64,000 nt of DNA from Acidimicrobium ferrooxidans (GTDB taxonomy: Bacteria > Actinomycetota > Geothermincolia > Fen-727 > Anoxymicrobiaceae): the NCBI GenBank assembly GCA_020723485.1, contig DYIU01000001.1, positions 124,001-188,000 on the forward strand, written 5' to 3'. The position numbers were made by a program, and so were the translations under genes. How positions within the stretch are numbered: position 1 is the first letter of the stretch; every line of letters begins with the position of its first letter. Under the pieces are notes generated by a model that was given only the letters and a program-made list of their open reading frames with translations, was not told the origin of the DNA and did not search any database. Shown in pieces: positions 1 to 64,000 of the stretch.

Positions 1-1
1 C

Positions 2-904
2 CTCTCCGAGCGGGGGGAGATATCAGAGCTCATCCTGCTGGGTGACATCCTGGACCTTTGGGTGAAGACCCCGGTCCCGGCACTCCGGAAGGCCCATCAT
101 TTGATCGAAGCACTCTCGCGCCTGGAGAACGTGGAGAAGATAATCTACGTCCCCGGCAACCACGACCACCAGATGTTCCTGGATGCGTTCCGCCTGGAGC
201 AGGACGTGCGCCTCATGCAGGGAGACCTCACAGCCCCGAAGTTCATGCCGGCGCGGCATTACGGCGAGACTGTCATCAGCGGGCTCGCCGACCCGGGTGC
301 GCGGCCGCGCTTCTCGATGACGTACCCTTTCCTTGTGCGCAGCGTCGGCGGCAGCGAAGTGGTCTTCGCTCACGGCCACCACCTCGATTTCTACGCGACG
401 TCACACGGGTGGGCACGAACGTTCTGGCTCGGCCGCCACATCATAAAGAAGCGGCGCCGGAAAGCCACGCTTCACGATATCGAGATGGCTAACATCCCCT
501 TCTGCGGGGCGATGTCCATGGCCCCCTGGGTCCCCGAGCTGGTCAACGAGGGGCTTCGCTACTACCGGATAATAAGCTTCTTCTCGAAGCTGTTCCGCTC
601 GGAGAGCCTGCAGGTGTCGCCCCTGCGCGACTCGCTCATAAGGGAGAACTACGAGGAGATATCCCAGCTGCTGCCCCAGCTAGGCCACCCGCGGCCGGCG
701 TGCTTCATCTACGGGCATACCCACCGGCCCGGGGTCGGCAGCCTCCCGGACAGCGGCGTTGTGATAGCCAACACCGGCTCCTGGACGCACGTGGAAGACG
801 ACGAAGTACCCACCCGTACCTGGGTGGAGCTGGATGGAGACGTGAAGCTCTACAGGCTCGCGCGCTCCGGCGCCGAACTGCTCGAGGCGGTGGCAGTCGA
901 ATGA
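2..904 (+). CDS. Calcineurin-like metallophosphoesterase (5' end outside window)
   Basis: The reading frame is open to the left edge, so the true start lies upstream; a GTG at 62 is internal because the frame before it encodes the canonical GDILDLW metal-binding motif. Further motifs in order are GNHDHQ, HGHH and GHTH, which together supply the two-metal site of calcineurin-type phosphoesterases. The overall motif order resembles UDP-2,3-diacylglucosamine hydrolase-like proteins, but the substrate cannot be read from the sequence. The stop overlaps the start of the next small gene (ATGA at 901-904), implying translational coupling. Confidence 0.88.
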
Positions 905-1107
905 AGGAGAACGAAATGGAGTGCCCGAACCTGGGCAGGAACATGGAGTCCTGCACCTGCACCTACGAGCCGTGCAGCAGGAAGGGGAAGTGCTGCGAGT
1001 GCATCCAGTACCACCTGAAGAACCGCGAACTGCCAGCCTGCGCTTTCCCGCCCGAGGTGGAGCGCACGTACGACAGGAGCTTCGACCGCTTCAAGCAGTG
1101 CCGGTGA
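901..1107 (+). CDS. Small cysteine-rich protein (DUF6485-like)
   Basis: This 68-residue protein starts at an ATG that overlaps the upstream stop by four bases. It holds nine cysteines, in the clusters [11 protein letters not shown] and GKCCEC, then YHLKN and LPAC, and a last Cys next to the C-terminal Arg. The pattern CTCTYxxCxxxGxCCECIxYH looks like the small Cys-rich DUF6485 family, which I recall only as uncharacterised; the family name is tentative. The spacing suggests metal (zinc or iron-sulfur) binding, an inference. A later internal ATG at 916 is possible but has less coupling support. Confidence 0.72.
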
Positions 1108-1109
1108 GG

Positions 1110-1511
1110 TCAGGGCTGGACGCGCCGTATCCCTTCGAGGCGGTCGAAGTCGCGGTCGTAACTGTATATCTCGCCCAACCCTTTCTTCCTCATCAGGCTC
1201 GCGTTGTAGGCATCGGCGAACGACAGCCTGCCTGAAGCGTATAGTCCGAGCGCCTCGCGGAAGACGTCCTTGTTGTCGAGCTGAAGACCGCGAAGCTCGA
1301 CCAGGGGCAGGACCAGGGACGACACTCTTTCCCTCGGCATCGAGTAGTAGCTTTCAAGAGTGAACACGATCTCGAATATCACGAGGGAGCTCGTTGCGAC
1401 GCGTTCATCGTTGCCCTCGACCCTCTTTAAAAGGGCGAGGGCTCGCCGGGCTTTCCTCTCGTCGTCGGCGGTGAGGTAGCGCAGGAACACGTTGGTGTCA
1501 ATGAAGCGCAC
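1110..1511 (-). CDS. vapC: PIN-domain toxin, VapC type
   Basis: A 133-residue PIN-domain protein. The acidic residues expected for the Mg-dependent RNase centre are visible: D5 in FIDTN, E47 in IFEIVF, D100 in SFADAY and D119/D121 near the C-terminus. It follows the AbrB/MazE-like antitoxin gene by four bases on the same strand, the usual antitoxin-toxin order, so it is most likely the toxin of a type II module. The RNA target is unknown. Length is typical of VapC proteins. Confidence 0.87.
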   Translation of the reverse strand: MRFIDTNVFLRYLTADDERKARRALALLKRVEGNDERVATSSLVIFEIVFTLESYYSMPRERVSSLVLPLVELRGLQLDNKDVFREALGLYASGRLSFADAYNASLMRKKGLGEIYSYDRDFDRLEGIRRVQP

Positions 1512-1515
1512 GTTC

Positions 1516-1779
1516 TCAGCTCTCCCCGGCGGTCTCGTCGGCCACGCCTGCCTCGAACGCTTTCCGCGCCTTGCGGAAGTCCTCCGGACGGGAGCGGGGC
1601 GGTACGGAACCGTAGTTCGCCTCGAGCGAAGAGGGGAGCGGCACGACGACGACCTCGCCCCCGGTGACCCTGAAGCTCACCTGGTCACCGGGACCGATCC
1701 CCAGAAAATCCCTTATCTCTTTTGGCAGGGTTACCTGCGACTTGCTGGTCAGCTTCACGCGTTCGGCTCTTCGACCCAT
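1516..1779 (-). CDS. vapB: AbrB/MazE-like (SpoVT-AbrB fold) antitoxin
   Basis: An 87-residue protein whose first 50 residues carry the swapped-hairpin AbrB pattern: VKLTSKSQVTLPKEIR, then GIGPGDQVSFRV and a short VVVVPLP strand. The C-terminal 35 residues are charged and likely wrap the partner PIN toxin, whose gene starts four bases downstream. Proteins of this type bind their own promoter; three evenly spaced TGTAATAC repeats lie immediately upstream (1791-1839), supporting autoregulation. The start ATG is 11 bases from the first repeat. Confidence 0.87.
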   Translation of the reverse strand: MGRRAERVKLTSKSQVTLPKEIRDFLGIGPGDQVSFRVTGGEVVVVPLPSSLEANYGSVPPRSRPEDFRKARKAFEAGVADETAGES

Positions 1780-1790
1780 TTCCGCTCCAA

Positions 1791-1839
1791 TGTAATACTA
1801 TCCGTCATTGTAATACCATCGTATATTGTAATACATTAC
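1791..1839 (-). promoter_or_regulatory. Triple direct-repeat operator upstream of the vapB-like gene
   Basis: The octamer TGTAATAC occurs at 1791-1798, 1809-1816 and 1827-1834, exactly 18 bases apart. The outermost copy also forms an inverted repeat, GTAAT-AC-ATTAC, at 1828-1839. The stretch is markedly AT-rich in a GC-rich background and lies just upstream of the antitoxin start. Helically phased repeats of this kind fit cooperative binding by the AbrB-type antitoxin; binding is inferred. Confidence 0.6.
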
Positions 1840-1995
1840 GAGCGGTTTCGCTATCCGAATGAAACGCCGCGCCTTGGCCAAGGGGGCCCCGGCGCGACGC
1901 CTCTCCCGTTTTCAATGCCTGCCTCAGAAGCAGTGCAAGCTATGTGAGGATAGCAGACCAAGCAACGCGTGTCAAGTCAGGTTGCGGTCGTCTTT

Positions 1996-3771
1996 TCAAT
2001 CCTTGCCGAGGAAGAACGAATGCGGGTCGAACACCCTGGCGCTCCTCAGCTCGTCGAGGGTGGGCGGCTCCAGCTCGGCAAGGTCGTCTGCGACTGTGAG
2101 GTCCCACCCGCAGTTCTCCCGTATGGCCTCGAGCGCGGCCTGTCGGCCTCCCTCGTTCGGGAAGTAGCCGGTGAGCACGAGCTCTTCCCCGCGCTTCTCG
2201 AGCACTCCCCTTGTTGTGACCACCGCGGTGATGCGCGAACCCGGGCACGTGACGTAGGGCACTTTCTCCACGAGCCTGAACGGCAGGTGGTCTATCAGAA
2301 TGACGACCTCCCTTGCGCCGGCGGCCACGTCCGCGGCCCCGCCCGAGCCCACCAGGAAGAGGTCGAGCTCCGGGATGCACGTGGAGTTGATGTTGCCAAG
2401 GCGGTCAACCTGCCCGGCGCCGAGCGCCCCGATGCAGAGGTTGCTCTCAGCCCCCACCAGTGAGCCCAGCACGTCGTTGATGTCGGTGAGCATGCGGCAG
2501 TGAGGGAGGTTCCTCATGTTGAAGATGTACGGGTCGGCCGGCTGCGGACTGTATCCGTAGAACCCGACCTCGGCCATGAGGTCGGCGTCGTGGCCCTGCT
2601 CGCGCAGGTCGTAGCAGGCGAGCCAGGCGGCGAGGTTGGACGCCCCGACCCCTGCCAGGATGGTGCGGTACCCGGAGTCGAGGGCCTTCCGTTTTATGAC
2701 CCGGGCGCCGACGCTCACCATCATCTCTACCGGGTTGTACCCGGGACCGGGGTTCATGCCCGGGACGGCGTCAGCCAGCTCCGCGCGCCACGACTCCTGC
2801 GCGGATTTTCCCTGGAGGAACCACAGGCGTTCGTGCCCGAGCTTCGCGACATAGGCGTCATGGTCGGGACAGCCCCGTATCCACTCGTCCATCCACCCCT
2901 GCAGCGTCTCCGGGTCCTTCGACTTCGAGCGCAGGTCCATGCAGAACTCCCGGTCTACTTCGTAGCCGGTGAACTCGCGCTCGAGGCCGTAGTTCGACAT
3001 GCTGGCAGGATGCGAGCCGAACTGCGTCGGGCAGACTGCCCTGACCAGGTATGACGGGACCTTGACGAGGTGGCTGTAACGCTTGATGAACTCGTGGTCG
3101 ACCACCCTCTCGACGGTCACGATCACGCCTTCTTTCGAGGCGCGCGCCGAGCTCGCGGTCTCGGCGTAAGGTGGCGAGCAGACCACGTTGCCGGCGGGGT
3201 CCGCCGCCCAGCCGTGAAGGAACGAGATGTCCGGCCTGAGCGCGCGGACCATGCCCAGGCGGCCGCCGTCCGGCGTGTCCATCACGACGTAGTCTTCCGC
3301 GTTCTCCTCCTGCATGCTCGTCCCCATCACGGACGGCGCCGGAATCCACTCGAAGGCGAGCGCCCCGGCCAGCAGCCGCAGCGAGAACGAGAGGATGGTC
3401 CAGTTCTCCATCCGGACCGTGCCGTCCCGGTAGGCCTGCTGGAACACGGGGTTGGGCCCCGGCATCGGGTAGGAGTCACCGAAGAACGTCGCGATAGCCC
3501 TGGTCAGTATCCCGGCACAGAACATCGAGCTCATGTCGCCCGTGAAACCCAGCGCGCTCATGGTGAAGCCCGGGTCTGTGCCCCAGAAGCGCCTGGCCAG
3601 CTCGCGGTAGGCGGCGCACGGCCTGGCGAAGCTGTGGCCGAGGTGCAGGCGCATGCCGGGGCGAACGAACCTCTCCACCGCTTCCCCGAGCGGCATCACC
3701 TTGTCGGCGGTCAGGGCCGCCTCCGAAATGGCTACCTGCCTCTCCACGACGTCTTCGAACTCGCCGAACAT
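1996..3771 (-). CDS. Fused alpha/beta CoA-transferase (glutaconate CoA-transferase / IpdAB family)
   Basis: A 591-residue protein that joins an alpha-subunit-like half (about 1-310, with the motif GMRLHLGHSFARP and the HGWAADPAGN segment) to a beta-subunit-like half (about 340-591, with NPVEMMVSVGARVI, then GAGQVDRLGNINST and GSGGAADVA). In GctAB and IpdAB these are normally two polypeptides. The segment GAESN lies where family I enzymes carry the catalytic Glu, but I cannot confirm a transferase rather than a ring-opening hydrolase role. ATG start with GGAGG five bases upstream. It follows the GT4 gene by 15 bases and ends the minus-strand run. Confidence 0.82.
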   Translation of the reverse strand: MFGEFEDVVERQVAISEAALTADKVMPLGEAVERFVRPGMRLHLGHSFARPCAAYRELARRFWGTDPGFTMSALGFTGDMSSMFCAGILTRAIATFFGDSYPMPGPNPVFQQAYRDGTVRMENWTILSFSLRLLAGALAFEWIPAPSVMGTSMQEENAEDYVVMDTPDGGRLGMVRALRPDISFLHGWAADPAGNVVCSPPYAETASSARASKEGVIVTVERVVDHEFIKRYSHLVKVPSYLVRAVCPTQFGSHPASMSNYGLEREFTGYEVDREFCMDLRSKSKDPETLQGWMDEWIRGCPDHDAYVAKLGHERLWFLQGKSAQESWRAELADAVPGMNPGPGYNPVEMMVSVGARVIKRKALDSGYRTILAGVGASNLAAWLACYDLREQGHDADLMAEVGFYGYSPQPADPYIFNMRNLPHCRMLTDINDVLGSLVGAESNLCIGALGAGQVDRLGNINSTCIPELDLFLVGSGGAADVAAGAREVVILIDHLPFRLVEKVPYVTCPGSRITAVVTTRGVLEKRGEELVLTGYFPNEGGRQAALEAIRENCGWDLTVADDLAELEPPTLDELRSARVFDPHSFFLGKD

Positions 3772-3786
3772 GCATACCTCCAGATC

Positions 3787-5430
3787 TCAGGCCTTTTCGT
3801 ACAGTTTTACGAGGCGGCGCGCGAAAGCATCCCAGCTGAAGCGCTGCTGCACCACGCCGCGCATCTCGGCTCCCCTGGTCTTCAGGACCGCCTGGGGCAT
3901 CTCGAGCACGTCCCGGCAGGCCGCGGCGATGCGGAACACCATCTTCTCGGGTGTCCCAAGGAGAAACTTCTCGGACTCTTTCCCCCAGATCGCCTTCACG
4001 GGGTCCAGCGCGGTCTCGAGCCCGCTGTGGAACGACGCGACTGGCACGACGCCCGAGGCCATGGCCTCCGTCGCCACCAGCCCGAACGCCTCCTGCGCAA
4101 TTGACGGTATCAGCAAGGCCCTGGCGTGCGGCAGCAGATAGCGGTGCTCCTCGGGAGTCAGGTAGCCGGTGAAGACCACCGCGCCGCGCAGGTCAAGCGA
4201 GGCGCAGAGCCCGATGTAATCGTCCAACATGCCTTCCGCGGCCAGCTCCTCCAGGAAAGACATCGCGTGGGCGAAGGGCCTCTCGATTCTCGCGCAGTAT
4301 GCGGAATCGCCGTACTCGCAGAGCTGCTTGAACGCCTGTATGTCCCCTGCATCCAGGGCATCGAGCATGAGCTCGAGCATCCCGCGGAACTCGCCGAAGC
4401 CCACCACTACCAGCCTTGCCCCGGGGTGGTCCCTGAGGATGAGCGGGAGCGCCGGGAAGATGCACTGCACCCCCTTGGTCTCGAGCAGTTTGCCGAGGTA
4501 CATCACGAACGGGGAGCCGGACTCCGCCAGGCTCCTCGCGCTCACGTCGAGATCGGGATCGGGCATCCACTCCGGGTGCAGGCCGTTTATCCTGTTGACC
4601 TCGTGCTCGATCTGCTGCCGGTTGAGCTGTCTCAAGGGGAGGTCGGACGCCCGCCCGATGAAATCCCCCACCGTAACGCCCGTGGTCCTCTCCGTGACGG
4701 CGGAGAGCATCAGCTCCACCGACTCCCCCAGGCTCTCGTCCGTCATGTCGAAAAGGTCCGTGTCCACGCCCGGCGGGAAGAGTTGGACCCTCTCATCGAG
4801 GCCCTCGACGTGCTCCCCGAAGACCTCTTTCACCTGGGCCGCGGTGTGCTCGCTCGGAACCAGGACCGCCTCCGCCCCCGCGAGCCCCTCCGAGCCGTAC
4901 GGGAGGTACCGCGGGTCCTTCTTCACGGTGAACTCTATTGCCGAGCCGTGGACACTCACCACGTATGGGACGCCGGCTTCCTCTGCCACAGGGCGCACGA
5001 TGTACGGGAGCATAACGGCATGGTTTGCGTGTATGACCTCCGGGACGAACTGCCTTACGAGCCTGCGGAGGGCGCGCCGGTTGCTGTCGATGTAGGAATC
5101 CAGCTCCGAGGAGTCCAGCGCCGTGAACTCCTTGACCGTGAAGCCCGGGTAGCTGTCCATGACGTAAACGGGCAGGAGGCCCCCGATGTCGGGCTTGAAC
5201 ACCATACAGTTGCCCGGGTAGCCGGTTTCGGTCTCCCAGAGCAGGTGAGGGGTGACCGCCCCGTCCTCCTCGCGCAGGAAGGTGGTCACGAAGTCGAGCC
5301 TGGGATCATCGTCCTGGCACATCACCACGACGTGGTGCCCCTGGGCGCAGAGCGCCCGCGCCATCGATTGCACGTACTGGTTGCTGCCGGTCCCCCTGAG
5401 CAGGTACCCGTGGCAGATGAGTATCCGCAA
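3787..5430 (-). CDS. GT-B fold glycosyltransferase, family 4
   Basis: A 547-residue protein with an N-terminal Rossmann half (GYLLRGTGSNQYVQSMA, IHANHAVMLPY, SVHGSAIEFT) and a C-terminal donor-binding half (MYLGKLLETKG, VVVGFGEF, then the E-x7-E-like EAFGLVATEAMASG). It is longer than usual (about 380-420) because of an extra helical stretch between the two halves, roughly residues 220-290, and another around 370-410. Donor and acceptor are unknown. The start is a TTG supported by GGAGGAC upstream. Confidence 0.87.
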   Translation of the reverse strand: MRILICHGYLLRGTGSNQYVQSMARALCAQGHHVVVMCQDDDPRLDFVTTFLREEDGAVTPHLLWETETGYPGNCMVFKPDIGGLLPVYVMDSYPGFTVKEFTALDSSELDSYIDSNRRALRRLVRQFVPEVIHANHAVMLPYIVRPVAEEAGVPYVVSVHGSAIEFTVKKDPRYLPYGSEGLAGAEAVLVPSEHTAAQVKEVFGEHVEGLDERVQLFPPGVDTDLFDMTDESLGESVELMLSAVTERTTGVTVGDFIGRASDLPLRQLNRQQIEHEVNRINGLHPEWMPDPDLDVSARSLAESGSPFVMYLGKLLETKGVQCIFPALPLILRDHPGARLVVVGFGEFRGMLELMLDALDAGDIQAFKQLCEYGDSAYCARIERPFAHAMSFLEELAAEGMLDDYIGLCASLDLRGAVVFTGYLTPEEHRYLLPHARALLIPSIAQEAFGLVATEAMASGVVPVASFHSGLETALDPVKAIWGKESEKFLLGTPEKMVFRIAAACRDVLEMPQAVLKTRGAEMRGVVQQRFSWDAFARRLVKLYEKA

Positions 5431-5457
5431 GCGTCCTCCACGAGATGTCGGCCGTAC

Positions 5458-6339
5458 CTAGTCTACTATACTGACCAGCCGCCTCGCGTTCTCGAAGAAG
5501 ACCGCCCGGTTGAACTCCTCGCCGAGGTCCAGGGACAGCACGCCCTCCACGCATGCCCCGTACTCGTACGGGATGTTGGGGTAGTCGCTCCCGAAGAGTA
5601 TCCTGTCGGATATCTCGAGGACGGCCTCCAGGTCGTAGCGGTAAGGGAGCTCTATCGGGGGGAAATCCCCCCTGGCGATGAGCCGGTCCATCAGGCCCGG
5701 GTCGATGAAGTTGACCGAAGTATCCAGGTAGAGGTTGGGGTACTCCCGCGCCATGGCGAAGAACCGGTCGAACTCGAACGCTCCCATGTGGGCCACCACC
5801 ACCTTCATCTCCGGGAACATCCTCATCACCGGCTCGAAGTTGTCGGCCCCCACGTACTTGTTGGCGACCGGCGCGGTCCCGGCGTGCGCGGCGAGTATCT
5901 TCCCCCGCTCGACAAGCAGCCGGTAGACCGGGAACATGCGCTCGTCCGCCGGGTAGAAGTCGCTCACCAGAGGCTGTATCTTGATGCCCAGGAAGCCGTG
6001 ACGGTCGAACAGCTCCTCCAGCATCTCCACGTTGCCCTCGTCCTCCGGGAACACCGTCGCGAACGGCAGGGCCGCCGGGCAGGCCCGGGCGAACCCGGCG
6101 GTCCACCGGTTCAGCCCCGCGGCGATCCCGGCGCGGTGCGCGTAGTTGTAGACAGCGAAACGCTCGACGCCGAAGCCCGTTAGTGTCGCGGCCAGGCCTT
6201 CGATCGGAGCCCTGTACTTTATAAGCCAGCTCCTGTCGGTGAACCACTTCCAGATGGAGTCGAACATGCGCTCGGGGAAGAAGTGGGTATGCATGTCGAT
6301 GAGGCGGCCCTCGAGGTACGGGGGGAGGGGCTTATCCAT
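5458..6339 (-). CDS. TIM-barrel metal-dependent amidohydrolase (COG2159 type)
   Basis: A 293-residue protein with the N-terminal metal ligand motif DMHTHFFP (HxH), a mid-protein AAHAGTAP, VVAHMGAFE with the predicted metal-ligand His, and the C-terminal LFGSDYPNIPYEYG with the catalytic Asp. This arrangement fits the amidohydrolase-2 group that includes decarboxylases and lactone hydrolases; the substrate is not identifiable. Its ATG overlaps the znuB-like stop by eight bases, so it is translationally linked to the transporter, although a functional link is not evident. Confidence 0.85.
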   Translation of the reverse strand: MDKPLPPYLEGRLIDMHTHFFPERMFDSIWKWFTDRSWLIKYRAPIEGLAATLTGFGVERFAVYNYAHRAGIAAGLNRWTAGFARACPAALPFATVFPEDEGNVEMLEELFDRHGFLGIKIQPLVSDFYPADERMFPVYRLLVERGKILAAHAGTAPVANKYVGADNFEPVMRMFPEMKVVVAHMGAFEFDRFFAMAREYPNLYLDTSVNFIDPGLMDRLIARGDFPPIELPYRYDLEAVLEISDRILFGSDYPNIPYEYGACVEGVLSLDLGEEFNRAVFFENARRLVSIVD

Positions 6340-7177
6340 CCCTGTCCCCGGCCGCCGTCCTCCTGCCGAGCAGCCTCTGCATGTAGGCGCGCCTCGGTGA
6401 GAGCGCGACGCCGGCCAGGAAGAACGCGAACATCACCATCACTATCATCGCCCCGCTTGCGACGTCGAACCCGAAAGACAGGAACAGGCCGCCCGCTATG
6501 GAGGCGAGGCCGACGAACAGCGAGACCAGCAGCACGCCGCGGTAGTTACGCGAGAGCTGCAGCCCGGTGGCGCCCGGTATGACTATGAGCGCCGACACCA
6601 GGATGATGCCGACCAGCTTGATGGCGACCACGATGGTGAGCGCCATGGTGATGAGGAGCCCGTAGTACACGAACCTCACCGGGACGCCGCTCGCGGTCGC
6701 GGTCTCCTCGTCGAACGAGAAGAACAGCAGCTCCTTGAAGAACAGGACGAGGAACGCGACGGCGAAGAGCGTCATCGCCGCGAGTATCACGACGTCCGTC
6801 CAGCTCATCGCAAGGATGCTGCCGAACAGGTAGCTCAGGAGGTCCTGGTTGTACGCGTTGGCGAGCCTTATGAGAAGGACGCCGAGTGCCATGGACGCGG
6901 AGAACAGTATCCCGATGACCGCGTCCTCGTGGAGCCTTCCCTTGCGTGAGAACCAGCCGATGCCCGTGGCTACAAGCACGCAGAACCCGCCGGCCGTCAC
7001 TATCGGGTTCACACCGGCGGCGATGCCAATCGCAACACCGCCGAAGGCGGCGTGTGAAATGCCCATGCCGGCGAATGCCAGCCTCCGGACGATGACGAAG
7101 AACGAAAGGATGGAGCAGGTGGCCGCGATGAGCAGGCCCCCGATGAGCGCCCTCTGCCCGAACTCGTACGCGAGCAT
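6332..7177 (-). CDS. znuB: Zinc/manganese ABC transporter permease, ZnuB family
   Basis: The 281-residue product starts at ATG 7177, which overlaps the ATPase stop as TGATG; the longer open frame upstream is a shadow of that ATPase gene. About eight hydrophobic helices are visible, beginning YEFGQRALIGGLL and ending VMVMFAFFLAGVAL, with the family segments LAFAGMGISHAAFGG and IPGATGLQLS. Together with the adjacent binding lipoprotein and ATPase it forms a complete ABC-3 class metal importer. Zn versus Mn preference cannot be decided from the permease. Confidence 0.92.
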   Translation of the reverse strand: MLAYEFGQRALIGGLLIAATCSILSFFVIVRRLAFAGMGISHAAFGGVAIGIAAGVNPIVTAGGFCVLVATGIGWFSRKGRLHEDAVIGILFSASMALGVLLIRLANAYNQDLLSYLFGSILAMSWTDVVILAAMTLFAVAFLVLFFKELLFFSFDEETATASGVPVRFVYYGLLITMALTIVVAIKLVGIILVSALIVIPGATGLQLSRNYRGVLLVSLFVGLASIAGGLFLSFGFDVASGAMIVMVMFAFFLAGVALSPRRAYMQRLLGRRTAAGDRDG

Positions 7178-8004
7178 CAGCCCCCGCCCCCTTCCCGACC
7201 GGGATGGTGCGCCCCCGACCCGACAAGGAAGTCGAACTCGCAGCGGTAGGCGTCCTTCAGGCGCTCCGAGCCCAGCACCTCCTGCGGCTTGCCGTGGAGG
7301 TGCATGCTGCGGTTGATGCATATCAGCTCGTCCGCGAAGCGCGCCAGGACGTTGACGTCGTGAGAGACGAATATCACCGAGAGCCCGAGGCTCCCCTTGA
7401 GCTCCGTGAGGAGCTCCATGAACTGGTCCTGCGCCGGCAGGTCGAGCCCCGAGGTCGGCTCGTCCAGCAGCAGGATCCTGGTCTCCATGCACAGGGCCCG
7501 CGCAAGGAACGCGCGCTTCTGCTGCCCGCCCGAGAGCTCGCCGATGAGGCGCTGCTCGAGGCCCTCGAGCCCGACCATCCTGATGCTGTCGAGCACGGCC
7601 TCCCTGTCTTTTTTCCTGGCGAAACGGAAGGTCCCGATGCAGCATATCCGGCCCATCATCACCACGTCGTAGACCGACACCGGGAAGATGGGGTCGAACA
7701 GCACGTTCTGGGGCACGTAGCCGATGTGGTGCAGCTCGTGCTTGAGCTCTCCGGGGCTCATCCCCATCACGCACACGGTGCCGCGGTCCGGTTTTACGAG
7801 CCCCAGTATCACCCTGAGGAGCGTCGTCTTCCCGGCGCCGTTCGGGCCGATGACGCCGACGAACATGCTCTCGTCCAGGGAGAACGTGATGTCCTCGAGG
7901 ACCGTCTGGCCGCCCAGGCTGACCCAGACGTCGGAGAGCTCGATGAGGGTCCGAGGCCCTCCCGCGCCGCTGAAGAAGTCCGCAACCCTGCAGGCCCGGC
8001 TCAT
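7177..8004 (-). CDS. znuC: Zinc/manganese ABC transporter ATP-binding protein, ZnuC family
   Basis: A 275-residue ABC ATPase with Walker A GPNGAGKTT, Q-loop YVPQN, signature LSGGQQKR, Walker B ILLLDEPTSGLD and the switch HDVN. The ATG at 8004 overlaps the binding-protein stop as ATGA, and the stop overlaps the permease start, so the three genes are translationally coupled. A more internal start near the ELSDVWVSLGG strand is possible, as the first 18 residues do not look like part of the nucleotide-binding domain. Confidence 0.93.
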   Translation of the reverse strand: MSRACRVADFFSGAGGPRTLIELSDVWVSLGGQTVLEDITFSLDESMFVGVIGPNGAGKTTLLRVILGLVKPDRGTVCVMGMSPGELKHELHHIGYVPQNVLFDPIFPVSVYDVVMMGRICCIGTFRFARKKDREAVLDSIRMVGLEGLEQRLIGELSGGQQKRAFLARALCMETRILLLDEPTSGLDLPAQDQFMELLTELKGSLGLSVIFVSHDVNVLARFADELICINRSMHLHGKPQEVLGSERLKDAYRCEFDFLVGSGAHHPGREGGGG

Positions 8005-8954
8005 CTCATGGCCTCCTCCATCACCGAGGCGTCGTGCTGCATCATCTTTACATAGGTGCTGACCTCGGGCGATTCCGGGTCGCCCAGCGGGTCCAGCGTG
8101 AGCACCCGGGCGCCGGACTCCTCGGCGATCGCTTCCGCGGCGCGCGGGCTGAACTGCGGCTCGGCGAACACGACCTTTATGCCCCGCCCTTTTATCTCGT
8201 CCACGAGCTCTCTTACCTGTTTGCCCGAGGGCTCCTTCCCCGGAAGCTCCTCTACGACCCCGGCCTGGTCCAGGCCGTACCGCCTGGCTAAGTAGGTCCA
8301 GGCAGGGTGCAGGGCGACGAAGCTCCTGCTCGAGAAGGCGGAGGTCCGGGACGCGAGCTCGGCGTCGAGCGCGGCGAGCTTCTCCTTGTAGGCGGCCGCG
8401 TTGGCCTTATACGTGGCGCGGTTGCCCGGGTCCGCCCTGGCGAAACCGTCCGCGATGGCATCCACCTGGTATGACGCGAGCGTCGGGTCGAGCCAGACGT
8501 GCGGGTCGTATGGGCCGGTGAGGTCCGTGTCGCCCCCGTAATCCCCCGCTCTTATCAGGCGGTCGTGCGGCACGGCGTCTGCGGCCTTGACCTCGACCAG
8601 GTCTTCATTGCCCACTTTACCGACCACGTCCGAAGCCCAGGATTCAAGCTCGAGCCCGTTCATCACGAAGACCCCGGCCTCGGACAGGAAGGCGAACTGC
8701 CCGGCGGTGGGCTCGAAGTTGTGGGGACTCGCACCCGGCGGAATCAGGGTCTCCACCTCGACCAGGTCCCCTCCCACCTCGCGCGCGAAGTCCGCCAGAG
8801 GGACCGTGGTCACGGCGACCTTCATCCGCCCTGACGGCGAAGGCTGGCCGCAGCCCGACACGAGCACGACCGCCAGGGCCGCTGTAAAGAGAAACGCGGC
8901 GGTGAGTGCCTTGGTTGCCGGCCGGCAGCCGGCGCGACGTCCAGAGCAGCGCAA
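8001..8954 (-). CDS. znuA: Zinc/manganese-binding lipoprotein of ABC transporter, ZnuA family
   Basis: A 317-residue cluster A-I solute-binding protein with a signal peptide and lipobox LVSGC near residue 34. Metal ligand motifs are SPHNFEP, DPHVWLDP, ALHPAW and a C-terminal acidic LDPLGDPE. The His-rich loop of many ZnuA proteins is absent; a short Gly-Asp stretch (GGDTD) occupies that region. The start codon is TTG, five bases downstream of an 11-base G run that must act as the ribosome binding site. First gene of znuA-znuC-znuB and 25 bases after the cyclophilin gene. Confidence 0.9.
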   Translation of the reverse strand: MRCSGRRAGCRPATKALTAAFLFTAALAVVLVSGCGQPSPSGRMKVAVTTVPLADFAREVGGDLVEVETLIPPGASPHNFEPTAGQFAFLSEAGVFVMNGLELESWASDVVGKVGNEDLVEVKAADAVPHDRLIRAGDYGGDTDLTGPYDPHVWLDPTLASYQVDAIADGFARADPGNRATYKANAAAYKEKLAALDAELASRTSAFSSRSFVALHPAWTYLARRYGLDQAGVVEELPGKEPSGKQVRELVDEIKGRGIKVVFAEPQFSPRAAEAIAEESGARVLTLDPLGDPESPEVSTYVKMMQHDASVMEEAMR

Positions 8955-8959
8955 GCTTA

Positions 8960-8970
8960 CCCCCCCCCCC
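8960..8970 (-). promoter_or_regulatory. G11 homopolymer forming the znuA ribosome binding site
   Basis: Eleven consecutive C on the plus strand read as G11 on the coding strand, ending five bases before the TTG start of the znuA-like gene. No other purine-rich Shine-Dalgarno candidate lies closer. Homopolymers of this length are prone to slipped-strand length change, which here would alter spacing or strength of the ribosome binding site rather than the reading frame. The tract could also be miscounted in assembly. Confidence 0.55.
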
Positions 8971-8979
8971 GGAGCCCGG

Positions 8980-9654
8980 CTAGGAACCGCTCTTGGGCCT
9001 GATGATTACCTCGTTGATGACATCGCCCACGGCGATGCTGTTGACCACGTCCATCCCTGAAACGGTCTGGCCGAACACCGTGTACTGCCCGTCCAGGAAC
9101 GACTGGGGGCCCAGGCATATGTAGAACTGGCTGCCGCCGGAGTTCGGGTGCTGGGCGCGCGCCATGGAGAGGGTCCCGTCCTGGTGCGGCAGGTCGTTGA
9201 ACTCCGCCGGAAGGTAATAGCCGGGGCCCCCCGTGCCGGCGTCGGTAGCGTTCGGGTCCTTGCTCTTCGGGTCGCCGCCCTGGATGACGAAACCCGGCTC
9301 GACCCTGTGGAACCTCACGCCGTTGTAGAACCCGGTGCGGGCAAGGTGTATGAAGCTCGCCACGGTGACCGGGGCCTTGTCAGGGAAGAATTCCAGCACT
9401 ATGTCGCCCTTTGCAGTCTTGAGGACGGCCTCGACGTCCGCCCCGTCCTGTGCGTCGGGGAAATCAGCCAAGGTCTTGACCGGCTTGCCGTCGGGCCCCA
9501 ACTGCTGGCCCCCGGAAGGCGTTGATGAAGGTGCTGATGACATCGCGCTCTCTCCTTCCTCTTTCTTTTCGCTCGAGCCGCCGCATCCCACGGTCGCCGC
9601 GGCGACCACGACCAGCAGTAGGAGCAGGGATACGATGAACAGTGTTCGTCTCAT
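8980..9654 (-). CDS. Cyclophilin-type peptidyl-prolyl isomerase lipoprotein
   Basis: The ATG at 9654 is preceded by AAAGGA and starts a signal peptide with a VGCGG lipobox near residue 24, so the longer open frame upstream is unlikely to be used. Mature protein: Ser/Pro-rich linker, then the cyclophilin core with VASFIHLARTGFYNG, RFHRVEPGFVIQGGD, LSMARAQHPNSGGSQFYI and FGQTVSGMDVVNSI. The conserved Arg and Phe-Gln region of the active site are present. Probable extracytoplasmic prolyl isomerase or foldase. 224 residues. Confidence 0.92.
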   Translation of the reverse strand: MRRTLFIVSLLLLLVVVAAATVGCGGSSEKKEEGESAMSSAPSSTPSGGQQLGPDGKPVKTLADFPDAQDGADVEAVLKTAKGDIVLEFFPDKAPVTVASFIHLARTGFYNGVRFHRVEPGFVIQGGDPKSKDPNATDAGTGGPGYYLPAEFNDLPHQDGTLSMARAQHPNSGGSQFYICLGPQSFLDGQYTVFGQTVSGMDVVNSIAVGDVINEVIIRPKSGS

Positions 9655-10266
9655 GCCGGTCCTTTCCCCCTCGAGGGCTATCCAGACCTCAGGTCGAATG
9701 CGGCGCCGGGAGCGCGCCACACAGGAAAGTATAGCAGGAGTGCCGCGAAGGACCCGGCTGCAGGGACGGAAGTCGACCTGAAGGAAAACCCTACGGTGAA
9801 GGAGAACTAAACGGCAAATGCCAGGATTGCTGTAAGGCGGGAGGAGCTTTGGGACTGGAACACGGTTCGAGCAGATGGCTGTTCGAGAGCACCGGGTGGC
9901 TTGCCGCGCACAGGCGCAAGCAGTATTCCGAAAAGCAGAACCCGTTCCGCTTCTACCACGACAGCCTGACCGGCCAGGTCACACCCGCGACCCCGCAGCA
10001 TAATCCGCTTCAAGGCTGGCGCTCCTGCAGTCTCACACTGCTCGGCCGCCCGCCCGTCACCAACGACGAGACCTAGTCATAAGTCGGGGTCACGTCTGAT
10101 TTTATGACACCACTGCGAATGATCCCGTGTCATGCGCTTGTTCCACCGTCTCAGGTCCAGTCATAAATCAGACGTGACCCCGACTTATTAACGCAGTTGC
10201 GTAACGGCTCTGTCTCTGAAACCATACAGGCGTGCGGACCGCGGTGCCGAGCAGTGGAGGCTTTTT
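9655..10266 (+). other. Gene-poor interval between cyclophilin and FAD oxidase genes
   Basis: About 610 bases with no gene I can support. A 75-codon frame at 9849-10076 (TTG start near GGGAGGAG) and an opposite-strand frame at 9807-10013 overlap each other, lack recognisable motifs and are left unannotated. The right half contains an imperfect palindrome with arms at 10080-10108 and 10160-10190. Both flanking genes start outward from the interval, so it must also contain divergent promoters, but none is clear. Confidence 0.5.
10080..10190. repeat. GGGGTCA-core palindromic element A
   Basis: Left arm 10080-10108 and right arm 10160-10190 are reverse complements over about 28 bases with one extra T in the left arm; the loop is about 51 bases. 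The arms contain GTCGGGGTCACGTCTGATT. It shares the GGGGTCA core with three other intergenic palindromes in the window. The shape is like a REP/REPIN doublet; no associated transposase lies in the window. Confidence 0.7.
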
Positions 10267-11892
10267 ATGGCAACAAAGAGCCGGATCAGGGAGGGGGCGC
10301 GGGAACGAAGGGTGGTCCAGAGGCCCCAGGTCTTCGAGAAGGACCCGGTCCACAACCGGGCCGAGAACCTCGCGGAGGCGCTCTCGGCCCTCAAGGACGC
10401 GCTCGGTGACGAGTGGGCCACGGATTCCCCCTCTATCATGTGCGGCTACGCCCGGGACCAGAGCTTCACCCCCGCCAGCTACCCCCACATAGTATGCATG
10501 CCCGCGAGCACGGAAGACGTCCAGTCCGTGTACCGCGTCGCGAACGAGTACCTGGTGGACGTGCTCCCGTACGGCACCGGGCTCTCGACGGGGGGCATGA
10601 CCATACCTCCGCTGGGGGGCATAATCGCCGACCTGCGCCGGATGGACAGGATAGTGGAGCTCGACGGCGAGAACATGTTCGCCACCATCGAGCCCGGTGT
10701 CAACTTCCTCGAGCTGCAGGCCGCGGCCCAGCGGGCCGGATGCAGGCTACTCAACCCGTCAACGGCGGCGACCGCGGGAGTCCTCAGCAACCACCTCTTC
10801 TGCAACATCAACACGATGGCGTCCAAGTACGGTTTCGGGATGGACAACATCATAGACGTCGAGGTGGTCCTGCCGACCGGTGACGTGTTCCGCTGCGGCC
10901 CGTCATCGTACGGCGCGGTCAAGGGGGCGGTTGCCGGCCCCGGCCCGGACATGTCACCCATGTTCAGGTATGCCTTCGGGTCGCTCGGGACCGTGACCAG
11001 GATGACCGTCCGCCTCTACCCCGAGGCCCCGGTCCACTCCTACCTGTTCCCATCGTACGAGGAGGACAGGCTGGAGGTCCTCGCCGAGGCGCTCCAGATG
11101 GTCGCGCAGGACAACCTGTCGCTCGAGCTCGCGCACCTCATGAACTCGTTCTACGGCATCTTCATAGGCGACAACAACGCCGAGGCGAGCAAGGTCACGG
11201 AACTCATGCCCCGGCACAACCTCCTGACCGTCTTCGGCGGCGAGACGGAGGAGGAAGCGGACCTCAAGGCGACCTTGACAAGGAGGATGCTAGAGGAGAA
11301 CTACCCGATGTTCGATTACCTCCCGAAGGAGGCCATCGACGACATGACCGAAGAGTACGAGTTCGTCGACTGGGAGAAGTGGCTCAAGTTCTTCAACGTA
11401 ACGGTCAGGGTCCAGCGGGTGCGCGGCTCGTTCATGATAGGCGGGTTGATCGACAAGCTATGCAACATGGTCGGCATCGAGAAGATGATGCGCGCCGTCT
11501 GCACGGACCAGGTCGGCACCAACGACGACGCGCTGCGGCCAGACGACGCCTCCACCTACCTGCAGCCTTACCACATGGGGCGCTCGGCCTACATGGAGTA
11601 CGACCTCTACACCAACCAGGCGGACAAGGACGACCTCATCCGGATGCTGCTGGCGTACTTCAAGTCCACCTTCAAAGGCATGGGTGAGGGCATGCTGTTC
11701 GCCGCCGGGATGTCCGCGATGATCACGGGCATCCACCCGATGGTCGAGATGGCGGTCGAGGCCACGATGCCCAACCTGGTCCAGCTCGTGCGGGCCTACA
11801 AGAAGATAAAGATGGAGCTCGACCCGAACAATGTGGCGTGCCGGCGCTGGGAGTACGAGGACAGCTGCGCCAAGAAGTTCATAATGTTCTGA
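10267..11892 (+). CDS. FAD-binding oxidase/dehydrogenase (vanillyl-alcohol oxidase/PCMH fold)
   Basis: A 541-residue flavoprotein. The FAD_binding_4 domain (about 70-250) shows YGTGLSTGGM, the conserved IEPGVNFLELQ, STAATAGVLSNHL and GFGMDNIIDVEVVLPTG, then FGSLGTVTRMTVRLYPE. The C-terminal half is the substrate cap. The ATG follows GGAGG by about eight bases. The closest general type is the 4-cresol dehydrogenase/glycolate oxidase group, but substrate and electron acceptor are unknown. It precedes a second flavoprotein and an SDR on the same strand. Confidence 0.85.
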   Translation: MATKSRIREGARERRVVQRPQVFEKDPVHNRAENLAEALSALKDALGDEWATDSPSIMCGYARDQSFTPASYPHIVCMPASTEDVQSVYRVANEYLVDVLPYGTGLSTGGMTIPPLGGIIADLRRMDRIVELDGENMFATIEPGVNFLELQAAAQRAGCRLLNPSTAATAGVLSNHLFCNINTMASKYGFGMDNIIDVEVVLPTGDVFRCGPSSYGAVKGAVAGPGPDMSPMFRYAFGSLGTVTRMTVRLYPEAPVHSYLFPSYEEDRLEVLAEALQMVAQDNLSLELAHLMNSFYGIFIGDNNAEASKVTELMPRHNLLTVFGGETEEEADLKATLTRRMLEENYPMFDYLPKEAIDDMTEEYEFVDWEKWLKFFNVTVRVQRVRGSFMIGGLIDKLCNMVGIEKMMRAVCTDQVGTNDDALRPDDASTYLQPYHMGRSAYMEYDLYTNQADKDDLIRMLLAYFKSTFKGMGEGMLFAAGMSAMITGIHPMVEMAVEATMPNLVQLVRAYKKIKMELDPNNVACRRWEYEDSCAKKFIMF

Positions 11893-11962
11893 ACCGCGCC
11901 GGCCTGCAGCGCCGATTCGTAGCGCCGACCTCCTGGTCGGCGATGACTCCGGGGGTAGTCCT

Positions 11963-13057
11963 ATGAGCGGAGGTTACGGCTCCAGGGAGGTCACCATCGT
12001 CGGGGCGGGGCTCGCGGGTCTCACCGCGGCGCTCAACCTCGCCCGAGACGGAAAGGAAGTGCGGGTCCTCGAGAAGTACGACAGGCCCGGGGGCATCCCC
12101 CTCGCCCACCCGGCGGTCGACGTGACTCCCATGGACCCGGGCCCTCTCGGGAAGTTCATCGGGGTGGAGCTCGCCGAGCCCTACGTCTGGAAGTGCCGCG
12201 AGTTCACGACATACGCGTACGGCCGGAAGATACCCATGGACGCGGACGCGTCGAACACCTACTGCGTCGAGAGGGGCCACCGCAAGACCGCGCTCGACTA
12301 CCACCTCTACGAGCTGTGCATCGAAGCCGGCGTGACTTTCGAGTTCGGCATGCCGTTCGTGAGCCAGGGTGACTTCGCCTCCCTTCCCATCGATTCCATC
12401 GTCGCAACCGGCCTGTACTTCGAGGCGTTCGAGGCGTTCAACATCCCCTACCAGAAGGTGTTCGGTTACCTGGGCAAGGGGCGGTCCAGCAGGGACTACC
12501 CGTGCTGCGCGGCATGGTTCCACGACTACACCCTGGACTACGCATACTACGGCGCGTGCAACGGCGCTGTCTTCTGCCTGTACTTCGCGAGGGAGCCGGT
12601 CAATGTGGACGAGTTCGACCGGTTCTGCTCCGAGCAGCTCCTCGGGCAGGAAGGGATGGAGTGCCAGCGCTGGGATTACTACGAGGGGCTCGTCGCCACC
12701 GGTGCATACAACACCCCCAGGCTGTTCGCCGGGGACAAGATACTGGCGGGCACAGTCTCGGGGATGATGGACCCGTTCGCACTGTTCGGAGTGCACGGCT
12801 CGCTCGCATCCGGCAAGATAGCCGCGATGGCGCACAGCGACAAGGCTGAAGCATTCAGGCTCTTCAAGCTCTTCAACAGGTACTACAACCGCAGCCTTAC
12901 CGTAAGGCGGGTGTTCGACGCAACGCCCGTAGCGGTCAGGAAGGCGCTCCTGGGACCGGCGCTTGCCTACGTGCAGAGCCACATCGACCGCTTAGCCGAG
13001 TCGATGAACAACCTCAACAAGTCAATCCCCGGCTACCGCCAGCTTCCTCAAGGATAG
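11963..13057 (+). CDS. FAD/NAD(P)-binding oxidoreductase
   Basis: A 364-residue protein starting with a clear dinucleotide-binding fold, VTIVGAGLAGLTAALNLA, followed by the acidic end of beta-2 (VLEKYDRPGG). The C-terminal segment GDKILAGTVSGMMDPFALFGVHGSLASGKIAA is the usual second FAD contact of geranylgeranyl-reductase or amine-oxidase-like flavoproteins. Cysteine pairs (YPCCAAW, YYGACNG) lie mid-protein. The product is unidentified. It ends overlapping a GTG of the SDR gene and starts 70 bases after the FAD oxidase. Confidence 0.8.
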   Translation: MSGGYGSREVTIVGAGLAGLTAALNLARDGKEVRVLEKYDRPGGIPLAHPAVDVTPMDPGPLGKFIGVELAEPYVWKCREFTTYAYGRKIPMDADASNTYCVERGHRKTALDYHLYELCIEAGVTFEFGMPFVSQGDFASLPIDSIVATGLYFEAFEAFNIPYQKVFGYLGKGRSSRDYPCCAAWFHDYTLDYAYYGACNGAVFCLYFAREPVNVDEFDRFCSEQLLGQEGMECQRWDYYEGLVATGAYNTPRLFAGDKILAGTVSGMMDPFALFGVHGSLASGKIAAMAHSDKAEAFRLFKLFNRYYNRSLTVRRVFDATPVAVRKALLGPALAYVQSHIDRLAESMNNLNKSIPGYRQLPQG

Positions 13058-13065
13058 TGACGGTC

Positions 13066-13881
13066 ATGGGCGCACGGGGCACGGCACTGATCACCGGAGC
13101 ATCCGCGGGCCTGGGTGAGGCCTACAGCCGAGCCCTCGCAGCGCGGGGTTACGACCTCATCCTGGTTGCGAGACGCCTGGACCTGCTGGAGAACCTCGCG
13201 GCGGAGCTGCGGTCGCGCCACGGGATCGAGGCTGAGGCGTTTGCGGCCGACCTGACATCTGAAGAGGAACTGGAGCGCGTGGCGCTGCGCATCGAACAGG
13301 CAGACCGCCTCGTGATTCTCGTCAACAACGCGGGCTGCGCGGTCGAGGGCTTCTTTGTTGACACTGATATCGAACGGCAGATGGACGTGGTCAGGTTGCA
13401 CGACCTTGCCGGCATGCGCCTGGCACGGGCGGCGCTGCCGCAGTTGATCGCGCGGGGCGCCGGCGCGCTCATCTTCGTGTCATCAATGGGAGGGCTCTTC
13501 CCTTTCCCCGCCAACGTGACCTACAACGCCAGCAAAGCCTTCCTAGTCTCCTTCGCCCAGTCCCTCGCGCTGGAGCTCTGGCGCACGGGCGTGCGGGTGC
13601 AGGCGCTCTGCCCGGGTCTCACTCACACCTCTTTCCACGCGACAATGGGGGTGGACGTGTCGCAGGTCCCGGAGGGGATGTGGATGAGCGCGGATGAAGT
13701 CGTTGAGGAATCCCTGCAGGCCCTGGAGGAAGGCCGGCACGGCAGGATAGTGTTCATCCCCGGCAAGCGCAACCGACGCCTGGGATGGCTGCTTCTGCTC
13801 CCGAGACCTGCGATCTTCCGGGCTGTGGCGATGCTCGCGAGGATCCTGGAGAAGATAGTCGGGTCTCCGTCAAGAGACTGA
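13066..13881 (+). CDS. Short-chain dehydrogenase/reductase
   Basis: A 271-residue classical SDR: nucleotide motif TGASAGLGEA, NNAGCA, catalytic Ser in FVSSMGG and the YNASK Tyr/Lys pair. The C-terminal 30 residues after FIPGKRNRR are hydrophobic and may be a membrane anchor. I chose ATG 13066 because AGGA sits about 11 bases upstream; a GTG at 13057 overlapping the previous stop is the alternative. The order suggests a shared transcript with the two flavoproteins. Confidence 0.87.
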   Translation: MGARGTALITGASAGLGEAYSRALAARGYDLILVARRLDLLENLAAELRSRHGIEAEAFAADLTSEEELERVALRIEQADRLVILVNNAGCAVEGFFVDTDIERQMDVVRLHDLAGMRLARAALPQLIARGAGALIFVSSMGGLFPFPANVTYNASKAFLVSFAQSLALELWRTGVRVQALCPGLTHTSFHATMGVDVSQVPEGMWMSADEVVEESLQALEEGRHGRIVFIPGKRNRRLGWLLLLPRPAIFRAVAMLARILEKIVGSPSRD

Positions 13882-14000
13882 TCCGTCGACCCCCTCAGGC
13901 CACCCTACCTCCCCAGGCGAACCGGTTTCATCTGCAGGATAAGTCGCACCCGCCTCTAATCCGAATACTGCGTGGATTCGAGCGGCTGAGGGGAATAGCG

Positions 14001-15080
14001 GTGCGGTGCGGCATTCGTGTTTTGATAATAGTCTCTGTGATAGCGGGCGCGGCTCTCCCAGGCATGCTCCGGAGTGCTTCTGCGGGCGAACGCGGAGACC
14101 GCATCGTGCTGAGGTGGGATACGCCTGAGGACCTGGACCTGCATATCACCGGGCCGGTCGAAGGCGGCGGCTTCCACGTGTTCGCCTGGGAGCCCCGGCT
14201 GAAAGGGGCGGTGCGTCTCGAAGGCGACTCGAAGACGGGCCCGGCCGCGGAGACCGTCTCGATTCCGGAGAGGGGCCCGGGTATCTACCAGGTGTACGTC
14301 CACTCATTCTCCGCCCGCGGGGCGGTGCGCGGCGACTCCCTCTCGCGGTCCGGGGCCCATGTGAGCGTCTACTCCGGGGGCTCGGTCCGGCAGACGTTCG
14401 CGGTGCCGGCCGGGCAGCCGGGCAACCTGTGGACCGTATGTTACCTCTCCGGAGAAACACTCGCGCCGGTCGGCAACATGACCTTCGAGAGCGACCCCCG
14501 TGCGGTAGGCACTTCCATCGAGAGCGCGCTTATCCCGGGGGACATACTGCTGGGCACCATAGACGACAGCCTGGTCCCCGGGAAATGGAGCCACGTCGCC
14601 ATGTACGCGGGAGACGGGGACATCCTGGAGGCGCCCGCGGAAGACGGCTGCGTGGAAGAGCGCATCGTCGAGGACTGGTCCTTCCCGGACAAGACCTGGG
14701 TCGCCTACCTCCGGGTCGTCTCCGCCGAAACCCCCGAGCGCCTGGCAGCGGTCGAGTTCGCCAGGGTCGAGGCGCGCAGGTGCGCCCCGTACGACGTGAG
14801 GTTCTACTCCAAACAGGCGCACGGCGACAGCTGGTACTGCAGCGAGCTCGTCTGGGCCGCCTACCTCGAGGGCAGCGGGGGGCGGGTGAACCTCGAGCAC
14901 TCTCCCGACTTCTGGGGAGTGTACCCGTGGGAGATCGCTTCTTCGCAGCACGTGGTGTCGTTCGGGGGGCACTACGAAAGGCGTACCTCCCGGGGGCCCA
15001 AGGTCGTCTATCTCGCGCTCAAGACCGGGGTGGTCCACGTGTTCGACTGGACCCTGGACCTGCTCGGCTGGATCTTCTGA
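14001..15080 (+). CDS. Secreted protein with YfaP-like beta domain and YiiX/NlpC-like papain-fold domain
   Basis: The GTG at 14001 follows GAGGGGA and starts a signal peptide ending near ASAGE, giving 359 residues; the longer upstream frame is a shadow of the SDR gene. Residues 35-150 (VLRWDTPEDLDLHITGP, FHVFAWE, YQVYVHSF) resemble the YfaP/DUF2135 beta-sandwich. Residues 175-330 hold a permuted papain-like hydrolase: IPGDILLG, SHVAMYAGDGDILEA with the His, and WYCSELVWAAY with the Cys nucleophile, as in YiiX/DUF830 proteins. Probable extracytoplasmic amidase or thioesterase; substrate unknown. Confidence 0.78.
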   Translation: MRCGIRVLIIVSVIAGAALPGMLRSASAGERGDRIVLRWDTPEDLDLHITGPVEGGGFHVFAWEPRLKGAVRLEGDSKTGPAAETVSIPERGPGIYQVYVHSFSARGAVRGDSLSRSGAHVSVYSGGSVRQTFAVPAGQPGNLWTVCYLSGETLAPVGNMTFESDPRAVGTSIESALIPGDILLGTIDDSLVPGKWSHVAMYAGDGDILEAPAEDGCVEERIVEDWSFPDKTWVAYLRVVSAETPERLAAVEFARVEARRCAPYDVRFYSKQAHGDSWYCSELVWAAYLEGSGGRVNLEHSPDFWGVYPWEIASSQHVVSFGGHYERRTSRGPKVVYLALKTGVVHVFDWTLDLLGWIF

Positions 15081-15193
15081 CGCACGTTCTGCGACCCTGA
15101 AGGGGGAATCGCGCACCCGCTATCGAATTCGACCACTCGCATGAATCGACTCGACAGGAGGCGGCACGAGGCCGCCGCGGCAAGGGGGTAGTC

Positions 15194-15565
15194 ATGGGAG
15201 CGGACCTGGTTCACTTCGAGATCGTCGGCGACGACGCCGACAAGCTGGCCGAGTTCTACACAAAGGCCCTGGGCTGGATGCTCGATGAGCCGATGGAGGA
15301 GTTCGGCGGCTACAGGGGCATCAAGACGAGCGACAACGAGAACGCGGTCGGCGGGGGCTTGTACAAGAGAACCATGCCTCAGCAGGGCAACCTCAACTAC
15401 TACAACTCCGAGGACATCGAGGCGTCCGTCTCAATGGTGAAGGAGAACGGAGGCCAGGTCGCCATGGAGAAGATGGCGGTCAAGGGCATGGGGTACTTCG
15501 CCGTCTGCATCGACCCGGCGGGCAACCCGTTCGGCTTCTGGAAGACGGACGAGACCGCCGAATAG
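15194..15565 (+). CDS. VOC (glyoxalase/bleomycin-resistance fold) family protein
   Basis: A 123-residue protein with two beta-alpha-beta-beta-beta modules: VHFEIVGDDADKLAEFYTKALGW at the N-terminus and YFAVCIDPAGNPFGFWK at the C-terminus. These match the VKP-type VOC proteins annotated as predicted enzymes related to lactoylglutathione lyase. One candidate metal His (H7) is visible; the other ligand positions are not all obvious. ATG preceded by AAGGGGG. It stands alone on the plus strand with modest spacing to its neighbours. Confidence 0.85.
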   Translation: MGADLVHFEIVGDDADKLAEFYTKALGWMLDEPMEEFGGYRGIKTSDNENAVGGGLYKRTMPQQGNLNYYNSEDIEASVSMVKENGGQVAMEKMAVKGMGYFAVCIDPAGNPFGFWKTDETAE

Positions 15566-15613
15566 ACAGTAAGCGCCCGGGGAAACAAGCACAGTCCCGA
15601 GGGGGGAGACCGC

Positions 15614-16078
15614 ATGAGAAAGCTCGCAGTACTGATCATCGTCGCACTGGTCTGCCTGTCGATCGCGGCCGCCGGCTGCGGCGAGAGCGAGGAGCCCGAG
15701 ACCAAGAAGACCTCTCCGAAGAGCGAGCCGGTCTCCACCGCCCCGCCAGCGCCGCCTTTCCAGCAGCAGACTTTCGAGAATGTTAAATCCGCTCACTACG
15801 TTTCATCGGACCCTGCTAACAACGCGCTGCTGACAAGCCCGCCTGCCCAGGTGACGATATTCTTCAATTTCAACCTCGGCACGAACAACTACATAAAGGT
15901 GACCAGGGACGGGGCAGACGTAAACTCTGGAGCGCTCGCGGTGGCTCCGGACAAGCTCTCGATGAGCCAACCGGTGAGCGCCGGGACTACCGGGAACTAC
16001 AAGGTCGACTACCAGGCGTCGTGGCCGGACGGGTCGTACCATTTCGGTTCTTTCGGCTTCTCGGTTCAGCTGCCATGA
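15614..16078 (+). CDS. CopC-domain lipoprotein
   Basis: A 154-residue lipoprotein with lipobox AAAGC near residue 22, a Pro/Ser/Thr-rich linker and a CopC-like beta-sandwich (HYVSSDPANNALLTSPP, then VTIFFNF and YQASWPDGSYHFGSFGFSV). The canonical CopC signature SxPAxxAxLxxxP is visible. The N-terminal copper-ligand His of CopC is offset and a clear copper site is not evident. Probable outer-face copper handling; it lies 16 bases before a second CopC-type gene. Confidence 0.8.
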   Translation: MRKLAVLIIVALVCLSIAAAGCGESEEPETKKTSPKSEPVSTAPPAPPFQQQTFENVKSAHYVSSDPANNALLTSPPAQVTIFFNFNLGTNNYIKVTRDGADVNSGALAVAPDKLSMSQPVSAGTTGNYKVDYQASWPDGSYHFGSFGFSVQLP

Positions 16079-16094
16079 AAGTCAGGGCAGGCTG

Positions 16095-16796
16095 ATGAAG
16101 AAAGCGCTTCTGACAGCGTTGCTGTGCGCCGTGTCTCTGGCAGTCTCGCTGTCCGGCTGCGGCGAGCAATCTGCCGCTGTAGTAAAAGCCCCGCGGTTCA
16201 ACGACTCGACGCCGCCCGCCGGAGCGCAATACGCCGCTCAGCCCATCAACGTCACACTCAACTTCAGCGTGGACGTCGAGGCCGAGGGCAGTTCGCTGAG
16301 TGTCGAGGGCTCTGACGGCAAGGAGTGGGCGCGAGGGCCGGTCGTGATCGAGGACCAGAATACCGCCATGAAGCGCGAACTCGCCCCGGGGATGCCCGAC
16401 GGCATGTATACGGTCTCCTACACGGCCGCGCTGGCCAGCGGGACCTCCGGTGACGGCAGGTTCTCCTTCAGCATCGACACGGACCTCCAGTCGGACTACG
16501 AGGACCTGCGCGGCGAGGATGCGGTGACCATCTCGATGAATCACCTGGCGTTCGAGCCGAAGGACGCCATCGTCTCGCCGGGCACCACCATCACGTGGAC
16601 CAACCAGGAGGGCGCGCCGCATTTCGTGAACACGGAGACCCACCCCGAGCACACGTACTACCCGCCGATGAACTCGACGGAGCTCGCGCAGGGGCAGACG
16701 TTCTCGGTGAAGCTCGAGACACCCGGTCAGTATGACTACCACTGCTCCCTGCACTACCCCCAGAAGATGGTGGGCAGCATCATTGTGGCCGAGTGA
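16095..16796 (+). CDS. CopC domain fused to plastocyanin-like cupredoxin, lipoprotein
   Basis: A 233-residue lipoprotein (lipobox SLSGC near residue 21). Residues about 35-130 form a CopC-like domain (STPPAGAQYAAQPINVTLNF ending GRFSFSID). Residues about 145-233 form a cupredoxin with the full type 1 copper set: His in APHFVNTE, Cys and His in YDYHCSLHYPQKM, and the Met in that motif. A role in periplasmic or surface electron transfer or copper delivery is inferred. Co-oriented with the preceding CopC lipoprotein. Confidence 0.87.
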   Translation: MKKALLTALLCAVSLAVSLSGCGEQSAAVVKAPRFNDSTPPAGAQYAAQPINVTLNFSVDVEAEGSSLSVEGSDGKEWARGPVVIEDQNTAMKRELAPGMPDGMYTVSYTAALASGTSGDGRFSFSIDTDLQSDYEDLRGEDAVTISMNHLAFEPKDAIVSPGTTITWTNQEGAPHFVNTETHPEHTYYPPMNSTELAQGQTFSVKLETPGQYDYHCSLHYPQKMVGSIIVAE

Positions 16797-16802
16797 TCCA
16801 TC

Positions 16803-17231
16803 CTACTTGTGAGTCGGGCCCGTGTTCGTGTCCGGCGGCGGGGGTTCAGGCGCGGGAGCGGGCTCGGGCGCGGGAGCGGGCTCCGGTTCCGGCTCCGGCT
16901 CGGGAGCCGGTGCGGGAGCGGGTGATGGGGTCGGGGCGGGTGCCGGCTCGGCGGAGGGCGCAGTCACCTGTGTCTGGACGGGCGTGTTTCCCTGCTGCGA
17001 TTCGGAGGCTCCGGTAACGGTTCGTGACCCCGCCGGAGAGGCGGACTGCTCAGCCGCCGGCGCCGCCTGTGCCGGCTGCTCCCCAGAGGGCTGAGACGCG
17101 GGAGTCCCGGCCTTCTCTTTCTCCGCGGACGTCTTCCTCCCGGACGTCGCCCCGCCGCAGCCGGCCGCCACCAGCGCCGCGACGGCGAGTGCGATTAGTG
17201 CAAGTAGGACCGTGCGCCTTCTCGTGAGCAT
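16803..17231 (-). CDS. Ala/Pro/Glu-rich lipoprotein of unknown function
   Basis: A 142-residue product with a signal peptide and a VAAGC lipobox near residue 25, then a low-complexity tail ending in about 50 residues of alternating Pro, Ala and Glu (PAPEPEPEPEPAPAPEP). GGAGG lies seven bases before the ATG, which supports this strand over the glycine-rich frame on the other strand. The tail probably forms an extended, wall-spanning stalk. There is no functional domain after it, so its role is unclear. It converges with the cupredoxin gene. Confidence 0.7.
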   Translation of the reverse strand: MLTRRRTVLLALIALAVAALVAAGCGGATSGRKTSAEKEKAGTPASQPSGEQPAQAAPAAEQSASPAGSRTVTGASESQQGNTPVQTQVTAPSAEPAPAPTPSPAPAPAPEPEPEPEPAPAPEPAPAPEPPPPDTNTGPTHK

Positions 17232-17353
17232 GAGGTACCTCCGATCGCGAGCCCCTGGCGAAGAGCCGTGCGACCGTGCGATACCTCCACCGCTGGCCCG
17301 TCAACATCCTCCCGTGACGGCCGCTGATGAAGCCTATTAATGCGCTGTAGAAA

Positions 17354-17391
17354 GGGCGGGAACATTGACGCATGTCAATAAGTCCCCGCCC
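17354..17391 (-). terminator. Nested hairpin downstream of the thiolase gene
   Basis: GGGCGGG at 17354-17360 pairs with CCCGCCC at 17385-17391, with an inner TTGAC/GTCAA stem around a GCAT loop. On the minus strand a short T tract follows (CCCGCCCTTTCT), so it likely ends thiolase transcripts. It is 75 bases past the thiolase stop. Confidence 0.5.
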
Positions 17392-17465
17392 AAAGCGGTT
17401 TTTCATCCTGATTGGGGGTGCTCGCCGGCCCGTCTGGGGGATTGCCCCGGGCGGTCCGCGGCGCC

Positions 17466-18644
17466 CTATACGGTCTCTATCAGAGAGGCTATGCCCATCC
17501 CGCCGCCGACGCAGAGGGAAGCCACGCCGCGCTTTACCTTACGGCGGTGCATCTCGTTTATGAGCGTCACGGTGATGCGCGCCCCGGTGGCTCCCACCGG
17601 GTGCCCGAGCGCCACGCCCGAGCCGTGGACGTTCGTTATCTCGCGGTCGAGCCCGAGGGCTCGCTCGCAGGCGATGTACTGGGCGGCGAAAGCCTCGTTG
17701 AGCTCGAAGAGGTCGATGTCCTCGATCTTGAGGCTGTTCCTCTCCAGGAGCTTCTTGATGGCCGGAACCGGCCCGAAGCCCATCCGGTGCGGCTCGACGC
17801 CGGCCACCGTCCAGTCGACCAGGCGGGCTATGGGCTCGAGACCCTTCTTCTCCGCCCAGTCGGCGCCGGCGACCACGAGCATCGCCGCGCCGTCATTCAT
17901 ACCGGAGGCGTTACCGGCCGTCACCGTCCCGCCCTTCTTGAAGATGGGAGGCAGCTTCCCGAGGCTCTCCATGCTCGCGTCGGCCCTCGGGTGCTCGTCG
18001 CGGTCGAGTACCTTCGGGTCGCCCTTCTTCTGGGGAACCGATATCGGGACTATCTCGGAGGCGAACGTCCCGTCCTCACGGGCGGCGCTCGCCCTCTGGT
18101 TGGAGATAAGTGCCAGCTCGTCCTGCTGCTCACGGGTGATGCCGAACTCCTCAGCGAGTACCTCGGCGGTCTCTCCCATTATCATCCCGGGGACCGGGTC
18201 GAACAGGGTCTCCCAGACCGCGTCGGTCATCTGACCGTGCTGGAGGCGCTGCCCCCAGCGGGCGGTCTTGAGGACATACGGCCCGTTGCTCATGCTCTCG
18301 GCTCCGCCGGCAAGCGCGACGTCGTACTGCCCGCACATGACGCCCATGGCCGCCGAGGCGATGGCCTGCATGCCCGAGGCGCACTGCCTCGTGAGCGTGA
18401 ACGCAGGGGTCTCAAAGGGGATGTCGGCCCTGAGCCCCACGATGCGGGCCAGGTTGGGCTCGTCGCTGCGCTGTATGCAGTTGCCGAGGATGACGTCACC
18501 GAGGTCTGCCTTGTCCACGCCGGCCCTCGCGATGACCTCTTCGGCCACCGGGACCGCGAGCTCGTTGGCCAGCAGATCGCGGAAGATGCCGCCGAACCTG
18601 CCGATGGCAGTCCTCGCGCCCGATAGAAATACGATCTCTCTCAT
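17466..18644 (-). CDS. Acetyl-CoA C-acetyltransferase (thiolase)
   Basis: A 392-residue thiolase starting MREIVFLSGARTAIG at ATG 18644 with AGGAAGGA upstream; the longer frame is spurious. The acyl-accepting Cys is C88 in RQCASGMQA; the distal NEAFA, HPVGATGAR and CVGGGMG motifs supply the other catalytic residues. It condenses two acetyl-CoA or cleaves acetoacetyl-CoA in butyrate or beta-oxidation pathways. It stands alone, so its direction of use cannot be inferred from context. Confidence 0.94.
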   Translation of the reverse strand: MREIVFLSGARTAIGRFGGIFRDLLANELAVPVAEEVIARAGVDKADLGDVILGNCIQRSDEPNLARIVGLRADIPFETPAFTLTRQCASGMQAIASAAMGVMCGQYDVALAGGAESMSNGPYVLKTARWGQRLQHGQMTDAVWETLFDPVPGMIMGETAEVLAEEFGITREQQDELALISNQRASAAREDGTFASEIVPISVPQKKGDPKVLDRDEHPRADASMESLGKLPPIFKKGGTVTAGNASGMNDGAAMLVVAGADWAEKKGLEPIARLVDWTVAGVEPHRMGFGPVPAIKKLLERNSLKIEDIDLFELNEAFAAQYIACERALGLDREITNVHGSGVALGHPVGATGARITVTLINEMHRRKVKRGVASLCVGGGMGIASLIETV

Positions 18645-18838
18645 CACGTGATTCCTTCCTCTCATAAAACAAGGCCGGTCTCCCGGCCGCTTCTTCACCA
18701 AGATATTAACCGTTCCGGTCGAATACCGCCACAGTCGATGCACTCCCGCCGCTGCATCGTCAACGGAGGATTGAGGCGCCGCGCACCGAATGCGTGAGGC
18801 AACCAAACGACGTTACCGGTGAGTGAAAGGAGTCGCCG

Positions 18839-19666
18839 ATGGACGTCCCACCGGGCCGGGACGCGGCGGGGACAGGCGAAACCTCGGAGGGTGCGCGGAT
18901 CAAGCGCGTGATAGCGGTGATGAGCGGCAAGGGGGGTGTCGGCAAATCGGCGCTGACGATCCTGCTTGCCGCCTCTCTCCGCCGCAGGGGTATGGACGTC
19001 GGCATCCTCGACGCGGACATCACGGGCCCGAGCGTTCCCATGGGACTGGGCCTCGAAGGGCCCATAACTGGCGACGAGGCGGGGCCGAGGCCGGCGGAGA
19101 GCGAAGGCGGGATCAAGGTCGTCTCCATGAACCTCCTCCTTTCAGACGCCGGTGAAGCAGTCATATGGCGGGGGCCCCTCATCGGGCGCACCGTGAGCCA
19201 GTTCTACGAGGATTTCCAGTGGGGAGACCTGGATTTCCTGCTCGTGGACCTTCCTCCCGGGACCGCGGACGTCCCTCTCACGGTGATGCAGTCCATTCAC
19301 CTCGACGGGATAGTCCTCGTCATCTCGCCACAGGAGCTCGCGGGGATGGTCGTGGGCAAGGCGAGGAAGATGGCGGCCTCGCTCGGTGTCCCGGTGCTGG
19401 GGCTTGTAGAGAACATGTCATACGTATCCTGCCCTCACTGCGGGGAGCGGTTAGAGCCGTTCGGGGAGAGCCACAGCGCGGAAGCGGCCGATTCCATGGG
19501 TATCCAGCTACTCGGCACTCTTCCGCTGGATCCCGAGATCTCGCGGCTCGCCGACGAGGGGAGGCTCGGGGAGTACAGATCCGCGGCCGTGGAGGAGATC
19601 GTCGATTCCCTGCTCGAGCGTGTGGCTGTAGTCACCGCGGCGGTCACACCCGAATCCCGCAGGTGA
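18839..19666 (+). CDS. Mrp/NBP35-family P-loop ATPase (Fe-S cluster carrier)
   Basis: A 275-residue MinD-type ATPase with deviant Walker A MSGKGGVGKS, switch DADITGPS, DLPPGTADVP, and the CPHC pair in YVSCPHCGERLEPFG that holds a bridging Fe-S cluster in Mrp/Ind1 proteins. An N-terminal DUF59 domain is absent. Likely role: scaffold or carrier in cytosolic iron-sulfur protein assembly. It stands about 290 bases before the lactate dehydrogenase gene. Confidence 0.92.
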   Translation: MDVPPGRDAAGTGETSEGARIKRVIAVMSGKGGVGKSALTILLAASLRRRGMDVGILDADITGPSVPMGLGLEGPITGDEAGPRPAESEGGIKVVSMNLLLSDAGEAVIWRGPLIGRTVSQFYEDFQWGDLDFLLVDLPPGTADVPLTVMQSIHLDGIVLVISPQELAGMVVGKARKMAASLGVPVLGLVENMSYVSCPHCGERLEPFGESHSAEAADSMGIQLLGTLPLDPEISRLADEGRLGEYRSAAVEEIVDSLLERVAVVTAAVTPESRR

Positions 19667-19957
19667 GCGGTCCCCCACCGGAGCGGCGGGCAAAGGCAGG
19701 TTGCGGTCGTGACGTCACCGTGCATCACGTCCCGCACCCGCATCTGCGACCTCCGGCATATCGATCGATTGACACTCGTGCCGTCGGAACACATTCGAGG
19801 CCGGCCCCGTCAATCCTCCGCCACAGGAATCGCCCGACCCGGACAGAATAGGTAATAAGGCAAAGCGCAGCCCGGCAGAGGCCCGCCGGAGGACAGAACG
19901 GCCGACCAGAACCGGCCCCTGGCCGGCAGGCGGCTGACAGCGAGGTGGTGACTCGAC

Positions 19958-20914
19958 ATGGGCATGACCGTGGAGCACGACTCGGTCGCCATAGTAGGCG
20001 TAGGCGCGGTCGGCGCCACAACGGCTTACGCCCTGATGAACGCCGGGGCCGCGTCCGAGCTCATCCTCATAGGCCAGGACGTTGACAAGGTTGCCGGAGA
20101 AGCGATGGACCTCAACCACGGGGTCAGCTTCGTGCCCCCCGTCCGTATCCGCGCGGGCGATTACGATGACCTGTCCGGCACTCGCGTCGTCATCGTCACC
20201 GCGGGGGTCCGCCAGAATCCCGGCGAGAGCCGGCTCGACCTGCTGGAGAGGAACCTCGAGGTCGTCGACGACGTCGCCCCCCGTATCGCCGCGGGAAACC
20301 CGGACTGCATCATCATCATGGTGAGCAATCCCGTGGACGCCCTTACCTACGCTGCGCTGAAGAGGTCGGGCTTCCCGCCCGGGCGCGTGGTCGGCTCCGG
20401 GACCCTGCTTGATACTTCGCGCTTCCGCTACCTGCTCAGCGAGCACTGCAAGGTGGCGGCGCAGAACGTGCACGCCTATATCATCGGCGAGCACGGGGAC
20501 TCAGAGGTCGCCGCATGGAGCGCTACCAATGTGGCAGGCATGCCGTTCGAGAGGTTCTGCGCCGGCTGCCCGCGGGACTGCTCATTCGAGGAGAAAGACG
20601 CGATATTCCAGGAGGTCAGGAACGCGGCATACGAGATCATCGAGAAGAAGGGCGCCACGTTCTACGCCATCGGGCTGGCTGTCAGGCGCATGGTCCAGGC
20701 GATCCTGCGGAACGAGAGCCTGATCCTGACGGTGTCCTCGCTCATGGACGGGCAGTACGGGGTCTCCGACGTGTGTGTGAGCCTGCCGTCGGTGGTGAAC
20801 GCGGGCGGGGTCTCGCGCATCCTGGAGATGCCCCTGGGCGAGGAGGAGGCCGGCCGCTTCGCGGAGTCCGCGGCCGCGCTCAAGGCGAACCTGGCCAGGG
20901 TCGGCCTCCAATGA
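19958..20914 (+). CDS. ldh: L-lactate dehydrogenase
   Basis: A 318-residue LDH/MDH-fold protein: NAD motif VGVGAVGATTAYA, substrate loop AGVRQNPGESR in which Gln occupies the position that favours lactate over malate, SNPVDALTYAALK, and the active-site GEHGDSE with the catalytic His at 179. A Cys-rich insertion FCAGCPRDCSF follows at about 198-208 and is shared with the truncated copy at 25358. The ATG has GAGGTGG upstream, and its stop overlaps the methyltransferase start as ATGA. Confidence 0.92.
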   Translation: MGMTVEHDSVAIVGVGAVGATTAYALMNAGAASELILIGQDVDKVAGEAMDLNHGVSFVPPVRIRAGDYDDLSGTRVVIVTAGVRQNPGESRLDLLERNLEVVDDVAPRIAAGNPDCIIIMVSNPVDALTYAALKRSGFPPGRVVGSGTLLDTSRFRYLLSEHCKVAAQNVHAYIIGEHGDSEVAAWSATNVAGMPFERFCAGCPRDCSFEEKDAIFQEVRNAAYEIIEKKGATFYAIGLAVRRMVQAILRNESLILTVSSLMDGQYGVSDVCVSLPSVVNAGGVSRILEMPLGEEEAGRFAESAAALKANLARVGLQ

Positions 20915-21576
20915 GCGCGAGATCCCGACAAGAGAGAACGCCGGGGGACAAGGCGGAGGCCAGAAGATACGACAGGCTGGCCTGGCGGTACGATATCCTC
21001 GAATCTCCGATGGAGATGATGGCGTTCGCGAAACTCCGTGGACAGCTTCTCGCGGACGTCAGCGGCAGGGTCCTCGAGATCGGGGTGGGAACCGGGAAGA
21101 ACCTTCCTTACTACCCGAAGGGCGTCGACCTGACAGGCATCGACATCAGCCCGAAGATGCTCGAGAAGGCGAAGCGTCGGGCTGAAGCCCTGGGCATCGA
21201 GGCGGACCTCAGGGTGATGGACGTCGAGGACCTGCGGTTTGGCGACGGCACGTTCGACTTTATCGTCGTCACGTTTGTCTTCTGCTCTACGACGGATCCC
21301 GTGAAAGGCCTTCGAGAGCTGGGCAGGGTGGTCAAGGACGACGGCGCGATACTGCTGCTCGAACACGTGAGGAGCGACAACAGGGTACTGGGGAAGCTCA
21401 TGGACTGGTTCAATCCGATCGCGCGGGCGCTCTTCGGCCCGAACATCAACCGCAGGACGGTGGAAAACATCGAGAAGGCGGGCCTCCGGGTCGTCTCGGT
21501 CGAGAGCAGGGGTCCGAAGATCCTCAAGAAGATAATCGCGCAGCGGGACAGAACAGTCGAGGACGCCGTGCGCTGA
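20911..21576 (+). CDS. Class I SAM-dependent methyltransferase (UbiE/PMT-like)
   Basis: A 221-residue protein with motif I VLEIGVGTGKNLPYY, the acidic DLTGIDISPKMLEKA, DVEDLRFGDGTFDFIV and LLEHVRSDN. This pattern is shared by phospholipid N-methyltransferases and UbiE/COQ5-like enzymes; the ribose-binding and post-III regions look closest to the former. The ATG overlaps the ldh stop. It precedes the ABC exporter genes on the same strand. Substrate unknown. Confidence 0.87.
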   Translation: MSARSRQERTPGDKAEARRYDRLAWRYDILESPMEMMAFAKLRGQLLADVSGRVLEIGVGTGKNLPYYPKGVDLTGIDISPKMLEKAKRRAEALGIEADLRVMDVEDLRFGDGTFDFIVVTFVFCSTTDPVKGLRELGRVVKDDGAILLLEHVRSDNRVLGKLMDWFNPIARALFGPNINRRTVENIEKAGLRVVSVESRGPKILKKIIAQRDRTVEDAVR

Positions 21577-21607
21577 GCAGGCATGGGCGGGATGACAGGA
21601 GTCGGGT

Positions 21608-22711
21608 TTGGCCGGGACCGTACCGCTCTCGAGGAGAAACATACTCACCGACAGGCGGAGGCTCGTCATCAGCGTGCTGGGGGTCGCGGTCTCCATCGGA
21701 CTCATCCTGCTGCTCGAGGGCCTCTGGGGAGGCCTTCGGGTCCAGGTCTCCTCGTACGAGGAGAACGTGGGGGCCAACCTGTTCGTCGGCGAGAAAGGCG
21801 TGCGCAACTTCCTGGGCGAGGTCTCCGCGTTCGACTCCTCCGCGGTCGACGAGCTGAGGCGGCGTCCCGAGGTGAAGGCCGCCTGGCCGGTCAACACCCG
21901 CTTCATCGTGCTCGACTTCCACGACCGCAAGCAGGCCGCGGTCCTGGTCGGCTCCGTACCGGGCGGCATGGGCGGCCCCTGGAAGATAGCCGAGGGACGG
22001 CCGGTCGAGGCTGATGACGAGGTGGTAATAGACCGCGCGCTGGCGCGGCAGCACGGTGTCGGGCTCGGTGAGACGTTCGAGATCCTGGGGCGCAGGTTCC
22101 GGGTGGTGGGCCTTTCCAGCGGCACCAGGGCGTGGATGCTCGGCTACATGTTCGTCTCGCACGACGCCTCTGCCGGCCTCCTGCGCTCCCCGGGGACCGC
22201 GAGCTTCATCCTGGTGGACAGCGAGGACCCGGCCGCCACCGCAAGGGCGGTGAGAGAAGAGCTGGGCCTCCAGCCGCTGTCCCCGGACACGGTCGCTGAA
22301 AACGACCGTCGCCTCTTCGCCGGCATCTTCGGAGGCCCGCTGAACCTGATGGTCATCATCGCTTTCGCGGCGGGGACTCTCATCATTGCGCTCGCGGTCT
22401 ACTCGATGACGGTCGAACGGCTGCGTGAGTACGGGATCGTCAAAGCGATGGGGGCGAGGCGCGGCCGCATCTTCCGGATAATGCTCGGCCAGACGACGGC
22501 GCTCGCGGCGCTCGGGTTCGTGGTCGGATTCGGGTTCTACCTTGCCGCCTCTGCGCTCATCACTTACGCGCTGCCGCAGTTCTGGTCACACGTTTCGCCC
22601 GCGGTCGTCGCGGGCGTTGCCCTGGCGGCCGGCCTGATGGGGTTCATCGCCGCCTTCGTGCCCGCACGCAGGGTATCCAGGCTGGACCCGGCTTCAGTCT
22701 ACAGGGGATGA
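21608..22711 (+). CDS. FtsX/MacB-like ABC transporter permease 1
   Basis: A 367-residue protein with an N-terminal helix (VISVLGVAVSIGLILLLEGLW), a long extracytoplasmic MacB-type domain (about 45-235), then three helices in the FtsX domain (ITYALPQ region included) and the ending VSRLDPASVYRG. TTG start with GGAG seven bases upstream. It pairs with the second permease of identical length and with an ATPase carrying a YHS domain. Exporter or lipoprotein-release type transport is typical; the substrate is unknown. Confidence 0.87.
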   Translation: MAGTVPLSRRNILTDRRRLVISVLGVAVSIGLILLLEGLWGGLRVQVSSYEENVGANLFVGEKGVRNFLGEVSAFDSSAVDELRRRPEVKAAWPVNTRFIVLDFHDRKQAAVLVGSVPGGMGGPWKIAEGRPVEADDEVVIDRALARQHGVGLGETFEILGRRFRVVGLSSGTRAWMLGYMFVSHDASAGLLRSPGTASFILVDSEDPAATARAVREELGLQPLSPDTVAENDRRLFAGIFGGPLNLMVIIAFAAGTLIIALAVYSMTVERLREYGIVKAMGARRGRIFRIMLGQTTALAALGFVVGFGFYLAASALITYALPQFWSHVSPAVVAGVALAAGLMGFIAAFVPARRVSRLDPASVYRG

Positions 22712-22715
22712 GGAA

Positions 22716-23819
22716 GTGAAGCGCGTACCGGTCGGGAGAAGGAACCTGTTCGCGGAGCGCCGGCGGGCGCTCCTGGGGGTCGCCGGCGTCGGCGTCGCGC
22801 TGCTGATGGTCCTGGCGCTGGACGGCATCTTCGCCGGCGCCATGAAGCGGGTCACTGCCTACATCGACACCTCTCCAGCCGACATAATCGTCTCACAGCG
22901 AGGAGTGAAAGGGATGCACATGACGTCCTCCTCGCTGCCGCTGTCCGCCGTCGAGGATATAAGGCGGATGAAGGGCGTCTCCCGGGCAGACCCCATCCTG
23001 TTCGAGACCAACTCTCTCAAGAGTCCAAAGGCCCGCGCCCTGTCCTACGTGATCGGGTACGTGCCCGGCGGGCGCGGCGGGCCGGTCACCATAACCAAAG
23101 GCAGGCCGCCGGGCCCCGGCGAGATCGTCCTGGACGAGAGTGCCGCCTCGAAGCTCGGTGTCTCGATCGGGAGCGACGTGAGCACGCTGGGCCGCTCCTG
23201 GAAGGTCTCCGGGTTCACCGGGGGGCTGACGAACATCGTCAACACGACCGCGTTCGTGAGGTTCGATGACTACGCGGCGGCAAGGGGAACAACCGGGACG
23301 GCAAGTTACATACTCGTGGGTGCGGAAAGCCCCGCCGGCGCCGTGGCGCGCGAGATCGAGAAGGAGACCGGCCTCACGGCCCTTCCGAGGCCTGAGTTCT
23401 CACGCGAGGAGGCGAAGCTCGTCCGCGACATGAGCACGCAGATAATGCAGATCATGACCATCGCCGCCCTGCTCATCGCGCTCGCGGTCATCGGGCTCAC
23501 GCTCTACGCCGACACGCTCGCCCGGCTGCGGGAGGTCGGGGTGATGAAGGCTCTGGGCACCCGGACGCGCAGGCTCGCTCTCATAGTGCTCTCGCAGGCG
23601 GCCTGGATGGCAGGAGCCGCCATGGCCCTGTCCATCGTCCTCGCGTTCGCACTCGCAGCCGTGATGAGCAGGGCGGCCTCGAACATCTCGATAGAAGTGA
23701 CCGCGGTATCGATTGCGCGCGTGGCGATCGGGGCCGGCGTAGTGGCGGCGATCGGAGCGGTAGCCCCCCTGGCCAGGGTGGCAAGGGTGGACCCGGCGAC
23801 GGTGTTCAGGAGGCAGTGA
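22716..23819 (+). CDS. FtsX/MacB-like ABC transporter permease 2
   Basis: A 367-residue paralogue of the preceding permease with the same architecture: N-terminal helix (LLGVAGVGVALLMVLALDGIF), an external domain, three C-terminal helices and the ending VARVDPATVFRRQ. GTG start four bases after the upstream stop. Two different permeases with one ATPase suggest a heterodimeric membrane unit. The stop overlaps the ATPase start. Confidence 0.87.
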   Translation: MKRVPVGRRNLFAERRRALLGVAGVGVALLMVLALDGIFAGAMKRVTAYIDTSPADIIVSQRGVKGMHMTSSSLPLSAVEDIRRMKGVSRADPILFETNSLKSPKARALSYVIGYVPGGRGGPVTITKGRPPGPGEIVLDESAASKLGVSIGSDVSTLGRSWKVSGFTGGLTNIVNTTAFVRFDDYAAARGTTGTASYILVGAESPAGAVAREIEKETGLTALPRPEFSREEAKLVRDMSTQIMQIMTIAALLIALAVIGLTLYADTLARLREVGVMKALGTRTRRLALIVLSQAAWMAGAAMALSIVLAFALAAVMSRAASNISIEVTAVSIARVAIGAGVVAAIGAVAPLARVARVDPATVFRRQ

Positions 23820-24655
23820 TGGATGATGTCGCGATAAGGGCCGAGAGGCTCGAGAAGGTCTTCGGAGAAGGGGACGTGCAGGTGCGCGCTGTGCGCGGCA
23901 TAGACCTGGAGGTGGTCAGGGGGCAGGTCGCGCTGATAATGGGCCCATCGGGCAGCGGCAAGACGACGCTGCTGTCGATGCTCGGAGCGATGCTGCGGCC
24001 CACCTCGGGAAAGGTGGAGCTGGACGGGGTGGACCTCGCCAGGCTACCCGAGTCGCGGCTGCCGGACTTCCGGGCCACGCGCTTCGGGTTCGTCTTCCAG
24101 GACTTCAACCTGCTCTCTTCCCTGTCCGCGCTCGAGAACGTCCAGTTCGCGCTCAACCTCGCGGGGACGACCGGGCGGAAGAGCCGGGAGCGCGCGGAGG
24201 CGCTTCTGCGAGGATTCGGCCTCGGGCACAGGCTCAGCTTCCGGCCCGAGAAGCTCTCTGGTGGAGAGAAGCAGCGCGTCGCCATCAGCCGGGCGCTTGC
24301 GAACGAGCCGTCCGTTATCCTCGCTGACGAGCCCACTGCCAACCTGGACTCGAAGATAGGCCATGAGATCGCCCGGCTGCTGCGGAACGCGGCCACGGAG
24401 GAAGGCCGCAGCGTCGTCATAGTGAGCCACGACACGCGCTTGAAGGACATCGCGGACCGCGTGCTCTGGCTGGAGGACGGTGAGTTCAGGGAGATCAACG
24501 AGATGGCGGTCGACCCGGTATGCGGGATGGCCGTCGAGCGAAAGCCGGAGACCCCGCATTACCAGTACGAGGGCCAGACCTACTACTTCTGTTCGCCGGA
24601 GGATCGTGACGAGTTCGCGGCGGAGCCGACGAAATTCATCCCGGATAGAGGCTAG
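23819..24655 (+). CDS. LolD/MacB-type ABC ATPase with C-terminal YHS domain
   Basis: A 278-residue protein. Residues 1-225 form an ABC ATPase (Walker A GPSGSGKTT, LSGGEKQR, Walker B ILADEPTANLD, HDTR). The last 50 residues are a YHS domain, DPVCGMAV, then YYFCSPEDRDEF and a final Pro-rich turn, a module usually found with copper or heavy-metal ATPases and in metal sensors. ATG 23819 has AGGAGG five bases upstream. The fusion suggests that metal binding gates or targets this exporter; that is inference. Confidence 0.87.
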   Translation: MDDVAIRAERLEKVFGEGDVQVRAVRGIDLEVVRGQVALIMGPSGSGKTTLLSMLGAMLRPTSGKVELDGVDLARLPESRLPDFRATRFGFVFQDFNLLSSLSALENVQFALNLAGTTGRKSRERAEALLRGFGLGHRLSFRPEKLSGGEKQRVAISRALANEPSVILADEPTANLDSKIGHEIARLLRNAATEEGRSVVIVSHDTRLKDIADRVLWLEDGEFREINEMAVDPVCGMAVERKPETPHYQYEGQTYYFCSPEDRDEFAAEPTKFIPDRG

Positions 24656-24790
24656 CGGGCGGTCGCCGCGTGGGTTGAATGCAGACCGGGAGGACGGAAT
24701 CCCCGCGACAGGATTAAGCCGGGATTCCTAGAACAGGTACGGTGATCGACAAGACCTGCACCGGTCGGGAGAACAGCAAGGGGGCGGGAC

Positions 24791-25234
24791 GTGATATCAC
24801 TCGAGCAGACTATGTCGGAGATCGAGAAGTACCTCCTTGACGCAAGCGCAGACGGGAAGACCGAGGTCCTGTATTCTTTCTTCTTCTCGGCATTGCCGTA
24901 CCTGCGCGGCGACATGGCCGATTGTGAGCACAAGGACTTCGAACCCAAGAACTGGATATACCATCTCGAGGTCACGACCGAGCCGCCGGACAGCAACGAC
25001 TTCCGCCTTTTCCACGTGGGCGTCTACCCCATCAACACATACCCGGCCCAGGTCTGGGAGACAAGAGACTGGTTCCTGAAGAGGGTAGCCGAACTCGGCA
25101 TGACCGCGAGAGACTGCCACGAGCAGATAGAACTGGAGGTCGAAGGCCTTTCGCCCGAGGACCTCGAGGCCGCAATGACGTGCGAAGACTTCCGAAAGCG
25201 CGACTCTGAGGCGAAGCCCGGGCAGGAGAGCTGA
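24791..25234 (+). CDS. Conserved-looking acidic protein of unknown function
   Basis: A 147-residue soluble protein beginning near MSEIEKYLLDASADGKTEVLY. It is rich in acidic residues and aromatic patches (FFFSALPYLRGD, NWIYHLEV, VYPINTYPAQVWETRDWF) and has two Cys near CEHKD and CHEQ. I do not recognise a family. The GTG at 24791 follows a G-rich GGGGGCGGG; an ATG at 24812 is an alternative start. It lies 135 bases after the ABC operon. Confidence 0.55.
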   Translation: MISLEQTMSEIEKYLLDASADGKTEVLYSFFFSALPYLRGDMADCEHKDFEPKNWIYHLEVTTEPPDSNDFRLFHVGVYPINTYPAQVWETRDWFLKRVAELGMTARDCHEQIELEVEGLSPEDLEAAMTCEDFRKRDSEAKPGQES

Positions 25235-25284
25235 CCGGAGGTCGCCAGCCTGGCTCAACTCCGCGTCGTGGGTGGAAGGTTGTT

Positions 25285-25356
25285 GACTACCGGCCCTTCA
25301 TCCTTCACCTTCCGAAGGAACTCCGATGTCTTATTCTTGAACTCCTTCACCTTGAC
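25285..25356 (-). pseudogene. Phd/YefM-type antitoxin N-terminal remnant
   Basis: On the minus strand this stretch encodes SVKVKEFKNKTSEFLRKVK and then DEGPVV. It is the typical N-terminal helix-strand start of Phd/YefM antitoxins (VSEFKxxxSEFLxxVxxGxPVVV). The frame loses similarity after NNLPP and has no start of its own: it abuts the ldh fragment in the opposite orientation. It is therefore a leftover of a toxin-antitoxin locus cut by rearrangement. Confidence 0.6.
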
Positions 25357-25357
25357 G

Positions 25358-25771
25358 GACTCCGAGGTCGCCGCCTGGAGCGCCACTAATGTCGCGGGAA
25401 TGCCGTTCGAGCTGTTCTGCCGGGGCTGCCCCTGCGGTTGCACGTTCGCCGACAAGGACGCGATTTTCCAGAGCGTACGAAACGCGGCTTACGAGATAAT
25501 CGAGAAGAAGGGCGCCACTTTCTACGCGATAGGACTCGCGGTGCGCCGCATCGTGCAGGCAATCCTCCGGGACGAGAGCGTTATCCTGACAGTCTCGTCG
25601 CTCATGGGCGGGCAGTACGGGGTGGCAGACGTCTGCATGAGCCTGCCGTCCATAGTCGACCGGACTGGAGTAGCACGCGTCCTCGAGATGCCCCTGAACG
25701 AGAAAGAGAGCGGCGATTTCACGTCCTCTGCGAAAGACCTCAGGAGCAATCTGACCTCAGTCGGACTCTGA
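25358..25771 (+). pseudogene. Truncated L-lactate dehydrogenase (C-terminal half)
   Basis: From DSEVAAWSATNVAGMPFE to the end at 25771 this matches residues 181-317 of the intact LDH at 19958 with high identity, including the FCxGCPxxC insertion and IIEKKGATFYAIGLAVRR. The first 180 residues, holding the NAD fold and catalytic His, are missing and are replaced by antitoxin debris at about 25357. The remaining frame is intact but cannot make an active LDH. The divergence from the intact copy shows an old duplication or a second acquired allele. Confidence 0.85.
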
Positions 25772-25784
25772 TTGGCTCAGAGTC
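25764..25784. terminator. Small palindrome between convergent genes
   Basis: GACTCTGA at 25764-25771 pairs perfectly with TCAGAGTC at 25777-25784 around a TTGGC loop. It spans the stops of the ldh fragment and the convergent lipoprotein gene, a position fitting a bidirectional terminator. No long T run follows on either strand, so strength is doubtful. Confidence 0.4.
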
Positions 25785-26580
25785 TTGTCCGCTCCAGTAG
25801 CAGGCTGTCGCCTTCCCGCAAGGCTTCCGCCGCGTTCAGGACGAAACGTGCTTCGATATCGGCCACGGTTGCAGCCCGATACTCACCGCCGAGCTCACGA
25901 AGGCCGACCGCGTAACTTATCTTCCCATCCGATCCGTACATGATGTTCACGCTCACCGAACCGCCGCCGCCCGTGAAACCGCTCCCTCCAAATCCCATGC
26001 TCTGATTGCCCGACATGTTGTCTGGTGGATCCGAGGGATTGATGCGCGTTCCCTCATCGAGTGTGTGTTGAAGCACATATTCCTCGAGCTCATCGAGGCC
26101 GTACATCGAATCGATTACTCGCAGGTAGCTGTTTGCCACGTACCAGGCCGAAACTGCGTCAGTGGCGATACCTCCATCCACTTTCCAGGACACGCTCTTG
26201 TCCATCTGCGCCAGGTCGCCGGTCAACGTTCCCCTGAGCCGGTCCTCGAGCCGGTCGGTGATCTCATCGGGATTCTCGGGCATAGCCGTTGGGCCAATTG
26301 AGGGCCTAGGCATCTCTTTCTCGTACTTCTTCACGACGGCCGCCACCCTCGCACGCCTCTCGGCTTGTGGCACGGCGGGATCGATAGCCTTGGAGAGGTC
26401 TTCGATCACCGGGCCCAGCTGTGCCCGGACACCCTGCAGCGTTGTGAACTCCTCCGGCGTAATGATTCCTGCGCGTTCCTGAGGGCTCCTGCTATCGCAG
26501 GCAAATGCCGTCACCAGCACAAGAACCGAGACGCATATGCAGATACCGAGCCTCGCGGCATTAGAGTACCGAGATTGCAC
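25777..26580 (-). CDS. Lipoprotein of unknown function
   Basis: A 267-residue product with a signal peptide and a VTAFAC lipobox near residue 28. After it come a helical region (TLQGVRAQLGPVIEDLSKAID, RVAAVVKKYEKEM), a conserved-looking SAWYVANSYLRVIDSMYGLDELEEYVL and a Gly/Ser-rich linker (GFGGSGFTGGGG) before a small C-terminal beta segment. Family not recognised. GTG start with a GGGGGGAAGC Shine-Dalgarno. Its composition is less GC-rich than the flanks. Confidence 0.6.
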   Translation of the reverse strand: MQSRYSNAARLGICICVSVLVLVTAFACDSRSPQERAGIITPEEFTTLQGVRAQLGPVIEDLSKAIDPAVPQAERRARVAAVVKKYEKEMPRPSIGPTAMPENPDEITDRLEDRLRGTLTGDLAQMDKSVSWKVDGGIATDAVSAWYVANSYLRVIDSMYGLDELEEYVLQHTLDEGTRINPSDPPDNMSGNQSMGFGGSGFTGGGGSVSVNIMYGSDGKISYAVGLRELGGEYRAATVADIEARFVLNAAEALREGDSLLLERTRL

Positions 26581-26650
26581 GCTTCCCCCCTGTACCTATT
26601 ATAGGTCGCTATGGAACCCTGCAGGGGTCTTGCCAGATTCTGCGACCAGG

Positions 26651-27721
26651 TCAGGTCAGATGGTTGCCGGAAAGAGCTTTCAGAATGACGCCTTGCACCC
26701 TTCCCGCGAAAGCTCCGATCTCACCCTCTCCACCGGGCTGCCTCAGCCTCTCTGGGTCCGGCGCAGCCAATCCTTGAAGGGGTTCGCCGGCGTTCCTAAA
26801 CAGATGCGTCATTCTCTCGGAGAGGTCTAGAAGTACTTCAACCTTGAGAACCTCGGCGAACTCCCCGGTCTCAATATCTCTGCAGACTGTTACGGAGTCC
26901 TCGAACGCCCTGAAGATGTAACCCCAGTTCAGAAAGACGGGCATGGATTCGGGGCCCGGGAACCAAAGGGCTTGTGCGAGGCTATTCCTGTCGACCATGA
27001 ACCGCTTCGCCTTCCCCTCCCCTTCGGTGATAACGGGACCGCCCCTGGACATCGCTTCGAGAGCACGTATGACCGTAGACTGGTTGTACCCGATCATCCG
27101 GGCTATCTGATAGGAACTTCCCGGCTGCCCGGTCAGCAGATAGGTCAGTATCTCCGCACGTGCTGACTTCCCGTAGTGTGCACGCATCAGTAGCATGATA
27201 TTCGCAGGATTGTTAGGATTCGGCGATCTCGAGAGCCGCCTCAGGGCCACCTCGCTCCTTCTGAACCCCCACTCGAGGAACGTGCGGTCCAGCTCTCTTC
27301 CGGACGACCCGGGTGTCAATCTACCATTGGTGAACAAATCCTCGACCTCACGGTCCTCGAGTCCGGCGAGCTTCGCCCTCTCCTCCTTGATAAGTCCTGG
27401 AAGAAAGACCTCGCCGACAGCTTCCCTGGTGAAGGCGGCCAAGGCGGCCAAGACTCGCGCTGACCTTTCGGCCCTGTCCTTCAGGAGGCTTCGAACCCGG
27501 TCCGGCCTGATAAGCCTGTGGTTCAGCGCGAGCCAGTCCAGGACCTCGTCGAACAACCTTGGGTCCGTGCGACCGAGACCGCACGTCGCCACCAACGCAG
27601 CTTCCGGATCCATTACCACGCTGGTAGTCTCCTCCGCAGTCAGATAGGCACCCAATGTCGACCATTGTCGCCACAGTAGATCGAGCGCCCCCCTGGTTAT
27701 GTACTCAGAAGTCTCACTCAC
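26651..27721 (-). CDS. Winged-helix protein paired with a nucleotidyltransferase (candidate antitoxin/regulator)
   Basis: A 356-residue soluble protein. Its recognisable part is a winged helix at about 190-240: ARAEILTYLLTGQPGSSYQIARMIGYNQSTVIRALEAM followed by the wing GPVITEGEGKAKRFMVD. The N-terminal 180 residues are helical and not recognised; the last 80 are helical too. The gene overlaps the upstream nucleotidyltransferase gene by eight bases, an arrangement like AbiEi/AbiEii-type modules but with gene order reversed. Function as antitoxin or autoregulator is inferred. Confidence 0.65.
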   Translation of the reverse strand: MSETSEYITRGALDLLWRQWSTLGAYLTAEETTSVVMDPEAALVATCGLGRTDPRLFDEVLDWLALNHRLIRPDRVRSLLKDRAERSARVLAALAAFTREAVGEVFLPGLIKEERAKLAGLEDREVEDLFTNGRLTPGSSGRELDRTFLEWGFRRSEVALRRLSRSPNPNNPANIMLLMRAHYGKSARAEILTYLLTGQPGSSYQIARMIGYNQSTVIRALEAMSRGGPVITEGEGKAKRFMVDRNSLAQALWFPGPESMPVFLNWGYIFRAFEDSVTVCRDIETGEFAEVLKVEVLLDLSERMTHLFRNAGEPLQGLAAPDPERLRQPGGEGEIGAFAGRVQGVILKALSGNHLT

Positions 27722-28271
27722 GGCCTATCCTCTCCATGACACTATGAATATCTTCATCGGTGGCCCCTTGCTCTCTGCACCACCTCACAGCTTGGTCCAA
27801 CTCCTCATCTGTTGGCGCCATTTCAATCAGGTCAGGGATGTCTTTCTCTCGGCTTATTGCTGCTTTCACCTTGAACATCACCATGTCCAGCCTGGAGGCA
27901 AGCATAACCGTCAGCTTGTCCCCAAACCTCATGACCTCCAGCCGTTCTTCCAGCCCCTCCGGCAGTCCGTTCTCCAAAAGCATCCTGGACTGGAAGCTCA
28001 GCCAGTGGTCCGGAAGTGAGTATGCCCGTGCGACTCTGTGGATAGCGTCCCTCAACGGATCGTCGATTATCGGCTTCTCTATCCTGAGCGAACCTTCAGC
28101 CGACTCTACTAGCCCGGCACAATCCACGTCACGCGTCCGGTCTCTTGCTATCAGTTCTTGCAGCATCAGCGCTACGGACCCGCAGATAAAGAGCTGAACC
28201 GGCTCAGCGCCTTCAGAATCAAGTATGTCTCCAAGTGCCTTCAGATAGACACCAATGTCTCGTTTTTCCAC
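27714..28271 (-). CDS. AbiEii/DUF6036-like nucleotidyltransferase (candidate toxin)
   Basis: A 185-residue protein with a minimal nucleotidyltransferase signature: CGSVALML near residue 30 followed by RTRDVDCAG (G-S then D-x-D). A C-terminal region (KLTVMLASRLDMVMFKVKAAISREKDIPDLIEM) is typical of the DUF6036/AbiEii type, where a late Lys helps catalysis. I prefer GTG 28271 because GGGAGGG lies seven bases upstream; a TTG at 28295 is the alternative. Preceded by a near-consensus promoter and followed by the overlapping winged-helix gene. Confidence 0.68.
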   Translation of the reverse strand: MEKRDIGVYLKALGDILDSEGAEPVQLFICGSVALMLQELIARDRTRDVDCAGLVESAEGSLRIEKPIIDDPLRDAIHRVARAYSLPDHWLSFQSRMLLENGLPEGLEERLEVMRFGDKLTVMLASRLDMVMFKVKAAISREKDIPDLIEMAPTDEELDQAVRWCREQGATDEDIHSVMERIGRE

Positions 28272-28305
28272 TAAGTGACCCTCCCAACAATGCAATTATA
28301 GCATT

Positions 28306-28334
28306 AATATAATGCATTTATTGCATCATGTCAA
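28306..28334 (-). promoter_or_regulatory. Consensus sigma-70-type promoter with operator-like repeats for the NTase/HTH pair
   Basis: On the minus strand TTGACA (28329-28334) and TATATT (28306-28311) are separated by exactly 17 bases. The spacer contains the inverted repeat ATGCA-TTTAT-TGCAT (28312-28326), and related GCATT/AATGC copies continue to 28291, so an operator overlapping the promoter is likely. The start codon lies 35 bases downstream of the -10 box. Confidence 0.75.
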
Positions 28335-28346
28335 TGCACGAATGCT

Positions 28347-28364
28347 GCGGGGATACTCCCCCGC
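28347..28364. repeat. GCGGGG-A-TAC-TCCCCCGC hairpin
   Basis: A short GC palindrome (GCGGGG, ATAC, TCCCCCGC) just upstream of the NTase promoter. A near-identical one (GCGGGGGGA, TGC, TCCCCCCGC) lies at 29329-29349 between the tRNA copies, so the two may be copies of one small palindromic repeat. Confidence 0.5.
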
Positions 28365-28444
28365 GCCTGGACGCGCTAATCTTCTCAAAGAATGTTTTAG
28401 ATTTCCCCACCAGAACCACCACCAGAACCGGCGATGAGGTGCTC

Positions 28445-29011
28445 TTACAAGATCTTGGGTAACACGGCAAGCAGAAACAAGGTTGCCCAAGTGGGGAGCG
28501 TTAGAAACGCAATCAAAGCTGACATGATTAGTGTCTTGCGAGGGCTGATCTCTTTATAGAAGAGGCGGATCAGGATTACCTGGAAAAAGAACAGGAGAAG
28601 AAGGGTAACCAGGGATGGGACTATCAAGAAACTGGGATTCTTTGTAACCGCGTAACCATGCCTGAGGGATTCGAAAAGACCTGTGAGGCTGCCTTGATGA
28701 GAACCTAGTAACTTTTCGGCCAGAAACAGAAAGAACAGGTCGATGGGAATTCCTAAGGCGACGGTAATGAGGCAGTAGGGGATTGTTCTTTTCCACTTCG
28801 CGAATGCCCCAAATTCCCTCATAAAGATAAAGACCAATGCGGCAAATGCGGCAAAACATGCAAGGTTTATTAGAAACGTCCACAAGACGGTGGGGCTCCA
28901 CATAGATTGAGGATCGTAGGGGTAGCTGTCGAAGAATATTCGGCCTGGGCTCCTGACATAGGCGGAGAGAAGTATTGCAGACACTGAATAGCATGGACCC
29001 CCAAATGCCAT
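28445..29011 (-). CDS. Multi-pass membrane protein (Yip1-like topology)
   Basis: A 188-residue protein with about five hydrophobic helices: YSVSAILLSAYV, LWTFLINLACFAAFAALVFIFM, CLITVALGIPIDLFFLF, LIVPSLVTLLLLFFFQVILI and TLIMSALIAFLTLP. The arrangement resembles small Yip1-domain proteins but the match is weak. ATG 29011 has AAGGAG six bases upstream, better than the TTG at 29071. Low GC relative to the window supports recent acquisition. Confidence 0.62.
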   Translation of the reverse strand: MAFGGPCYSVSAILLSAYVRSPGRIFFDSYPYDPQSMWSPTVLWTFLINLACFAAFAALVFIFMREFGAFAKWKRTIPYCLITVALGIPIDLFFLFLAEKLLGSHQGSLTGLFESLRHGYAVTKNPSFLIVPSLVTLLLLFFFQVILIRLFYKEISPRKTLIMSALIAFLTLPTWATLFLLAVLPKIL

Positions 29012-29183
29012 TACTCTCTCCTTGAAACGCTTGGATGCCGCCAGGAGGATCGTAATCCCAGGTCTCCCCAAATGTCCTTCCTGACATGGAAATCATACCA
29101 GCCCGGGATTGAGGCGGTAGAAGATAGGTAGAAATAGCTTAGCAAGCTGACTTTGCCTGTATTGCTGTTTTCCGCATTAGAAT

Positions 29184-29217
29184 GGTGGAGCCGGCGAGAG
29201 GACTTGAACCCCCAACC
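29184..29217 (-). repeat. Partial tRNA-Thr 3' copy (candidate attachment-site scar)
   Basis: The 34 bases at 29184-29217 are identical to 29400-29433, which is the CCA end, acceptor strand and T arm of the adjacent tRNA-Thr. Beyond the T arm the sequence diverges and no anticodon or D arm can be folded. Integrases commonly use exactly this 3' half of a tRNA as attB, leaving such repeats. Confidence 0.65.
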
Positions 29218-29399
29218 GTCGCTCGGGAGGTCGCTGTCAGTACAGGCGCTGGATTGCAGTGGTGGCTCCCTCGCTCCCCGAAGGGGGACTCGGAGTCCCC
29301 CCTCGGAGCTCCCCCCTGATGTTGGATTGCGGGGGGATGCTCCCCCCGCAAAGACAGGCCCCCCTGGTTGGGGGTCCAAGTCTTTGGCAAAGGGGAATA
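29218..29399. other. Hairpin-rich spacer between the two tRNA-Thr 3' ends
   Basis: About 180 bases without a gene but with three strong GC palindromes: GGGGGACT/AGTCCCCC at 29283-29301, GCGGGGGGA/TCCCCCCGC at 29329-29349 and GGCCCCCC/GGGGGTCC near 29358-29377. They may be repeat insertions or terminators after tRNA-Thr on the minus strand. With the flanking 29012-29217 region this makes a 390-base gene-free stretch. Confidence 0.5.
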
Positions 29400-29401
29400 G
29401 G

Positions 29402-29477
29402 TGGAGCCGGCGAGAGGACTTGAACCCCCAACCTGCGCATTACAAGTGCGCTGCTCTACCAGTTGAGCTACGCCGGC
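29402..29477 (-). tRNA. tRNA-Thr (anticodon UGU)
   Basis: Read on the minus strand the 76 bases fold as a cloverleaf: acceptor GCCGGCG/CGCCGGC, D arm with AGCTCAACTGGTAGAGC, anticodon stem GCGCA/TGCGC around loop CTTGTAA giving anticodon TGT, T arm GGGGGTTCAAGTCC and an encoded CCA end. It reads ACA codons. It immediately follows sigH, as in the Bacillota-type arrangement, and carries the integration-type repeat described at 29184. Confidence 0.96.
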
Positions 29478-30179
29478 TCAGCCTGCGATCGAGCGAGCCC
29501 GGCTGGACTTGGGGTCGATGCCGCGGGCGAGCATCTCGCGGTACTCGAGGTGCTGCTCGACCTTGCGCTTGATCCTCTGGAGCGCATTATCAATCGATTT
29601 GACATGCCGGTCAAGCGCCTCGGCTATCTCCTGGTAGGAGCGTCCTTCTATGTAGAGCCTGAGGACTTTCGTCTCGAGGTCTGAGAGCATCTGGCGGAAG
29701 TTCTCGCGTATGCTCTCGGCCTCTTCGACACTTATGACGACCTCCCCGGGGTCGAGCGTCTTGTCGGAGAGAAAGTCGATGTAGAGCCTGTCGGGGTCAT
29801 CCGACTCGCTTATGGGATTGTTGAGCGAGACGTAGGTGTTGAGGGGCGCGTGCTTCTGGCGCGTCGCCGTCTTGATGGCGGTTATTATCTGGCGGGTGAT
29901 GCATATCTCCGCGAACGCCTTGAAAGAGGTGTCGCGGTCTTCGCGGTAGTCGCGAATGGACTTGTAGAGTCCTATCATGCCTTCCTGGATGATGTCCTCC
30001 CTGTCCGCGCCGATGAGGAAGTAGGAACGCGCCTTCAGCTTCACGAACTCCTCGTACCTCTCGAGCATCACCACCAGCGCCTTGGTGTCCTCGTCCTGCG
30101 CGAGCGCGACCAGCTCGGGGTCACTCTTCTTCGCATACTGGGAACCGAGCTTGTCCGTTATCTGGGTTACGTTTTCCAC
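29478..30179 (-). CDS. sigH: RNA polymerase sigma factor, SigH (sigma-30) type
   Basis: A 233-residue sigma-70 family protein. Region 2 carries RSYFLIGADREDIIQEGMIGLYKSIRD and CITRQIITAIKTATRQKHAPLN, nearly the Bacillus SigH sequence; region 4 holds YIEGRSYQEIAEALDRHVKSIDNALQRIKRK. These segments recognise the -10 and -35 elements. In Bacillus SigH drives early sporulation and stationary-phase genes; here the regulon is unknown. It has its own promoter at 30260-30288, and the gene order yacP-sigH-tRNA matches Bacillota. Confidence 0.93.
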   Translation of the reverse strand: MENVTQITDKLGSQYAKKSDPELVALAQDEDTKALVVMLERYEEFVKLKARSYFLIGADREDIIQEGMIGLYKSIRDYREDRDTSFKAFAEICITRQIITAIKTATRQKHAPLNTYVSLNNPISESDDPDRLYIDFLSDKTLDPGEVVISVEEAESIRENFRQMLSDLETKVLRLYIEGRSYQEIAEALDRHVKSIDNALQRIKRKVEQHLEYREMLARGIDPKSSRARSIAG

Positions 30180-30259
30180 GTTGACCTCCGCCTCCGCCTA
30201 GAGTCTTTTTCCGACCGTTTGTCCGGTGATTTCGACCGTTCAAGGCTCATTTCGAGCCA

Positions 30260-30288
30260 ATACTATTGGGTGAATCCGGAGATGTCAA
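30260..30288 (-). promoter_or_regulatory. Sigma-70-type promoter of sigH
   Basis: On the minus strand TTGACA (30283-30288) and TAGTAT (30260-30265) are 17 bases apart, 80 bases before the sigH start. In the leader that follows, the decamers TTCGACCGTT and TCCGACCGTT (plus strand 30231 and 30210) recur 21 bases apart and may be a regulator site. The gene can therefore be transcribed independently of the yacP operon. Confidence 0.7.
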
Positions 30289-30339
30289 GGGAAATGTAGA
30301 AAAAAATGCCAGGTTTCCGAAGAATGTTGCTCTTGTTAA

Positions 30340-30855
30340 CTACTGTTGGCGCTTGAACCGCTCGAGCGCGTCCCTGGTCTCCTCCGGCAGGCGCTCCGCC
30401 ACGCTCACCCTGGGGCTCCCTGCCTGCCTGCCGCCGGCCCCGGCGAGCGCCTCGTCGCTCGACTCGCGCATCACCAGGAGGAACTCACGCGAGGACATCC
30501 GCATGAGCCCGGCGCTCGCGGCAACCTTCTGCTGGTCATAGTCGCCGGTCACCAGCATTGCAGAGCCTGCTTCGCCTCCGCGGTAGGCGAGCTTCTCGAT
30601 GTAGGAGTCGGCCGACTGCCCTTCCGCGGTGTAAGCGACCTGGAGGAAACCGGTGCGGTCCTCCTTTGTCGCCGGCCCGGGGCGCCCGCCCGCGTCGAAC
30701 ACAACTATCGCGGAGCGGCCCTCTCGGGCGCAGTACTCTTCGACCTGGGAGAGCAGCATCTCCCGGGCGGCCTCCAGGTCCTCCCGCATCAGTGCCTCGA
30801 GCTCCTCGCTCGCGTATATCACGTTATACCCGTCGATGATGAGCCTCTCAGGCAC
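30340..30855 (-). CDS. yacP: YacP/NYN-domain RNase-like protein (Rae1 family)
   Basis: A 171-residue NYN-domain protein: LIIDGYNVIYA at the N-terminus with the first acidic residue, VVFDAGGRPG, SADSYIEKLA and VTGDYDQQK, matching the PIN-like fold of YacP (Rae1), a ribosome-associated endoribonuclease in Bacillus. GTG 30855 overlaps the rlmB stop by eight bases; the longer upstream frame is a shadow of rlmB. Position between rlmB and sigH is the conserved Bacillota arrangement. Confidence 0.88.
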   Translation of the reverse strand: MPERLIIDGYNVIYASEELEALMREDLEAAREMLLSQVEEYCAREGRSAIVVFDAGGRPGPATKEDRTGFLQVAYTAEGQSADSYIEKLAYRGGEAGSAMLVTGDYDQQKVAASAGLMRMSSREFLLVMRESSDEALAGAGGRQAGSPRVSVAERLPEETRDALERFKRQQ

Positions 30856-31615
30856 CCGTCTCACCCGCCATCCTCTGGCGCAGGGCCTCGTAGAGCAGCA
30901 CGGCTCCCGCGTTGGCCACGTTGAGAGACGAGACCTTCCCCCGCATCGGGAGGCTCGCCAGGAAGTCGCACCGCTCGCGGACCAGCCGTCCGAGCCCGCC
31001 GTCCTCTCCTCCGAGCACAAGCACGAGCGGTCCCGCGAGGTCCAGCTGCCAGTAAGGGACGCCAATCCCGGATTCAGCGCCTGCCACCCAGAAGCCGAGC
31101 TCCTTGAGGCGTGAGAGTGCGGCGGCGATATTCGGCACCATGGCGATGCTCACGTGCTCGACGGCCCCGGCCGAAGCCTTTGCGACGGCGGCGGTGACGT
31201 GGGCGGAGCGGCGCCTCGGGAGGAGAACGAAATCCACCCCCACCGCGTCGGCAACGCGGATGAGCGAGCCCAGGTTCTGGGGGTCCTCCACCCCGTCCAG
31301 CGCGAGGATGAGCGGCGCGCGCCCGTCCCCGGCCGGCTGTATCTCCCGCAGCTCGTAGTAGCGGTACGGTGCGACCTCGGCGACCACGCCCTGAGGGGAG
31401 GCGGTCTCGGCAAGCTCGCTTATCCTCTGGCGGGAGACCTCGCTCACCGGCACTCCGCCCTTCGAGCAGAGCGACAGTATCCGCTCGACCGCGCCGGCGG
31501 GCTCGATGCCGCGTGCGACGTACACGCGGAACACCCGGCGCGGCCCCTTCAGAGCCTCGAGGACGGGATTGCGCCCCTCTACCTGTTCTTGCTGGGGAGT
31601 CTTGTCGGAAGGCAT
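30848..31615 (-). CDS. rlmB: 23S rRNA (guanosine-2'-O-)-methyltransferase, TrmH/SpoU family
   Basis: A 255-residue SpoU-class enzyme. The N-terminal substrate-binding domain starts with EGRNPVLEALKG; the trefoil-knot SAM domain contains LALDGVEDPQNLGSLIRVAD, VLVLGGEDGGLGRL and SSLNVANAGAVLLYEAL, the three SPOUT motifs. It likely 2'-O-methylates the peptidyl-transferase-region guanosine of 23S rRNA. It is 25 bases after cysS with no mrnC between them. Confidence 0.92.
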   Translation of the reverse strand: MPSDKTPQQEQVEGRNPVLEALKGPRRVFRVYVARGIEPAGAVERILSLCSKGGVPVSEVSRQRISELAETASPQGVVAEVAPYRYYELREIQPAGDGRAPLILALDGVEDPQNLGSLIRVADAVGVDFVLLPRRRSAHVTAAVAKASAGAVEHVSIAMVPNIAAALSRLKELGFWVAGAESGIGVPYWQLDLAGPLVLVLGGEDGGLGRLVRERCDFLASLPMRGKVSSLNVANAGAVLLYEALRQRMAGETGA

Positions 31616-31640
31616 GTCTCTCGCCCCGCCGGGGAAGCCG

Positions 31641-33182
31641 CTAACGCTCGAAGCGCCAGCGGAATCCGCCCTTCACATCCTCTACCTTGACGCCGAGGTC
31701 CGCCAGCCCGTCCCGTATGCCGTCCGCCAGGGCGAAGTCCTTTGCGGCCCGTGCAGCCTGCCTCGCCTCGAGCAGCAGCTCTACCAGCTCGTCGGCGGTC
31801 TTCTCCCCCGGCGCGGTGACCTCGACGCCGGAGCGCTCGAGCAGGTCGACGAGCCCGCCCACGTCCGGGGCCCCGGCTGCGCCTTCCGCCGCACCTGAGG
31901 ACGCAGGTGCCTGGAACAGGCCCAGTGCCCCGCAGTGCTCTTCCAGGAAGCGGCGCGCTGTTGCCAGCACGTCCGCGGCGGCGGCCGAAGGCACCTCCGT
32001 CGCAGCGACCCGGTCCACGTAGGTGTTTATCTCCCTCACCGCCCCGAAGAGCACTCCCAGCGCGGCCGCCGAATTGAAGTCGTCGTCCATGCTCTCGCGG
32101 AACTCTAGGTCCGCCTCCTTGAGGAACTGTACCAGGGCGTCGTCGCGCTTGCCCGGCACGGCGTCGTCGTCGCCCCCGCACAGGCGGCCCGCAAGGTCGT
32201 CAAGGTTGAACAGGCAGTTCCTCACGCGCTCGAGAGAAGCGTGGGCTTCGGACAGGCTGTCGTCGGAAAAGCTAAGGGGGCTGCGGTAGTGGGTCCCGAG
32301 CATGAGCATGCGGATGGTGTCCGCGTCAAAGTCGGCGAGCACTTCCCGGAGCGTCTTGATGTTGCCGAGCGACTTGGACATCTTCTCCTGGTCGATGTTG
32401 AGCATGCCGGAGTGCATCCAGTAGCGCACGAACCTGCTCTCCGAGTGCGCCTCCGCCTGGGCGATCTCGTTCTCGTGGTGAGGGAACACCAGGTCGAGGC
32501 CGCCGCCGTGCACGTCGAACCCGGGTCCGAGGTACTTCATGGACATTGTCGAGCACTCGATGTGCCACCCGGGGCGACCCGGGCCCCAGGGGCTGTCCCA
32601 GGAGGGCTCCCCGGGCTTGGCCTCCTTCCACAGGGCGAAGTCCCACGGGTCGTCCTTGCGGTCGACCTCCGCGCTGAACTGGACCGTGACCTGCTGCTCG
32701 TCGAGCTCGCGCCCGGAGAGCTTCGCGTACCCCTCGAAGCTCGATACGTCGAAGTAGACGTCGCCGTACGAGACGTACGCGTAGCCCTTCTCGAGCAGCT
32801 CCTGTATGACCTCGACCATCTCGGCGATGTGCTCGGTGGCGCGCGGAGCAATGTCGGGCGGCTTCACCCCGAGCGAGGCCATGTCCTCCTCGAACGCCTC
32901 ACGGTACCTGGTGGCGACCTCTTCCGCGGTGGAGCCTTCCTCGTTGGCGCGGATTATTATCTTGTCGTCCACGTCGGTTATGTTCTGCACGAAGGTCACG
33001 TCGTATCCCGAGAACTCGAGGTAGCGGCGCACCATGTCGAAGTTGAGGAACGTGCGGGCGTTTCCGATGTGGATGTAGTTGTATACCGTAGGGCCGCAGA
33101 CATACATGGATATCCTGCCCTCGTCCCTGGGGACCAGGTCCTCCTTGGCCCTGCTCATGGTGTTGTAGACCCTGATGCTCAT
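31641..33182 (-). CDS. cysS: Cysteinyl-tRNA synthetase
   Basis: A 513-residue class I synthetase: zinc Cys in MYVCGPTVYN, the HIGH motif as YIHIGNART, FPHHENEIAQ and the KMSKS loop EKMSKSLGN. The C-terminal DALR-like domain is longer than in Escherichia coli by an Ala/Gly-rich insertion around residues 430-450. ATG 33182 overlaps the cysE stop as TGATG. It charges tRNA-Cys and sits in the usual gltX-cysE-cysS order. Confidence 0.96.
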   Translation of the reverse strand: MSIRVYNTMSRAKEDLVPRDEGRISMYVCGPTVYNYIHIGNARTFLNFDMVRRYLEFSGYDVTFVQNITDVDDKIIIRANEEGSTAEEVATRYREAFEEDMASLGVKPPDIAPRATEHIAEMVEVIQELLEKGYAYVSYGDVYFDVSSFEGYAKLSGRELDEQQVTVQFSAEVDRKDDPWDFALWKEAKPGEPSWDSPWGPGRPGWHIECSTMSMKYLGPGFDVHGGGLDLVFPHHENEIAQAEAHSESRFVRYWMHSGMLNIDQEKMSKSLGNIKTLREVLADFDADTIRMLMLGTHYRSPLSFSDDSLSEAHASLERVRNCLFNLDDLAGRLCGGDDDAVPGKRDDALVQFLKEADLEFRESMDDDFNSAAALGVLFGAVREINTYVDRVAATEVPSAAAADVLATARRFLEEHCGALGLFQAPASSGAAEGAAGAPDVGGLVDLLERSGVEVTAPGEKTADELVELLLEARQAARAAKDFALADGIRDGLADLGVKVEDVKGGFRWRFER

Positions 33183-33844
33183 CAATCGTCCTTCTGCCCG
33201 CTCAGGCGCTGCTCGAGCCTGTCAAGCCTCCGCTCGATGACGTTGAACATGTCCAGGACCGGGTCCGGCAGGTTCTCGTGGTGGAGGTCGATGGGGCTTA
33301 TGCGTTCGCCCGAGCAGACAGTGACACGCCCGGGGACCCCGACCACGGTGCAGTTCTCGGGCACGTCCTGGATGACGACCGCCCCGGCGCCGACACGCGC
33401 GTTCTTCCCCACGGTTATCGCGCCGAGGACGCTCGCCCCGGCGGCTATGACCACGTTGTCCTCGATGGTCGGGTGGCGCTTGCCCTTCTCCTTGCCGGTG
33501 CCGCCGAGGGTCACCCCCTGGAAGAGCGTCACGTTGTCGCCTATCTCGGTGGTCTCCCCGATGACCACCCCCATGCCGTGGTCTATGAAGAACCCCCTGC
33601 CGATGGTTGCGCCCTGGTGTATCTCTATGCCCGTGACGAGCCGCGCGAGCATGGACAGCGCCCGCGGGACGCCGGGGACTCCCATCCTGTGGAGGTAGTT
33701 GGCGATTCGGTGCATCCACAGCGCGTGAAGGCCAGGGTAGGTGAGCATTATCTCGAGCGTGCTGGTGGCCGCCGGGTCGCGGTCCTTGACCGCCTCCACG
33801 TCCTCGCCCAGGACCTGGAAAGCCCTCTGAAGCAGGTTAGCCAT
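33182..33844 (-). CDS. cysE: Serine O-acetyltransferase
   Basis: A 220-residue left-handed beta-helix acetyltransferase: [37 protein letters not shown] with the catalytic His, [24 protein letters not shown] and [12 protein letters not shown]. It lacks the long N-terminal helical domain of enteric CysE, as in Bacillota. It makes O-acetylserine for cysteine synthesis. ATG 33844 overlaps the gltX stop by eight bases. The C-terminal tail ([14 protein letters not shown]) is a predicted short coiled coil. Confidence 0.94.
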
Positions 33845-35330
33845 CTCGCGCCTCCAGTGTGCGGCGGGTCGCCTCAATGCGCTCGGCGCACCCGTCGGCC
33901 CCCCAGAACATTATAAGGTACACAAGGTCGGGGCCGACGGTGAGCCCGGTCACGGCCAGTCTGAACGGCCAGAGCACCTTCTTGGCCCCCCAGCCCCTCT
34001 CCTTCGCAGCGGCGCGCAGCGACTCGACGATGCCTTCAGCAGCCTCCCGGTCGGAGCCCCCTGCGGAGCGGAGGGCCTCTATGCAGAGCCCGAGCGCTTC
34101 GTCCAGGACGTCTGACTTATCGAGCTCGGCCCCGGCCTTATCGTCGATTGAGCCGGCGGGGCGGACATAGATGTCCGTAGGGCCGACCGCGTCGGTGAGT
34201 GTCTCCATGCCGTTGCGCACCGACTCGACCGCTAGCTCGAGCTTCTCCCGGGGCAGGGCCAGCAACTCGGCTCGCCCCTCGCGCTCGAGGAACGGCGCCA
34301 CCATGTCGGTGAGCTCTCCGCTCGAGAGCTTCTTCATGTGCTGCCGGTTGAGCCAGTTCAGCTTGTCGAAGTCGAATATCGCCTTGCTCGCGGACACTCC
34401 CGCGATGCCGAACTCACTCACCAGCTCTCCGAGCGTGAATATCTCGCGGTCGTCGCCGGGCGACCAGGAGAGCAGGGCCAGGTAGTTGGTGAGAGCGACC
34501 GGAAGGTACCCTTTCTCCCGGTAGTCCGATACGGAAGTGGAGCCGTGCCTCTTCGAGAGCTTGGCGCCGTCGGGCCCCATGAGGAGCGAATGGTGCAGGA
34601 ACTTCGGCGCGGTCGCCCCGAGCGCTCCGAAGAGGAGGACGTGGCGGACCGCGTTGGTGAGGTGGTCGTCGCCCCGGATGACGTGCGTTATCTCCATGGT
34701 GATGTCGTCGACCACCACGGCCAGGTGGAAACCTGCGCTGCCGTCGGAGCGCACGATGATGAAGTCGTCGATCTCGCCGGCGTCCACGACCACCTCGCCG
34801 CGGAGCATGTCTTCCACGGTGACGGACCCCTCCGGCACCAGGAAGCGGACCGTGGAGGGTGCGCCCTCCGATTCGAGCCGCTCGCGTTCGGCGGCCTCCA
34901 GTCCGAGGCACCTCCGGTCGTAGCGCCATGCCCGCCCGGACGATACCACGGACTTCCTGCGCGCCTCCAGTTCCCCGGGGGTGCAGTAACAGCGGTACGC
35001 CTTGCCCTCCGCAAGGAGGCGTTCGGCGTTCTCGCGGTAGATGTCACTGCGCTCGCTCTGCCGGTAAGGCCCGTGGGCGCCGCCTACGTCGGGGCCCTCG
35101 TCCCATTCGAGGCCCATCCAGTGAAGGGAATCGATTATGTCGCGCTCGAACTCTTCGCTCGAGCGCTCGGGGTCGGTGTCCTCGAGCCTCAGGACCAGCG
35201 ACCCGCCCGAGCCCCGTGCCACGAGCCAGTTGAACAGCGCCGTCCTGGCCGAGCCCAGGTGCAGCTTGCCGGTGGGGCTGGGGGCGAACCTCACCCTCGG
35301 GTTCGCGAGCGGACCCTCTGCCGGGCTCAT
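33837..35330 (-). CDS. gltX: Glutamyl-tRNA synthetase
   Basis: A 497-residue class I synthetase with [18 protein letters not shown] at the N-terminus (HLGS form of HIGH), the zinc-binding-like [14 protein letters not shown] in the editing/insertion region, [21 protein letters not shown] (KMSKS equivalent) and an anticodon-binding domain ending [22 protein letters not shown] 35330 overlaps the stop of the NfnA-like gene as ATGA; the upstream MRGGG extension is unlikely. Only one Glx synthetase appears in the window. Confidence 0.95.
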
Positions 35331-36196
35331 GCCCCCTCCCCGCACGGGTGGTGGTAGGAGTCCGCGACCTCGGCGAAGAGAGTGCGCGACTCAGCCTCCT
35401 CGCCCTTGTATGCGCCGAGCCGCATCGTGAGCATCTCGAAGTCCACCTCGTGCCCGTCGAACTCCGGCCCGTCCACGCACGAGAACTTAGTCTCTCCGCC
35501 CACCTCGCACCGGCACGTGCCGCACATCCCGGTGCCGTCGAGCATTATAGCGTTGAGGCTGACCACCGTCGGTACGCCGTGCTCCCTGGTGAGCATCGAG
35601 ACGGCGCGCATCATCGGGACCGGTCCGACCGCTATAACGCGGTCAGGCCCCCATTCGTTGATGGCCCTCAGCAGGAGCGCGGTGACGAAACCTTTCTCGC
35701 CGACCGAGCCGTCGTCGGTCGCGATCTCGAGGGCGGCGCCCAGCGCCTCCATCCTGTCGGCGAGTATCAGGTGCTCCCGGTCCCGTGAGCCGAGCAGGAT
35801 CTTCACGTCGTTGCCCGCCTGCACGAAAGCGCGCGCGATAGGGTAGAGCGCAGCGATGCCGACGCCGCCCCCGACACAGGCGACCTTTCCGACCTTCTCG
35901 ACCTCGGTGGGGCGGCCGAGCGGTCCGACCACGTCCTGTATGCACTCACCGGGCTCGAGCCGGGCGAGCTTGTCGGTGGTGGTGCCGACCGCCTGGAAGA
36001 CTATCTCAATGGTCCCGCTCTCCTCGGAGTAATCCAAGAGCGTCAGCGGGACCCTCTCGCCCTTCTCGTCGGCCCTCACTATGACGAACTGGCCCGCTCG
36101 GGCAGCTGGGGGTATCCGCGGGGCACGTATCTCCATGCGGTAGACGTCCGGCGCGTACTGCTCCTTCGCCGTTATCTCGAACCTGTCATGCGCCAA
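35327..36196 (-). CDS. NfnA/SudB-type FAD/NAD-binding flavoprotein with 2Fe-2S site
   Basis: A 289-residue ferredoxin-NADP reductase-like protein: FAD motif RVPLTLLDY, NAD fold GGGVGIAALYPIARAF, VIAVGPVPMMRAVS and the C-terminal Cys set in GTGMCGTCRCEVGGETKFSCVDGPEFDGHEVDF that ligates a 2Fe-2S cluster. This is the sulfide dehydrogenase/NfnA and PyrK-like family; the partner NfnB-type subunit is not nearby. Encoded directly between a CooC-like ATPase (overlap 11 bases) and gltX, so a link to CO dehydrogenase electron flow is plausible but inferred. Confidence 0.85.
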   Translation of the reverse strand: MAHDRFEITAKEQYAPDVYRMEIRAPRIPPAARAGQFVIVRADEKGERVPLTLLDYSEESGTIEIVFQAVGTTTDKLARLEPGECIQDVVGPLGRPTEVEKVGKVACVGGGVGIAALYPIARAFVQAGNDVKILLGSRDREHLILADRMEALGAALEIATDDGSVGEKGFVTALLLRAINEWGPDRVIAVGPVPMMRAVSMLTREHGVPTVVSLNAIMLDGTGMCGTCRCEVGGETKFSCVDGPEFDGHEVDFEMLTMRLGAYKGEEAESRTLFAEVADSYHHPCGEGA

Positions 36197-36980
36197 CCGG
36201 CTCTCCTTCCAGTTCCTCCTCGAGCCTCCTCTTGATGCCCTCGATCTCGGCTACGAACCCGGGAGCGATGTCGTAGGCGGAGCTCCCCTCGAGGTCGGCC
36301 TTCCTGACTTCCTCGCTGAAGTGGACCGCTCCGATGTACTCTATGTCCTCGAGGTCCTCGCGCAGGACCTCGACCTCGTGGTCGTCGACCACCTTGTTGA
36401 ACACGACGAAGAGCCGCTGGACCCCTATCTGGCGAGCGAGCTTCGCCGTGACGCGCGCCGTCTGCACGCTGCGCAGGCCGGGCTCGGCCACTATGAGGAT
36501 GGCGTCCACGCTCTCAGAGGTGCCGCGGCCCAGGTGCTCGATGCCCGCCTCCATGTCCATCACCACCACGTCATCCCGGTCGAGGAGTATATGGCGCATG
36601 AGCGCCTTCAGCAGGACCGCCTCGGGGCAGACGCAGCCGCCGCCGCCTTCCTTGACCGTGCCCATGGCCAGCACCCTGACGCCTTCGTGCGTCAGGCATA
36701 TCTGGTCAGGAAGGTCGTCGACCTTCGGGTTCATCTTGAACATCTGGCCGAAAGTGCCGAGCTTGGCCCCTGTCCGCTCTTCGACGACGTCCTTCATCTC
36801 CGCGAGAGGCACGATGTCCATCGCAGTCTCCGGAGAGATTCCGATAGAGACTGCAAGGTTGGCATCCGGGTCGGCGTCGATGGCCAGCACCTTCCGGCCC
36901 TCGGACGCGAAGCTCCTGGCCAGCCCGGCGGCGATCGTGCTCTTGCCGACACCGCCCTTTCCGCTTATGGCTAGCTTCAT
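36186..36980 (-). CDS. CooC-like nickel-insertion ATPase (CO dehydrogenase maturation)
   Basis: A 264-residue MinD-type ATPase with Walker A ISGKGGVGKST, DADPDANLA, GTVKEGGGGCVCPEAVLLKALM with the conserved CxC, and VMDMEAGIEHLGRGT. The CxC motif and length match CooC/AcsF, which loads nickel into the C-cluster of CO dehydrogenase. No CO dehydrogenase gene lies in the window. Its 3' end overlaps the NfnA-like gene by 11 bases, so they are coupled. Confidence 0.87.
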   Translation of the reverse strand: MKLAISGKGGVGKSTIAAGLARSFASEGRKVLAIDADPDANLAVSIGISPETAMDIVPLAEMKDVVEERTGAKLGTFGQMFKMNPKVDDLPDQICLTHEGVRVLAMGTVKEGGGGCVCPEAVLLKALMRHILLDRDDVVVMDMEAGIEHLGRGTSESVDAILIVAEPGLRSVQTARVTAKLARQIGVQRLFVVFNKVVDDHEVEVLREDLEDIEYIGAVHFSEEVRKADLEGSSAYDIAPGFVAEIEGIKRRLEEELEGEPVGA

Positions 36981-37052
36981 CTATGCACCTCCGGAGATCA
37001 TCTGTAGTGAGCACTGCGGCAGGCACCATGATAACCGAAATGCGACACGGGG

Positions 37053-39011
37053 TCAGGCGGATTGGTCGAGGAGGTCCAGGAAGTGGCGCACGACCTCGGG
37101 GTCGAACTGGGAGCCGGCGTTCATGCGCAGCTCGGCGACCGCTTCCTCACGGCTCAGCGCGGACCTGTAGGGGCGATCGGAGGTCATGGCCTCGTAAGAA
37201 TCGGCTACCGCGATGATGCGCGCCCCGATGGGTATCTTCTCGCCGGCCTTTCCGTCCATGTAGCCGTGCCCGTCGAAGCGCTCGTGGTGGTGGTAGATTA
37301 TCGGGATGATGTTTCCCAGGTGTGGCAGCGGCTCGATGATGCGCATGCTCAGGGCGGGGTGCATCTTTATCGCCGTGTATTCCTCGTCGCTGAGCCTCCC
37401 GGGCTTGTTGAGAATACTGTCCGGCACGCCGATCTTCCCGAGGTCGTGCAGCAGACCGGCCAGGCGTATCTCCTCTACCTCCTCGATCGACATGCCCATC
37501 GACTCGGCTATGGCGACGGCGTACTGCGTCACCCTGGCCGAGTGGCCCACCGTATAAGGGTCACGCGCCTCGATCGCGGCGGCGAGGGCACCGATGGCGC
37601 CCAGGTAGGTGGTCTGCAGCCTGTCGTAGAGCTGGGTGTTCTCTATCGACACCGCGGCCTGGGCCGCGAAGTTCTTGAACATCTCCAGCTCGTCCTTGCT
37701 GTAGTTCTCGCCCGGCCTGGAGGAGCCCACGGCCAGGACCCCCACCACCTTGTCGCGCACAAGCATCGGGGCCAGGATGGCGGCTTCGACCTCGAGGAAG
37801 AGCCCGGGGACCGGTACATCCCTGGCCCCTTTGCGCCACAGGACCGTCTCCTGCATCTCGGTGACCCATTGAACCGCCCCGTTAAAAGCATCTCCGCTCG
37901 CCCACGAAGGATCGCCGATCGAGGCCTCCACCTCCAGCTCGTTGAACATCTCTTCCAGGACCATCATCAGGCCGCTATCAGCCCTGACCAGTGCACAGCC
38001 CATCTCGAGAAGGCTCTGCCGCTGTTCTTTCGGATCGATGAACGAGGTCATGGAGCGCGCGACGATGCCTATCGCGGCCATGTGCTTGAGCCGGGTCTCC
38101 ATCTCGGCCATCAGCCCGCTCTTCTCTATAGCCAGGGCAGCCTGGCTCGCCAGTGCGATGGCCATGTCGATCTGCTCCTGGGTGAACTGCCCGGCCTTTG
38201 CCGCGTCCAGCATCAGGACGCCTATCTCCCTTTCCGCCGAGCGCAGCGGGACAAGAAGGGCGATCGGCGTGTCGTAGTTCGCCAGTACCGCCTCCAGTTC
38301 GCTGGGGTTGTTCCCTTCCTCCAGGATGACCGGCCCGCCCAGCGAGATAACGGCGCCGAGCGCCGCGAGCTCGTCGGGAGTGCGCTCCAGCAGGCGCTTC
38401 AGCGCGTCCGAGTAGTTCGCCGCCACCGGCTGCAGCTTCCCGTCATCGTCGAAGAGGAGGAGCGCGCACCGCGGCAGCCCGGTGATACTGACCACCTGGT
38501 CCACTATCCCCCGGTACATCTGGAACTCGTCGCTCTCGCCCGAGAGCACCTCGGTAAGGGCGTAGAGGGCCTCCATGCGCTCGGTGCTGGCTGCCACCTT
38601 GATGTCACGCGAGCCCAGGTAGCTGTGCACCATCATGAACCAGCAGTCGTTGAGGACCGACTCGACCACCATCATGGCGTCGACGAGGTCGGACAGCTTG
38701 ACCCCGCCCGATTCCACCAGCTCTTCCATGACGGTCCATGTCGCCCTCTTCAGGATGTCGGAGGTGCGGGGGATGTCCGACATGGGCAGGTCTCTCTCGG
38801 AATACTGCTTGCCTATCGCTTCCCACCGAGTGAAGAGCGCGGCGCTCTGCCTGGTGTTGAGGGCTTCGACCAGCAGCTCGAGGGTAAGCTGCGCCTGCTT
38901 CATGACCTCCTCGGGCGTGACCACCGCCGACGGGCCCTCGGCGAGCAGGCGGTCGAGCTCCTTCAGGATGTCCGCTTCGTGTTCGAGTATGGCTTCAGCT
39001 ATCCACTTCAC
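37053..39011 (-). CDS. GAF-domain HD-GYP cyclic-di-GMP phosphodiesterase-like protein
   Basis: A 652-residue cytoplasmic protein. The first 130 residues are helical; two GAF domains follow (about 145-290 and 310-455, with the CALLLFDDDGKL and ILAPMLVRDKVVGVLAVG cores). The HD-GYP domain is at about 475-652, HSARVTQYAVAIAE, LLHDLGKIGVPDSILNKPG, HHHERFDGHGY and AVADSYEAMTSDRPYR. The GYP triplet reads GYM instead of GYP. Likely degrades c-di-GMP after sensing a small molecule. GTG start; no strong Shine-Dalgarno. Confidence 0.9.
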   Translation of the reverse strand: MKWIAEAILEHEADILKELDRLLAEGPSAVVTPEEVMKQAQLTLELLVEALNTRQSAALFTRWEAIGKQYSERDLPMSDIPRTSDILKRATWTVMEELVESGGVKLSDLVDAMMVVESVLNDCWFMMVHSYLGSRDIKVAASTERMEALYALTEVLSGESDEFQMYRGIVDQVVSITGLPRCALLLFDDDGKLQPVAANYSDALKRLLERTPDELAALGAVISLGGPVILEEGNNPSELEAVLANYDTPIALLVPLRSAEREIGVLMLDAAKAGQFTQEQIDMAIALASQAALAIEKSGLMAEMETRLKHMAAIGIVARSMTSFIDPKEQRQSLLEMGCALVRADSGLMMVLEEMFNELEVEASIGDPSWASGDAFNGAVQWVTEMQETVLWRKGARDVPVPGLFLEVEAAILAPMLVRDKVVGVLAVGSSRPGENYSKDELEMFKNFAAQAAVSIENTQLYDRLQTTYLGAIGALAAAIEARDPYTVGHSARVTQYAVAIAESMGMSIEEVEEIRLAGLLHDLGKIGVPDSILNKPGRLSDEEYTAIKMHPALSMRIIEPLPHLGNIIPIIYHHHERFDGHGYMDGKAGEKIPIGARIIAVADSYEAMTSDRPYRSALSREEAVAELRMNAGSQFDPEVVRHFLDLLDQSA

Positions 39012-39101
39012 AGTTTAATCCCTGTCCGCGGCCAAGCAGGCCAGGTGAGTGCGCACTGAGATTCTATCATTTCGGACGCCCGTGCACCGACCGGCGGTCG
39101 C

Positions 39102-40364
39102 TCAGAGGGACTCTATGAACGCCTCCAGGCGAGTCCGGAGCTGCCCCTCGCTGTGCTCGCGCCTGTCAAGGCACTCTCCTTCCAGGACCAGCGTCCGTAT
39201 TCCGGCGCGGCTCAGCCCGTCCCGCACCTGCCTCGCACACCCGCTCGACTGCCTGCACCCCCGGTGGCTGAAATGCACCGCTCCATCCACACCGTAGCTG
39301 CGGGCGAGCTCGACCATCCTGTCAGCCCTCCGGCTCGCCGGGCCGACCGACGGGTGGCTGAGTACCTTCTCGGCGAGCGAGTGGTAGGGGCGGGACGGGT
39401 CCATGAGCGGCCAGAACATGCGGTTGTACTCCTCGCACACTATGACCGCCCCCTTCTCCCGGAGGAGTTCCGGGAGCCCGGTCGGGAAGTAAGGCTTCAG
39501 GTGCATCCACAGGAGCCTGTGCTTCTGCCCGGCCGGCGCCATGGAGCCGCCGCCCTTTTCCAGCTCCGACGCGAGCTTCCGGTAGAACTCCACGCAGTCC
39601 CTGGTGCCGGGCATCGCGGCGAGGGCCGCCATGTGCCCTAGGGCCTGCCATCCGTCCAGCGGGCACGGTTCTCCCTGGCGCTGCTGCTCGACGCGCAGCC
39701 CGTGGGCCCGGGCCTCGTTGGACAGCTCGATGGCGCCGGCGATGCCTGAGTCCGCCTCACGCCTCGATGAGCCGGACACTCCCGCGAGCAGGCGCGCCGC
39801 GTGCTCGAGGCGCCCCGCCATCGCGTCGAGCTCCCCCGCCGGCGGGCCCCAGGCGGGCACCTCTATCGACACGTGCTCCACCCCGTAGAGCCGTGAGAGC
39901 CCGGCGAACGAGAGAGGCGCCGAGTCGCAGAGGCACGACGTGGAAAGGATTATGTCCGGCGCGGGGAGGAACCCCTCGAGCGCCGCGCCGATGGCTATCC
40001 TGTGGAACGAGCACAGGTCGGCCGAGAAGCCCTCGGCGGCTGCGCGCTCGAGGAACCTCTCGCCCATGCCAGCAGTGGTAAGGACAGCCGCCGCTATCTC
40101 CGGGTAGAACGACACCGCCCCGCTTCCATGGACTATCTCGCTGGGGAAGAGAAGGCTCGCCCAGGCGACCGGCCGGCGGGCCAGGAATGCGTCGCTGGTG
40201 CTGCGGAGCGCGTACTGAAGGCCGGCGGCCTCTGCCGGGCTGCCGGGCCGGCCGAGAGGGGACCTGGCGACCCCCCTGACCACCTTCCAGAAGGCTCGCG
40301 ACCGCAGCATCTCCGGTGAAAGGCTCGTCCTGAACCTCTCGCCGAGCGTTTCCACCAGCGGCAC
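39102..40364 (-). CDS. 2-hydroxyacyl-CoA dehydratase-like subunit (HgdB/FldC family), first of pair
   Basis: A 420-residue protein with the Fe-S ligand-type motifs STSCLCDSAPLSF (a substrate-pocket cluster Cys) and VHFSHRGCRQSSGCARQ, plus the WMHLKPYFPTGLPELLREKGAVIV domain swap region. These match the B/C subunits of the 2-hydroxyglutaryl-CoA and benzoyl-CoA reductase family. GTG start directly abuts the partner stop. No ATP-dependent activator (HgdC/BadF) is adjacent, so it is either activated in trans or has another function. Confidence 0.82.
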   Translation of the reverse strand: MPLVETLGERFRTSLSPEMLRSRAFWKVVRGVARSPLGRPGSPAEAAGLQYALRSTSDAFLARRPVAWASLLFPSEIVHGSGAVSFYPEIAAAVLTTAGMGERFLERAAAEGFSADLCSFHRIAIGAALEGFLPAPDIILSTSCLCDSAPLSFAGLSRLYGVEHVSIEVPAWGPPAGELDAMAGRLEHAARLLAGVSGSSRREADSGIAGAIELSNEARAHGLRVEQQRQGEPCPLDGWQALGHMAALAAMPGTRDCVEFYRKLASELEKGGGSMAPAGQKHRLLWMHLKPYFPTGLPELLREKGAVIVCEEYNRMFWPLMDPSRPYHSLAEKVLSHPSVGPASRRADRMVELARSYGVDGAVHFSHRGCRQSSGCARQVRDGLSRAGIRTLVLEGECLDRREHSEGQLRTRLEAFIESL

Positions 40365-41432
40365 CTATATCATCTCCATGAAGGCTTCCACGCGGGTCAG
40401 CACCTGCCCCAGGTTATCGTCGATGTAATCGCTGTTCACGACCAGGGAGGGGATGCCCGCCCCGTCGAGGCTCCTCTCGAGCGCGGGCAGGTCGTAGAGG
40501 AACGGGTCGCAGAACATCAGGGGCACTATGATGACCCCGCGGGCGCCGAGCCTCCTGCAGTCCTCGATGAGGCGCTGGTGCCTCTCCATGCTTTCGAACA
40601 TCCGCGGGCACGGGTTCCTTTCGAGGTACGTCTCGGCGAGGTGGGCCAGAAGCGGCTCGAGGCCGGCCTGCGCGTCCGGGGGGGAGTGGTCCGGGCCCCA
40701 GGTGATGGACCTGTCCGCCGAGCAGAGGTCCAGCGCCACGACGGCCCCGCCGCACGAGTCGACCACCCCGAGGAGCCTGCCCGGCCTTATGATGTTGCCG
40801 GTGACCACCACCGGCTTGCCGGGGGAGCCGGCGCGGCGCGCGGCAGCGGCCCCGCCCGGCGGATCGGCTGAAGCGGCCTGCTCTGCGATGAACAGGCCCA
40901 TGTACTCCTCCGAACCGAGCCTGTCCTCCGGTCGCGACTGCTCGAGGGCCGCCGCGCCGAGGCGGGCCTCGACCCTGCGCCGCTCCTCGATGGCCTCGAG
41001 AAGCGCCCCGGCGGTAACAGGCTGCCCGGTGTACTCCTCCAGCGCGCCTGCCAGTCCGCGGATCGCGCGCAGGTAATGCTCAAGCGCTGGAGCCGTGCGC
41101 TCGTGGGGTACATCGAACATGTAGGTGAAATCCGGGCCGCAGTAGTGTTCCCAGGCGTCGTACAGGCGCCGCAGGTTGTCGCAGCAGCCGGCCACGACCA
41201 CCGCCCTCGGAGCTGGGCCCGCGAGCCCCTGCTCCAGGCAGGCCCGCACGTAAGGACACATGCTCGTACCCAGGATGGAGTCAGCCGTCGGTGTGGCTCC
41301 CGCCGCCCCGAACAGCCTGACGGGCTCCAGCCCGGCCGCCGCGATGAGCTCGAGCGGGGTGTAGGCGCAGAACCACCCAACGCTGCGGCTGTTGAAACGG
41401 GTCCTCACCAGTGGTGACTCCAACGCTTTCAC
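40365..41432 (-). CDS. 2-hydroxyacyl-CoA dehydratase-like subunit, second of pair
   Basis: A 355-residue protein of the same family: GWFCAYTPLELIAAAGLEPVRLFG, a SMCPYVRACLEQ segment and VVAGCCDNLRRLYDAWE, the usual cluster-Cys CCD motif, then IVPLMFCDPFLYDLPALE. ATG 41432 overlaps the nth-like stop as ATGA, so both dehydratase-like genes belong to the nth transcript. Two non-identical subunits imply a heterodimer. Substrate unknown. Confidence 0.83.
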   Translation of the reverse strand: MKALESPLVRTRFNSRSVGWFCAYTPLELIAAAGLEPVRLFGAAGATPTADSILGTSMCPYVRACLEQGLAGPAPRAVVVAGCCDNLRRLYDAWEHYCGPDFTYMFDVPHERTAPALEHYLRAIRGLAGALEEYTGQPVTAGALLEAIEERRRVEARLGAAALEQSRPEDRLGSEEYMGLFIAEQAASADPPGGAAAARRAGSPGKPVVVTGNIIRPGRLLGVVDSCGGAVVALDLCSADRSITWGPDHSPPDAQAGLEPLLAHLAETYLERNPCPRMFESMERHQRLIEDCRRLGARGVIIVPLMFCDPFLYDLPALERSLDGAGIPSLVVNSDYIDDNLGQVLTRVEAFMEMI

Positions 41433-42115
41433 CGCGTCGACTGGTAGAGGTCGCAGACGGCGTTCAGCGGGCAGATCTCGTGCCTCGGCCCGCGCGCGTG
41501 ACAGATCTCCCGGCCCAGGTGCACCAGGTTCAGGTGCATCCTCGGGCGCTTCGCGGGAGGAACGAGCTCCTCGAGCTCGTGCTCGGCCTTCACCGCGTCC
41601 GTCCGCTCGTCGATGAGCCCGAGCCTCCTCGATGTCCTGAGCACGTGGGTGTCAACGGGAAGCACCTTCCGTCCGTCCGCGAACATCAGGACCACCGAGG
41701 CCGTCTTCGGGCCCACTCCGGGCAGCGACGTCAGGAACCCGCGCGCCTCCGGAACCGGCATCCGTCGCAGGAACTCGAGCGATGTGTCTCCACGCTGGGC
41801 CTCGAGTGAGTTCAGTATTTCCTTAATCGCCCTTGACTTCTGCTTCGAGAGACCGCCGGGCCTGATTGCGCGCTCTATCTCTGCGAGCGGCGCTTTCCCG
41901 ATGTCATCCGCAGTGGGGAACTCGTCCGTGAGGCGCCGGTATGCCAGGTTGTAGTTGCGCCTGTGCGTGTTCTGGGAGAGCACCGCGTGGATGAGCTCAT
42001 GGGTCATGTCCCGGTCGTTCCCGGGAACGGTGAGCCCGAACGCCTTTACCAGGCGGCGGTCGACCTCCTGCGCTTTCTGCTTCCTTGCGGCCAGGTCCTG
42101 GTTCACCGACGGCAC
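41429..42115 (-). CDS. nth: Endonuclease III-like HhH-GPD DNA glycosylase
   Basis: A 228-residue HhH-GPD protein with the helix-hairpin-helix SLPGVGPKTASVVLMF containing the catalytic Lys, and VDTHVLRTSRRLGL with the catalytic Asp. The C-terminal cluster loop reads C-X6-H-X2-C-X5-C (CHARGPRHEIC, PLNAVC); the second of the four usual cysteines is His. Glycosylase/AP lyase for oxidised pyrimidines is the family function. It heads the pair of dehydratase-like genes. Confidence 0.87.
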   Translation of the reverse strand: MPSVNQDLAARKQKAQEVDRRLVKAFGLTVPGNDRDMTHELIHAVLSQNTHRRNYNLAYRRLTDEFPTADDIGKAPLAEIERAIRPGGLSKQKSRAIKEILNSLEAQRGDTSLEFLRRMPVPEARGFLTSLPGVGPKTASVVLMFADGRKVLPVDTHVLRTSRRLGLIDERTDAVKAEHELEELVPPAKRPRMHLNLVHLGREICHARGPRHEICPLNAVCDLYQSTR

Positions 42116-42122
42116 GGCTCTC

Positions 42123-43433
42123 TCAGAACTTTATCGGGGCGACCCGGGCGGTGGAGCGGTGGAGCTTCGCCGCGGCGAGGAGCCTTATTGAAGTGAACGG
42201 GTCCAGCGGGGCCAGCTTGAGCGTGCTGACCTTCATGAGCCTCGCCAGGCCTCCTATGCTCCCGGCGAGGTCGTTGCACTCGGTAGTGTACTGGACGTTC
42301 TTCCTGCCCAGCCTCGACACCAGCGTCTGGTAGGTCTCCTCGTAGGCGCAGGGGCCCGCGACATAGACCCTGCCGGTTATGCCTTCGATCTGCCCGGGGG
42401 CGAAGCCCTTGCCCATCACGATGGTAAAGCCGCCCTTGCCTTCGTAGTCGAGGTAGAAGTTCTGCAGGCCGGCCATTGTGTTGGCGTCGCAGCCCTCCAG
42501 GCAGTTGCGGTCCGTCCCGCGGATGACCTCGACGTCCGGCGGGAACGCGTCGTAGAGCTGGTACGGGTACTTCTCCTTGAAGCGGTCCAGGGACTCGCCG
42601 ACTATCTCTATCCGGTCAAGGTCCGCGCACCCCAGCCCCATCTCGCGCGCCTCCGCCAGGTGGGCCACCTCGTCGACCGAGTACCCGAAGATCCTCGCGC
42701 ATACGGTGTCAACCGCCAGGGTGTCGGTGCCTCCCACCAGTATGTTGAACGGCACCAGGGACTGCTTCTGGAGCGCCACGGGAGGGTAGTGGCCGTAGAC
42801 GGTGCCGACCGTGCCGTCCACGAGCGTGAAGTCCGGCTTGATGACGCTGTAGATGTCGGCGAGCTTGCGGTGCAGGTTCCAGTTGTGGTCGGAAGCCCTG
42901 TCCTTGTGCATTATGAGGCCGTACTGGTTCTTGATGCCGCAGGTCAGCACGGCCATCGAGTGCAGCTTGAGCTTGGGGACGTTGATGTAGGTCACCTCGT
43001 CGCGGTCGTCAATAATGCGTTTTACGTGCTCCGACACGCTTATCTCATAACCCATGTGCGGCAGCGTGACGCGAGACTGTTTTCCCTCGTCGAGGTAGAG
43101 GCACCGGGCGCCCCTGCGCCTGGCGGCCTCCTTGAAACCCACCCCGTGGAAGACGAGCCTGGTGAAGTTGCCCTGGGTGGCGTTCTCCATGAGGTAGAGC
43201 TTCTGGGCCCCGGCGTCCCTGCAGTAATCGAGCACGGCGCCGGTGACGTCGACGCTCGTATAGCAATACTGCTTGGAGTCTATCGCGTTGACCTTGACGA
43301 AGACCTCACGGGGCTTGGCCTTGATTATCCCGGACACCCCGTTTTCGTCCATGACGCGCTTCACCGCGCCGTCGAGGTCTCTCTTGATGTCAGTGATGGA
43401 TACCCTGGCGCTGCTGGTGGATCCCGCGGACAT
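42123..43433 (-). CDS. DUF362 domain protein
   Basis: A 436-residue protein starting MSAGSTSSARVSITDIK at ATG 43433 with GGAGGTGG upstream; the long upstream frame is the shadow of lysA. The conserved segments are VFVKVNAIDSKQYCYT, LYLMENATQGNF, YINVPKLKLHSMAVLTCGIKNQYG, VDGTVGTVYGHYPP and LVGGTDTLAVDTVCARIFGY, typical of DUF362. The ferredoxin-type C-terminus of some members is absent; C-terminal Cys appear in GPCAYEET and TECNDL. Biochemical role unknown. Confidence 0.85.
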   Translation of the reverse strand: MSAGSTSSARVSITDIKRDLDGAVKRVMDENGVSGIIKAKPREVFVKVNAIDSKQYCYTSVDVTGAVLDYCRDAGAQKLYLMENATQGNFTRLVFHGVGFKEAARRRGARCLYLDEGKQSRVTLPHMGYEISVSEHVKRIIDDRDEVTYINVPKLKLHSMAVLTCGIKNQYGLIMHKDRASDHNWNLHRKLADIYSVIKPDFTLVDGTVGTVYGHYPPVALQKQSLVPFNILVGGTDTLAVDTVCARIFGYSVDEVAHLAEAREMGLGCADLDRIEIVGESLDRFKEKYPYQLYDAFPPDVEVIRGTDRNCLEGCDANTMAGLQNFYLDYEGKGGFTIVMGKGFAPGQIEGITGRVYVAGPCAYEETYQTLVSRLGRKNVQYTTECNDLAGSIGGLARLMKVSTLKLAPLDPFTSIRLLAAAKLHRSTARVAPIKF

Positions 43434-43522
43434 TGCCACCTCCCCGGGGCTGCCGGGCGGCGCGGCGCCCCGCCCCGAGAGGGTTGCCGCGTTTGACCGA
43501 AGGTTAACGGCCGGGTCGGGAC

Positions 43523-44788
43523 CTACAGGTCCTCTGGTATGGCCTCGCCTCTTATCAGGTCCTCGTAGGTCTCCCTGCGCCTTATCACGTAGGCCTTGCG
43601 CCCGGACACGAGAATCTCCGGCACGCGGGTGCGCGAGTTGTAGTTGGACGACATTGCGAACCCGTAGGCGCCCGCGGTGAAGACGGCCAGGAGGTCGCCG
43701 GACTGGACCTCCGGCAGCTCCCGGTCCTGCGCCAGGAAATCGCCGGACTCGCAAACGGGCCCTACAACGTCGACCTTGACCTCGGGGGCCCCGTCCTTCT
43801 GCACGACCGGCGCTATCTGGTGCGCGGCCTGGTAGAGGCTCGGGCGGATGAGGTCGTTCATGGCGGCGTCCACCACCACGAACTTCTTCTCTTCGCCCTG
43901 CTTGTTGTAGAGCACGGAGGTGACCAGTATCCCGGCGTTCCCGGCGATCATCCGGCCGACCTCCATTATCACGGTGCACCCCGTCTCGTTCAGGAGCGGC
44001 ACCAGCGCGCTCGCGAACTGCTCCGGGGCCGGGGCTTCCTCGTCCGTGTACTGTATGCCGAACCCGCCCCCGATATTGACGTAGCGTATGTCCATTCCCA
44101 GGACCCTGAGGCTCTTCGCCAGGTTGGTGATCTTCGTGAGGCTGTTCTCGAACGGCGCCGAATCCAGTATCTGGGACCCTATGTGCTGGTGGATGCCTAT
44201 CGGGTTCAAGCCCGGCAGCCTCTGCGCCACCTCGTACTCCGCCATGGCCTGGGCCAGGGGGATGCCGAACTTGCTCTGCTTCAGGCCGGTGGCGATGTAC
44301 GGGTGGGTCCGGGGGTCGATGTCCGGGTTGACTCGCACGGCGATGGGGGCCTCGGTGCCCGTGCGTGTGGCCACCTCGTTTATGAGCATGAGCTCCTGGC
44401 TCGACTCCACGTTGAACATGAGTATGCCCTCCTTGAGGGCGTACTCGATCTCCGCCTCGGTCTTGCCCAGGCCCGCGAATACTATCTTCTTCGGGTCCAC
44501 GCCCGCCTGTAGGGCCCGGTACAGCTCGCCGCCCGATACCACGTCCGCTCCAGCCCCCTGGGACGCCATCAGGCTCACTATCGCGACATTGCTGTTGGTC
44601 TTGACCGAGTAGCAGACCAGGTGCGGGATATCGCCGAACGCCTCGTCAATAGCCTTGTAGTGACTGGAGAACGTGTTCCGGCTGTAGAGATAGAACGGGG
44701 TCCCGACCTTTTCAGCTATGTCGGCGACGCGCAGCTCTTCACAGTAGAGCGCACCGTTCTTGTAGGTAAAATCGTTCAATAACACCAC
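43523..44788 (-). CDS. lysA: Diaminopimelate decarboxylase
   Basis: A 421-residue fold-III PLP enzyme. The PLP Lys is K63 in CYSVKTNSNVA; HQHIGSQI, YVNIGGGFG and EVGRMI bind cofactor, and GPVCESGDF supplies the second active-site Cys/Glu. It makes lysine from meso-diaminopimelate. The start is uncertain: GTG at 44788 or 44785, or TTG 44779 which has a GGAG seven bases upstream and starts MNDFTY. The stop is about 90 bases before the DUF362 start. Confidence 0.94.
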   Translation of the reverse strand: MVLLNDFTYKNGALYCEELRVADIAEKVGTPFYLYSRNTFSSHYKAIDEAFGDIPHLVCYSVKTNSNVAIVSLMASQGAGADVVSGGELYRALQAGVDPKKIVFAGLGKTEAEIEYALKEGILMFNVESSQELMLINEVATRTGTEAPIAVRVNPDIDPRTHPYIATGLKQSKFGIPLAQAMAEYEVAQRLPGLNPIGIHQHIGSQILDSAPFENSLTKITNLAKSLRVLGMDIRYVNIGGGFGIQYTDEEAPAPEQFASALVPLLNETGCTVIMEVGRMIAGNAGILVTSVLYNKQGEEKKFVVVDAAMNDLIRPSLYQAAHQIAPVVQKDGAPEVKVDVVGPVCESGDFLAQDRELPEVQSGDLLAVFTAGAYGFAMSSNYNSRTRVPEILVSGRKAYVIRRRETYEDLIRGEAIPEDL

Positions 44789-44917
44789 TCCGGAGGCGCA
44801 GGTGGTCCAGCGAGCAACGCCAGCGCACCCATATTATACTTGTATCATGACCTGTTGTCCTTGAACGACCGCCAGCCGGTCGAGGCGCCGCCCGGGGATG
44901 CCGGGAGAGGGGGATTC

Positions 44918-45160
44918 ATGCATACGACCCACCCTGACCTTGTCGCCATCAAGACGGCTGTCCGCCACCTGGCGGCCCGGCTGGAGAACGAGGCCACCGC
45001 CGCGGGGCACTGGGCCGCCCTGTCCAGGAACCGGGGTGTGGAGGACGTGGCCGAGAGGCTCGACAGCGCGGCGGCATCGCTGGAGGACGCTACGGCCCAG
45101 GCCGAGGCGGCCGCCGAGCTGCTGTTCGACGCGCAGGAGCGCCAGCACGACGAAACCTAA
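44918..45160 (+). CDS. Small predicted coiled-coil protein
   Basis: An 80-residue protein starting MHTTHPDLVAIKTAVRHLA with GAGAGGGGG six bases upstream. It is almost all helix, rich in Ala, Glu and His, with heptad-like patterns in RLDSAAASLEDATAQAEAAAELL. No family recognised. It stands alone on the plus strand and its stop overlaps the convergent endonuclease IV stop by four bases. The window's codon bias fits this frame. Confidence 0.55.
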   Translation: MHTTHPDLVAIKTAVRHLAARLENEATAAGHWAALSRNRGVEDVAERLDSAAASLEDATAQAEAAAELLFDAQERQHDET

Positions 45161-46002
45161 GCCTGGAGGGAGCGGAGGAGGCCCAGGTCGTCCGGGGAGC
45201 CGATATCCTCGTGCGGTAGCTCGATGATGGCTGGCAGGCCCTGCAGGGCCTCGTGGTTCACCATGTAGGCGAAGGAATCGAGCCCTATCATCCCACGCCC
45301 GATGTGCTCGTGGCGGTCCCTGTGAGACCCGCACTCACCCTGCGAGTCGTTCATGTGAAGAGCCCTGAGGCGGTCCAGGCCCACGAACCTGTCGAGCTCC
45401 TCCAGCGCCGAGTCGACCCCGCCGGTCGTGCTTATGTCATATCCCGCGGCGAAGACGTGGCAGGTGTCCAGGCAGAAGCCGAGACGCTCGGGCCGCCCCG
45501 CCATGTCAAAGACCGCCCCGAACTGCTCGAAGGAGTTTCCTATCGAAGTGCCCGCGCCGGCGGTCGTCTCCAGCAGCAGCATGGCGTCCCCCGGCGACTT
45601 GTCCAGGCACGCGTGCACCGCGTCCGCTATCCTCCTCAACCCGAAATCCTCCCCCTCCCCCTTATGGTTCCCCACGTGCGTGATGACGCCCAGGGCGCCC
45701 AGCTTTTCGGCCTTCGCCAGCGAGCTCGCGAGCGAGGCCACCGAGCGCTTGAATATTCCGTCTGAGGGGGCGGCCATGTTCACCAGGTAGATAGAATGGA
45801 TGACTACGGGGTCTATGCCGGAGTTCGACTTCGCCTCGGCGAACTCGGCGGTCTCCTCCTCTGAGACCGGTGTGGTGCCCCACTGCTGGGGGCTTCCGGG
45901 GAAGAACTGGATGGTGTCACATCCCGCGTCCACGCCCTCGACTATCGCCGAGACGGGGTTCCCGGAGACGCTGACGTGATAGCCGAACCTCAACGGCGCC
46001 AC
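45157..46002 (-). CDS. nfo: Endonuclease IV (deoxyribonuclease IV)
   Basis: A 281-residue TIM-barrel AP endonuclease: FGYHVSVSG at the N-terminus, VIHSIYLVNMAAP, VITHVGNHKGEG, LLLETTAGAG, FCLDTCHVFAAG, LHMNDSQGECGSHRDRHEHIGRG and IIELPHE carry the His, Asp and Glu ligands of the trinuclear zinc site. GTG 46002 or TTG 45993 are possible starts, both near a G-rich Shine-Dalgarno. DNA base-excision repair. Confidence 0.94.
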   Translation of the reverse strand: MAPLRFGYHVSVSGNPVSAIVEGVDAGCDTIQFFPGSPQQWGTTPVSEEETAEFAEAKSNSGIDPVVIHSIYLVNMAAPSDGIFKRSVASLASSLAKAEKLGALGVITHVGNHKGEGEDFGLRRIADAVHACLDKSPGDAMLLLETTAGAGTSIGNSFEQFGAVFDMAGRPERLGFCLDTCHVFAAGYDISTTGGVDSALEELDRFVGLDRLRALHMNDSQGECGSHRDRHEHIGRGMIGLDSFAYMVNHEALQGLPAIIELPHEDIGSPDDLGLLRSLQA

Positions 46003-46008
46003 CCCCCG

Positions 46009-47676
46009 CTACATCTTTTCGGGCGCCGACACTCCCAGGAGGCCCAGCACTATCTCGAGCACCTGCCTCGCCGCCCTGGCCACGAACAGCCTCGCCCTTG
46101 TGAGCCTCTCGTCCTCCGTTACCACGCGGCAGTCCCTGTAAAACGCGTGGAACAGCGCGGCAAGGTCCTCCGCGTAGCCGGTCAGCCGGTGCGGCGCCCT
46201 GCGCTCGGCGCAGAACTCGACGACCTCCTCCAGCTCGGCGAGCTTCCTCAGGAGGTCCATCTCGGCTTCAGCCTCGAGGAGCGAGAGGTCCTCGGGCGCC
46301 GGGTCGGAGAGGTCCGCGCCCTCATCCGCCGCGTACCTCAGTATGCTGCAGATGCGCGCGTGGGCGTACTGCACGTAGTAGACGGGGTTCTCCGGCGACT
46401 CGCGCTTGGCGAGCTCGATATCGAACTCGAGGGGGGAGTCGCTCGAGCGCTGGAGGAAAAAGTAACGCGCGGCGTCCGGCCCGACCTCGTCGAGCAGCTC
46501 GTCGAGCAGGATTATCTCGCCCGTCCGCTTTGACATGGTCACCGGCTCGCCGGCGCGGAAGAGCTTGACCAGCTGGCCCAGGATGACCTCCAGGTGCTCC
46601 CTCCCGTACCCCATGGCGTCCATGGAAGCCATCATACGGGCCACGTACCCGTGGTGGTCCGCCCCCCATATGTTGATGATGGTGTCGAAGCCGCGGCGCA
46701 TCTTGTCGCTGTGGTAGGTGATATCCGAAGCGAAGTAGGTGGGCTCCCCGCTGGAGCGGACCAGCACCCTGTCCTTCTCGTCCCCGTAGTCCCTGGTCTT
46801 GAGCCACAAGGCCCCGCCCGCGTGGTAAGCCTTGCCCTCCTTCTCGAGCCAGGCGAGGGTCTCGGAGACCTCGCCGCTCCGGTACAGCTCACGCTCGCTG
46901 AACCACACGTCGAAGACCACGCCCATCCTCCCGAGCGTGACCTTGATGGACTCGAGCATGCGCGGGTACTCCATCTCGATGAACCGCTCGCTTCGCTCCT
47001 CTTCGGACAGCTCCGCGAACCGGGCGCCGTGCTCGTCGTGTATCCTCCGCGCGATGTCGACGATGTAGCCGCCGGCGTACCCGCCCTCCGGGAACTCGGT
47101 CTCGGCGCCGACGAGCTCCATGTACCTGGCCGAGATGGACCGGCCGAAGTTCTGCATCTGGGTCCCGTAGTCGTTCACGTAATACTCGCGTTCGATCTCG
47201 TACCCGGCGTGACTCATCACGCTCGCCAGCGCGTCGCCCAGCGCCGCCCAGCGGCCGTGTCCGACATGCAGCGGCCCCACCGGGTTCGCGCTCACGAACT
47301 CGACCTGGACTTTCCGCCCCGCCCCGACGGAACTCTCCCCGAAGGCGCCGCCTTTCTCCGCGATCTCGAACAGGACGCTCTTGACGAACGAAGGCTGCAG
47401 GTGGAAGTTGATGAACCCGGGGCCCGCCACCTCGACGCCGGAGATAATGTCGGGGGCCTCCTCGACGGAACCGACGATGATCTCCGCGACCTCTCGGGGG
47501 TTCATATCCAGTTTCGCGGCCACCGCCAGCGCGAGGTTGGTCGCCCAGTCGCCGTGCTCCCTGCGCTTCGGGCGGTTGAGCTCGATGCGCTCGTGTTCGA
47601 CCTCGGGGAGCGTTTCTTCAGCGACCGCCCGCTGGAGCGCTCTTTCTATGATGTCGGTTATCTGTTCCTTGGACAT
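46009..47676 (-). CDS. argS: Arginyl-tRNA synthetase
   Basis: A 555-residue class I synthetase with the N-terminal Add-1 domain, SANPVGPLHVGHGR (HVGHG form of HIGH), the ADHHGYVARM segment and VTMSKRTGEIILLDELLDEVG in place of KMSKS, followed by the anticodon-binding DALR domain ending LEIVLGLLGV. ATG 47676 lies next to a palindromic repeat element. Charges tRNA-Arg. Confidence 0.96.
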   Translation of the reverse strand: MSKEQITDIIERALQRAVAEETLPEVEHERIELNRPKRREHGDWATNLALAVAAKLDMNPREVAEIIVGSVEEAPDIISGVEVAGPGFINFHLQPSFVKSVLFEIAEKGGAFGESSVGAGRKVQVEFVSANPVGPLHVGHGRWAALGDALASVMSHAGYEIEREYYVNDYGTQMQNFGRSISARYMELVGAETEFPEGGYAGGYIVDIARRIHDEHGARFAELSEEERSERFIEMEYPRMLESIKVTLGRMGVVFDVWFSERELYRSGEVSETLAWLEKEGKAYHAGGALWLKTRDYGDEKDRVLVRSSGEPTYFASDITYHSDKMRRGFDTIINIWGADHHGYVARMMASMDAMGYGREHLEVILGQLVKLFRAGEPVTMSKRTGEIILLDELLDEVGPDAARYFFLQRSSDSPLEFDIELAKRESPENPVYYVQYAHARICSILRYAADEGADLSDPAPEDLSLLEAEAEMDLLRKLAELEEVVEFCAERRAPHRLTGYAEDLAALFHAFYRDCRVVTEDERLTRARLFVARAARQVLEIVLGLLGVSAPEKM

Positions 47677-47687
47677 ATCAATGTAAG

Positions 47688-47804
47688 AAAAGGGGTCAGG
47701 TCGTTTGTTGCATTATATCGGATGCACAAAGGGGTCAGGTCGTTTGTTGCATTTTCAGCCCATTGCTGGCAAACGATGGATAACGCAACAAACGACCTGA
47801 CCCC
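47688..47804. repeat. GGGGTCA-core palindromic element B (tandem direct plus inverted copy)
   Basis: AAAGGGGTCAGGTCGTTTGT(TGCATT) occurs directly at 47689-47714 and 47728-47753; the inverted copy GCAACAAACGACCTGACCCC is at 47785-47804 and pairs perfectly for 20 bases with 47731-47750. The element fills the 137-base gap between argS and the HtrA gene. Flanking CCCCAATGTG is shared with element D. Confidence 0.8.
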
Positions 47805-47813
47805 AATGTGCGG

Positions 47814-49244
47814 CTACTGGACGTTGGCCGGCTTCTCCTCGAGGGTCACGTCCGCCGTCTTCTTGTCGTTCCCGGAGTAGAAGGTCACCGAGACCTTCTC
47901 CCCCACGCTGCTCTTGCGGACCTCGCTGACCACGTCGTCCATGGACTTCACGGGCTGGCTGTCGATAGAGACGATGATGTCGCCGGTCTTGATGCCCGCC
48001 TTGTCGGCGGGGCCTCCAGGCACCACCCTGGTGACATACGCACCGCTCTCGACGGGCAGGCTGTACCGCGTGGCTACGCTGGGGGTGACCGTCTGGCCCA
48101 GCACCCCGATATAGGGATGGGATATCGGCCGGCCGCTTATTATGTCGTCGGCCACCTTCCTGGCCGTGTTTATCGGGATCGCGAACCCGATGCCCTCCGA
48201 CCCACCCGACGCGGTGGCTATGACCGCGTTGATGCCGATGAGCTTCGCGTTGCCGTCACACAGCGCGCCGCCCGAATTCCCCGGGTTTATCGCCGCGTCG
48301 GTCTGGATCAGGTCGGTGAGCACAGTGGTCTGGCCCCCCTGCTGGGAACCGGCGGCAACGCTCCGATGGAGAGCGCTGATTATCCCGGAGGTCACGGTTT
48401 GCTCGAAACCGAACGGGCTCCCGACCGCTACGCACAGCTGGCCCACCACCAGGTCGTCTGAATCTCCCAGGTCGAGGACCGGCAGGCCGGTCTTTTCTAT
48501 CTTGACCACGGCGATGTCGTTCTCCGGGTCCGCGCCCACCTTCTTCCCTTTGAGCTCCTCCCCGCTCGCCAGCGTCACGGTGATGTCCTGCGCCTCCTCG
48601 ACCACGTGGTTGTTGGTGATTATGTAACCGTCGGGCGTGTAGATGACGCCGGACCCCGTGCCTTCCTCCCCCTCGGTCGTGAAGAAAGGCGTCTGCTGCG
48701 GCGCGGTCCGGATATCGATGTTGACGATCGAGGGAACGACCTTCCGCGCGATGGCCGCGACGTTCATGCCGCCCGCCTCGGAGGGACTGACGACGTTCAC
48801 GGGCTCGTTGTCGCTCTTCTCGGTCTGAACCGTGACCTTGCGGAGCTTTCCCCTCATGATGTCGTACGGATTGACCCCGAACGCCCACGGCATCAAGAGC
48901 AGGACCAGGAGTGCGCCGATGAGGCCGGCCACGATGGCTGCGAAGATGACGCTTCCTATGCCCCTGCCCTTCTTGTCGGGCTTGAGGTCGGCTCGCCGCA
49001 GGGGCGGCAGTTCCCCACTGGGGGGTATCCCCGTTCCCTGACCTCCGTGCGGCGGCGCCTGCGCGGCTCCCGCTGCCGGTGGGCCTGCCTGCGGGCCGGG
49101 CGGAGCAGGCGGAGTCTGAGCAGGCGGCGGCTCCCCGCCGGTCGGCGGTGGGGTCAGGCCCGGGGCGCTGTAATCGCCCGGCCTCGGACCTCCATCCTGG
49201 CCCTGCTGGCCTCCCGCTGGAGGGCCTCCCTGGTTCTGGTCCAT
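47814..49244 (-). CDS. HtrA-family serine protease, membrane-anchored, one PDZ domain
   Basis: A 476-residue protein. Residues 1-95 are cytoplasmic and Pro/Gly-rich, followed by a helix (SVIFAAIVAGLIGALLVLLL at about 95-120). The trypsin-like domain has ITNNHVVEEA with His, ENDIAVVKI with Asp and GNSGGALCD with Ser; the PDZ domain starts VTRVVPGGPADKAGI. This topology is that of actinobacterial HtrA/PepD. Extracytoplasmic quality control is the likely role. ATG with GGAGG upstream. Confidence 0.93.
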   Translation of the reverse strand: MDQNQGGPPAGGQQGQDGGPRPGDYSAPGLTPPPTGGEPPPAQTPPAPPGPQAGPPAAGAAQAPPHGGQGTGIPPSGELPPLRRADLKPDKKGRGIGSVIFAAIVAGLIGALLVLLLMPWAFGVNPYDIMRGKLRKVTVQTEKSDNEPVNVVSPSEAGGMNVAAIARKVVPSIVNIDIRTAPQQTPFFTTEGEEGTGSGVIYTPDGYIITNNHVVEEAQDITVTLASGEELKGKKVGADPENDIAVVKIEKTGLPVLDLGDSDDLVVGQLCVAVGSPFGFEQTVTSGIISALHRSVAAGSQQGGQTTVLTDLIQTDAAINPGNSGGALCDGNAKLIGINAVIATASGGSEGIGFAIPINTARKVADDIISGRPISHPYIGVLGQTVTPSVATRYSLPVESGAYVTRVVPGGPADKAGIKTGDIIVSIDSQPVKSMDDVVSEVRKSSVGEKVSVTFYSGNDKKTADVTLEEKPANVQ

Positions 49245-49257
49245 GCCTGTGGCCTCC

Positions 49258-49286
49258 TTGTTATGGAAAATGCATTCTCATATACT
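49258..49286 (+). promoter_or_regulatory. Promoter-like sequence for the small membrane protein at 49394
   Basis: TTGTTA (49258-49263) and TATACT (49281-49286) are 17 bases apart, 107 bases before the plus-strand start. The stretch is AT-rich and lies in the only gap between divergent genes, so HtrA transcription should also begin in this gap on the other strand. Confidence 0.5.
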
Positions 49287-49393
49287 CGAATGAACTATGA
49301 AGCCGCTAATACATTCTACAATTCTCGTCCCAGACCTCGGCGGAGCAGGCTTCGCAGACGTTAGACGACACTGGGCTCGAAAGGGGTTCGACC

Positions 49394-49765
49394 ATGAGCA
49401 AGCGTGACTACGACACCGAGATGGAAGGCCAGGCCGCCGCCCCGGAGGGCACGTACGGGAAGGGCCCGATACGGGTGAGCCTCGGTGTCTACATAATCAG
49501 CCTGCTGGTGGTGGCCCTCGTCATATTCATCGCGATGCTGGTCCAGTACCTGCCAGGCTACAGGATGAGCAACCGCCTGGAGACCGCGGTCAAGAACGCC
49601 GACTACGTGTACGTCGGCGTGCGGATCCCCAAGGAGGAGCTCAAGAAACGTAAGGTCAATCCCCTCACGAAAGAGGACGACCTGGTCGAGATCCTCAAAG
49701 ACATGGGGGCCAAGCGGGCCAAAGCGGAGATAAACCCTGACCTCACCAGGATCCCCGGCGAATGA
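49394..49765 (+). CDS. Small single-pass membrane protein
   Basis: A 123-residue protein with a cytoplasmic N-terminus, one helix at about 30-50 (LGVYIISLLVVALVIFIAML) and a charged C-terminal domain of about 65 residues containing NADYVYVGVRIPKEELKKRK. No family recognised. The ATG is preceded by an AAAGGGG-type Shine-Dalgarno and a promoter-like site. Divergent to HtrA and convergent with the radical SAM gene. Confidence 0.65.
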   Translation: MSKRDYDTEMEGQAAAPEGTYGKGPIRVSLGVYIISLLVVALVIFIAMLVQYLPGYRMSNRLETAVKNADYVYVGVRIPKEELKKRKVNPLTKEDDLVEILKDMGAKRAKAEINPDLTRIPGE

Positions 49766-49766
49766 C

Positions 49767-49852
49767 TTAACGCTGGGGTCAGGCCTGAATTTTTGAGTAG
49801 GACATGGCCTGTCTAACACCGGCTAATAATTCAGGCCTGACCCCAGCGTTAA
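49767..49852. repeat. GGGGTCA-core palindromic element C
   Basis: A perfect 25-base inverted repeat: left arm 49767-49791 and right arm 49828-49852, separated by 36 bases. The arms read TTAACGCTGGGGTCAGGCCT and then GAATT. The element exactly fills the gap between two convergent genes; the stop of the radical SAM gene (TAA) lies inside the right arm. It probably doubles as a bidirectional terminator. Confidence 0.82.
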
Positions 49853-50859
49853 AGGTCGTATTCGGCCGCCATCGAAAGCGCCTTCTCGCGCTCCTGCTGC
49901 GTCAGCCTCCTGTCGATCGCGGGATGCAGACCAGCCCTGTACTCCGGGCGGTACTGGAACATGAGATTGAAGTAAGCGCCGGGCATGTTTCCCGCGACCC
50001 ACTCCATCACGGGCCTCGTGCAGCACTCCAGGTGCCCGGGGAGCACGAGATGCCTCACCATGACCTCCGAGGTCTCCCAGGCGATGGCGAAATTGCGCCT
50101 CACAACCTCGCCGTAGCCCTCGACGTCAGAGAGTTCCTTCGCGCATGCGTCGTTGCCATACCTGAAGTCGCCCAGGTACACGTCGATAACACCGGTCAGG
50201 AGCTCCATCGCCTCGCTCGAGGTGTACATGTTCGAGTTCCACACCATTGGGAGGAACCTGCCCTCCGCACCGACCAGTTTCACCGTCTCGAGGATAGTGT
50301 GGAGGTCGGGGTCCGGGTTCCCCCCGACGAAGTTGGCGTTACGCGACCCCTGCGAGAGCCCCTCCTGGAGCACGGCGGCGAGCATCGCCGGCTCCGCGGG
50401 AAACCCGGAACGCGGATGCATGGCTATGTCCCAGTTCTGGCAGTAGACGCAGTGGAAAGTGCACCCGGAGAAGAAAATGGTGTGGCTCGGGACCAGCTCC
50501 GGCTCCTCGCCCATGTGCAGGAAATCCGAACTGTAGCGTGACTCGGCCCCTACCCCGCAGTAACCGGTCGCGCCGGACAGCCGGTCGATCTCACACCGCC
50601 TCTCGCAGAAGCGGCACCTGGCGAGCACGCGCCGCGAGAGCTCGACCTTGAGGTCAAGCAGGTTGACCTGGGCCGGCTCCAGGGCTGCGTCGGCCGGCGC
50701 GTCCCGGAGCGCAAGCACCTGTTCGTTGCCCGCCTGCCCTGCTTCCCGGAGCTCTTCGTCGGTGGCAGCCGACAGGTCAGCGTGACATGGTATCGAGCGG
50801 GCGAGCCAGTGCAGGGCGAACCGCTCCTTCCGCCCTGTGCTTGAGTACCTGTCGAGCAT
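49849..50859 (-). CDS. PflX-type radical SAM protein
   Basis: A 336-residue radical SAM enzyme. The CX3CX2C cluster motif is GCTFHCVYCQNWD; an extra N-terminal Cys set, CRFCERRC and GYCGVG, resembles a second Fe-S region of the PflX/COG1313 group. GGNPDP follows for SAM contacts. Members of COG1313 are annotated as pyruvate formate-lyase-activating-like but function is unproven. It begins directly after the tautomerase stop on the same strand. Confidence 0.87.
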   Translation of the reverse strand: MLDRYSSTGRKERFALHWLARSIPCHADLSAATDEELREAGQAGNEQVLALRDAPADAALEPAQVNLLDLKVELSRRVLARCRFCERRCEIDRLSGATGYCGVGAESRYSSDFLHMGEEPELVPSHTIFFSGCTFHCVYCQNWDIAMHPRSGFPAEPAMLAAVLQEGLSQGSRNANFVGGNPDPDLHTILETVKLVGAEGRFLPMVWNSNMYTSSEAMELLTGVIDVYLGDFRYGNDACAKELSDVEGYGEVVRRNFAIAWETSEVMVRHLVLPGHLECCTRPVMEWVAGNMPGAYFNLMFQYRPEYRAGLHPAIDRRLTQQEREKALSMAAEYDL

Positions 50860-51060
50860 CTATTCCTTCATCTGGGCCCTGGCGTCGCACAGCAGGCAAC
50901 CCCCGTGCGCGACGTTCTCGGCCGAATTCTCCCTGATCACCACGATGATAGCCTCTGGCGGCAGCCCGTAGGCCTGCGACACCGATTCAGTGACTCCCTT
51001 CACCATCTTCCGCTTGACCTCCACGTCCGCCGGGGGGCCGTCGATATACACGTTCGGCAT
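50860..51060 (-). CDS. 4-oxalocrotonate tautomerase family protein with CxxC tail
   Basis: A 66-residue protein with Pro2 after the start Met, the catalytic N-terminal base after Met removal, and the 4-OT core VEVKRKMVKGVTESVSQAYGL, PEAIIVVIRENSAENVAHGG. The tail CLLCDARAQMKE, with a CxxC, is longer than in typical 62-residue family members. AAGGAGGAG lies upstream. Touches the radical SAM gene. Confidence 0.85.
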   Translation of the reverse strand: MPNVYIDGPPADVEVKRKMVKGVTESVSQAYGLPPEAIIVVIRENSAENVAHGGCLLCDARAQMKE

Positions 51061-51271
51061 CGGACTCCTCCTTGCTGTGACCTCGCAACAGATAAGGTAG
51101 CACTAGTAGCCTTCTAACTTAACATCGCCGCTCCTGCAAAACGTGCGGCGTGGGCGACAGGACGGTGCCGGCTCACGTCAAAATGCTACAATTAGCGGTA
51201 AACTCGACCGGGATACCCGGCGTGCCGCCCGGCGGATGCGGGGCATGGGCCGGTCATCATGGGAGGAAGAG

Positions 51272-52228
51272 ATGGCAGAACCTGTCAGGGACGTAGCGAT
51301 ACTCGGGGGAGGCCCGTCGGGCCTTACCGCCGGGCTGTACCTGCGCCGCGCTCGGATTGACGCTGTGATGCTCGAACAGCAACTTCCCGGAGGCCAGGCT
51401 GTCTACTCGCCGCTCATCGAGAACTTCCCAGGGTTCCCGGAGGGCATCCCCGGCGCCGACCTCGTCGACCTCATGAAGCAGCAGGTCGACAGGTTCGAGC
51501 TGGAGATAAAGACCTTCGCCCCGGTACAGGAGTTCGTGCTCGACGGCAACGTGAAGAGGCTCAGGTATGAAGGCGGCGGGCTCGACGCTTACGCGGTAAT
51601 AATCGCCACGGGACGCAGCCCCCGAAAGATAGGCATCCCCGGCGAGGAGGAGTACGCCGGCAGGGGGATATCGTACTGCGCCACGTGTGATGCTCCTCTG
51701 TTCAAGGAGAAGGTCGTCCTCGTGGTCGGCGGGGGTGACGCCGCAGTGGAAGAGGCTCTGCACCTTGCGCGTTTCGCGAGCAAGGTCATCCTGGTACACC
51801 GCAGGGACGAGCTCCGCGCGTCCTCGTACCTGCAGGAGCGCATCCTCTCCGAGCCCAGGGTCGAGTTCATGTGGAACTCGGAGCTGAGGGAGATTAAGGG
51901 TGAGCAGACGGTCCAGTCGGCATCCGTCTACAACAACGTGACCGGCGAGACCGCCGAGGTCCCGGTCTCAGGCGTCTTCTTCTACGTGGGAAACGAGCCC
52001 AACACCAGGTTCCTCCGGGACATCGTAGAGCTCAACGAGGGCGGGTATGTGGTCACGGACGACCGCCTGGAATCCAGCGTGCCCGGCATCTTCGCATCGG
52101 GCGACGTCAGGGCGAACCACTTCAAGCAGGTCATACTCGCCGCCGCCGAGGGGGCTCTTGCTGCAATGTCGGCCCAGCGTTACCTCGAGACCATCGGGGC
52201 GCGCAAGGCCTACGAGGGAGGCCACTGA
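51272..52228 (+). CDS. trxB: Thioredoxin reductase
   Basis: A 318-residue flavoprotein disulfide reductase: AILGGGPSGLTAGLYL for FAD, LPGGQAVYSPLIENFPGF, redox-active SYCATCDAPLF (CATC), VVGGGDAAVEEALHLA for NADPH and GIFASGDVRANHFKQ at the end. ATG 51272 has GGGAGGAAG upstream; the longer frame to 51143 is not needed. Reduces thioredoxin. It ends overlapping the DUF3842 start (TGATG). Confidence 0.94.
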   Translation: MAEPVRDVAILGGGPSGLTAGLYLRRARIDAVMLEQQLPGGQAVYSPLIENFPGFPEGIPGADLVDLMKQQVDRFELEIKTFAPVQEFVLDGNVKRLRYEGGGLDAYAVIIATGRSPRKIGIPGEEEYAGRGISYCATCDAPLFKEKVVLVVGGGDAAVEEALHLARFASKVILVHRRDELRASSYLQERILSEPRVEFMWNSELREIKGEQTVQSASVYNNVTGETAEVPVSGVFFYVGNEPNTRFLRDIVELNEGGYVVTDDRLESSVPGIFASGDVRANHFKQVILAAAEGALAAMSAQRYLETIGARKAYEGGH

Positions 52229-52671
52229 TGGTGATCGCGGTCGTGGACGGCATGGGCGGGAGCATCGGTACCCAGATAGTGCTCGGGCTCCGCGGGGCCC
52301 TGCCGGACGAGACGGAGATAATCGCGCTGGGGACCAACGCGATAGCAACGGGCAGCATGATGAGGGCCAAGGCCACGCGCGGGGCGACCGGCGAGAACGC
52401 CATCGCTTTCTCCATCAGCGAGGCGGACATCATAATGGGATCGCTGTCCATCATGGTGCCGAACTCGATGATGGGTGAGGTGACCCCCCGCATAGCCACC
52501 GCGGTCGCCTCCGCCGGGGGTCGCAAGATACTCCTTCCCATATCGAACCCGCCGCTCGAGATACTGGGCATCTCCAGGAAACCGCTCCAGCAGCTCATCA
52601 AGGACGCCGTCTACCTTGTGCGCGAGCAGCTCGGCATGCCCGCCGGGCCTGAGGAGGATACCGATGTGTGA
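52228..52671 (+). CDS. DUF3842 family protein
   Basis: A 147-residue protein beginning VIAVVDGMGGSIGTQIVLGLRG, a glycine-rich nucleotide-binding-like turn, with conserved TNAIATGSMMRAKAT and SNPPLEILGISRKPL. This matches the DUF3842 family of anaerobes; its role is unknown. It is coupled to trxB (one-base overlap) and to the CooT-like gene (eight-base overlap), which suggests a common function with redox or nickel handling. Confidence 0.83.
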   Translation: MVIAVVDGMGGSIGTQIVLGLRGALPDETEIIALGTNAIATGSMMRAKATRGATGENAIAFSISEADIIMGSLSIMVPNSMMGEVTPRIATAVASAGGRKILLPISNPPLEILGISRKPLQQLIKDAVYLVREQLGMPAGPEEDTDV

Positions 52672-52849
52672 GGCAGTAGTGTTCGTCGTGAAGGATGGCG
52701 AGAGACAGCAGGTCATGGAAAACGTCGTGACCGTCCACCCGGAGGGGGATAAGCTGCTGTTAACCGACCTGTTCGGGGAGCAGAAGCTGATTGCGGCGCG
52801 CATAGAGAAGGTCGACCTCACCGGCCACGAGATAATCCTTACGACGTAG
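52664..52849 (+). CDS. CooT-like nickel-binding protein
   Basis: A 61-residue protein starting MCEAVVFVVKDGER with the N-terminal Met-Cys typical of CooT, where the Cys binds nickel; conserved ENVVTVHPEGDKLLLTDLFGEQKLI follows. CooT supplies nickel to CO dehydrogenase in Rhodospirillum. ATG 52664 has GAGGAGG six bases upstream and overlaps the DUF3842 stop. It immediately precedes the nickel/cobalt ECF transporter. Confidence 0.87.
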   Translation: MCEAVVFVVKDGERQQVMENVVTVHPEGDKLLLTDLFGEQKLIAARIEKVDLTGHEIILTT

Positions 52850-52853
52850 GACG

Positions 52854-52882
52854 TTGCGCGGGGCCGCACGTTCTGCTATAAG
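52854..52882 (+). promoter_or_regulatory. Promoter-like sequence upstream of cbiM
   Basis: TTGCGC (52854-52859) and TATAAG (52877-52882) are 17 bases apart. Transcription from about 52889 gives a leader of about 130 bases before the cbiM start. Confidence 0.5.
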
Positions 52883-52888
52883 TGGTGA

Positions 52889-53017
52889 GGCGAGACGGGC
52901 CAAGTAGGCCCGCTCAGAAGTAAGCAGAATTCTTGACCGAAGGCCACGAAGGCCGGATTCCGGTAGGAAACCGGTTCGAGGTGGCTTTTTTTTCGCCACC
53001 GGAAAGAGGTGGTCGGA
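52889..53017 (+). promoter_or_regulatory. Structured leader with candidate attenuator upstream of cbiM
   Basis: The leader contains GGGCC/GGCCC, GCTC and CCGG/CCGG hairpins, a long stem (GCCACGAAGGCCGG with CCGGTTCGAGGTGGC, bulged) ending in T8, i.e. a terminator-like structure, followed by CCACC/GGTGG that can cover the AAAGAGGTGG Shine-Dalgarno. Mutually exclusive folds are plausible, so metal or cofactor control is inferred. I do not recognise a cobalamin B12 box or the NiCo consensus. Confidence 0.55.
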
Positions 53018-53707
53018 TTGCATATCCCCGACGGGTTCCTCGACCCGAAGACCTGGGGAGCCCTTACCGCCGCATCGGCAGGCACAACGGGGTACGCCCT
53101 CTACAAGGTGCGCGAGAAGATGGATGAGAAGATCATCCCGATGCTCGGCATCACGGCCGCGTTCATCTTCGCCGCCCAGATGCTCAACTTCCCGGTAGCC
53201 GGAGGCACAAGCGGCCATTTCCTGGGAGCGATGCTGGCATGCGTTCTCCTTGGCGCCTGGCCCGGATTCCTGGTCATGGTGGTGGTCCTGGTTGTGCAGT
53301 GCCTCTTTTTCGCCGACGGCGGTCTAACCGCACTCGGGGCCAACGTCTTCAACATGGCCGTTGTCGCCGGGCTGCTGAGCTATTTCCTCATGGTGCTGGC
53401 CCGGAAGACCCTTTCCAGGCCGCTCGGTGACAAATCTTCGCTCCTGGTGACCACCGCGTTCTTCTCCTGGCTCTCGGTCGTTCTTGCCTCGGCCGCCTGC
53501 TCCTTCGAGCTCGCGATATCAGGGACGGTCCCTCTATCGACGGTCCTGCCGGCCATGGTCGGGGTGCACTCTGTCATCGGCATAGGTGAGGCGGTCATCA
53601 CGACGGTCGTGGTAGCTGTCGTGCTGCAGGCGAGGCCCGACCTCGTGGACGCCTACAGGGGAGCAGGCGTGCTGCCCGTTCCGGCCGGCGGAGAGGAGGC
53701 GGCGTGA
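53018..53707 (+). CDS. cbiM: CbiM/NikM-type ECF transporter substrate-binding subunit
   Basis: A 229-residue membrane protein starting MHIPDGFLDP; I chose TTG 53018 because the mature N-terminus with His2 is essential to metal binding in this family and the AAAGAGGTGG Shine-Dalgarno fits. About seven helices; GGTSGHFLGAMLA, FFADGGLTALGANVFNM and GVHSVIGIGEAVIT are conserved core segments. It takes up nickel or cobalt with the following subunits. Confidence 0.9.
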   Translation: MHIPDGFLDPKTWGALTAASAGTTGYALYKVREKMDEKIIPMLGITAAFIFAAQMLNFPVAGGTSGHFLGAMLACVLLGAWPGFLVMVVVLVVQCLFFADGGLTALGANVFNMAVVAGLLSYFLMVLARKTLSRPLGDKSSLLVTTAFFSWLSVVLASAACSFELAISGTVPLSTVLPAMVGVHSVIGIGEAVITTVVVAVVLQARPDLVDAYRGAGVLPVPAGGEEAA

Positions 53708-54099
53708 TGGACGGGCTCAGGAAGAAGCTGTTCAGCCGGAAGAGCCTCGGCCTGTGGATATTCCTGGGCGTCGCCCTGGCGGTGACGGTGGGACTCGCCG
53801 TTTTCGTCTCCCCATGGGCTTCATCGAGCCCGGACGGCCTGGAGAAAGTCGCCGAAGAAAAAGGCTTCTCCGGCGCCGCGGAGGACGCCGAGCCGGCGTG
53901 GAGCGGGTCCCCGGTGCCGGACTACGCTGTCAGAGGCGTGGAGAATGAGCGGGTCGCCACCGGTCTTTCGGGACTCATCGGGGTAGCGGTGACGGTCGCG
54001 GCGGCGGTCGGCCTGGGCCTGCTGGCTTTCGTGCTGAACCGGATACATACCAGGAAGAAAGCGGGCGGGGAGACGCGAGAGCAGCCCATTGAAACATGA
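53707..54099 (+). CDS. PDGLE-domain ECF accessory protein (CbiN/NikN-like)
   Basis: A 130-residue protein with two predicted helices (LWIFLGVALAVTVGLAVFV and TGLSGLIGVAVTVAAAVGLGLLAFVL) around the external SSPDGLEKVAEEKGF motif that names the family. ATG 53707 overlaps the cbiM stop (TGATG). Usually an additional small subunit of nickel/cobalt ECF importers. Confidence 0.87.
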   Translation: MDGLRKKLFSRKSLGLWIFLGVALAVTVGLAVFVSPWASSSPDGLEKVAEEKGFSGAAEDAEPAWSGSPVPDYAVRGVENERVATGLSGLIGVAVTVAAAVGLGLLAFVLNRIHTRKKAGGETREQPIET

Positions 54100-54853
54100 C
54101 TTCATCGACAGGTACTCGAGGCTGGAGAGCCCGGTCCACGCGCTCGATCCCAGGGCGAAGATAATCGCGCTGTTCGTCCTCATAGTCGCATGCGTACTGA
54201 CGCCGCCCACCGAGTGGTGGCCGTTCGCGATATACGCGGCTCTCGTGGTCATCATCGCCAATGCTTCCCGGCTCCCGGTCAAATATATGGTCACGCGCCT
54301 GCTCATGGTGCTGCCGTTCGTGCTGGTCGTGGCTGTCTTCGTCCCTTTCATGCACAAGGGGGGACCCTCCTACGACCTGGGCCTCTTCTCGGTCTCCCGT
54401 GACGGCCTGCTCATCCTGTGGAACGTGACAATAAAGGCGCTCATTTCCGTGTCGTGCCTGATACTGCTGTCGTCCACCACCCAGTTCGGTGACCTCATGC
54501 ACGGCTTCGAGCGCCTGCACGTGCCCAGGTTCTTCACCACGGTCGCCTCGTTCATGTACCGGTACCTGTTCGTCATCGTGGACGAGGCGGAGCGCATGAA
54601 GCGGGCGCGCGATTCGCGCAACTTCCGCGGGCGCTGGATATGGCACGCCAGGGTCGTCGGCTACATGGTCGCTTCCCTGTTCCTGCGCAGCCAGGAGCGC
54701 GCGGAGCGCGTTTACCAGGCGATGACCGCGCGGGGGTTCGACGGGACCTTCCCGCGGTGGACCGAGCCCAGGATGCGGGCCGCCGATTACGTCTTCATGA
54801 TAATCGTGTCGCTGACGGCGGTAGCGGGGAGGCTGGTAGTCATATGGACGTGA
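54089..54853 (+). CDS. cbiQ: EcfT/CbiQ-type transmembrane subunit
   Basis: A 254-residue membrane protein: FIDRYSRLESPVHALDPRAKII at the N-terminus is the EcfT signature, ALVVIIANASRLPVKYM follows, and the coupling segments EAERMKRARDSRNFRG and RSQERAERVYQAMTARGFDG carry the Ala-Arg-Gly-type pairs that contact the ATPase. TTG start inside the preceding gene's end. Overlaps the ATPase gene by ten bases. Confidence 0.9.
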   Translation: MKHDFIDRYSRLESPVHALDPRAKIIALFVLIVACVLTPPTEWWPFAIYAALVVIIANASRLPVKYMVTRLLMVLPFVLVVAVFVPFMHKGGPSYDLGLFSVSRDGLLILWNVTIKALISVSCLILLSSTTQFGDLMHGFERLHVPRFFTTVASFMYRYLFVIVDEAERMKRARDSRNFRGRWIWHARVVGYMVASLFLRSQERAERVYQAMTARGFDGTFPRWTEPRMRAADYVFMIIVSLTAVAGRLVVIWT

Positions 54854-55569
54854 TTCCGCTGGCCGGAGAGACGGCCATTCTGATCGAAGGCCTCAGCTAC
54901 AGTTACCCGGACGGCACGGAAGCCCTGAAGGGTGTCGACCTCCTGGTCAAGCAGGGGGAGAGCGTCGCCCTGATGGGGCCGAACGGCGCCGGCAAATCCA
55001 CCCTCGCCCTCCACCTGAACGGCATCCTGACCGGGCAAGGCAGGGTCGAGATAATGGGCATCGAGGTCAACAGGAAGAACATGCGCCGGGTGCGCGACCT
55101 GGTGGGCCTGGTCTTCCAGGACCCCGACGATCAGCTCTTCTCGCCGACGGTGCGCGAGGACGTGGCCTTCGGCCCGCTCAACCAGCGCCTCGAGCCGGAC
55201 CAGGTGGAGCATGCCGTCTCGAGGGCCCTCACCTGGGTGGGCATGGAAGGCTCCGGGGAGCGCTCGCCCCACCACATGAGCTTCGGCGAGAAGAAGCGCG
55301 TCTCCCTGGCCACCGTGCTCGCGATGGACCCGGAGATACTGGTGCTCGATGAGCCCGCCGCCAACCTGGACCCGCGGGGGCGCAGGGGATTCCTCGAGCT
55401 CATCAACATACTGGAGGCCACCAAGGTGGTCGTGACGCACGACCTCCAGATGGCCCGCGAGGTGTGCACCCGGGTGGTGGTGATGGACGGCGGCAGGATA
55501 GTGGCGGACGGCCGCCCCGAGACCGTTTTCGCGGACGGGACACTGCTCGAGCGGCACGGCCTGGTCTGA
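54844..55569 (+). CDS. cbiO: CbiO-type ECF transporter ATPase
   Basis: A 241-residue ABC ATPase: GPNGAGKST, Q-loop FQDPDDQLFSPTV, signature MSFGEKKR (a variant of LSGGQ), ILVLDEPAANLD and THDL. ATG 54844 has GGGAGG upstream; the longer frame belongs to the cbiQ shadow. Completes the nickel/cobalt importer together with CbiM, PDGLE and CbiQ. Confidence 0.92.
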   Translation: MDVIPLAGETAILIEGLSYSYPDGTEALKGVDLLVKQGESVALMGPNGAGKSTLALHLNGILTGQGRVEIMGIEVNRKNMRRVRDLVGLVFQDPDDQLFSPTVREDVAFGPLNQRLEPDQVEHAVSRALTWVGMEGSGERSPHHMSFGEKKRVSLATVLAMDPEILVLDEPAANLDPRGRRGFLELINILEATKVVVTHDLQMAREVCTRVVVMDGGRIVADGRPETVFADGTLLERHGLV

Positions 55570-55634
55570 GTAGCACCCCGTAGCCCCGTGGTATAGAATC
55601 TCCTTACTGTTCACGAGTATTTCCGGGCGGGATA

Positions 55635-56543
55635 ATGGTCGAGCTCAAAAAGAGAAAGGTCCTCCTCATCGACGACGAGGTCACCCTGCTCGAGGTGATG
55701 AAGACGAACCTCGAGATAGAGGGCTACGAGGTCGTGACCGAGATGAGCGGAGAGACCGGCCTGGTATCGGCGGTCGTCGACCAGCCGGACGTCGTGATCC
55801 TGGACATAATGATGCCCGGGGTGGACGGCTACGAGATATGCCAGCGGCTCAAGACCGACCCGCGGACCAAGTACATCCCGATAATCATCCTTACAGCCCT
55901 GGACGAGACCAAGCACGTCGTCAAGGGATTCGAATGCGGCGCCGACGACTACCTGGCGAAGCCTTTCGACAACCCAGAGCTCTTCGCGCGCATCAAGGCC
56001 GTCCTGCACAAGGCCGGCAAGAGCATGACCATCGACCCGCTTACCAACCTGCCCGGGAAGCACCAGATCTACGAAGAGACGCGGAGCCGCCTCGAGCAGC
56101 GCGGCCGGTTCTTCGCCTTCATGTACGTCGACATCAGCAACCTGCGCCTCATCAACTACCGGTACGGCGTCGAGCGCGGCGATGACGTGATCCGCAGCGT
56201 GGCCGACATCCTGAGAGGCATCGTGAAGCCGGAGGAGGAGTTCCTGGGCTACATGGGGGAGGACGACTTCGTGGTCATCTCAGTACCGCTGCGGGTCCCT
56301 CAGATATTCAACAGCCTGGCAACCCGGTTCGACAGCGCCCTGTTCGAGATCTGTCCCGACGTCGTGGGGGATACCGACGCGGGCGCTGACACCGCGATAA
56401 AGATAGCGGTTGCCGTGGTCACGAACGAGAAACGGCAGTTCGGCGACCCACTCCAGGTCAAGAACGTGGCGCTCGAGGTGCTGAAGCAGGCGCGCAACCA
56501 CACCACTCACTACTGCGCCGACCTCAAAGACCACCCCATCTAG
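55635..56543 (+). CDS. Response regulator with degenerate GGDEF domain
   Basis: A 302-residue protein: receiver domain (about 6-125) with DD, phosphoacceptor Asp in VVILDIMMPGVDG, T in ILTALDE and K in AKPFDN; then a GGDEF-like domain with DPLTNLPGK, VDISNLRLINYRYG and FLGYMGEDDF. The catalytic signature GG(D/E)EF is MGEDD, so diguanylate cyclase activity is unlikely; it may bind GTP or another protein. ATG 55635 with GGGCGGG-like upstream. Followed by element D. Confidence 0.87.
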   Translation: MVELKKRKVLLIDDEVTLLEVMKTNLEIEGYEVVTEMSGETGLVSAVVDQPDVVILDIMMPGVDGYEICQRLKTDPRTKYIPIIILTALDETKHVVKGFECGADDYLAKPFDNPELFARIKAVLHKAGKSMTIDPLTNLPGKHQIYEETRSRLEQRGRFFAFMYVDISNLRLINYRYGVERGDDVIRSVADILRGIVKPEEEFLGYMGEDDFVVISVPLRVPQIFNSLATRFDSALFEICPDVVGDTDAGADTAIKIAVAVVTNEKRQFGDPLQVKNVALEVLKQARNHTTHYCADLKDHPI

Positions 56544-56552
56544 AACGCAACC

Positions 56553-56628
56553 TGGGGTCAGGTCACTTGTTGCGTTTGAATCTTCCGCTGAGGAATGCTC
56601 CGTGAACGCAACAAGTGACCTGACCCCA
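56553..56628. repeat. GGGGTCA-core palindromic element D
   Basis: A perfect 24-base inverted repeat: left arm 56553-56576, right arm 56605-56628, loop 28 bases; arms read TGGGGTCAGGTCACTTGTTG and then CGTT. Compared with element B the arms differ at two positions that change together on both arms (GT/AC against AC/GT), so the palindrome is preserved. It lies ten bases after the response regulator stop and just before the terminator at 56634. Confidence 0.82.
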
Positions 56629-56633
56629 ATGTG

Positions 56634-56660
56634 AAAAAAAGCCCCCCGGTTAGGGAGGGC
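56634..56660 (-). terminator. Intrinsic terminator (minus strand), T7
   Basis: On the minus strand GCCCTCCC (56660-56653) and GGGGGGC (56647-56641) form a hairpin followed by seven T (56640-56634). No annotated gene ends just upstream on that strand, so it implies a short transcript from the 56.7-57 kb interval. Confidence 0.6.
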
Positions 56661-56988
56661 AGGTGGGGCAGAAGGTGGGTAGGCGGTTTGCTTGAGGTCT
56701 GACGCAGGTGCACTCCCTCCCACCCCACCTGAGGGCGAACATATTAGATGGCTTTGCTTCCGTCGCCATCATTGATTATCAAACATGCATTACCAGGACC
56801 TCGTAGTAATTCTTCGGTTCTAACGGGTAATGGCTGTATCCCCCGTAGGGACCATAATCAGCACGGCAGATGGGGGATGACCGCCTGAGGTTCTGAACTG
56901 GAGGGAAACGTGAAGACCGCCGGCCGGAGCCGGCGGTCTCCCCGCAGGGGCAAGAGAGAGCGCATGCCTTCTCAAGCAATCCGAAATT

Positions 56989-57015
56989 AAAAAAAGCAGG
57001 CGATTTCTCGCCCGC
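56989..57015 (-). terminator. Intrinsic terminator (minus strand), T7
   Basis: On the minus strand GCGGGCGA (57015-57008) pairs with TCGCCTGC (57003-56996) with one G-U pair and loop GAAA, followed by T7 (56995-56989). It is a textbook intrinsic terminator about 370 bases past the enolase-type gene. Confidence 0.78.
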
Positions 57016-57230
57016 TTGCAACATCTTATCACGAGAGCTCCCGCGGTCAAACAGATCAAGCAAATTGCCTCCGTTCGTGAAAGGCACAAGATGAAGTATG
57101 ACCAAGACACCCGCCCGGCGGTCCCAACGCAACATGTTGAAGCAGGAAGCCCTGGAGCTTCTTCGATGGTTTTTTTCCAGGCGGCGGGCAGAGGATCCGA
57201 CGGAGCGGAACAATGTCCGGAATCGGGCAT

Positions 57231-57252
57231 AAAAAAGAGGCCCTTAGGGCCT
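57231..57252 (-). terminator. Intrinsic terminator after the enolase-superfamily gene
   Basis: On the minus strand AGGCCC (57252-57247) and GGGCCT (57243-57238) enclose TAA, then C and T6 (57236-57231). It lies 140 bases after the stop of the gene ending at 57391 and probably ends its transcript. Confidence 0.75.
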
Positions 57253-57390
57253 TCGTTCAATCATTAACAACCATTATATCATGGATGCTCGAATGCGCAA
57301 ACAAACCAAGCTCCTCGCACGCCGATGGCCGGCGCTGCCGGATCTCAGCTTATGATGAGGCTCTTCGCCGCTCCTGTCGGTCGTCGGCCC

Positions 57391-58527
57391 TCAGAGGACC
57401 TTCTCGCCGTGCGCCTTGACCTTCTCCATGTCCACTTCGATGCCGAGCCCCGGCCGCTCAGGCAGCCTAACGTAGCCCTCATCGTCTATGTCGAATGGTT
57501 CGGAGAGCATCGCGTCCCGCGCTCCCGGGACCCAACCGGGCGGCTCGTAGGGGAACTCGCAGTGCGTGCAGTTGTTTATCGCCCCCATCAGCTGCAGGTT
57601 GGCCGCGAAACCTATCCCGTTCGTCCAGGTATGCGGGTTGAGCTGTATTCCCGCCGCCTCCGCCATGCCGGCTATCTTCTTGCCGTTCAGGATGCCGCAC
57701 GACAGCGTCACGTCCGGCTGGATGATGTCATAGCAGCGCCTGTTGATGAGCTCCCTGAAGTCGTAGATGTCGGCGTTCATCTCGCCGCCGCTGGTGTTGA
57801 TGGGCACAGATGCGGTGAGACTCGAGAGCCCATCGTAGTCGTACATGGCCAGGGGCTCCTCGAGCCAGTACACGTCCAGGTCCGCCAGCTCCATCGCGGT
57901 CTGCAGGGCGCGCTTGAACGTCCAGGTCGGGTAGTCGGCGAATCCATGGATAGGCCACGCCTGGTTGGCGTCGACCATGAGCTCCATCTCCGGCCCCACC
58001 GCGTCCCTCACAGCCTCCACCACCGCCAGGTCCTCTTCCATCGTGGGGTACCTTATCCTGAGCTTCATGGCCTTGAATCCTAGTTCCTTGATGGCAAGCG
58101 CGTCCTCGACCCGGCGGGCCGGCTCACGGAGTTCGCCGGTCGACGCGTACGCCTTTATCCTGTCCGAGCAGGCTCCCAGCAACCTGTACACGGGCTGCCC
58201 GGTCGCCTTTCCGATGATGTCCCAGAGCGCGACCTCCATGAACCAGGCCCTCACCCCCACCGCCCGGGCGGAGCGGAATACCTTGATGAAGTCCTCGACC
58301 TTGAAAGGGTCGCGTTCGATAAGGAACACCTTGAGAAGCTCCGGCACCCCCTTGAGTTCCCCCAGGAACGCGACCGCGGCGGCATAGCCGTCTATTCCCT
58401 CATCCGTCATCAGCCGCACCAGCAGCAGGCTGTTGTTCATCGATGGGATGCCGGGTATCCAGGAGGGATAGAACGGTTCCGGGAGCGGGAAGTGACAGAG
58501 GTACGCTTCGGCATCAGTGATCTTCAT
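57391..58527 (-). CDS. Enolase-superfamily enzyme (mandelate racemase / muconate lactonizing type)
   Basis: A 378-residue protein starting MKITDAEAYLCHF at ATG 58527 with GAGAGGCGG upstream. The capping domain is followed by a TIM barrel with AMKLRI (catalytic Lys), LMVDANQAW, YWLEEPLAMY and INTSGGEMN (metal Asp, Glu, Glu), DIIQPDVT and the NPHTWTNGIGF His segment. These fit the mandelate-racemase subgroup of acid-sugar dehydratases; the substrate is unknown. Stands alone with its own terminator. Confidence 0.87.
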   Translation of the reverse strand: MKITDAEAYLCHFPLPEPFYPSWIPGIPSMNNSLLLVRLMTDEGIDGYAAAVAFLGELKGVPELLKVFLIERDPFKVEDFIKVFRSARAVGVRAWFMEVALWDIIGKATGQPVYRLLGACSDRIKAYASTGELREPARRVEDALAIKELGFKAMKLRIRYPTMEEDLAVVEAVRDAVGPEMELMVDANQAWPIHGFADYPTWTFKRALQTAMELADLDVYWLEEPLAMYDYDGLSSLTASVPINTSGGEMNADIYDFRELINRRCYDIIQPDVTLSCGILNGKKIAGMAEAAGIQLNPHTWTNGIGFAANLQLMGAINNCTHCEFPYEPPGWVPGARDAMLSEPFDIDDEGYVRLPERPGLGIEVDMEKVKAHGEKVL

Positions 58528-58627
58528 GGGTATCGCCGCCTCTCGATCGTGCCCCCACGCGCCGCGGGGCCCCGTTTTCAAGGTCGCTCAAGGGTTAGGA
58601 TATCATGGAACAGGAATGGAGGAACTC

Positions 58628-58888
58628 ATGCCGGAAACCGCGTGCAGGAAGTGCGGCGCGTGCTGCGTCGCCATATCGATAAGCAGTCCCATACCGGGGA
58701 TGCCGGGTGGCAAGCACGCCGGCGTACCCTGCGTTCACCTGACCCCGGACAACCTCTGCGGACTGTTCGGTAGCCCCGGGAGACCGGACGTCTGCGCGAG
58801 GTTCAAGCCTTCACCCGAGACGTGCGGCGACTCCAGGGAAGAGGCGATGAGGCTCATCTCGGATATGGAAGAACGCACGCGGCCTTAG
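58628..58888 (+). CDS. YkgJ-family cysteine-cluster protein
   Basis: An 86-residue protein: CRKCGACCVAI at residues 6-14, then CVHLTPDNLCGLFGSPGRPDVCARF, the Cys spacing of the YkgJ/UPF0153 family thought to hold a zinc or Fe-S site. The ATG at 58628 follows GGAGG by five bases; the longer frame starting at 58517 has no support. Function unknown. Confidence 0.85.
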   Translation: MPETACRKCGACCVAISISSPIPGMPGGKHAGVPCVHLTPDNLCGLFGSPGRPDVCARFKPSPETCGDSREEAMRLISDMEERTRP

Positions 58889-58907
58889 AACCCGCGTCGC
58901 GGAGAAC

Positions 58908-59390
58908 TCACTGCTCCTTGAGTGTAAAGACCCAGTTCGCCATCTCGGGGCGCTCCACGAAGCCGAACTTCGCGTAGAACTCCATTTCGGCCGCCTCGCG
59001 TTCCCGGCTGCTTATGAGCATCAGGCGTGAGCAGTTCTTGGCGTCCGCCAGCTCGCGGATGTCGTTCAGGAGCGCTTTACCGACGCCCTTCCCTCGCGCT
59101 TCCTCGCGCACGAACAGTTCGGAGATATACCCCTCGGGACCGTCGAGTATCATGTAGGGTAACCAGTGAACCGAGATGTAACCGGCAACCGTACCCTCGT
59201 CTTCATCCTCCGCGACCAGCACTGTGTGGCTGTCATCGGCGTCCAGGAGCTCGAGCTGCTGAGCCACGCGTCTCTCTCCCGCCTGCTCCGACTCCTTCTC
59301 TACGTGAGGGAACCAGCCGAGATTCCTCACTATCTCCGCGATTATCGGCACGTCTTCGTGCCTGGCGCCTCGGACTATTATCTTAGCCAT
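58908..59390 (-). CDS. GNAT-family N-acetyltransferase
   Basis: A 160-residue protein with the GNAT core: IIVRGARHEDVPIIAEIVRNLG, EGYISELFVREEARGKGVGKALLNDI (acetyl-CoA-binding RxxGxG) and EMEFYAKFGFVERP. ATG 59390 with GAGAG upstream; 12 extra residues to 59426 are possible. Acceptor substrate unknown. Convergent with the YkgJ gene. Confidence 0.88.
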   Translation of the reverse strand: MAKIIVRGARHEDVPIIAEIVRNLGWFPHVEKESEQAGERRVAQQLELLDADDSHTVLVAEDEDEGTVAGYISVHWLPYMILDGPEGYISELFVREEARGKGVGKALLNDIRELADAKNCSRLMLISSREREAAEMEFYAKFGFVERPEMANWVFTLKEQ

Positions 59391-59463
59391 ATCAATCAAC
59401 TCTCCAGGTCGCGGGTTTGCCATCATATTCTACAGCCGGTGTGGTCGCTGGAGAAAGCCGGAA

Positions 59464-59814
59464 TCAGAGTTCCGACCAGCGCGAACCGTCCGGGTCAACC
59501 AGCATCTGGCCGTCGGCCTTGAGCTCTAAGGTCTTCCCCGCGAACTCGCCCAGCTCTCCGGTCGGTAAGAACTCGAGCACAACCATGCCGTCACCAATGC
59601 TGTAGGTCCCGGAGTGATACCAGGTCCTGTCGGCGGTCACCACGCTGTAGACAAAGGTGCCGTCCTGCCTGAACTCGATTGTCCTGCTGTCAGCCGCCTC
59701 CTGGCTGTTGAGGTAGCTCTTTCCTGCAACGCTTATCTGTACTCCGCTACCGCAGCCGAACGACATGGATACGACCGCCATTACCATGATGGCAAGGACA
59801 ACCTTTCTCGTCAT
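59464..59814 (-). CDS. Small lipoprotein of unknown function
   Basis: A 116-residue lipoprotein with lipobox SFGC near residue 21 and a small beta-rich domain (RTIEFRQDGTFVYSVVTADRTWYHSGTYSIGDG) resembling lipocalin-like or META-type sheets. ATG 59814 has GGAGGTG; the longer frame runs backward through tRNA-Ser and is spurious. Confidence 0.72.
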   Translation of the reverse strand: MTRKVVLAIMVMAVVSMSFGCGSGVQISVAGKSYLNSQEAADSRTIEFRQDGTFVYSVVTADRTWYHSGTYSIGDGMVVLEFLPTGELGEFAGKTLELKADGQMLVDPDGSRWSEL

Positions 59815-59872
59815 CCACACCTCCGGTCCGAAGATTCGCCGGCTTCCGGCTTCCGGGCAGGTTCGATCTGGC

Positions 59873-59963
59873 TGGCGGAGAGAGTGGGATTCGAACCCAC
59901 GAGACCCTTTTGGGGCCCACACGCTCTCCAGGCGTGCGCCTTCGTCCACTCGGCCATCTCTCC
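59873..59963 (-). tRNA. tRNA-Ser (anticodon GGA)
   Basis: Read on the minus strand the 91 bases fold with acceptor GGAGAGA/TCTCTCC, loop CTGGAGA giving anticodon GGA, a long variable arm (GGGCCCCAAAAGGGTCTC) typical of tRNA-Ser, T arm GTGGGTTCGAATCCCAC and an encoded GCCA end. Reads UCC and UCU codons. Confidence 0.95.
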
Positions 59964-60188
59964 GGGAAAGAGTTTATACCAAGGGCCCGGCGGTTGCCTA
60001 CATCGCTTCCCTGAGCCATTTCTTCACCGGTTGTCTCGTGTCTCGCTGACTGGACAAATGCCATCATCCTTACCCTCCCCGGGTGAGCCCGGGCCCGCGG
60101 CAAGTGGGTGATTGAGCAGCAGTATGCCTGATGATAGACTGAGCCGGCCATGAGCTTATTCTTGACCGTCCTTTAAAGGAGAACAGGG

Positions 60189-63100
60189 ATGTCAATCCAT
60201 TTCTTGCCAAAAGATAGTCCGGCGCCCGGAACCAGGACAGGCATGCCTTCCGCGCTGCGGGCACTCTGCCTGTGCCTGGTGGTCCTGATGCTGGCATCCT
60301 TCATGGCGCTTGCGCCCGCCATCACGCGCAGGCAGGAGGCGGAAGCCGCAAAGGTTAAGACCGTCCTCGAGATAGTCCACCTGGGGTTCGTGATATACGA
60401 GCTGTGCGCTTTCGGCGGCGAGACGGCCAAAGAGGCCCTCGTCCCGGACCCCGCCGAGGAGGTTCTCGAGGAGATCGAGAAACAGGGCGTCCTGATAGAC
60501 GAGGTCCAGGAGGGCCTGGACCAGATACAGCAGCAGCTGGCCGGGATGTATGAGCAGCTCAACCTCTACGACTCGATGGCCAGCGCCTGGAACCAGATCC
60601 CTAACATCCAGACCTACTACAACAAGCTCAACCTCGAGATAGCTGAGGCTCCACCCGGAACGCTGTCCAAGGACCTGATGGACGAGTGGGCGCACGACGT
60701 CGTCGACGGGAACAACATCGGCGACGCGGTCGCCCAGTTCTACACGGCTCTTGTGAAGGGCGGGACCGAGTCGAGCCAGACGCCGGTCCTCATTCAGATG
60801 CGGGACCTCGCGCTCCAGGAGCTCGCGGGAGTCGGTGTGGGCAGCGACTTCTCGACGACCGTCGAGTCGACGAACGGCGTAGGCATCGTCGCCGAGCGCC
60901 CGATGTACTTCAATTACGCCGACATGTGGGACGGCGGCTCGGACCAGAGCGGCCTGACATCCCCCGCGAGGACTTTCTACTTCGCCGAGGGAACGATCCG
61001 GCCCGGGTTTCACAGCTATATCTGCGTCCAGAACCCCTCGGCCAATGCCACGCCCGTCAAAATCACTTACATGAAGGGTGACGGGACGACCGCAGAGCAG
61101 GACATAATAATCCCGGCCACCGCCAGGGCGACGGCTAACGTGAACGATTTCTTCGGCGCCGCCGACGGTCCCCAGGCCGACTTCTCTGCGAAGGTCGAGT
61201 CGACCGGTGGGACGCCGATCGTCGCTGAGCGCCCGATGTACTTCAACTACAACGGCCAGTGGACGGGCGGCCATGTGAATGCCGGAGTCCTTCAGCCGAC
61301 GACGGCGAGCTACTTCGCCGAGGGCACGACCCGGCCGGGGTTCGACTCGTTCTTCACCATACAGAACCCTGACTCACGGGACGCCGCCGTAAGCATCACC
61401 TACATGAAGGGCGACGGAACCAACCATCGCCAGGACCTCATGGTGGGCGCTCATTCAAGGGCGACCGTGCGCGCGAGCGACGCCATCGGGCAGGTGGACA
61501 GCCTGGGGTGCGACTTCTCCGCGAAAGTGGAGTCGACCAACGGCGTCGGCATAGTGGTCGAGCGGCCGATGTACTTCGCGTACAACGGCGCCTGGACCGG
61601 CGGCCACTGCCAGGGAGGCGCAAACTCTTCATCCGCTGAGCAATACTTCGCCGAAGGCACCACCCGGCCCAACTTCGAGCCCTACATCTCCATCCAGAAC
61701 CCCGAGGACGCTCCAGCACCGGTGCAGATCACCTACATGCTGGGCGACGGCTCGAACAGGACACAGGACGTTACGGTGCCCGGCAAGACGAGGTCGACGG
61801 TCAAGGTGAGCGATACTCTCGGCCAGGCGGACAGTGACGCGTGCGACTTCTCGGCGAAGGTAGCGACCACCAACGGCGCCGGGATAATCGCGGAGCGGCC
61901 GATGTACTTCGACTACGGAGGTAAGTGGAACGGCGGTCACAACGAGGCGGGAATGGCGTCTCCGGCCGGAAAGTTCTACTTCGCCGAGGGGACCGTCAGG
62001 CCGGGTTTCGAAACCTACCTGTCCATCCAGAACCCCGAGGAGCGGGGAGCGAACGTCCGCGTGACCTTCATGAAGGGCAACGGGGACCAGCAGGTCAAGG
62101 AAATCTACGTGCCGCCGAAGGCCAGGTACACGCTGGGCGTAGGAGACTCCTACGAGGGCTCGACGCTCACCGACGCGTATGAGCGCTACCTGGAGCGCTT
62201 CTTCGAGGAGTGCCTCTACTACCAGGTGATCGGCGCGATAACCCAGAGCAACGCGCTCGATTACCTCTACCCGGACGACCCCCTGGCCAACAGCACGAAC
62301 TGGCTGAACAACAGGTACCTCGCCGTGTACATGCAGGAAGAGACGGACCTGTTCTGGCAGTGCGTCGAGCAGCTGGTCATGTCGCAGGCCGATGCGACCC
62401 AATCCTCCTGGAGCACTTCGAAAGACTATCTCAAGCTGCCGGGGGCGTCCGGGGAAGTGGCTGATATCTTCTCCAGGGCCGACCTCCTGCGGAAGACAGC
62501 CTTCGGGCAGATAAAGCTGCCCGACACAGGGACGACGGTGAACGGGGGTATCTGCGGGCACATGATAGCCGCGCAGGACGCGGTGCCGGCCAACACGGTG
62601 CCGGCGATCAAGCTGAAGTCGGGCGCCTCCGAGTGGTCTCCCACCTGGAGCGAGAAGGGCAACACCCAGTGGATCAACACCACTAAGGGCGTTCAGAAGT
62701 ATGACTGCTGGGCGGCTGCGGCGGGGACCGATAAGACGGTCTCCATAAGCGACCACTGGTCCACCCCCAGGTTCGACTTCCGCCTGTCGTCGGCGTTCGC
62801 TGACGGTAACTACACGGTGGTCAATTCGAGCGGGGCAACGATAGGGACCGCCACCGTATCGAAGACCGAGTTCCCGGACCCGAGGGACAACACCAAGTTG
62901 TTATACCTCTCCTACGGTAGCTTCCTGTCGCAGCTCCGGAACAACAGACTGCCGTGTGACCCGGCGCAGTGGACGACCTCGAGCACCGTCACCGATTCCT
63001 GCAACCCGGACCCGACGATGTCATTCACCCAGACACTGTCGAGCGGCATCCAGGGCATCTTCATGAAGATCAGCAACGCAAACGGCGACCAGTACACAAA

Positions 63101-63566
63101 GGCGCTCTATTTCGAGAGCAACAACTTCAGCTCGCCGGTGGACCTCACCTGCAGGGTCGGGGCCCAGGTGAACATGGGGACCGCATCGTCCAGCGGGCAG
63201 CAGAAGTCCAGTTACGGCTATGTCTACGGTGACATCGACTGGTACACGGACGACGCGCAGGCTAAAACCCACTACCAGGTCTACCTCAAGGACATGACGG
63301 CCAACACGATCCAGAACACGGTCCTGGAGGAGACCATCTCCGTTAACACCACGTCGGGCAACTACAACATGAGCTCCAACTTCGGGCACTCGAGCAAGAG
63401 CAACACGATCTCGGTCACGCTCAAGGCCAACCACAAGTACCACCTGCTCTTCAAGCTGGACGGCTGGATCCTGGGCGATGAGGGTGGCGCGGTAGGCGGA
63501 GGCGGAGGCGATGCCGAGGTCAACCAGAAGGCCGTTATCGCCGGGCTGGGGGTGATGGGGCCATGA
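60189..63566 (+). CDS. Large secreted protein with four 111-residue FAEG-type beta repeats
   Basis: A 1125-residue protein with a signal-like segment (about 20-55) and a helical region with coiled coil (VLEEIEKQGVLIDEVQEGLDQIQQQL). Four repeats begin at residues 220, 331, 442 and 553, exactly 111 residues apart, each with DFSxKVxSTNG, AERPMYFxY, YFAEGTxRPGF, IQNP and ITYMKGDG. A 470-residue C-terminal part has no recognisable domain. ATG 60189 with AAAGGAG. Probable cell-surface or extracellular protein; role unknown. The stop overlaps the next gene's start. Confidence 0.85.
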   Translation: MSIHFLPKDSPAPGTRTGMPSALRALCLCLVVLMLASFMALAPAITRRQEAEAAKVKTVLEIVHLGFVIYELCAFGGETAKEALVPDPAEEVLEEIEKQGVLIDEVQEGLDQIQQQLAGMYEQLNLYDSMASAWNQIPNIQTYYNKLNLEIAEAPPGTLSKDLMDEWAHDVVDGNNIGDAVAQFYTALVKGGTESSQTPVLIQMRDLALQELAGVGVGSDFSTTVESTNGVGIVAERPMYFNYADMWDGGSDQSGLTSPARTFYFAEGTIRPGFHSYICVQNPSANATPVKITYMKGDGTTAEQDIIIPATARATANVNDFFGAADGPQADFSAKVESTGGTPIVAERPMYFNYNGQWTGGHVNAGVLQPTTASYFAEGTTRPGFDSFFTIQNPDSRDAAVSITYMKGDGTNHRQDLMVGAHSRATVRASDAIGQVDSLGCDFSAKVESTNGVGIVVERPMYFAYNGAWTGGHCQGGANSSSAEQYFAEGTTRPNFEPYISIQNPEDAPAPVQITYMLGDGSNRTQDVTVPGKTRSTVKVSDTLGQADSDACDFSAKVATTNGAGIIAERPMYFDYGGKWNGGHNEAGMASPAGKFYFAEGTVRPGFETYLSIQNPEERGANVRVTFMKGNGDQQVKEIYVPPKARYTLGVGDSYEGSTLTDAYERYLERFFEECLYYQVIGAITQSNALDYLYPDDPLANSTNWLNNRYLAVYMQEETDLFWQCVEQLVMSQADATQSSWSTSKDYLKLPGASGEVADIFSRADLLRKTAFGQIKLPDTGTTVNGGICGHMIAAQDAVPANTVPAIKLKSGASEWSPTWSEKGNTQWINTTKGVQKYDCWAAAAGTDKTVSISDHWSTPRFDFRLSSAFADGNYTVVNSSGATIGTATVSKTEFPDPRDNTKLLYLSYGSFLSQLRNNRLPCDPAQWTTSSTVTDSCNPDPTMSFTQTLSSGIQGIFMKISNANGDQYTKALYFESNNFSSPVDLTCRVGAQVNMGTASSSGQQKSSYGYVYGDIDWYTDDAQAKTHYQVYLKDMTANTIQNTVLEETISVNTTSGNYNMSSNFGHSSKSNTISVTLKANHKYHLLFKLDGWILGDEGGAVGGGGGDAEVNQKAVIAGLGVMGP

Positions 63567-64000
63567 GGAAGGACTCTGGAATGGATAGCCTACGGGCACA
63601 AGGGAGCAGCGAGATGCTCGCATCGATGATGACACCGAAGAGGATCGTCTGCACGGCGGTAATCGTCTGCCTGCTCGCCGGGCTGTGCGTGATCGGGGCA
63701 ATGCCGGGCGCGGTGAAGCCGGCAAAGGCCCAGTTCGGAGAGGTGATCCTCGCGATACAGATAACGCTCGGCGCCATGAAGCTGGTCGGCGACCTCTTCT
63801 CGCTGGCGAAGTACTTCCTGGGGCCCAACCCCTCAGCGGAGGCCCTCGAGCTCCTCGAGGACCAGATGGAGGAGCTGGAGGCGATAATCGACCAGGAAGC
63901 TGCTATCCAGCAGGACATCCAGCTCATCACCGACAAGCTCACCCAGAACGCCCTGCTTCAGACGGCGAACGACGGCATAACTCACATAAACGAGCGGTAC
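63563..64000 (+). CDS. Secreted protein with helical N-terminus (3' end outside window)
   Basis: The ATG at 63563 overlaps the preceding stop (ATGA), and the frame stays open for 146 codons to the window end. It has a signal-like helix (VCTAVIVCLLAGLCVIGAMPG) and then a helical region (ALELLEDQMEELEAIIDQEA, LITDKLTQ) with the same placing as in the preceding repeat protein. It is thus probably a tandem paralogue in architecture. Repeats may lie beyond the edge. Confidence 0.75.
   Translation, partial: MRKDSGMDSLRAQGSSEMLASMMTPKRIVCTAVIVCLLAGLCVIGAMPGAVKPAKAQFGEVILAIQITLGAMKLVGDLFSLAKYFLGPNPSAEALELLEDQMEELEAIIDQEAAIQQDIQLITDKLTQNALLQTANDGITHINERY

Follow-up and report, generated by a model that had tools for sequence, protein, structure and literature searches.

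Between a cooT gene and a cbiM gene, the 64,000-nucleotide stretch of DNA analysed here (the window, from Acidimicrobium ferrooxidans assembly GCA_020723485.1) carries a short interval that a first-pass annotation, made from the letters alone, had read as a structured leader with plausible metal or cofactor control by an unrecognised RNA. Is this interval a regulatory RNA and, if so, of what kind, and what does it control? Comparison of related sequences and their predicted folds suggests that the leader is probably a copy of a widespread, unclassified cis-regulatory RNA controlling nickel (or nickel and cobalt) genes by transcription attenuation. Pfam confirmed both neighbours that the annotation had assigned, CooT upstream and cbiM downstream, within the following series of genes:

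52228..52671, + strand, DUF3842 gene, overlapping cooT (Pfam)
52664..52849, + strand, cooT, nickel-binding protein family PF10133 (Pfam)
53018..53707, + strand, cbiM, nickel/cobalt ECF S component, TTG start (Pfam and ORF list)
53704..54099, + strand, PDGLE-domain (CbiN-like) gene (Pfam)
54089..54853, + strand, cbiQ (Pfam)
54853..55569, + strand, ECF ATPase (cbiO-type; Pfam ABC ATPase); this is the stretch tested, the true start lying slightly upstream

For cbiM, the TTG at 53018 (MHIPDGFL) is better placed as a start than the GTG at 53009 of the ORF list. The interval contains a promoter followed by a leader some 130 nt long; the copy of the element itself spans 52888-53017 and contains three short hairpins, P1, P2, and P3, with NNGNA pentaloops. 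Its parts are as follows:

52854..52882, + strand, promoter TTGCGC-17 nt-TATAAG with TG before the -10 box (sequence; pattern in seven of eight leaders)
52896..52912, + strand, hairpin P1, CGGGCC-AAGUA-GGCCCG (homologue alignment, covariation)
52942..52954, + strand, hairpin P2 (putative antiterminator), GGCC-ACGAA-GGCC (covariation)
52960..52974, + strand, hairpin P3, CCGGU-AGGAA-ACCGG, within the terminator loop (covariation)
52942..52993, + strand, predicted terminator, 52942-52947 paired with 52981-52986 and then U8 (52986-52993), which excludes P2 (folding, covariation)
52980..53000, + strand, GGTGGC/GCCACC pair with the U-tract in its loop, a family-specific alternative to the terminator (alignment)
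52995..53012, + strand, GCCACC (52995-53000), able to pair with the ribosome site GAGGTGG (53006-53012) (folds)

The promoter-like site, the hairpin-rich leader of about 130 bases, the terminator-like stem with T8, and the alternative stem able to hide the ribosome site, all of which had been proposed from the letters alone, were each recovered. The leader folds with a minimum free energy of -77.7 kcal/mol, better than its shuffled versions (z -2.88; 2 of 200 shuffles equally good); GGTGGC with T8 occupies 52980-52993, and GCCACC can pair either back with GGTGGC or forward with GAGGTGG. Simple scans missed both the promoter, because its -35 box matches only TTG and its -10 box lacks the final T that the scan requires, and the terminator, because its loop, which contains P3, exceeds the limit of 8.

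A BLAST search of the leader against 59 relatives returned seven clear homologues (E 3.7e-22 to 1.6e-4), all of them between cooT and cbiM. The aligned homologues share the promoter, P1 (GGGCC-AAGUA-GGCCC), P2 (GGCC-ACGAA-GGCC), and P3 (CCGGU-nGGAA-ACCGG), followed by GGUGGC, the U-tract, and GCCAC(C/A). The promoter pattern, TTGNNN-17/18-TA(T/C)AA(G/A), is absent from only one of the eight leaders (window included), that of L013, which has a repeat insertion. The repeat in L013/L045, where P1 is not recognisable, is GACCTGACCCC, similar to GGGGTCAGGTC(G/A)(T/C)TTGTTGC; intergenic copies of the latter lie in the window at 47689-47811 and 56553-56628, as inverted pairs (arms of 24-33 nt) and one direct pair.

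Diverged copies in other families of the window's class were detected with R1, a covariance model built from six sequences, and the model R2 matched all 31 class genomes at E≤0.05 and 30 of them at E≤1e-4, the exception being G006 (E 0.027). Within the window's own genome, BLAST found no second copy of the leader (next best E 0.49), and R2 gives one match. Of the 22 best class loci (L039-L060), all but L048 and L059 have cbiM downstream of the element (20 loci), and in five genomes (G020, G021, G022, G023, and G028) tandem double copies precede cbiM. No cooT match was found in the examined flanks (up to 1.5 kb) of the loci in families f5-f7. In L053, L054, L055, L057, L058, L060, and L065, bases before P2 were seen by eye to be complementary to bases after the U-tract (for example, CGCGGGG/CCCCGCG), a possible outer stem in the read-through RNA. 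Among the 80 listed matches of an exact-pattern scan, the set that was rescored with R1 (L149-L186 were left out), only L071, L096, L124, and L142, all known relatives, scored above 50 bits; the others stood at chance level. A home-made regular-expression finder for the core near cooT also matched shuffled loci (24 of 90) and reversed ones (13 of 30) and was replaced by covariance models.

At least two hairpins with an NNGN(A/T) pentaloop are present in 27 of 30 elements and at least three in 18 of 30, typical loops being AAGUA, AAGAA, ACGAA, ACGGA, AUGAA, AGGAA, and GCGAA. Covariation was assessed on two alignments, A4 (25 sequences) and A5 (36 sequences). On A4, P1, P2, and P3 together have 87.8% of cells paired and 14 of 17 pairs changed on both sides, with a covariation of 0.437 versus 0.208 in shuffled alignments (reached by 0 of 500) and at most 0.130 in slid versions; the conserved, covarying stems that the first-pass annotation had proposed to seek in cbiM- and nik-type leaders of related genomes were thus found. 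The 5' arm of P2 and its loop can pair instead with an arm before the U-tract (GUGGC in the window), which gives an intrinsic terminator around P3. On A4, the covariation score of this terminator lies above all shuffles, but its count of doubly changed pairs is equalled by 319 of 500 shuffles and that of pair types by 301; on A5, 91.7% of cells are paired, the score is 0.275 versus 0.169 shuffled (0 of 500), and the doubly changed pairs are reached by 9 and the pair types by 1 of 500 shuffles. The terminator pair that involves position 4 of the P2 loop is, on A5, AU in 22 sequences, GC in 9, CG in 1, GU in 1, and other in 3. P2 itself scores 0.422 on A5 versus 0.237 shuffled (0 of 500), its two count measures being reached by 59 and 70 of 500 shuffles. 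Since the terminator and P2 each covary on the same 36 rows, both of these mutually exclusive helices appear to have been kept. Constrained folding placed the terminator ahead of the P2 form in 36 of 36 elements, by 3.2 to 15.9 kcal/mol. A transcription attenuator should have conserved terminator and antiterminator helices that exclude each other; these were found, with weaker count measures, and the element is very probably an attenuator RNA. It could also be read as an ordinary terminator of the cooT operon whose further folding is due to chance, and indeed it is very stable and lies between two genes in the window; the conserved promoter upstream, the covariation and shared loops of P1, P2, and P3, and the many different first genes found downstream of the element make this reading most improbable.

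Comparison with known RNA classes identified no family to which the element belongs. The whole Rfam 15 library gave one noise match to another family in the leader at E≤10 and none at E≤1 in nine homologous loci, and its only gathering-level matches in the whole window are two tRNAs elsewhere. The absence of a cobalamin match in the window agrees with the annotation, which had set the leader apart from known B12 boxes; the match to a known class that it had named as counterevidence is missing, as neither the cobalamin nor the NiCo model matches the leader or the homologous elements tested. The NiCo (czcD) riboswitch, a four-helix junction ahead of efflux genes, is like the element in its nickel/cobalt-related genes, but its Rfam 15 model does not match the sequences tested. 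The guanidine-II (mini-ykkC) riboswitch also has two small hairpins with kept loops and a free linker; however, its loops are ACGR tetraloops, from which those of the element differ, its genes concern guanidine, and the element has no Rfam match. Cobalamin riboswitches, too, lie ahead of cbiM-type cobalt transporters (according to the available part of PMC2667541), but the sole cobalamin match among the loci sits apart from the element. It is found in L344 at 2183-2389 on the - strand (102 bits), about 0.6 kb upstream of an element near 1501 on the same strand, where the downstream ORF is CobN-like.

The nearest class is that of the ANTAR-target RNAs (the eut, nas, and ami leaders), which, as described in the available parts of PMC3369931 and PMC8164766, likewise have two similar short hairpins in tandem, whose loops are conserved and of which the second overlaps an intrinsic terminator. 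The same portions of these sources require both hairpins of the class to have a hexanucleotide loop with A1 and G4, whereas the element has (N)NGNA pentaloops and often a third hairpin. The proteins are also missing in carriers: ANTAR domains (PF03861) were found in only 21 of 31 class genomes; of the ten without a match, nine are carriers, and the completeness of six of those nine is 90% or more. ANTAR proteins were thus excluded as the general partner, and it is hardly credible that the element is an ANTAR target; it works like a hairpin-recognition attenuator yet departs from this class in both loop and partner. The only ANTAR match in the window's genome (G000:C5:218923-219078, L038) adjoins, by eye, genes for NADH/hydrogenase-type subunits and not cbiM. 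We recognised no description of the element in the open-access literature (mostly titles and beginnings of abstracts, supplements excluded), which does not prove its absence in print; the accessible main text of PMC2864571, PMC11109978, and PMC8632094 mentions neither nickel, cobalt, cbiM, nor CooT, and the accessible text of PMC3766115 mentions neither nickel nor cbiM. The element is apparently an undescribed RNA switch that lies mostly ahead of nickel/cobalt uptake and handling genes in many oxygen-shunning bacteria.

The annotation had regarded restriction to this strain as fatal to its proposal; conservation extends far outside it, to at least three phyla. R2 matched 66 of 396 Actinomycetota genomes at E≤1e-3, 11 of these with only partial, weak, and doubtful matches. 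R3, a covariance model of the core including the terminator stem, was run on two further phyla at E≤1e-4 (rough E-values). It matched 65 of 297 genomes in the phylum to which the deltaproteobacterial MAG G405 belongs and 54 of 299 in that of the Selenomonadaceae MAG G397; a single genome can have as many as ten matches (G771). At the same threshold, R3 also matched 3 of 11 other-phylum genomes that had come in through chance pattern-scan matches. As a check independent of R3, we took the 95 nt upstream of 59 matches, a stretch outside the model: a P1-type hairpin (NNGNA or NGNA loop, stem of at least 5) precedes 33 of the 59, compared with a mean of 1.4 and a maximum of 5 in 200 shuffles, and 27 of the 34 five-base loops there are NNGNA. 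Some R3 matches may be plain terminators, and the R2 match of G223 (E 4e-6), retained in the Actinomycetota counts, is unconfirmed by R3. In Acetoanaerobium noterae (NZ_CP154629), R3 gave only 10.5 bits (E 2.7); by eye, however, its cbiM leader has a P1 with the loop AUGAA, a CGU-UGAA-ACG hairpin, and a competing terminator with U7, and cooT is followed there by a DUF3842 gene. If this element is right, our counts are lower bounds. The record NZ_CP154629.1 (2.63 Mb) is labelled a plasmid, has only four annotated features, and looks like a chromosome. Near five other plasmid cbiM genes (L399-L403), R3 found nothing at E≤5.

Targets in the window's class besides cbiM include genes for a SAM methyltransferase, a Peripla_BP_2 protein, and an SBP_bac_5 protein; other Actinomycetota add ZnuA-like, CobN-like, and ChlI/D-like proteins. 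A methyltransferase of the FFNxRAxxWD type recurs as a target (L221-L224, L226, L229-L233, L237, and L240). Several loci in other Actinomycetota show the arrangement cooT, element, a small protein starting with MCxxG and often ending His-rich, and cbiM; such MCxxG ORFs (some with a His-rich end), or His-rich ORFs, stand between element and cbiM in L250, L256, L245, L259, and similar loci and are possibly new small nickel-handling proteins. At 59 loci outside Actinomycetota (L308-L366), where the target was taken as the longest downstream ORF and the outputs were sorted by hand, 49 elements precede classed genes. Of these, 24 are nickel/cobalt genes (cbiM 14, cbiQ 4, nikA-like 2, and nikB, larC, cooT, and cobN 1 each), with LarC and the NikB-type permease exceeding their NCBIfam cut-offs and the NikA-like, CobN, and Opp/Nik ATPase proteins remaining below theirs. 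The others encode TonB receptors (7), DUF3842 proteins (4), methyltransferases (3), ExbB/D (2), DUF3450 proteins (2), ZnuA (2), ECF S components (2), MbnP-like proteins (2; our own reading, made without a family match), and an Opp/Nik ATPase (1). The remaining 10 loci were not assigned and have no clear metal gene. As some targets (TonB receptors, ZnuA-like proteins, methyltransferases, and ECF S components) have no known concern with nickel, cobalt or a metal complex might be the signal instead. In L302 (G405) and L317 (G596), the element comes after an ORF whose 3' end is His-rich; besides following a promoter, it may thus also lie within an operon.

Given these targets, we think it quite likely that the element is metal-responsive. 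Control by an unrecognised RNA, as the first-pass annotation had it, is supported by the negative Rfam comparison and the conserved, covarying stems. Metal-binding riboswitches are a known kind, and the RNA might itself bind a metal or metal complex, as a nickel/cobalt riboswitch whose two hairpin loops meet like those of the two-hairpin guanidine-II riboswitch. This possibility, which we consider rather unlikely, would fit the strict conservation of the loops only, the presence of at least two hairpins in most elements, and the elements in genomes without a CooT match (G235, G903, G483, and G732); however, there is no long conserved pocket beyond the short loops, the number and spacing of hairpins vary, and a ligand that stabilises P2 should give the wrong sign for uptake genes.

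We lean instead towards protein-mediated control by a trans-acting factor, because hairpin number and spacing vary while the loops stay the same and because direct stabilisation of P2 by a metal would turn uptake genes on when metal is abundant. Termination would be the default, since the terminator is computed to be the more stable form. A factor recognising the repeated loops would hold P2 and so permit read-through when metal is scarce, and metal would release the factor and let the terminator form; in the window's family, a second step could hide the ribosome site. The factor may grip two hairpins, as ANTAR proteins do in the available descriptions (PMC3369931, PMC8164766).

CooT is a specific, if doubtful, candidate for this factor. 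As a nickel-sensing antiterminator of anaerobes, its metal-free dimer would bind two hairpins, prevent termination, and keep nickel-uptake genes and its own DUF3842-cooT operon readable, until nickel at Cys2 caused its release and termination. Consistent with this, elements adjoin cooT or precede DUF3842-cooT, and among the 396 Actinomycetota genomes those with a full-length element (E≤1e-5) comprise 48 with and 2 without CooT, versus 31 with and 315 without among the others (Fisher 4e-38; outside the window's class 20, 2, 29, and 314, p 1e-17; both tests ignore phylogeny). Of all 66 genomes matched at E≤1e-3, 51 have CooT and 15 do not, the latter including all 11 with only partial R2 matches. 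In the two other phyla, CooT is present in 37 of the 40 strongest carriers versus 14 of 40 picked noncarriers (no R3 match at 1e-4; p 9e-8). Shared nickel use could, however, explain this co-occurrence, the figures for which have no control family and take no account of phylogeny.

The small CooT dimer binds one nickel through Cys2 (Kd 9 nM), and in Rhodospirillum rubrum a mutant in cooT requires added nickel (the available part of the review PMC6006190). The protein is acidic (mean net charge -4.7, range -8 to -2, in 38 proteins), and its fold has no clear match to an RNA-binding protein: a predicted model (pLDDT 94.1) clearly matched only CooT structures, followed by 2qgg, which comes from Acinetobacter and has no named function (Foldseek E 0.02), and RimM 3h9n (E 0.09), and VIA-align gave F1 epsilon subunits (Z up to 5.6). 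COG1532, with which CooT or metallochaperones have been linked, was presumably once named a "predicted RNA-binding protein." Carriers without CooT also count against its role: besides G903, G483, and G732, the two full-length Actinomycetota carriers are G223, which is doubtful, and G235, which has four elements by R3. For G235, which is 97% complete, an assembly gap or another sensor may account for the missing match; its four R3 elements lie on one contig (G235:C134; L253, L291, L301, L306, and L307), some near a ChlI/D-like chelatase gene. It is because of these carriers, the acidity, the lack of an RNA-binding fold, and shared nickel use that we put CooT forward only tentatively.

In acetogens, sulfate reducers, and further anaerobes, nickel goes into key enzymes, among them CO dehydrogenase and hydrogenases. 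So far, CooT has been classed as a nickel chaperone serving CO dehydrogenase. In a 2009 survey, fewer than half of the organisms that have NikABCDE also had NikR (PMC2667541, as far as available), which leaves the control of uptake in the rest open. A conserved switch ahead of cbiM, nikA-like, nikB, larC, cooT, and TonB-receptor genes would supply a missing metal regulon. It would also allow the roles of CooT and DUF3842 to be tested and would mark uptake genes whose metal has yet to be assigned.
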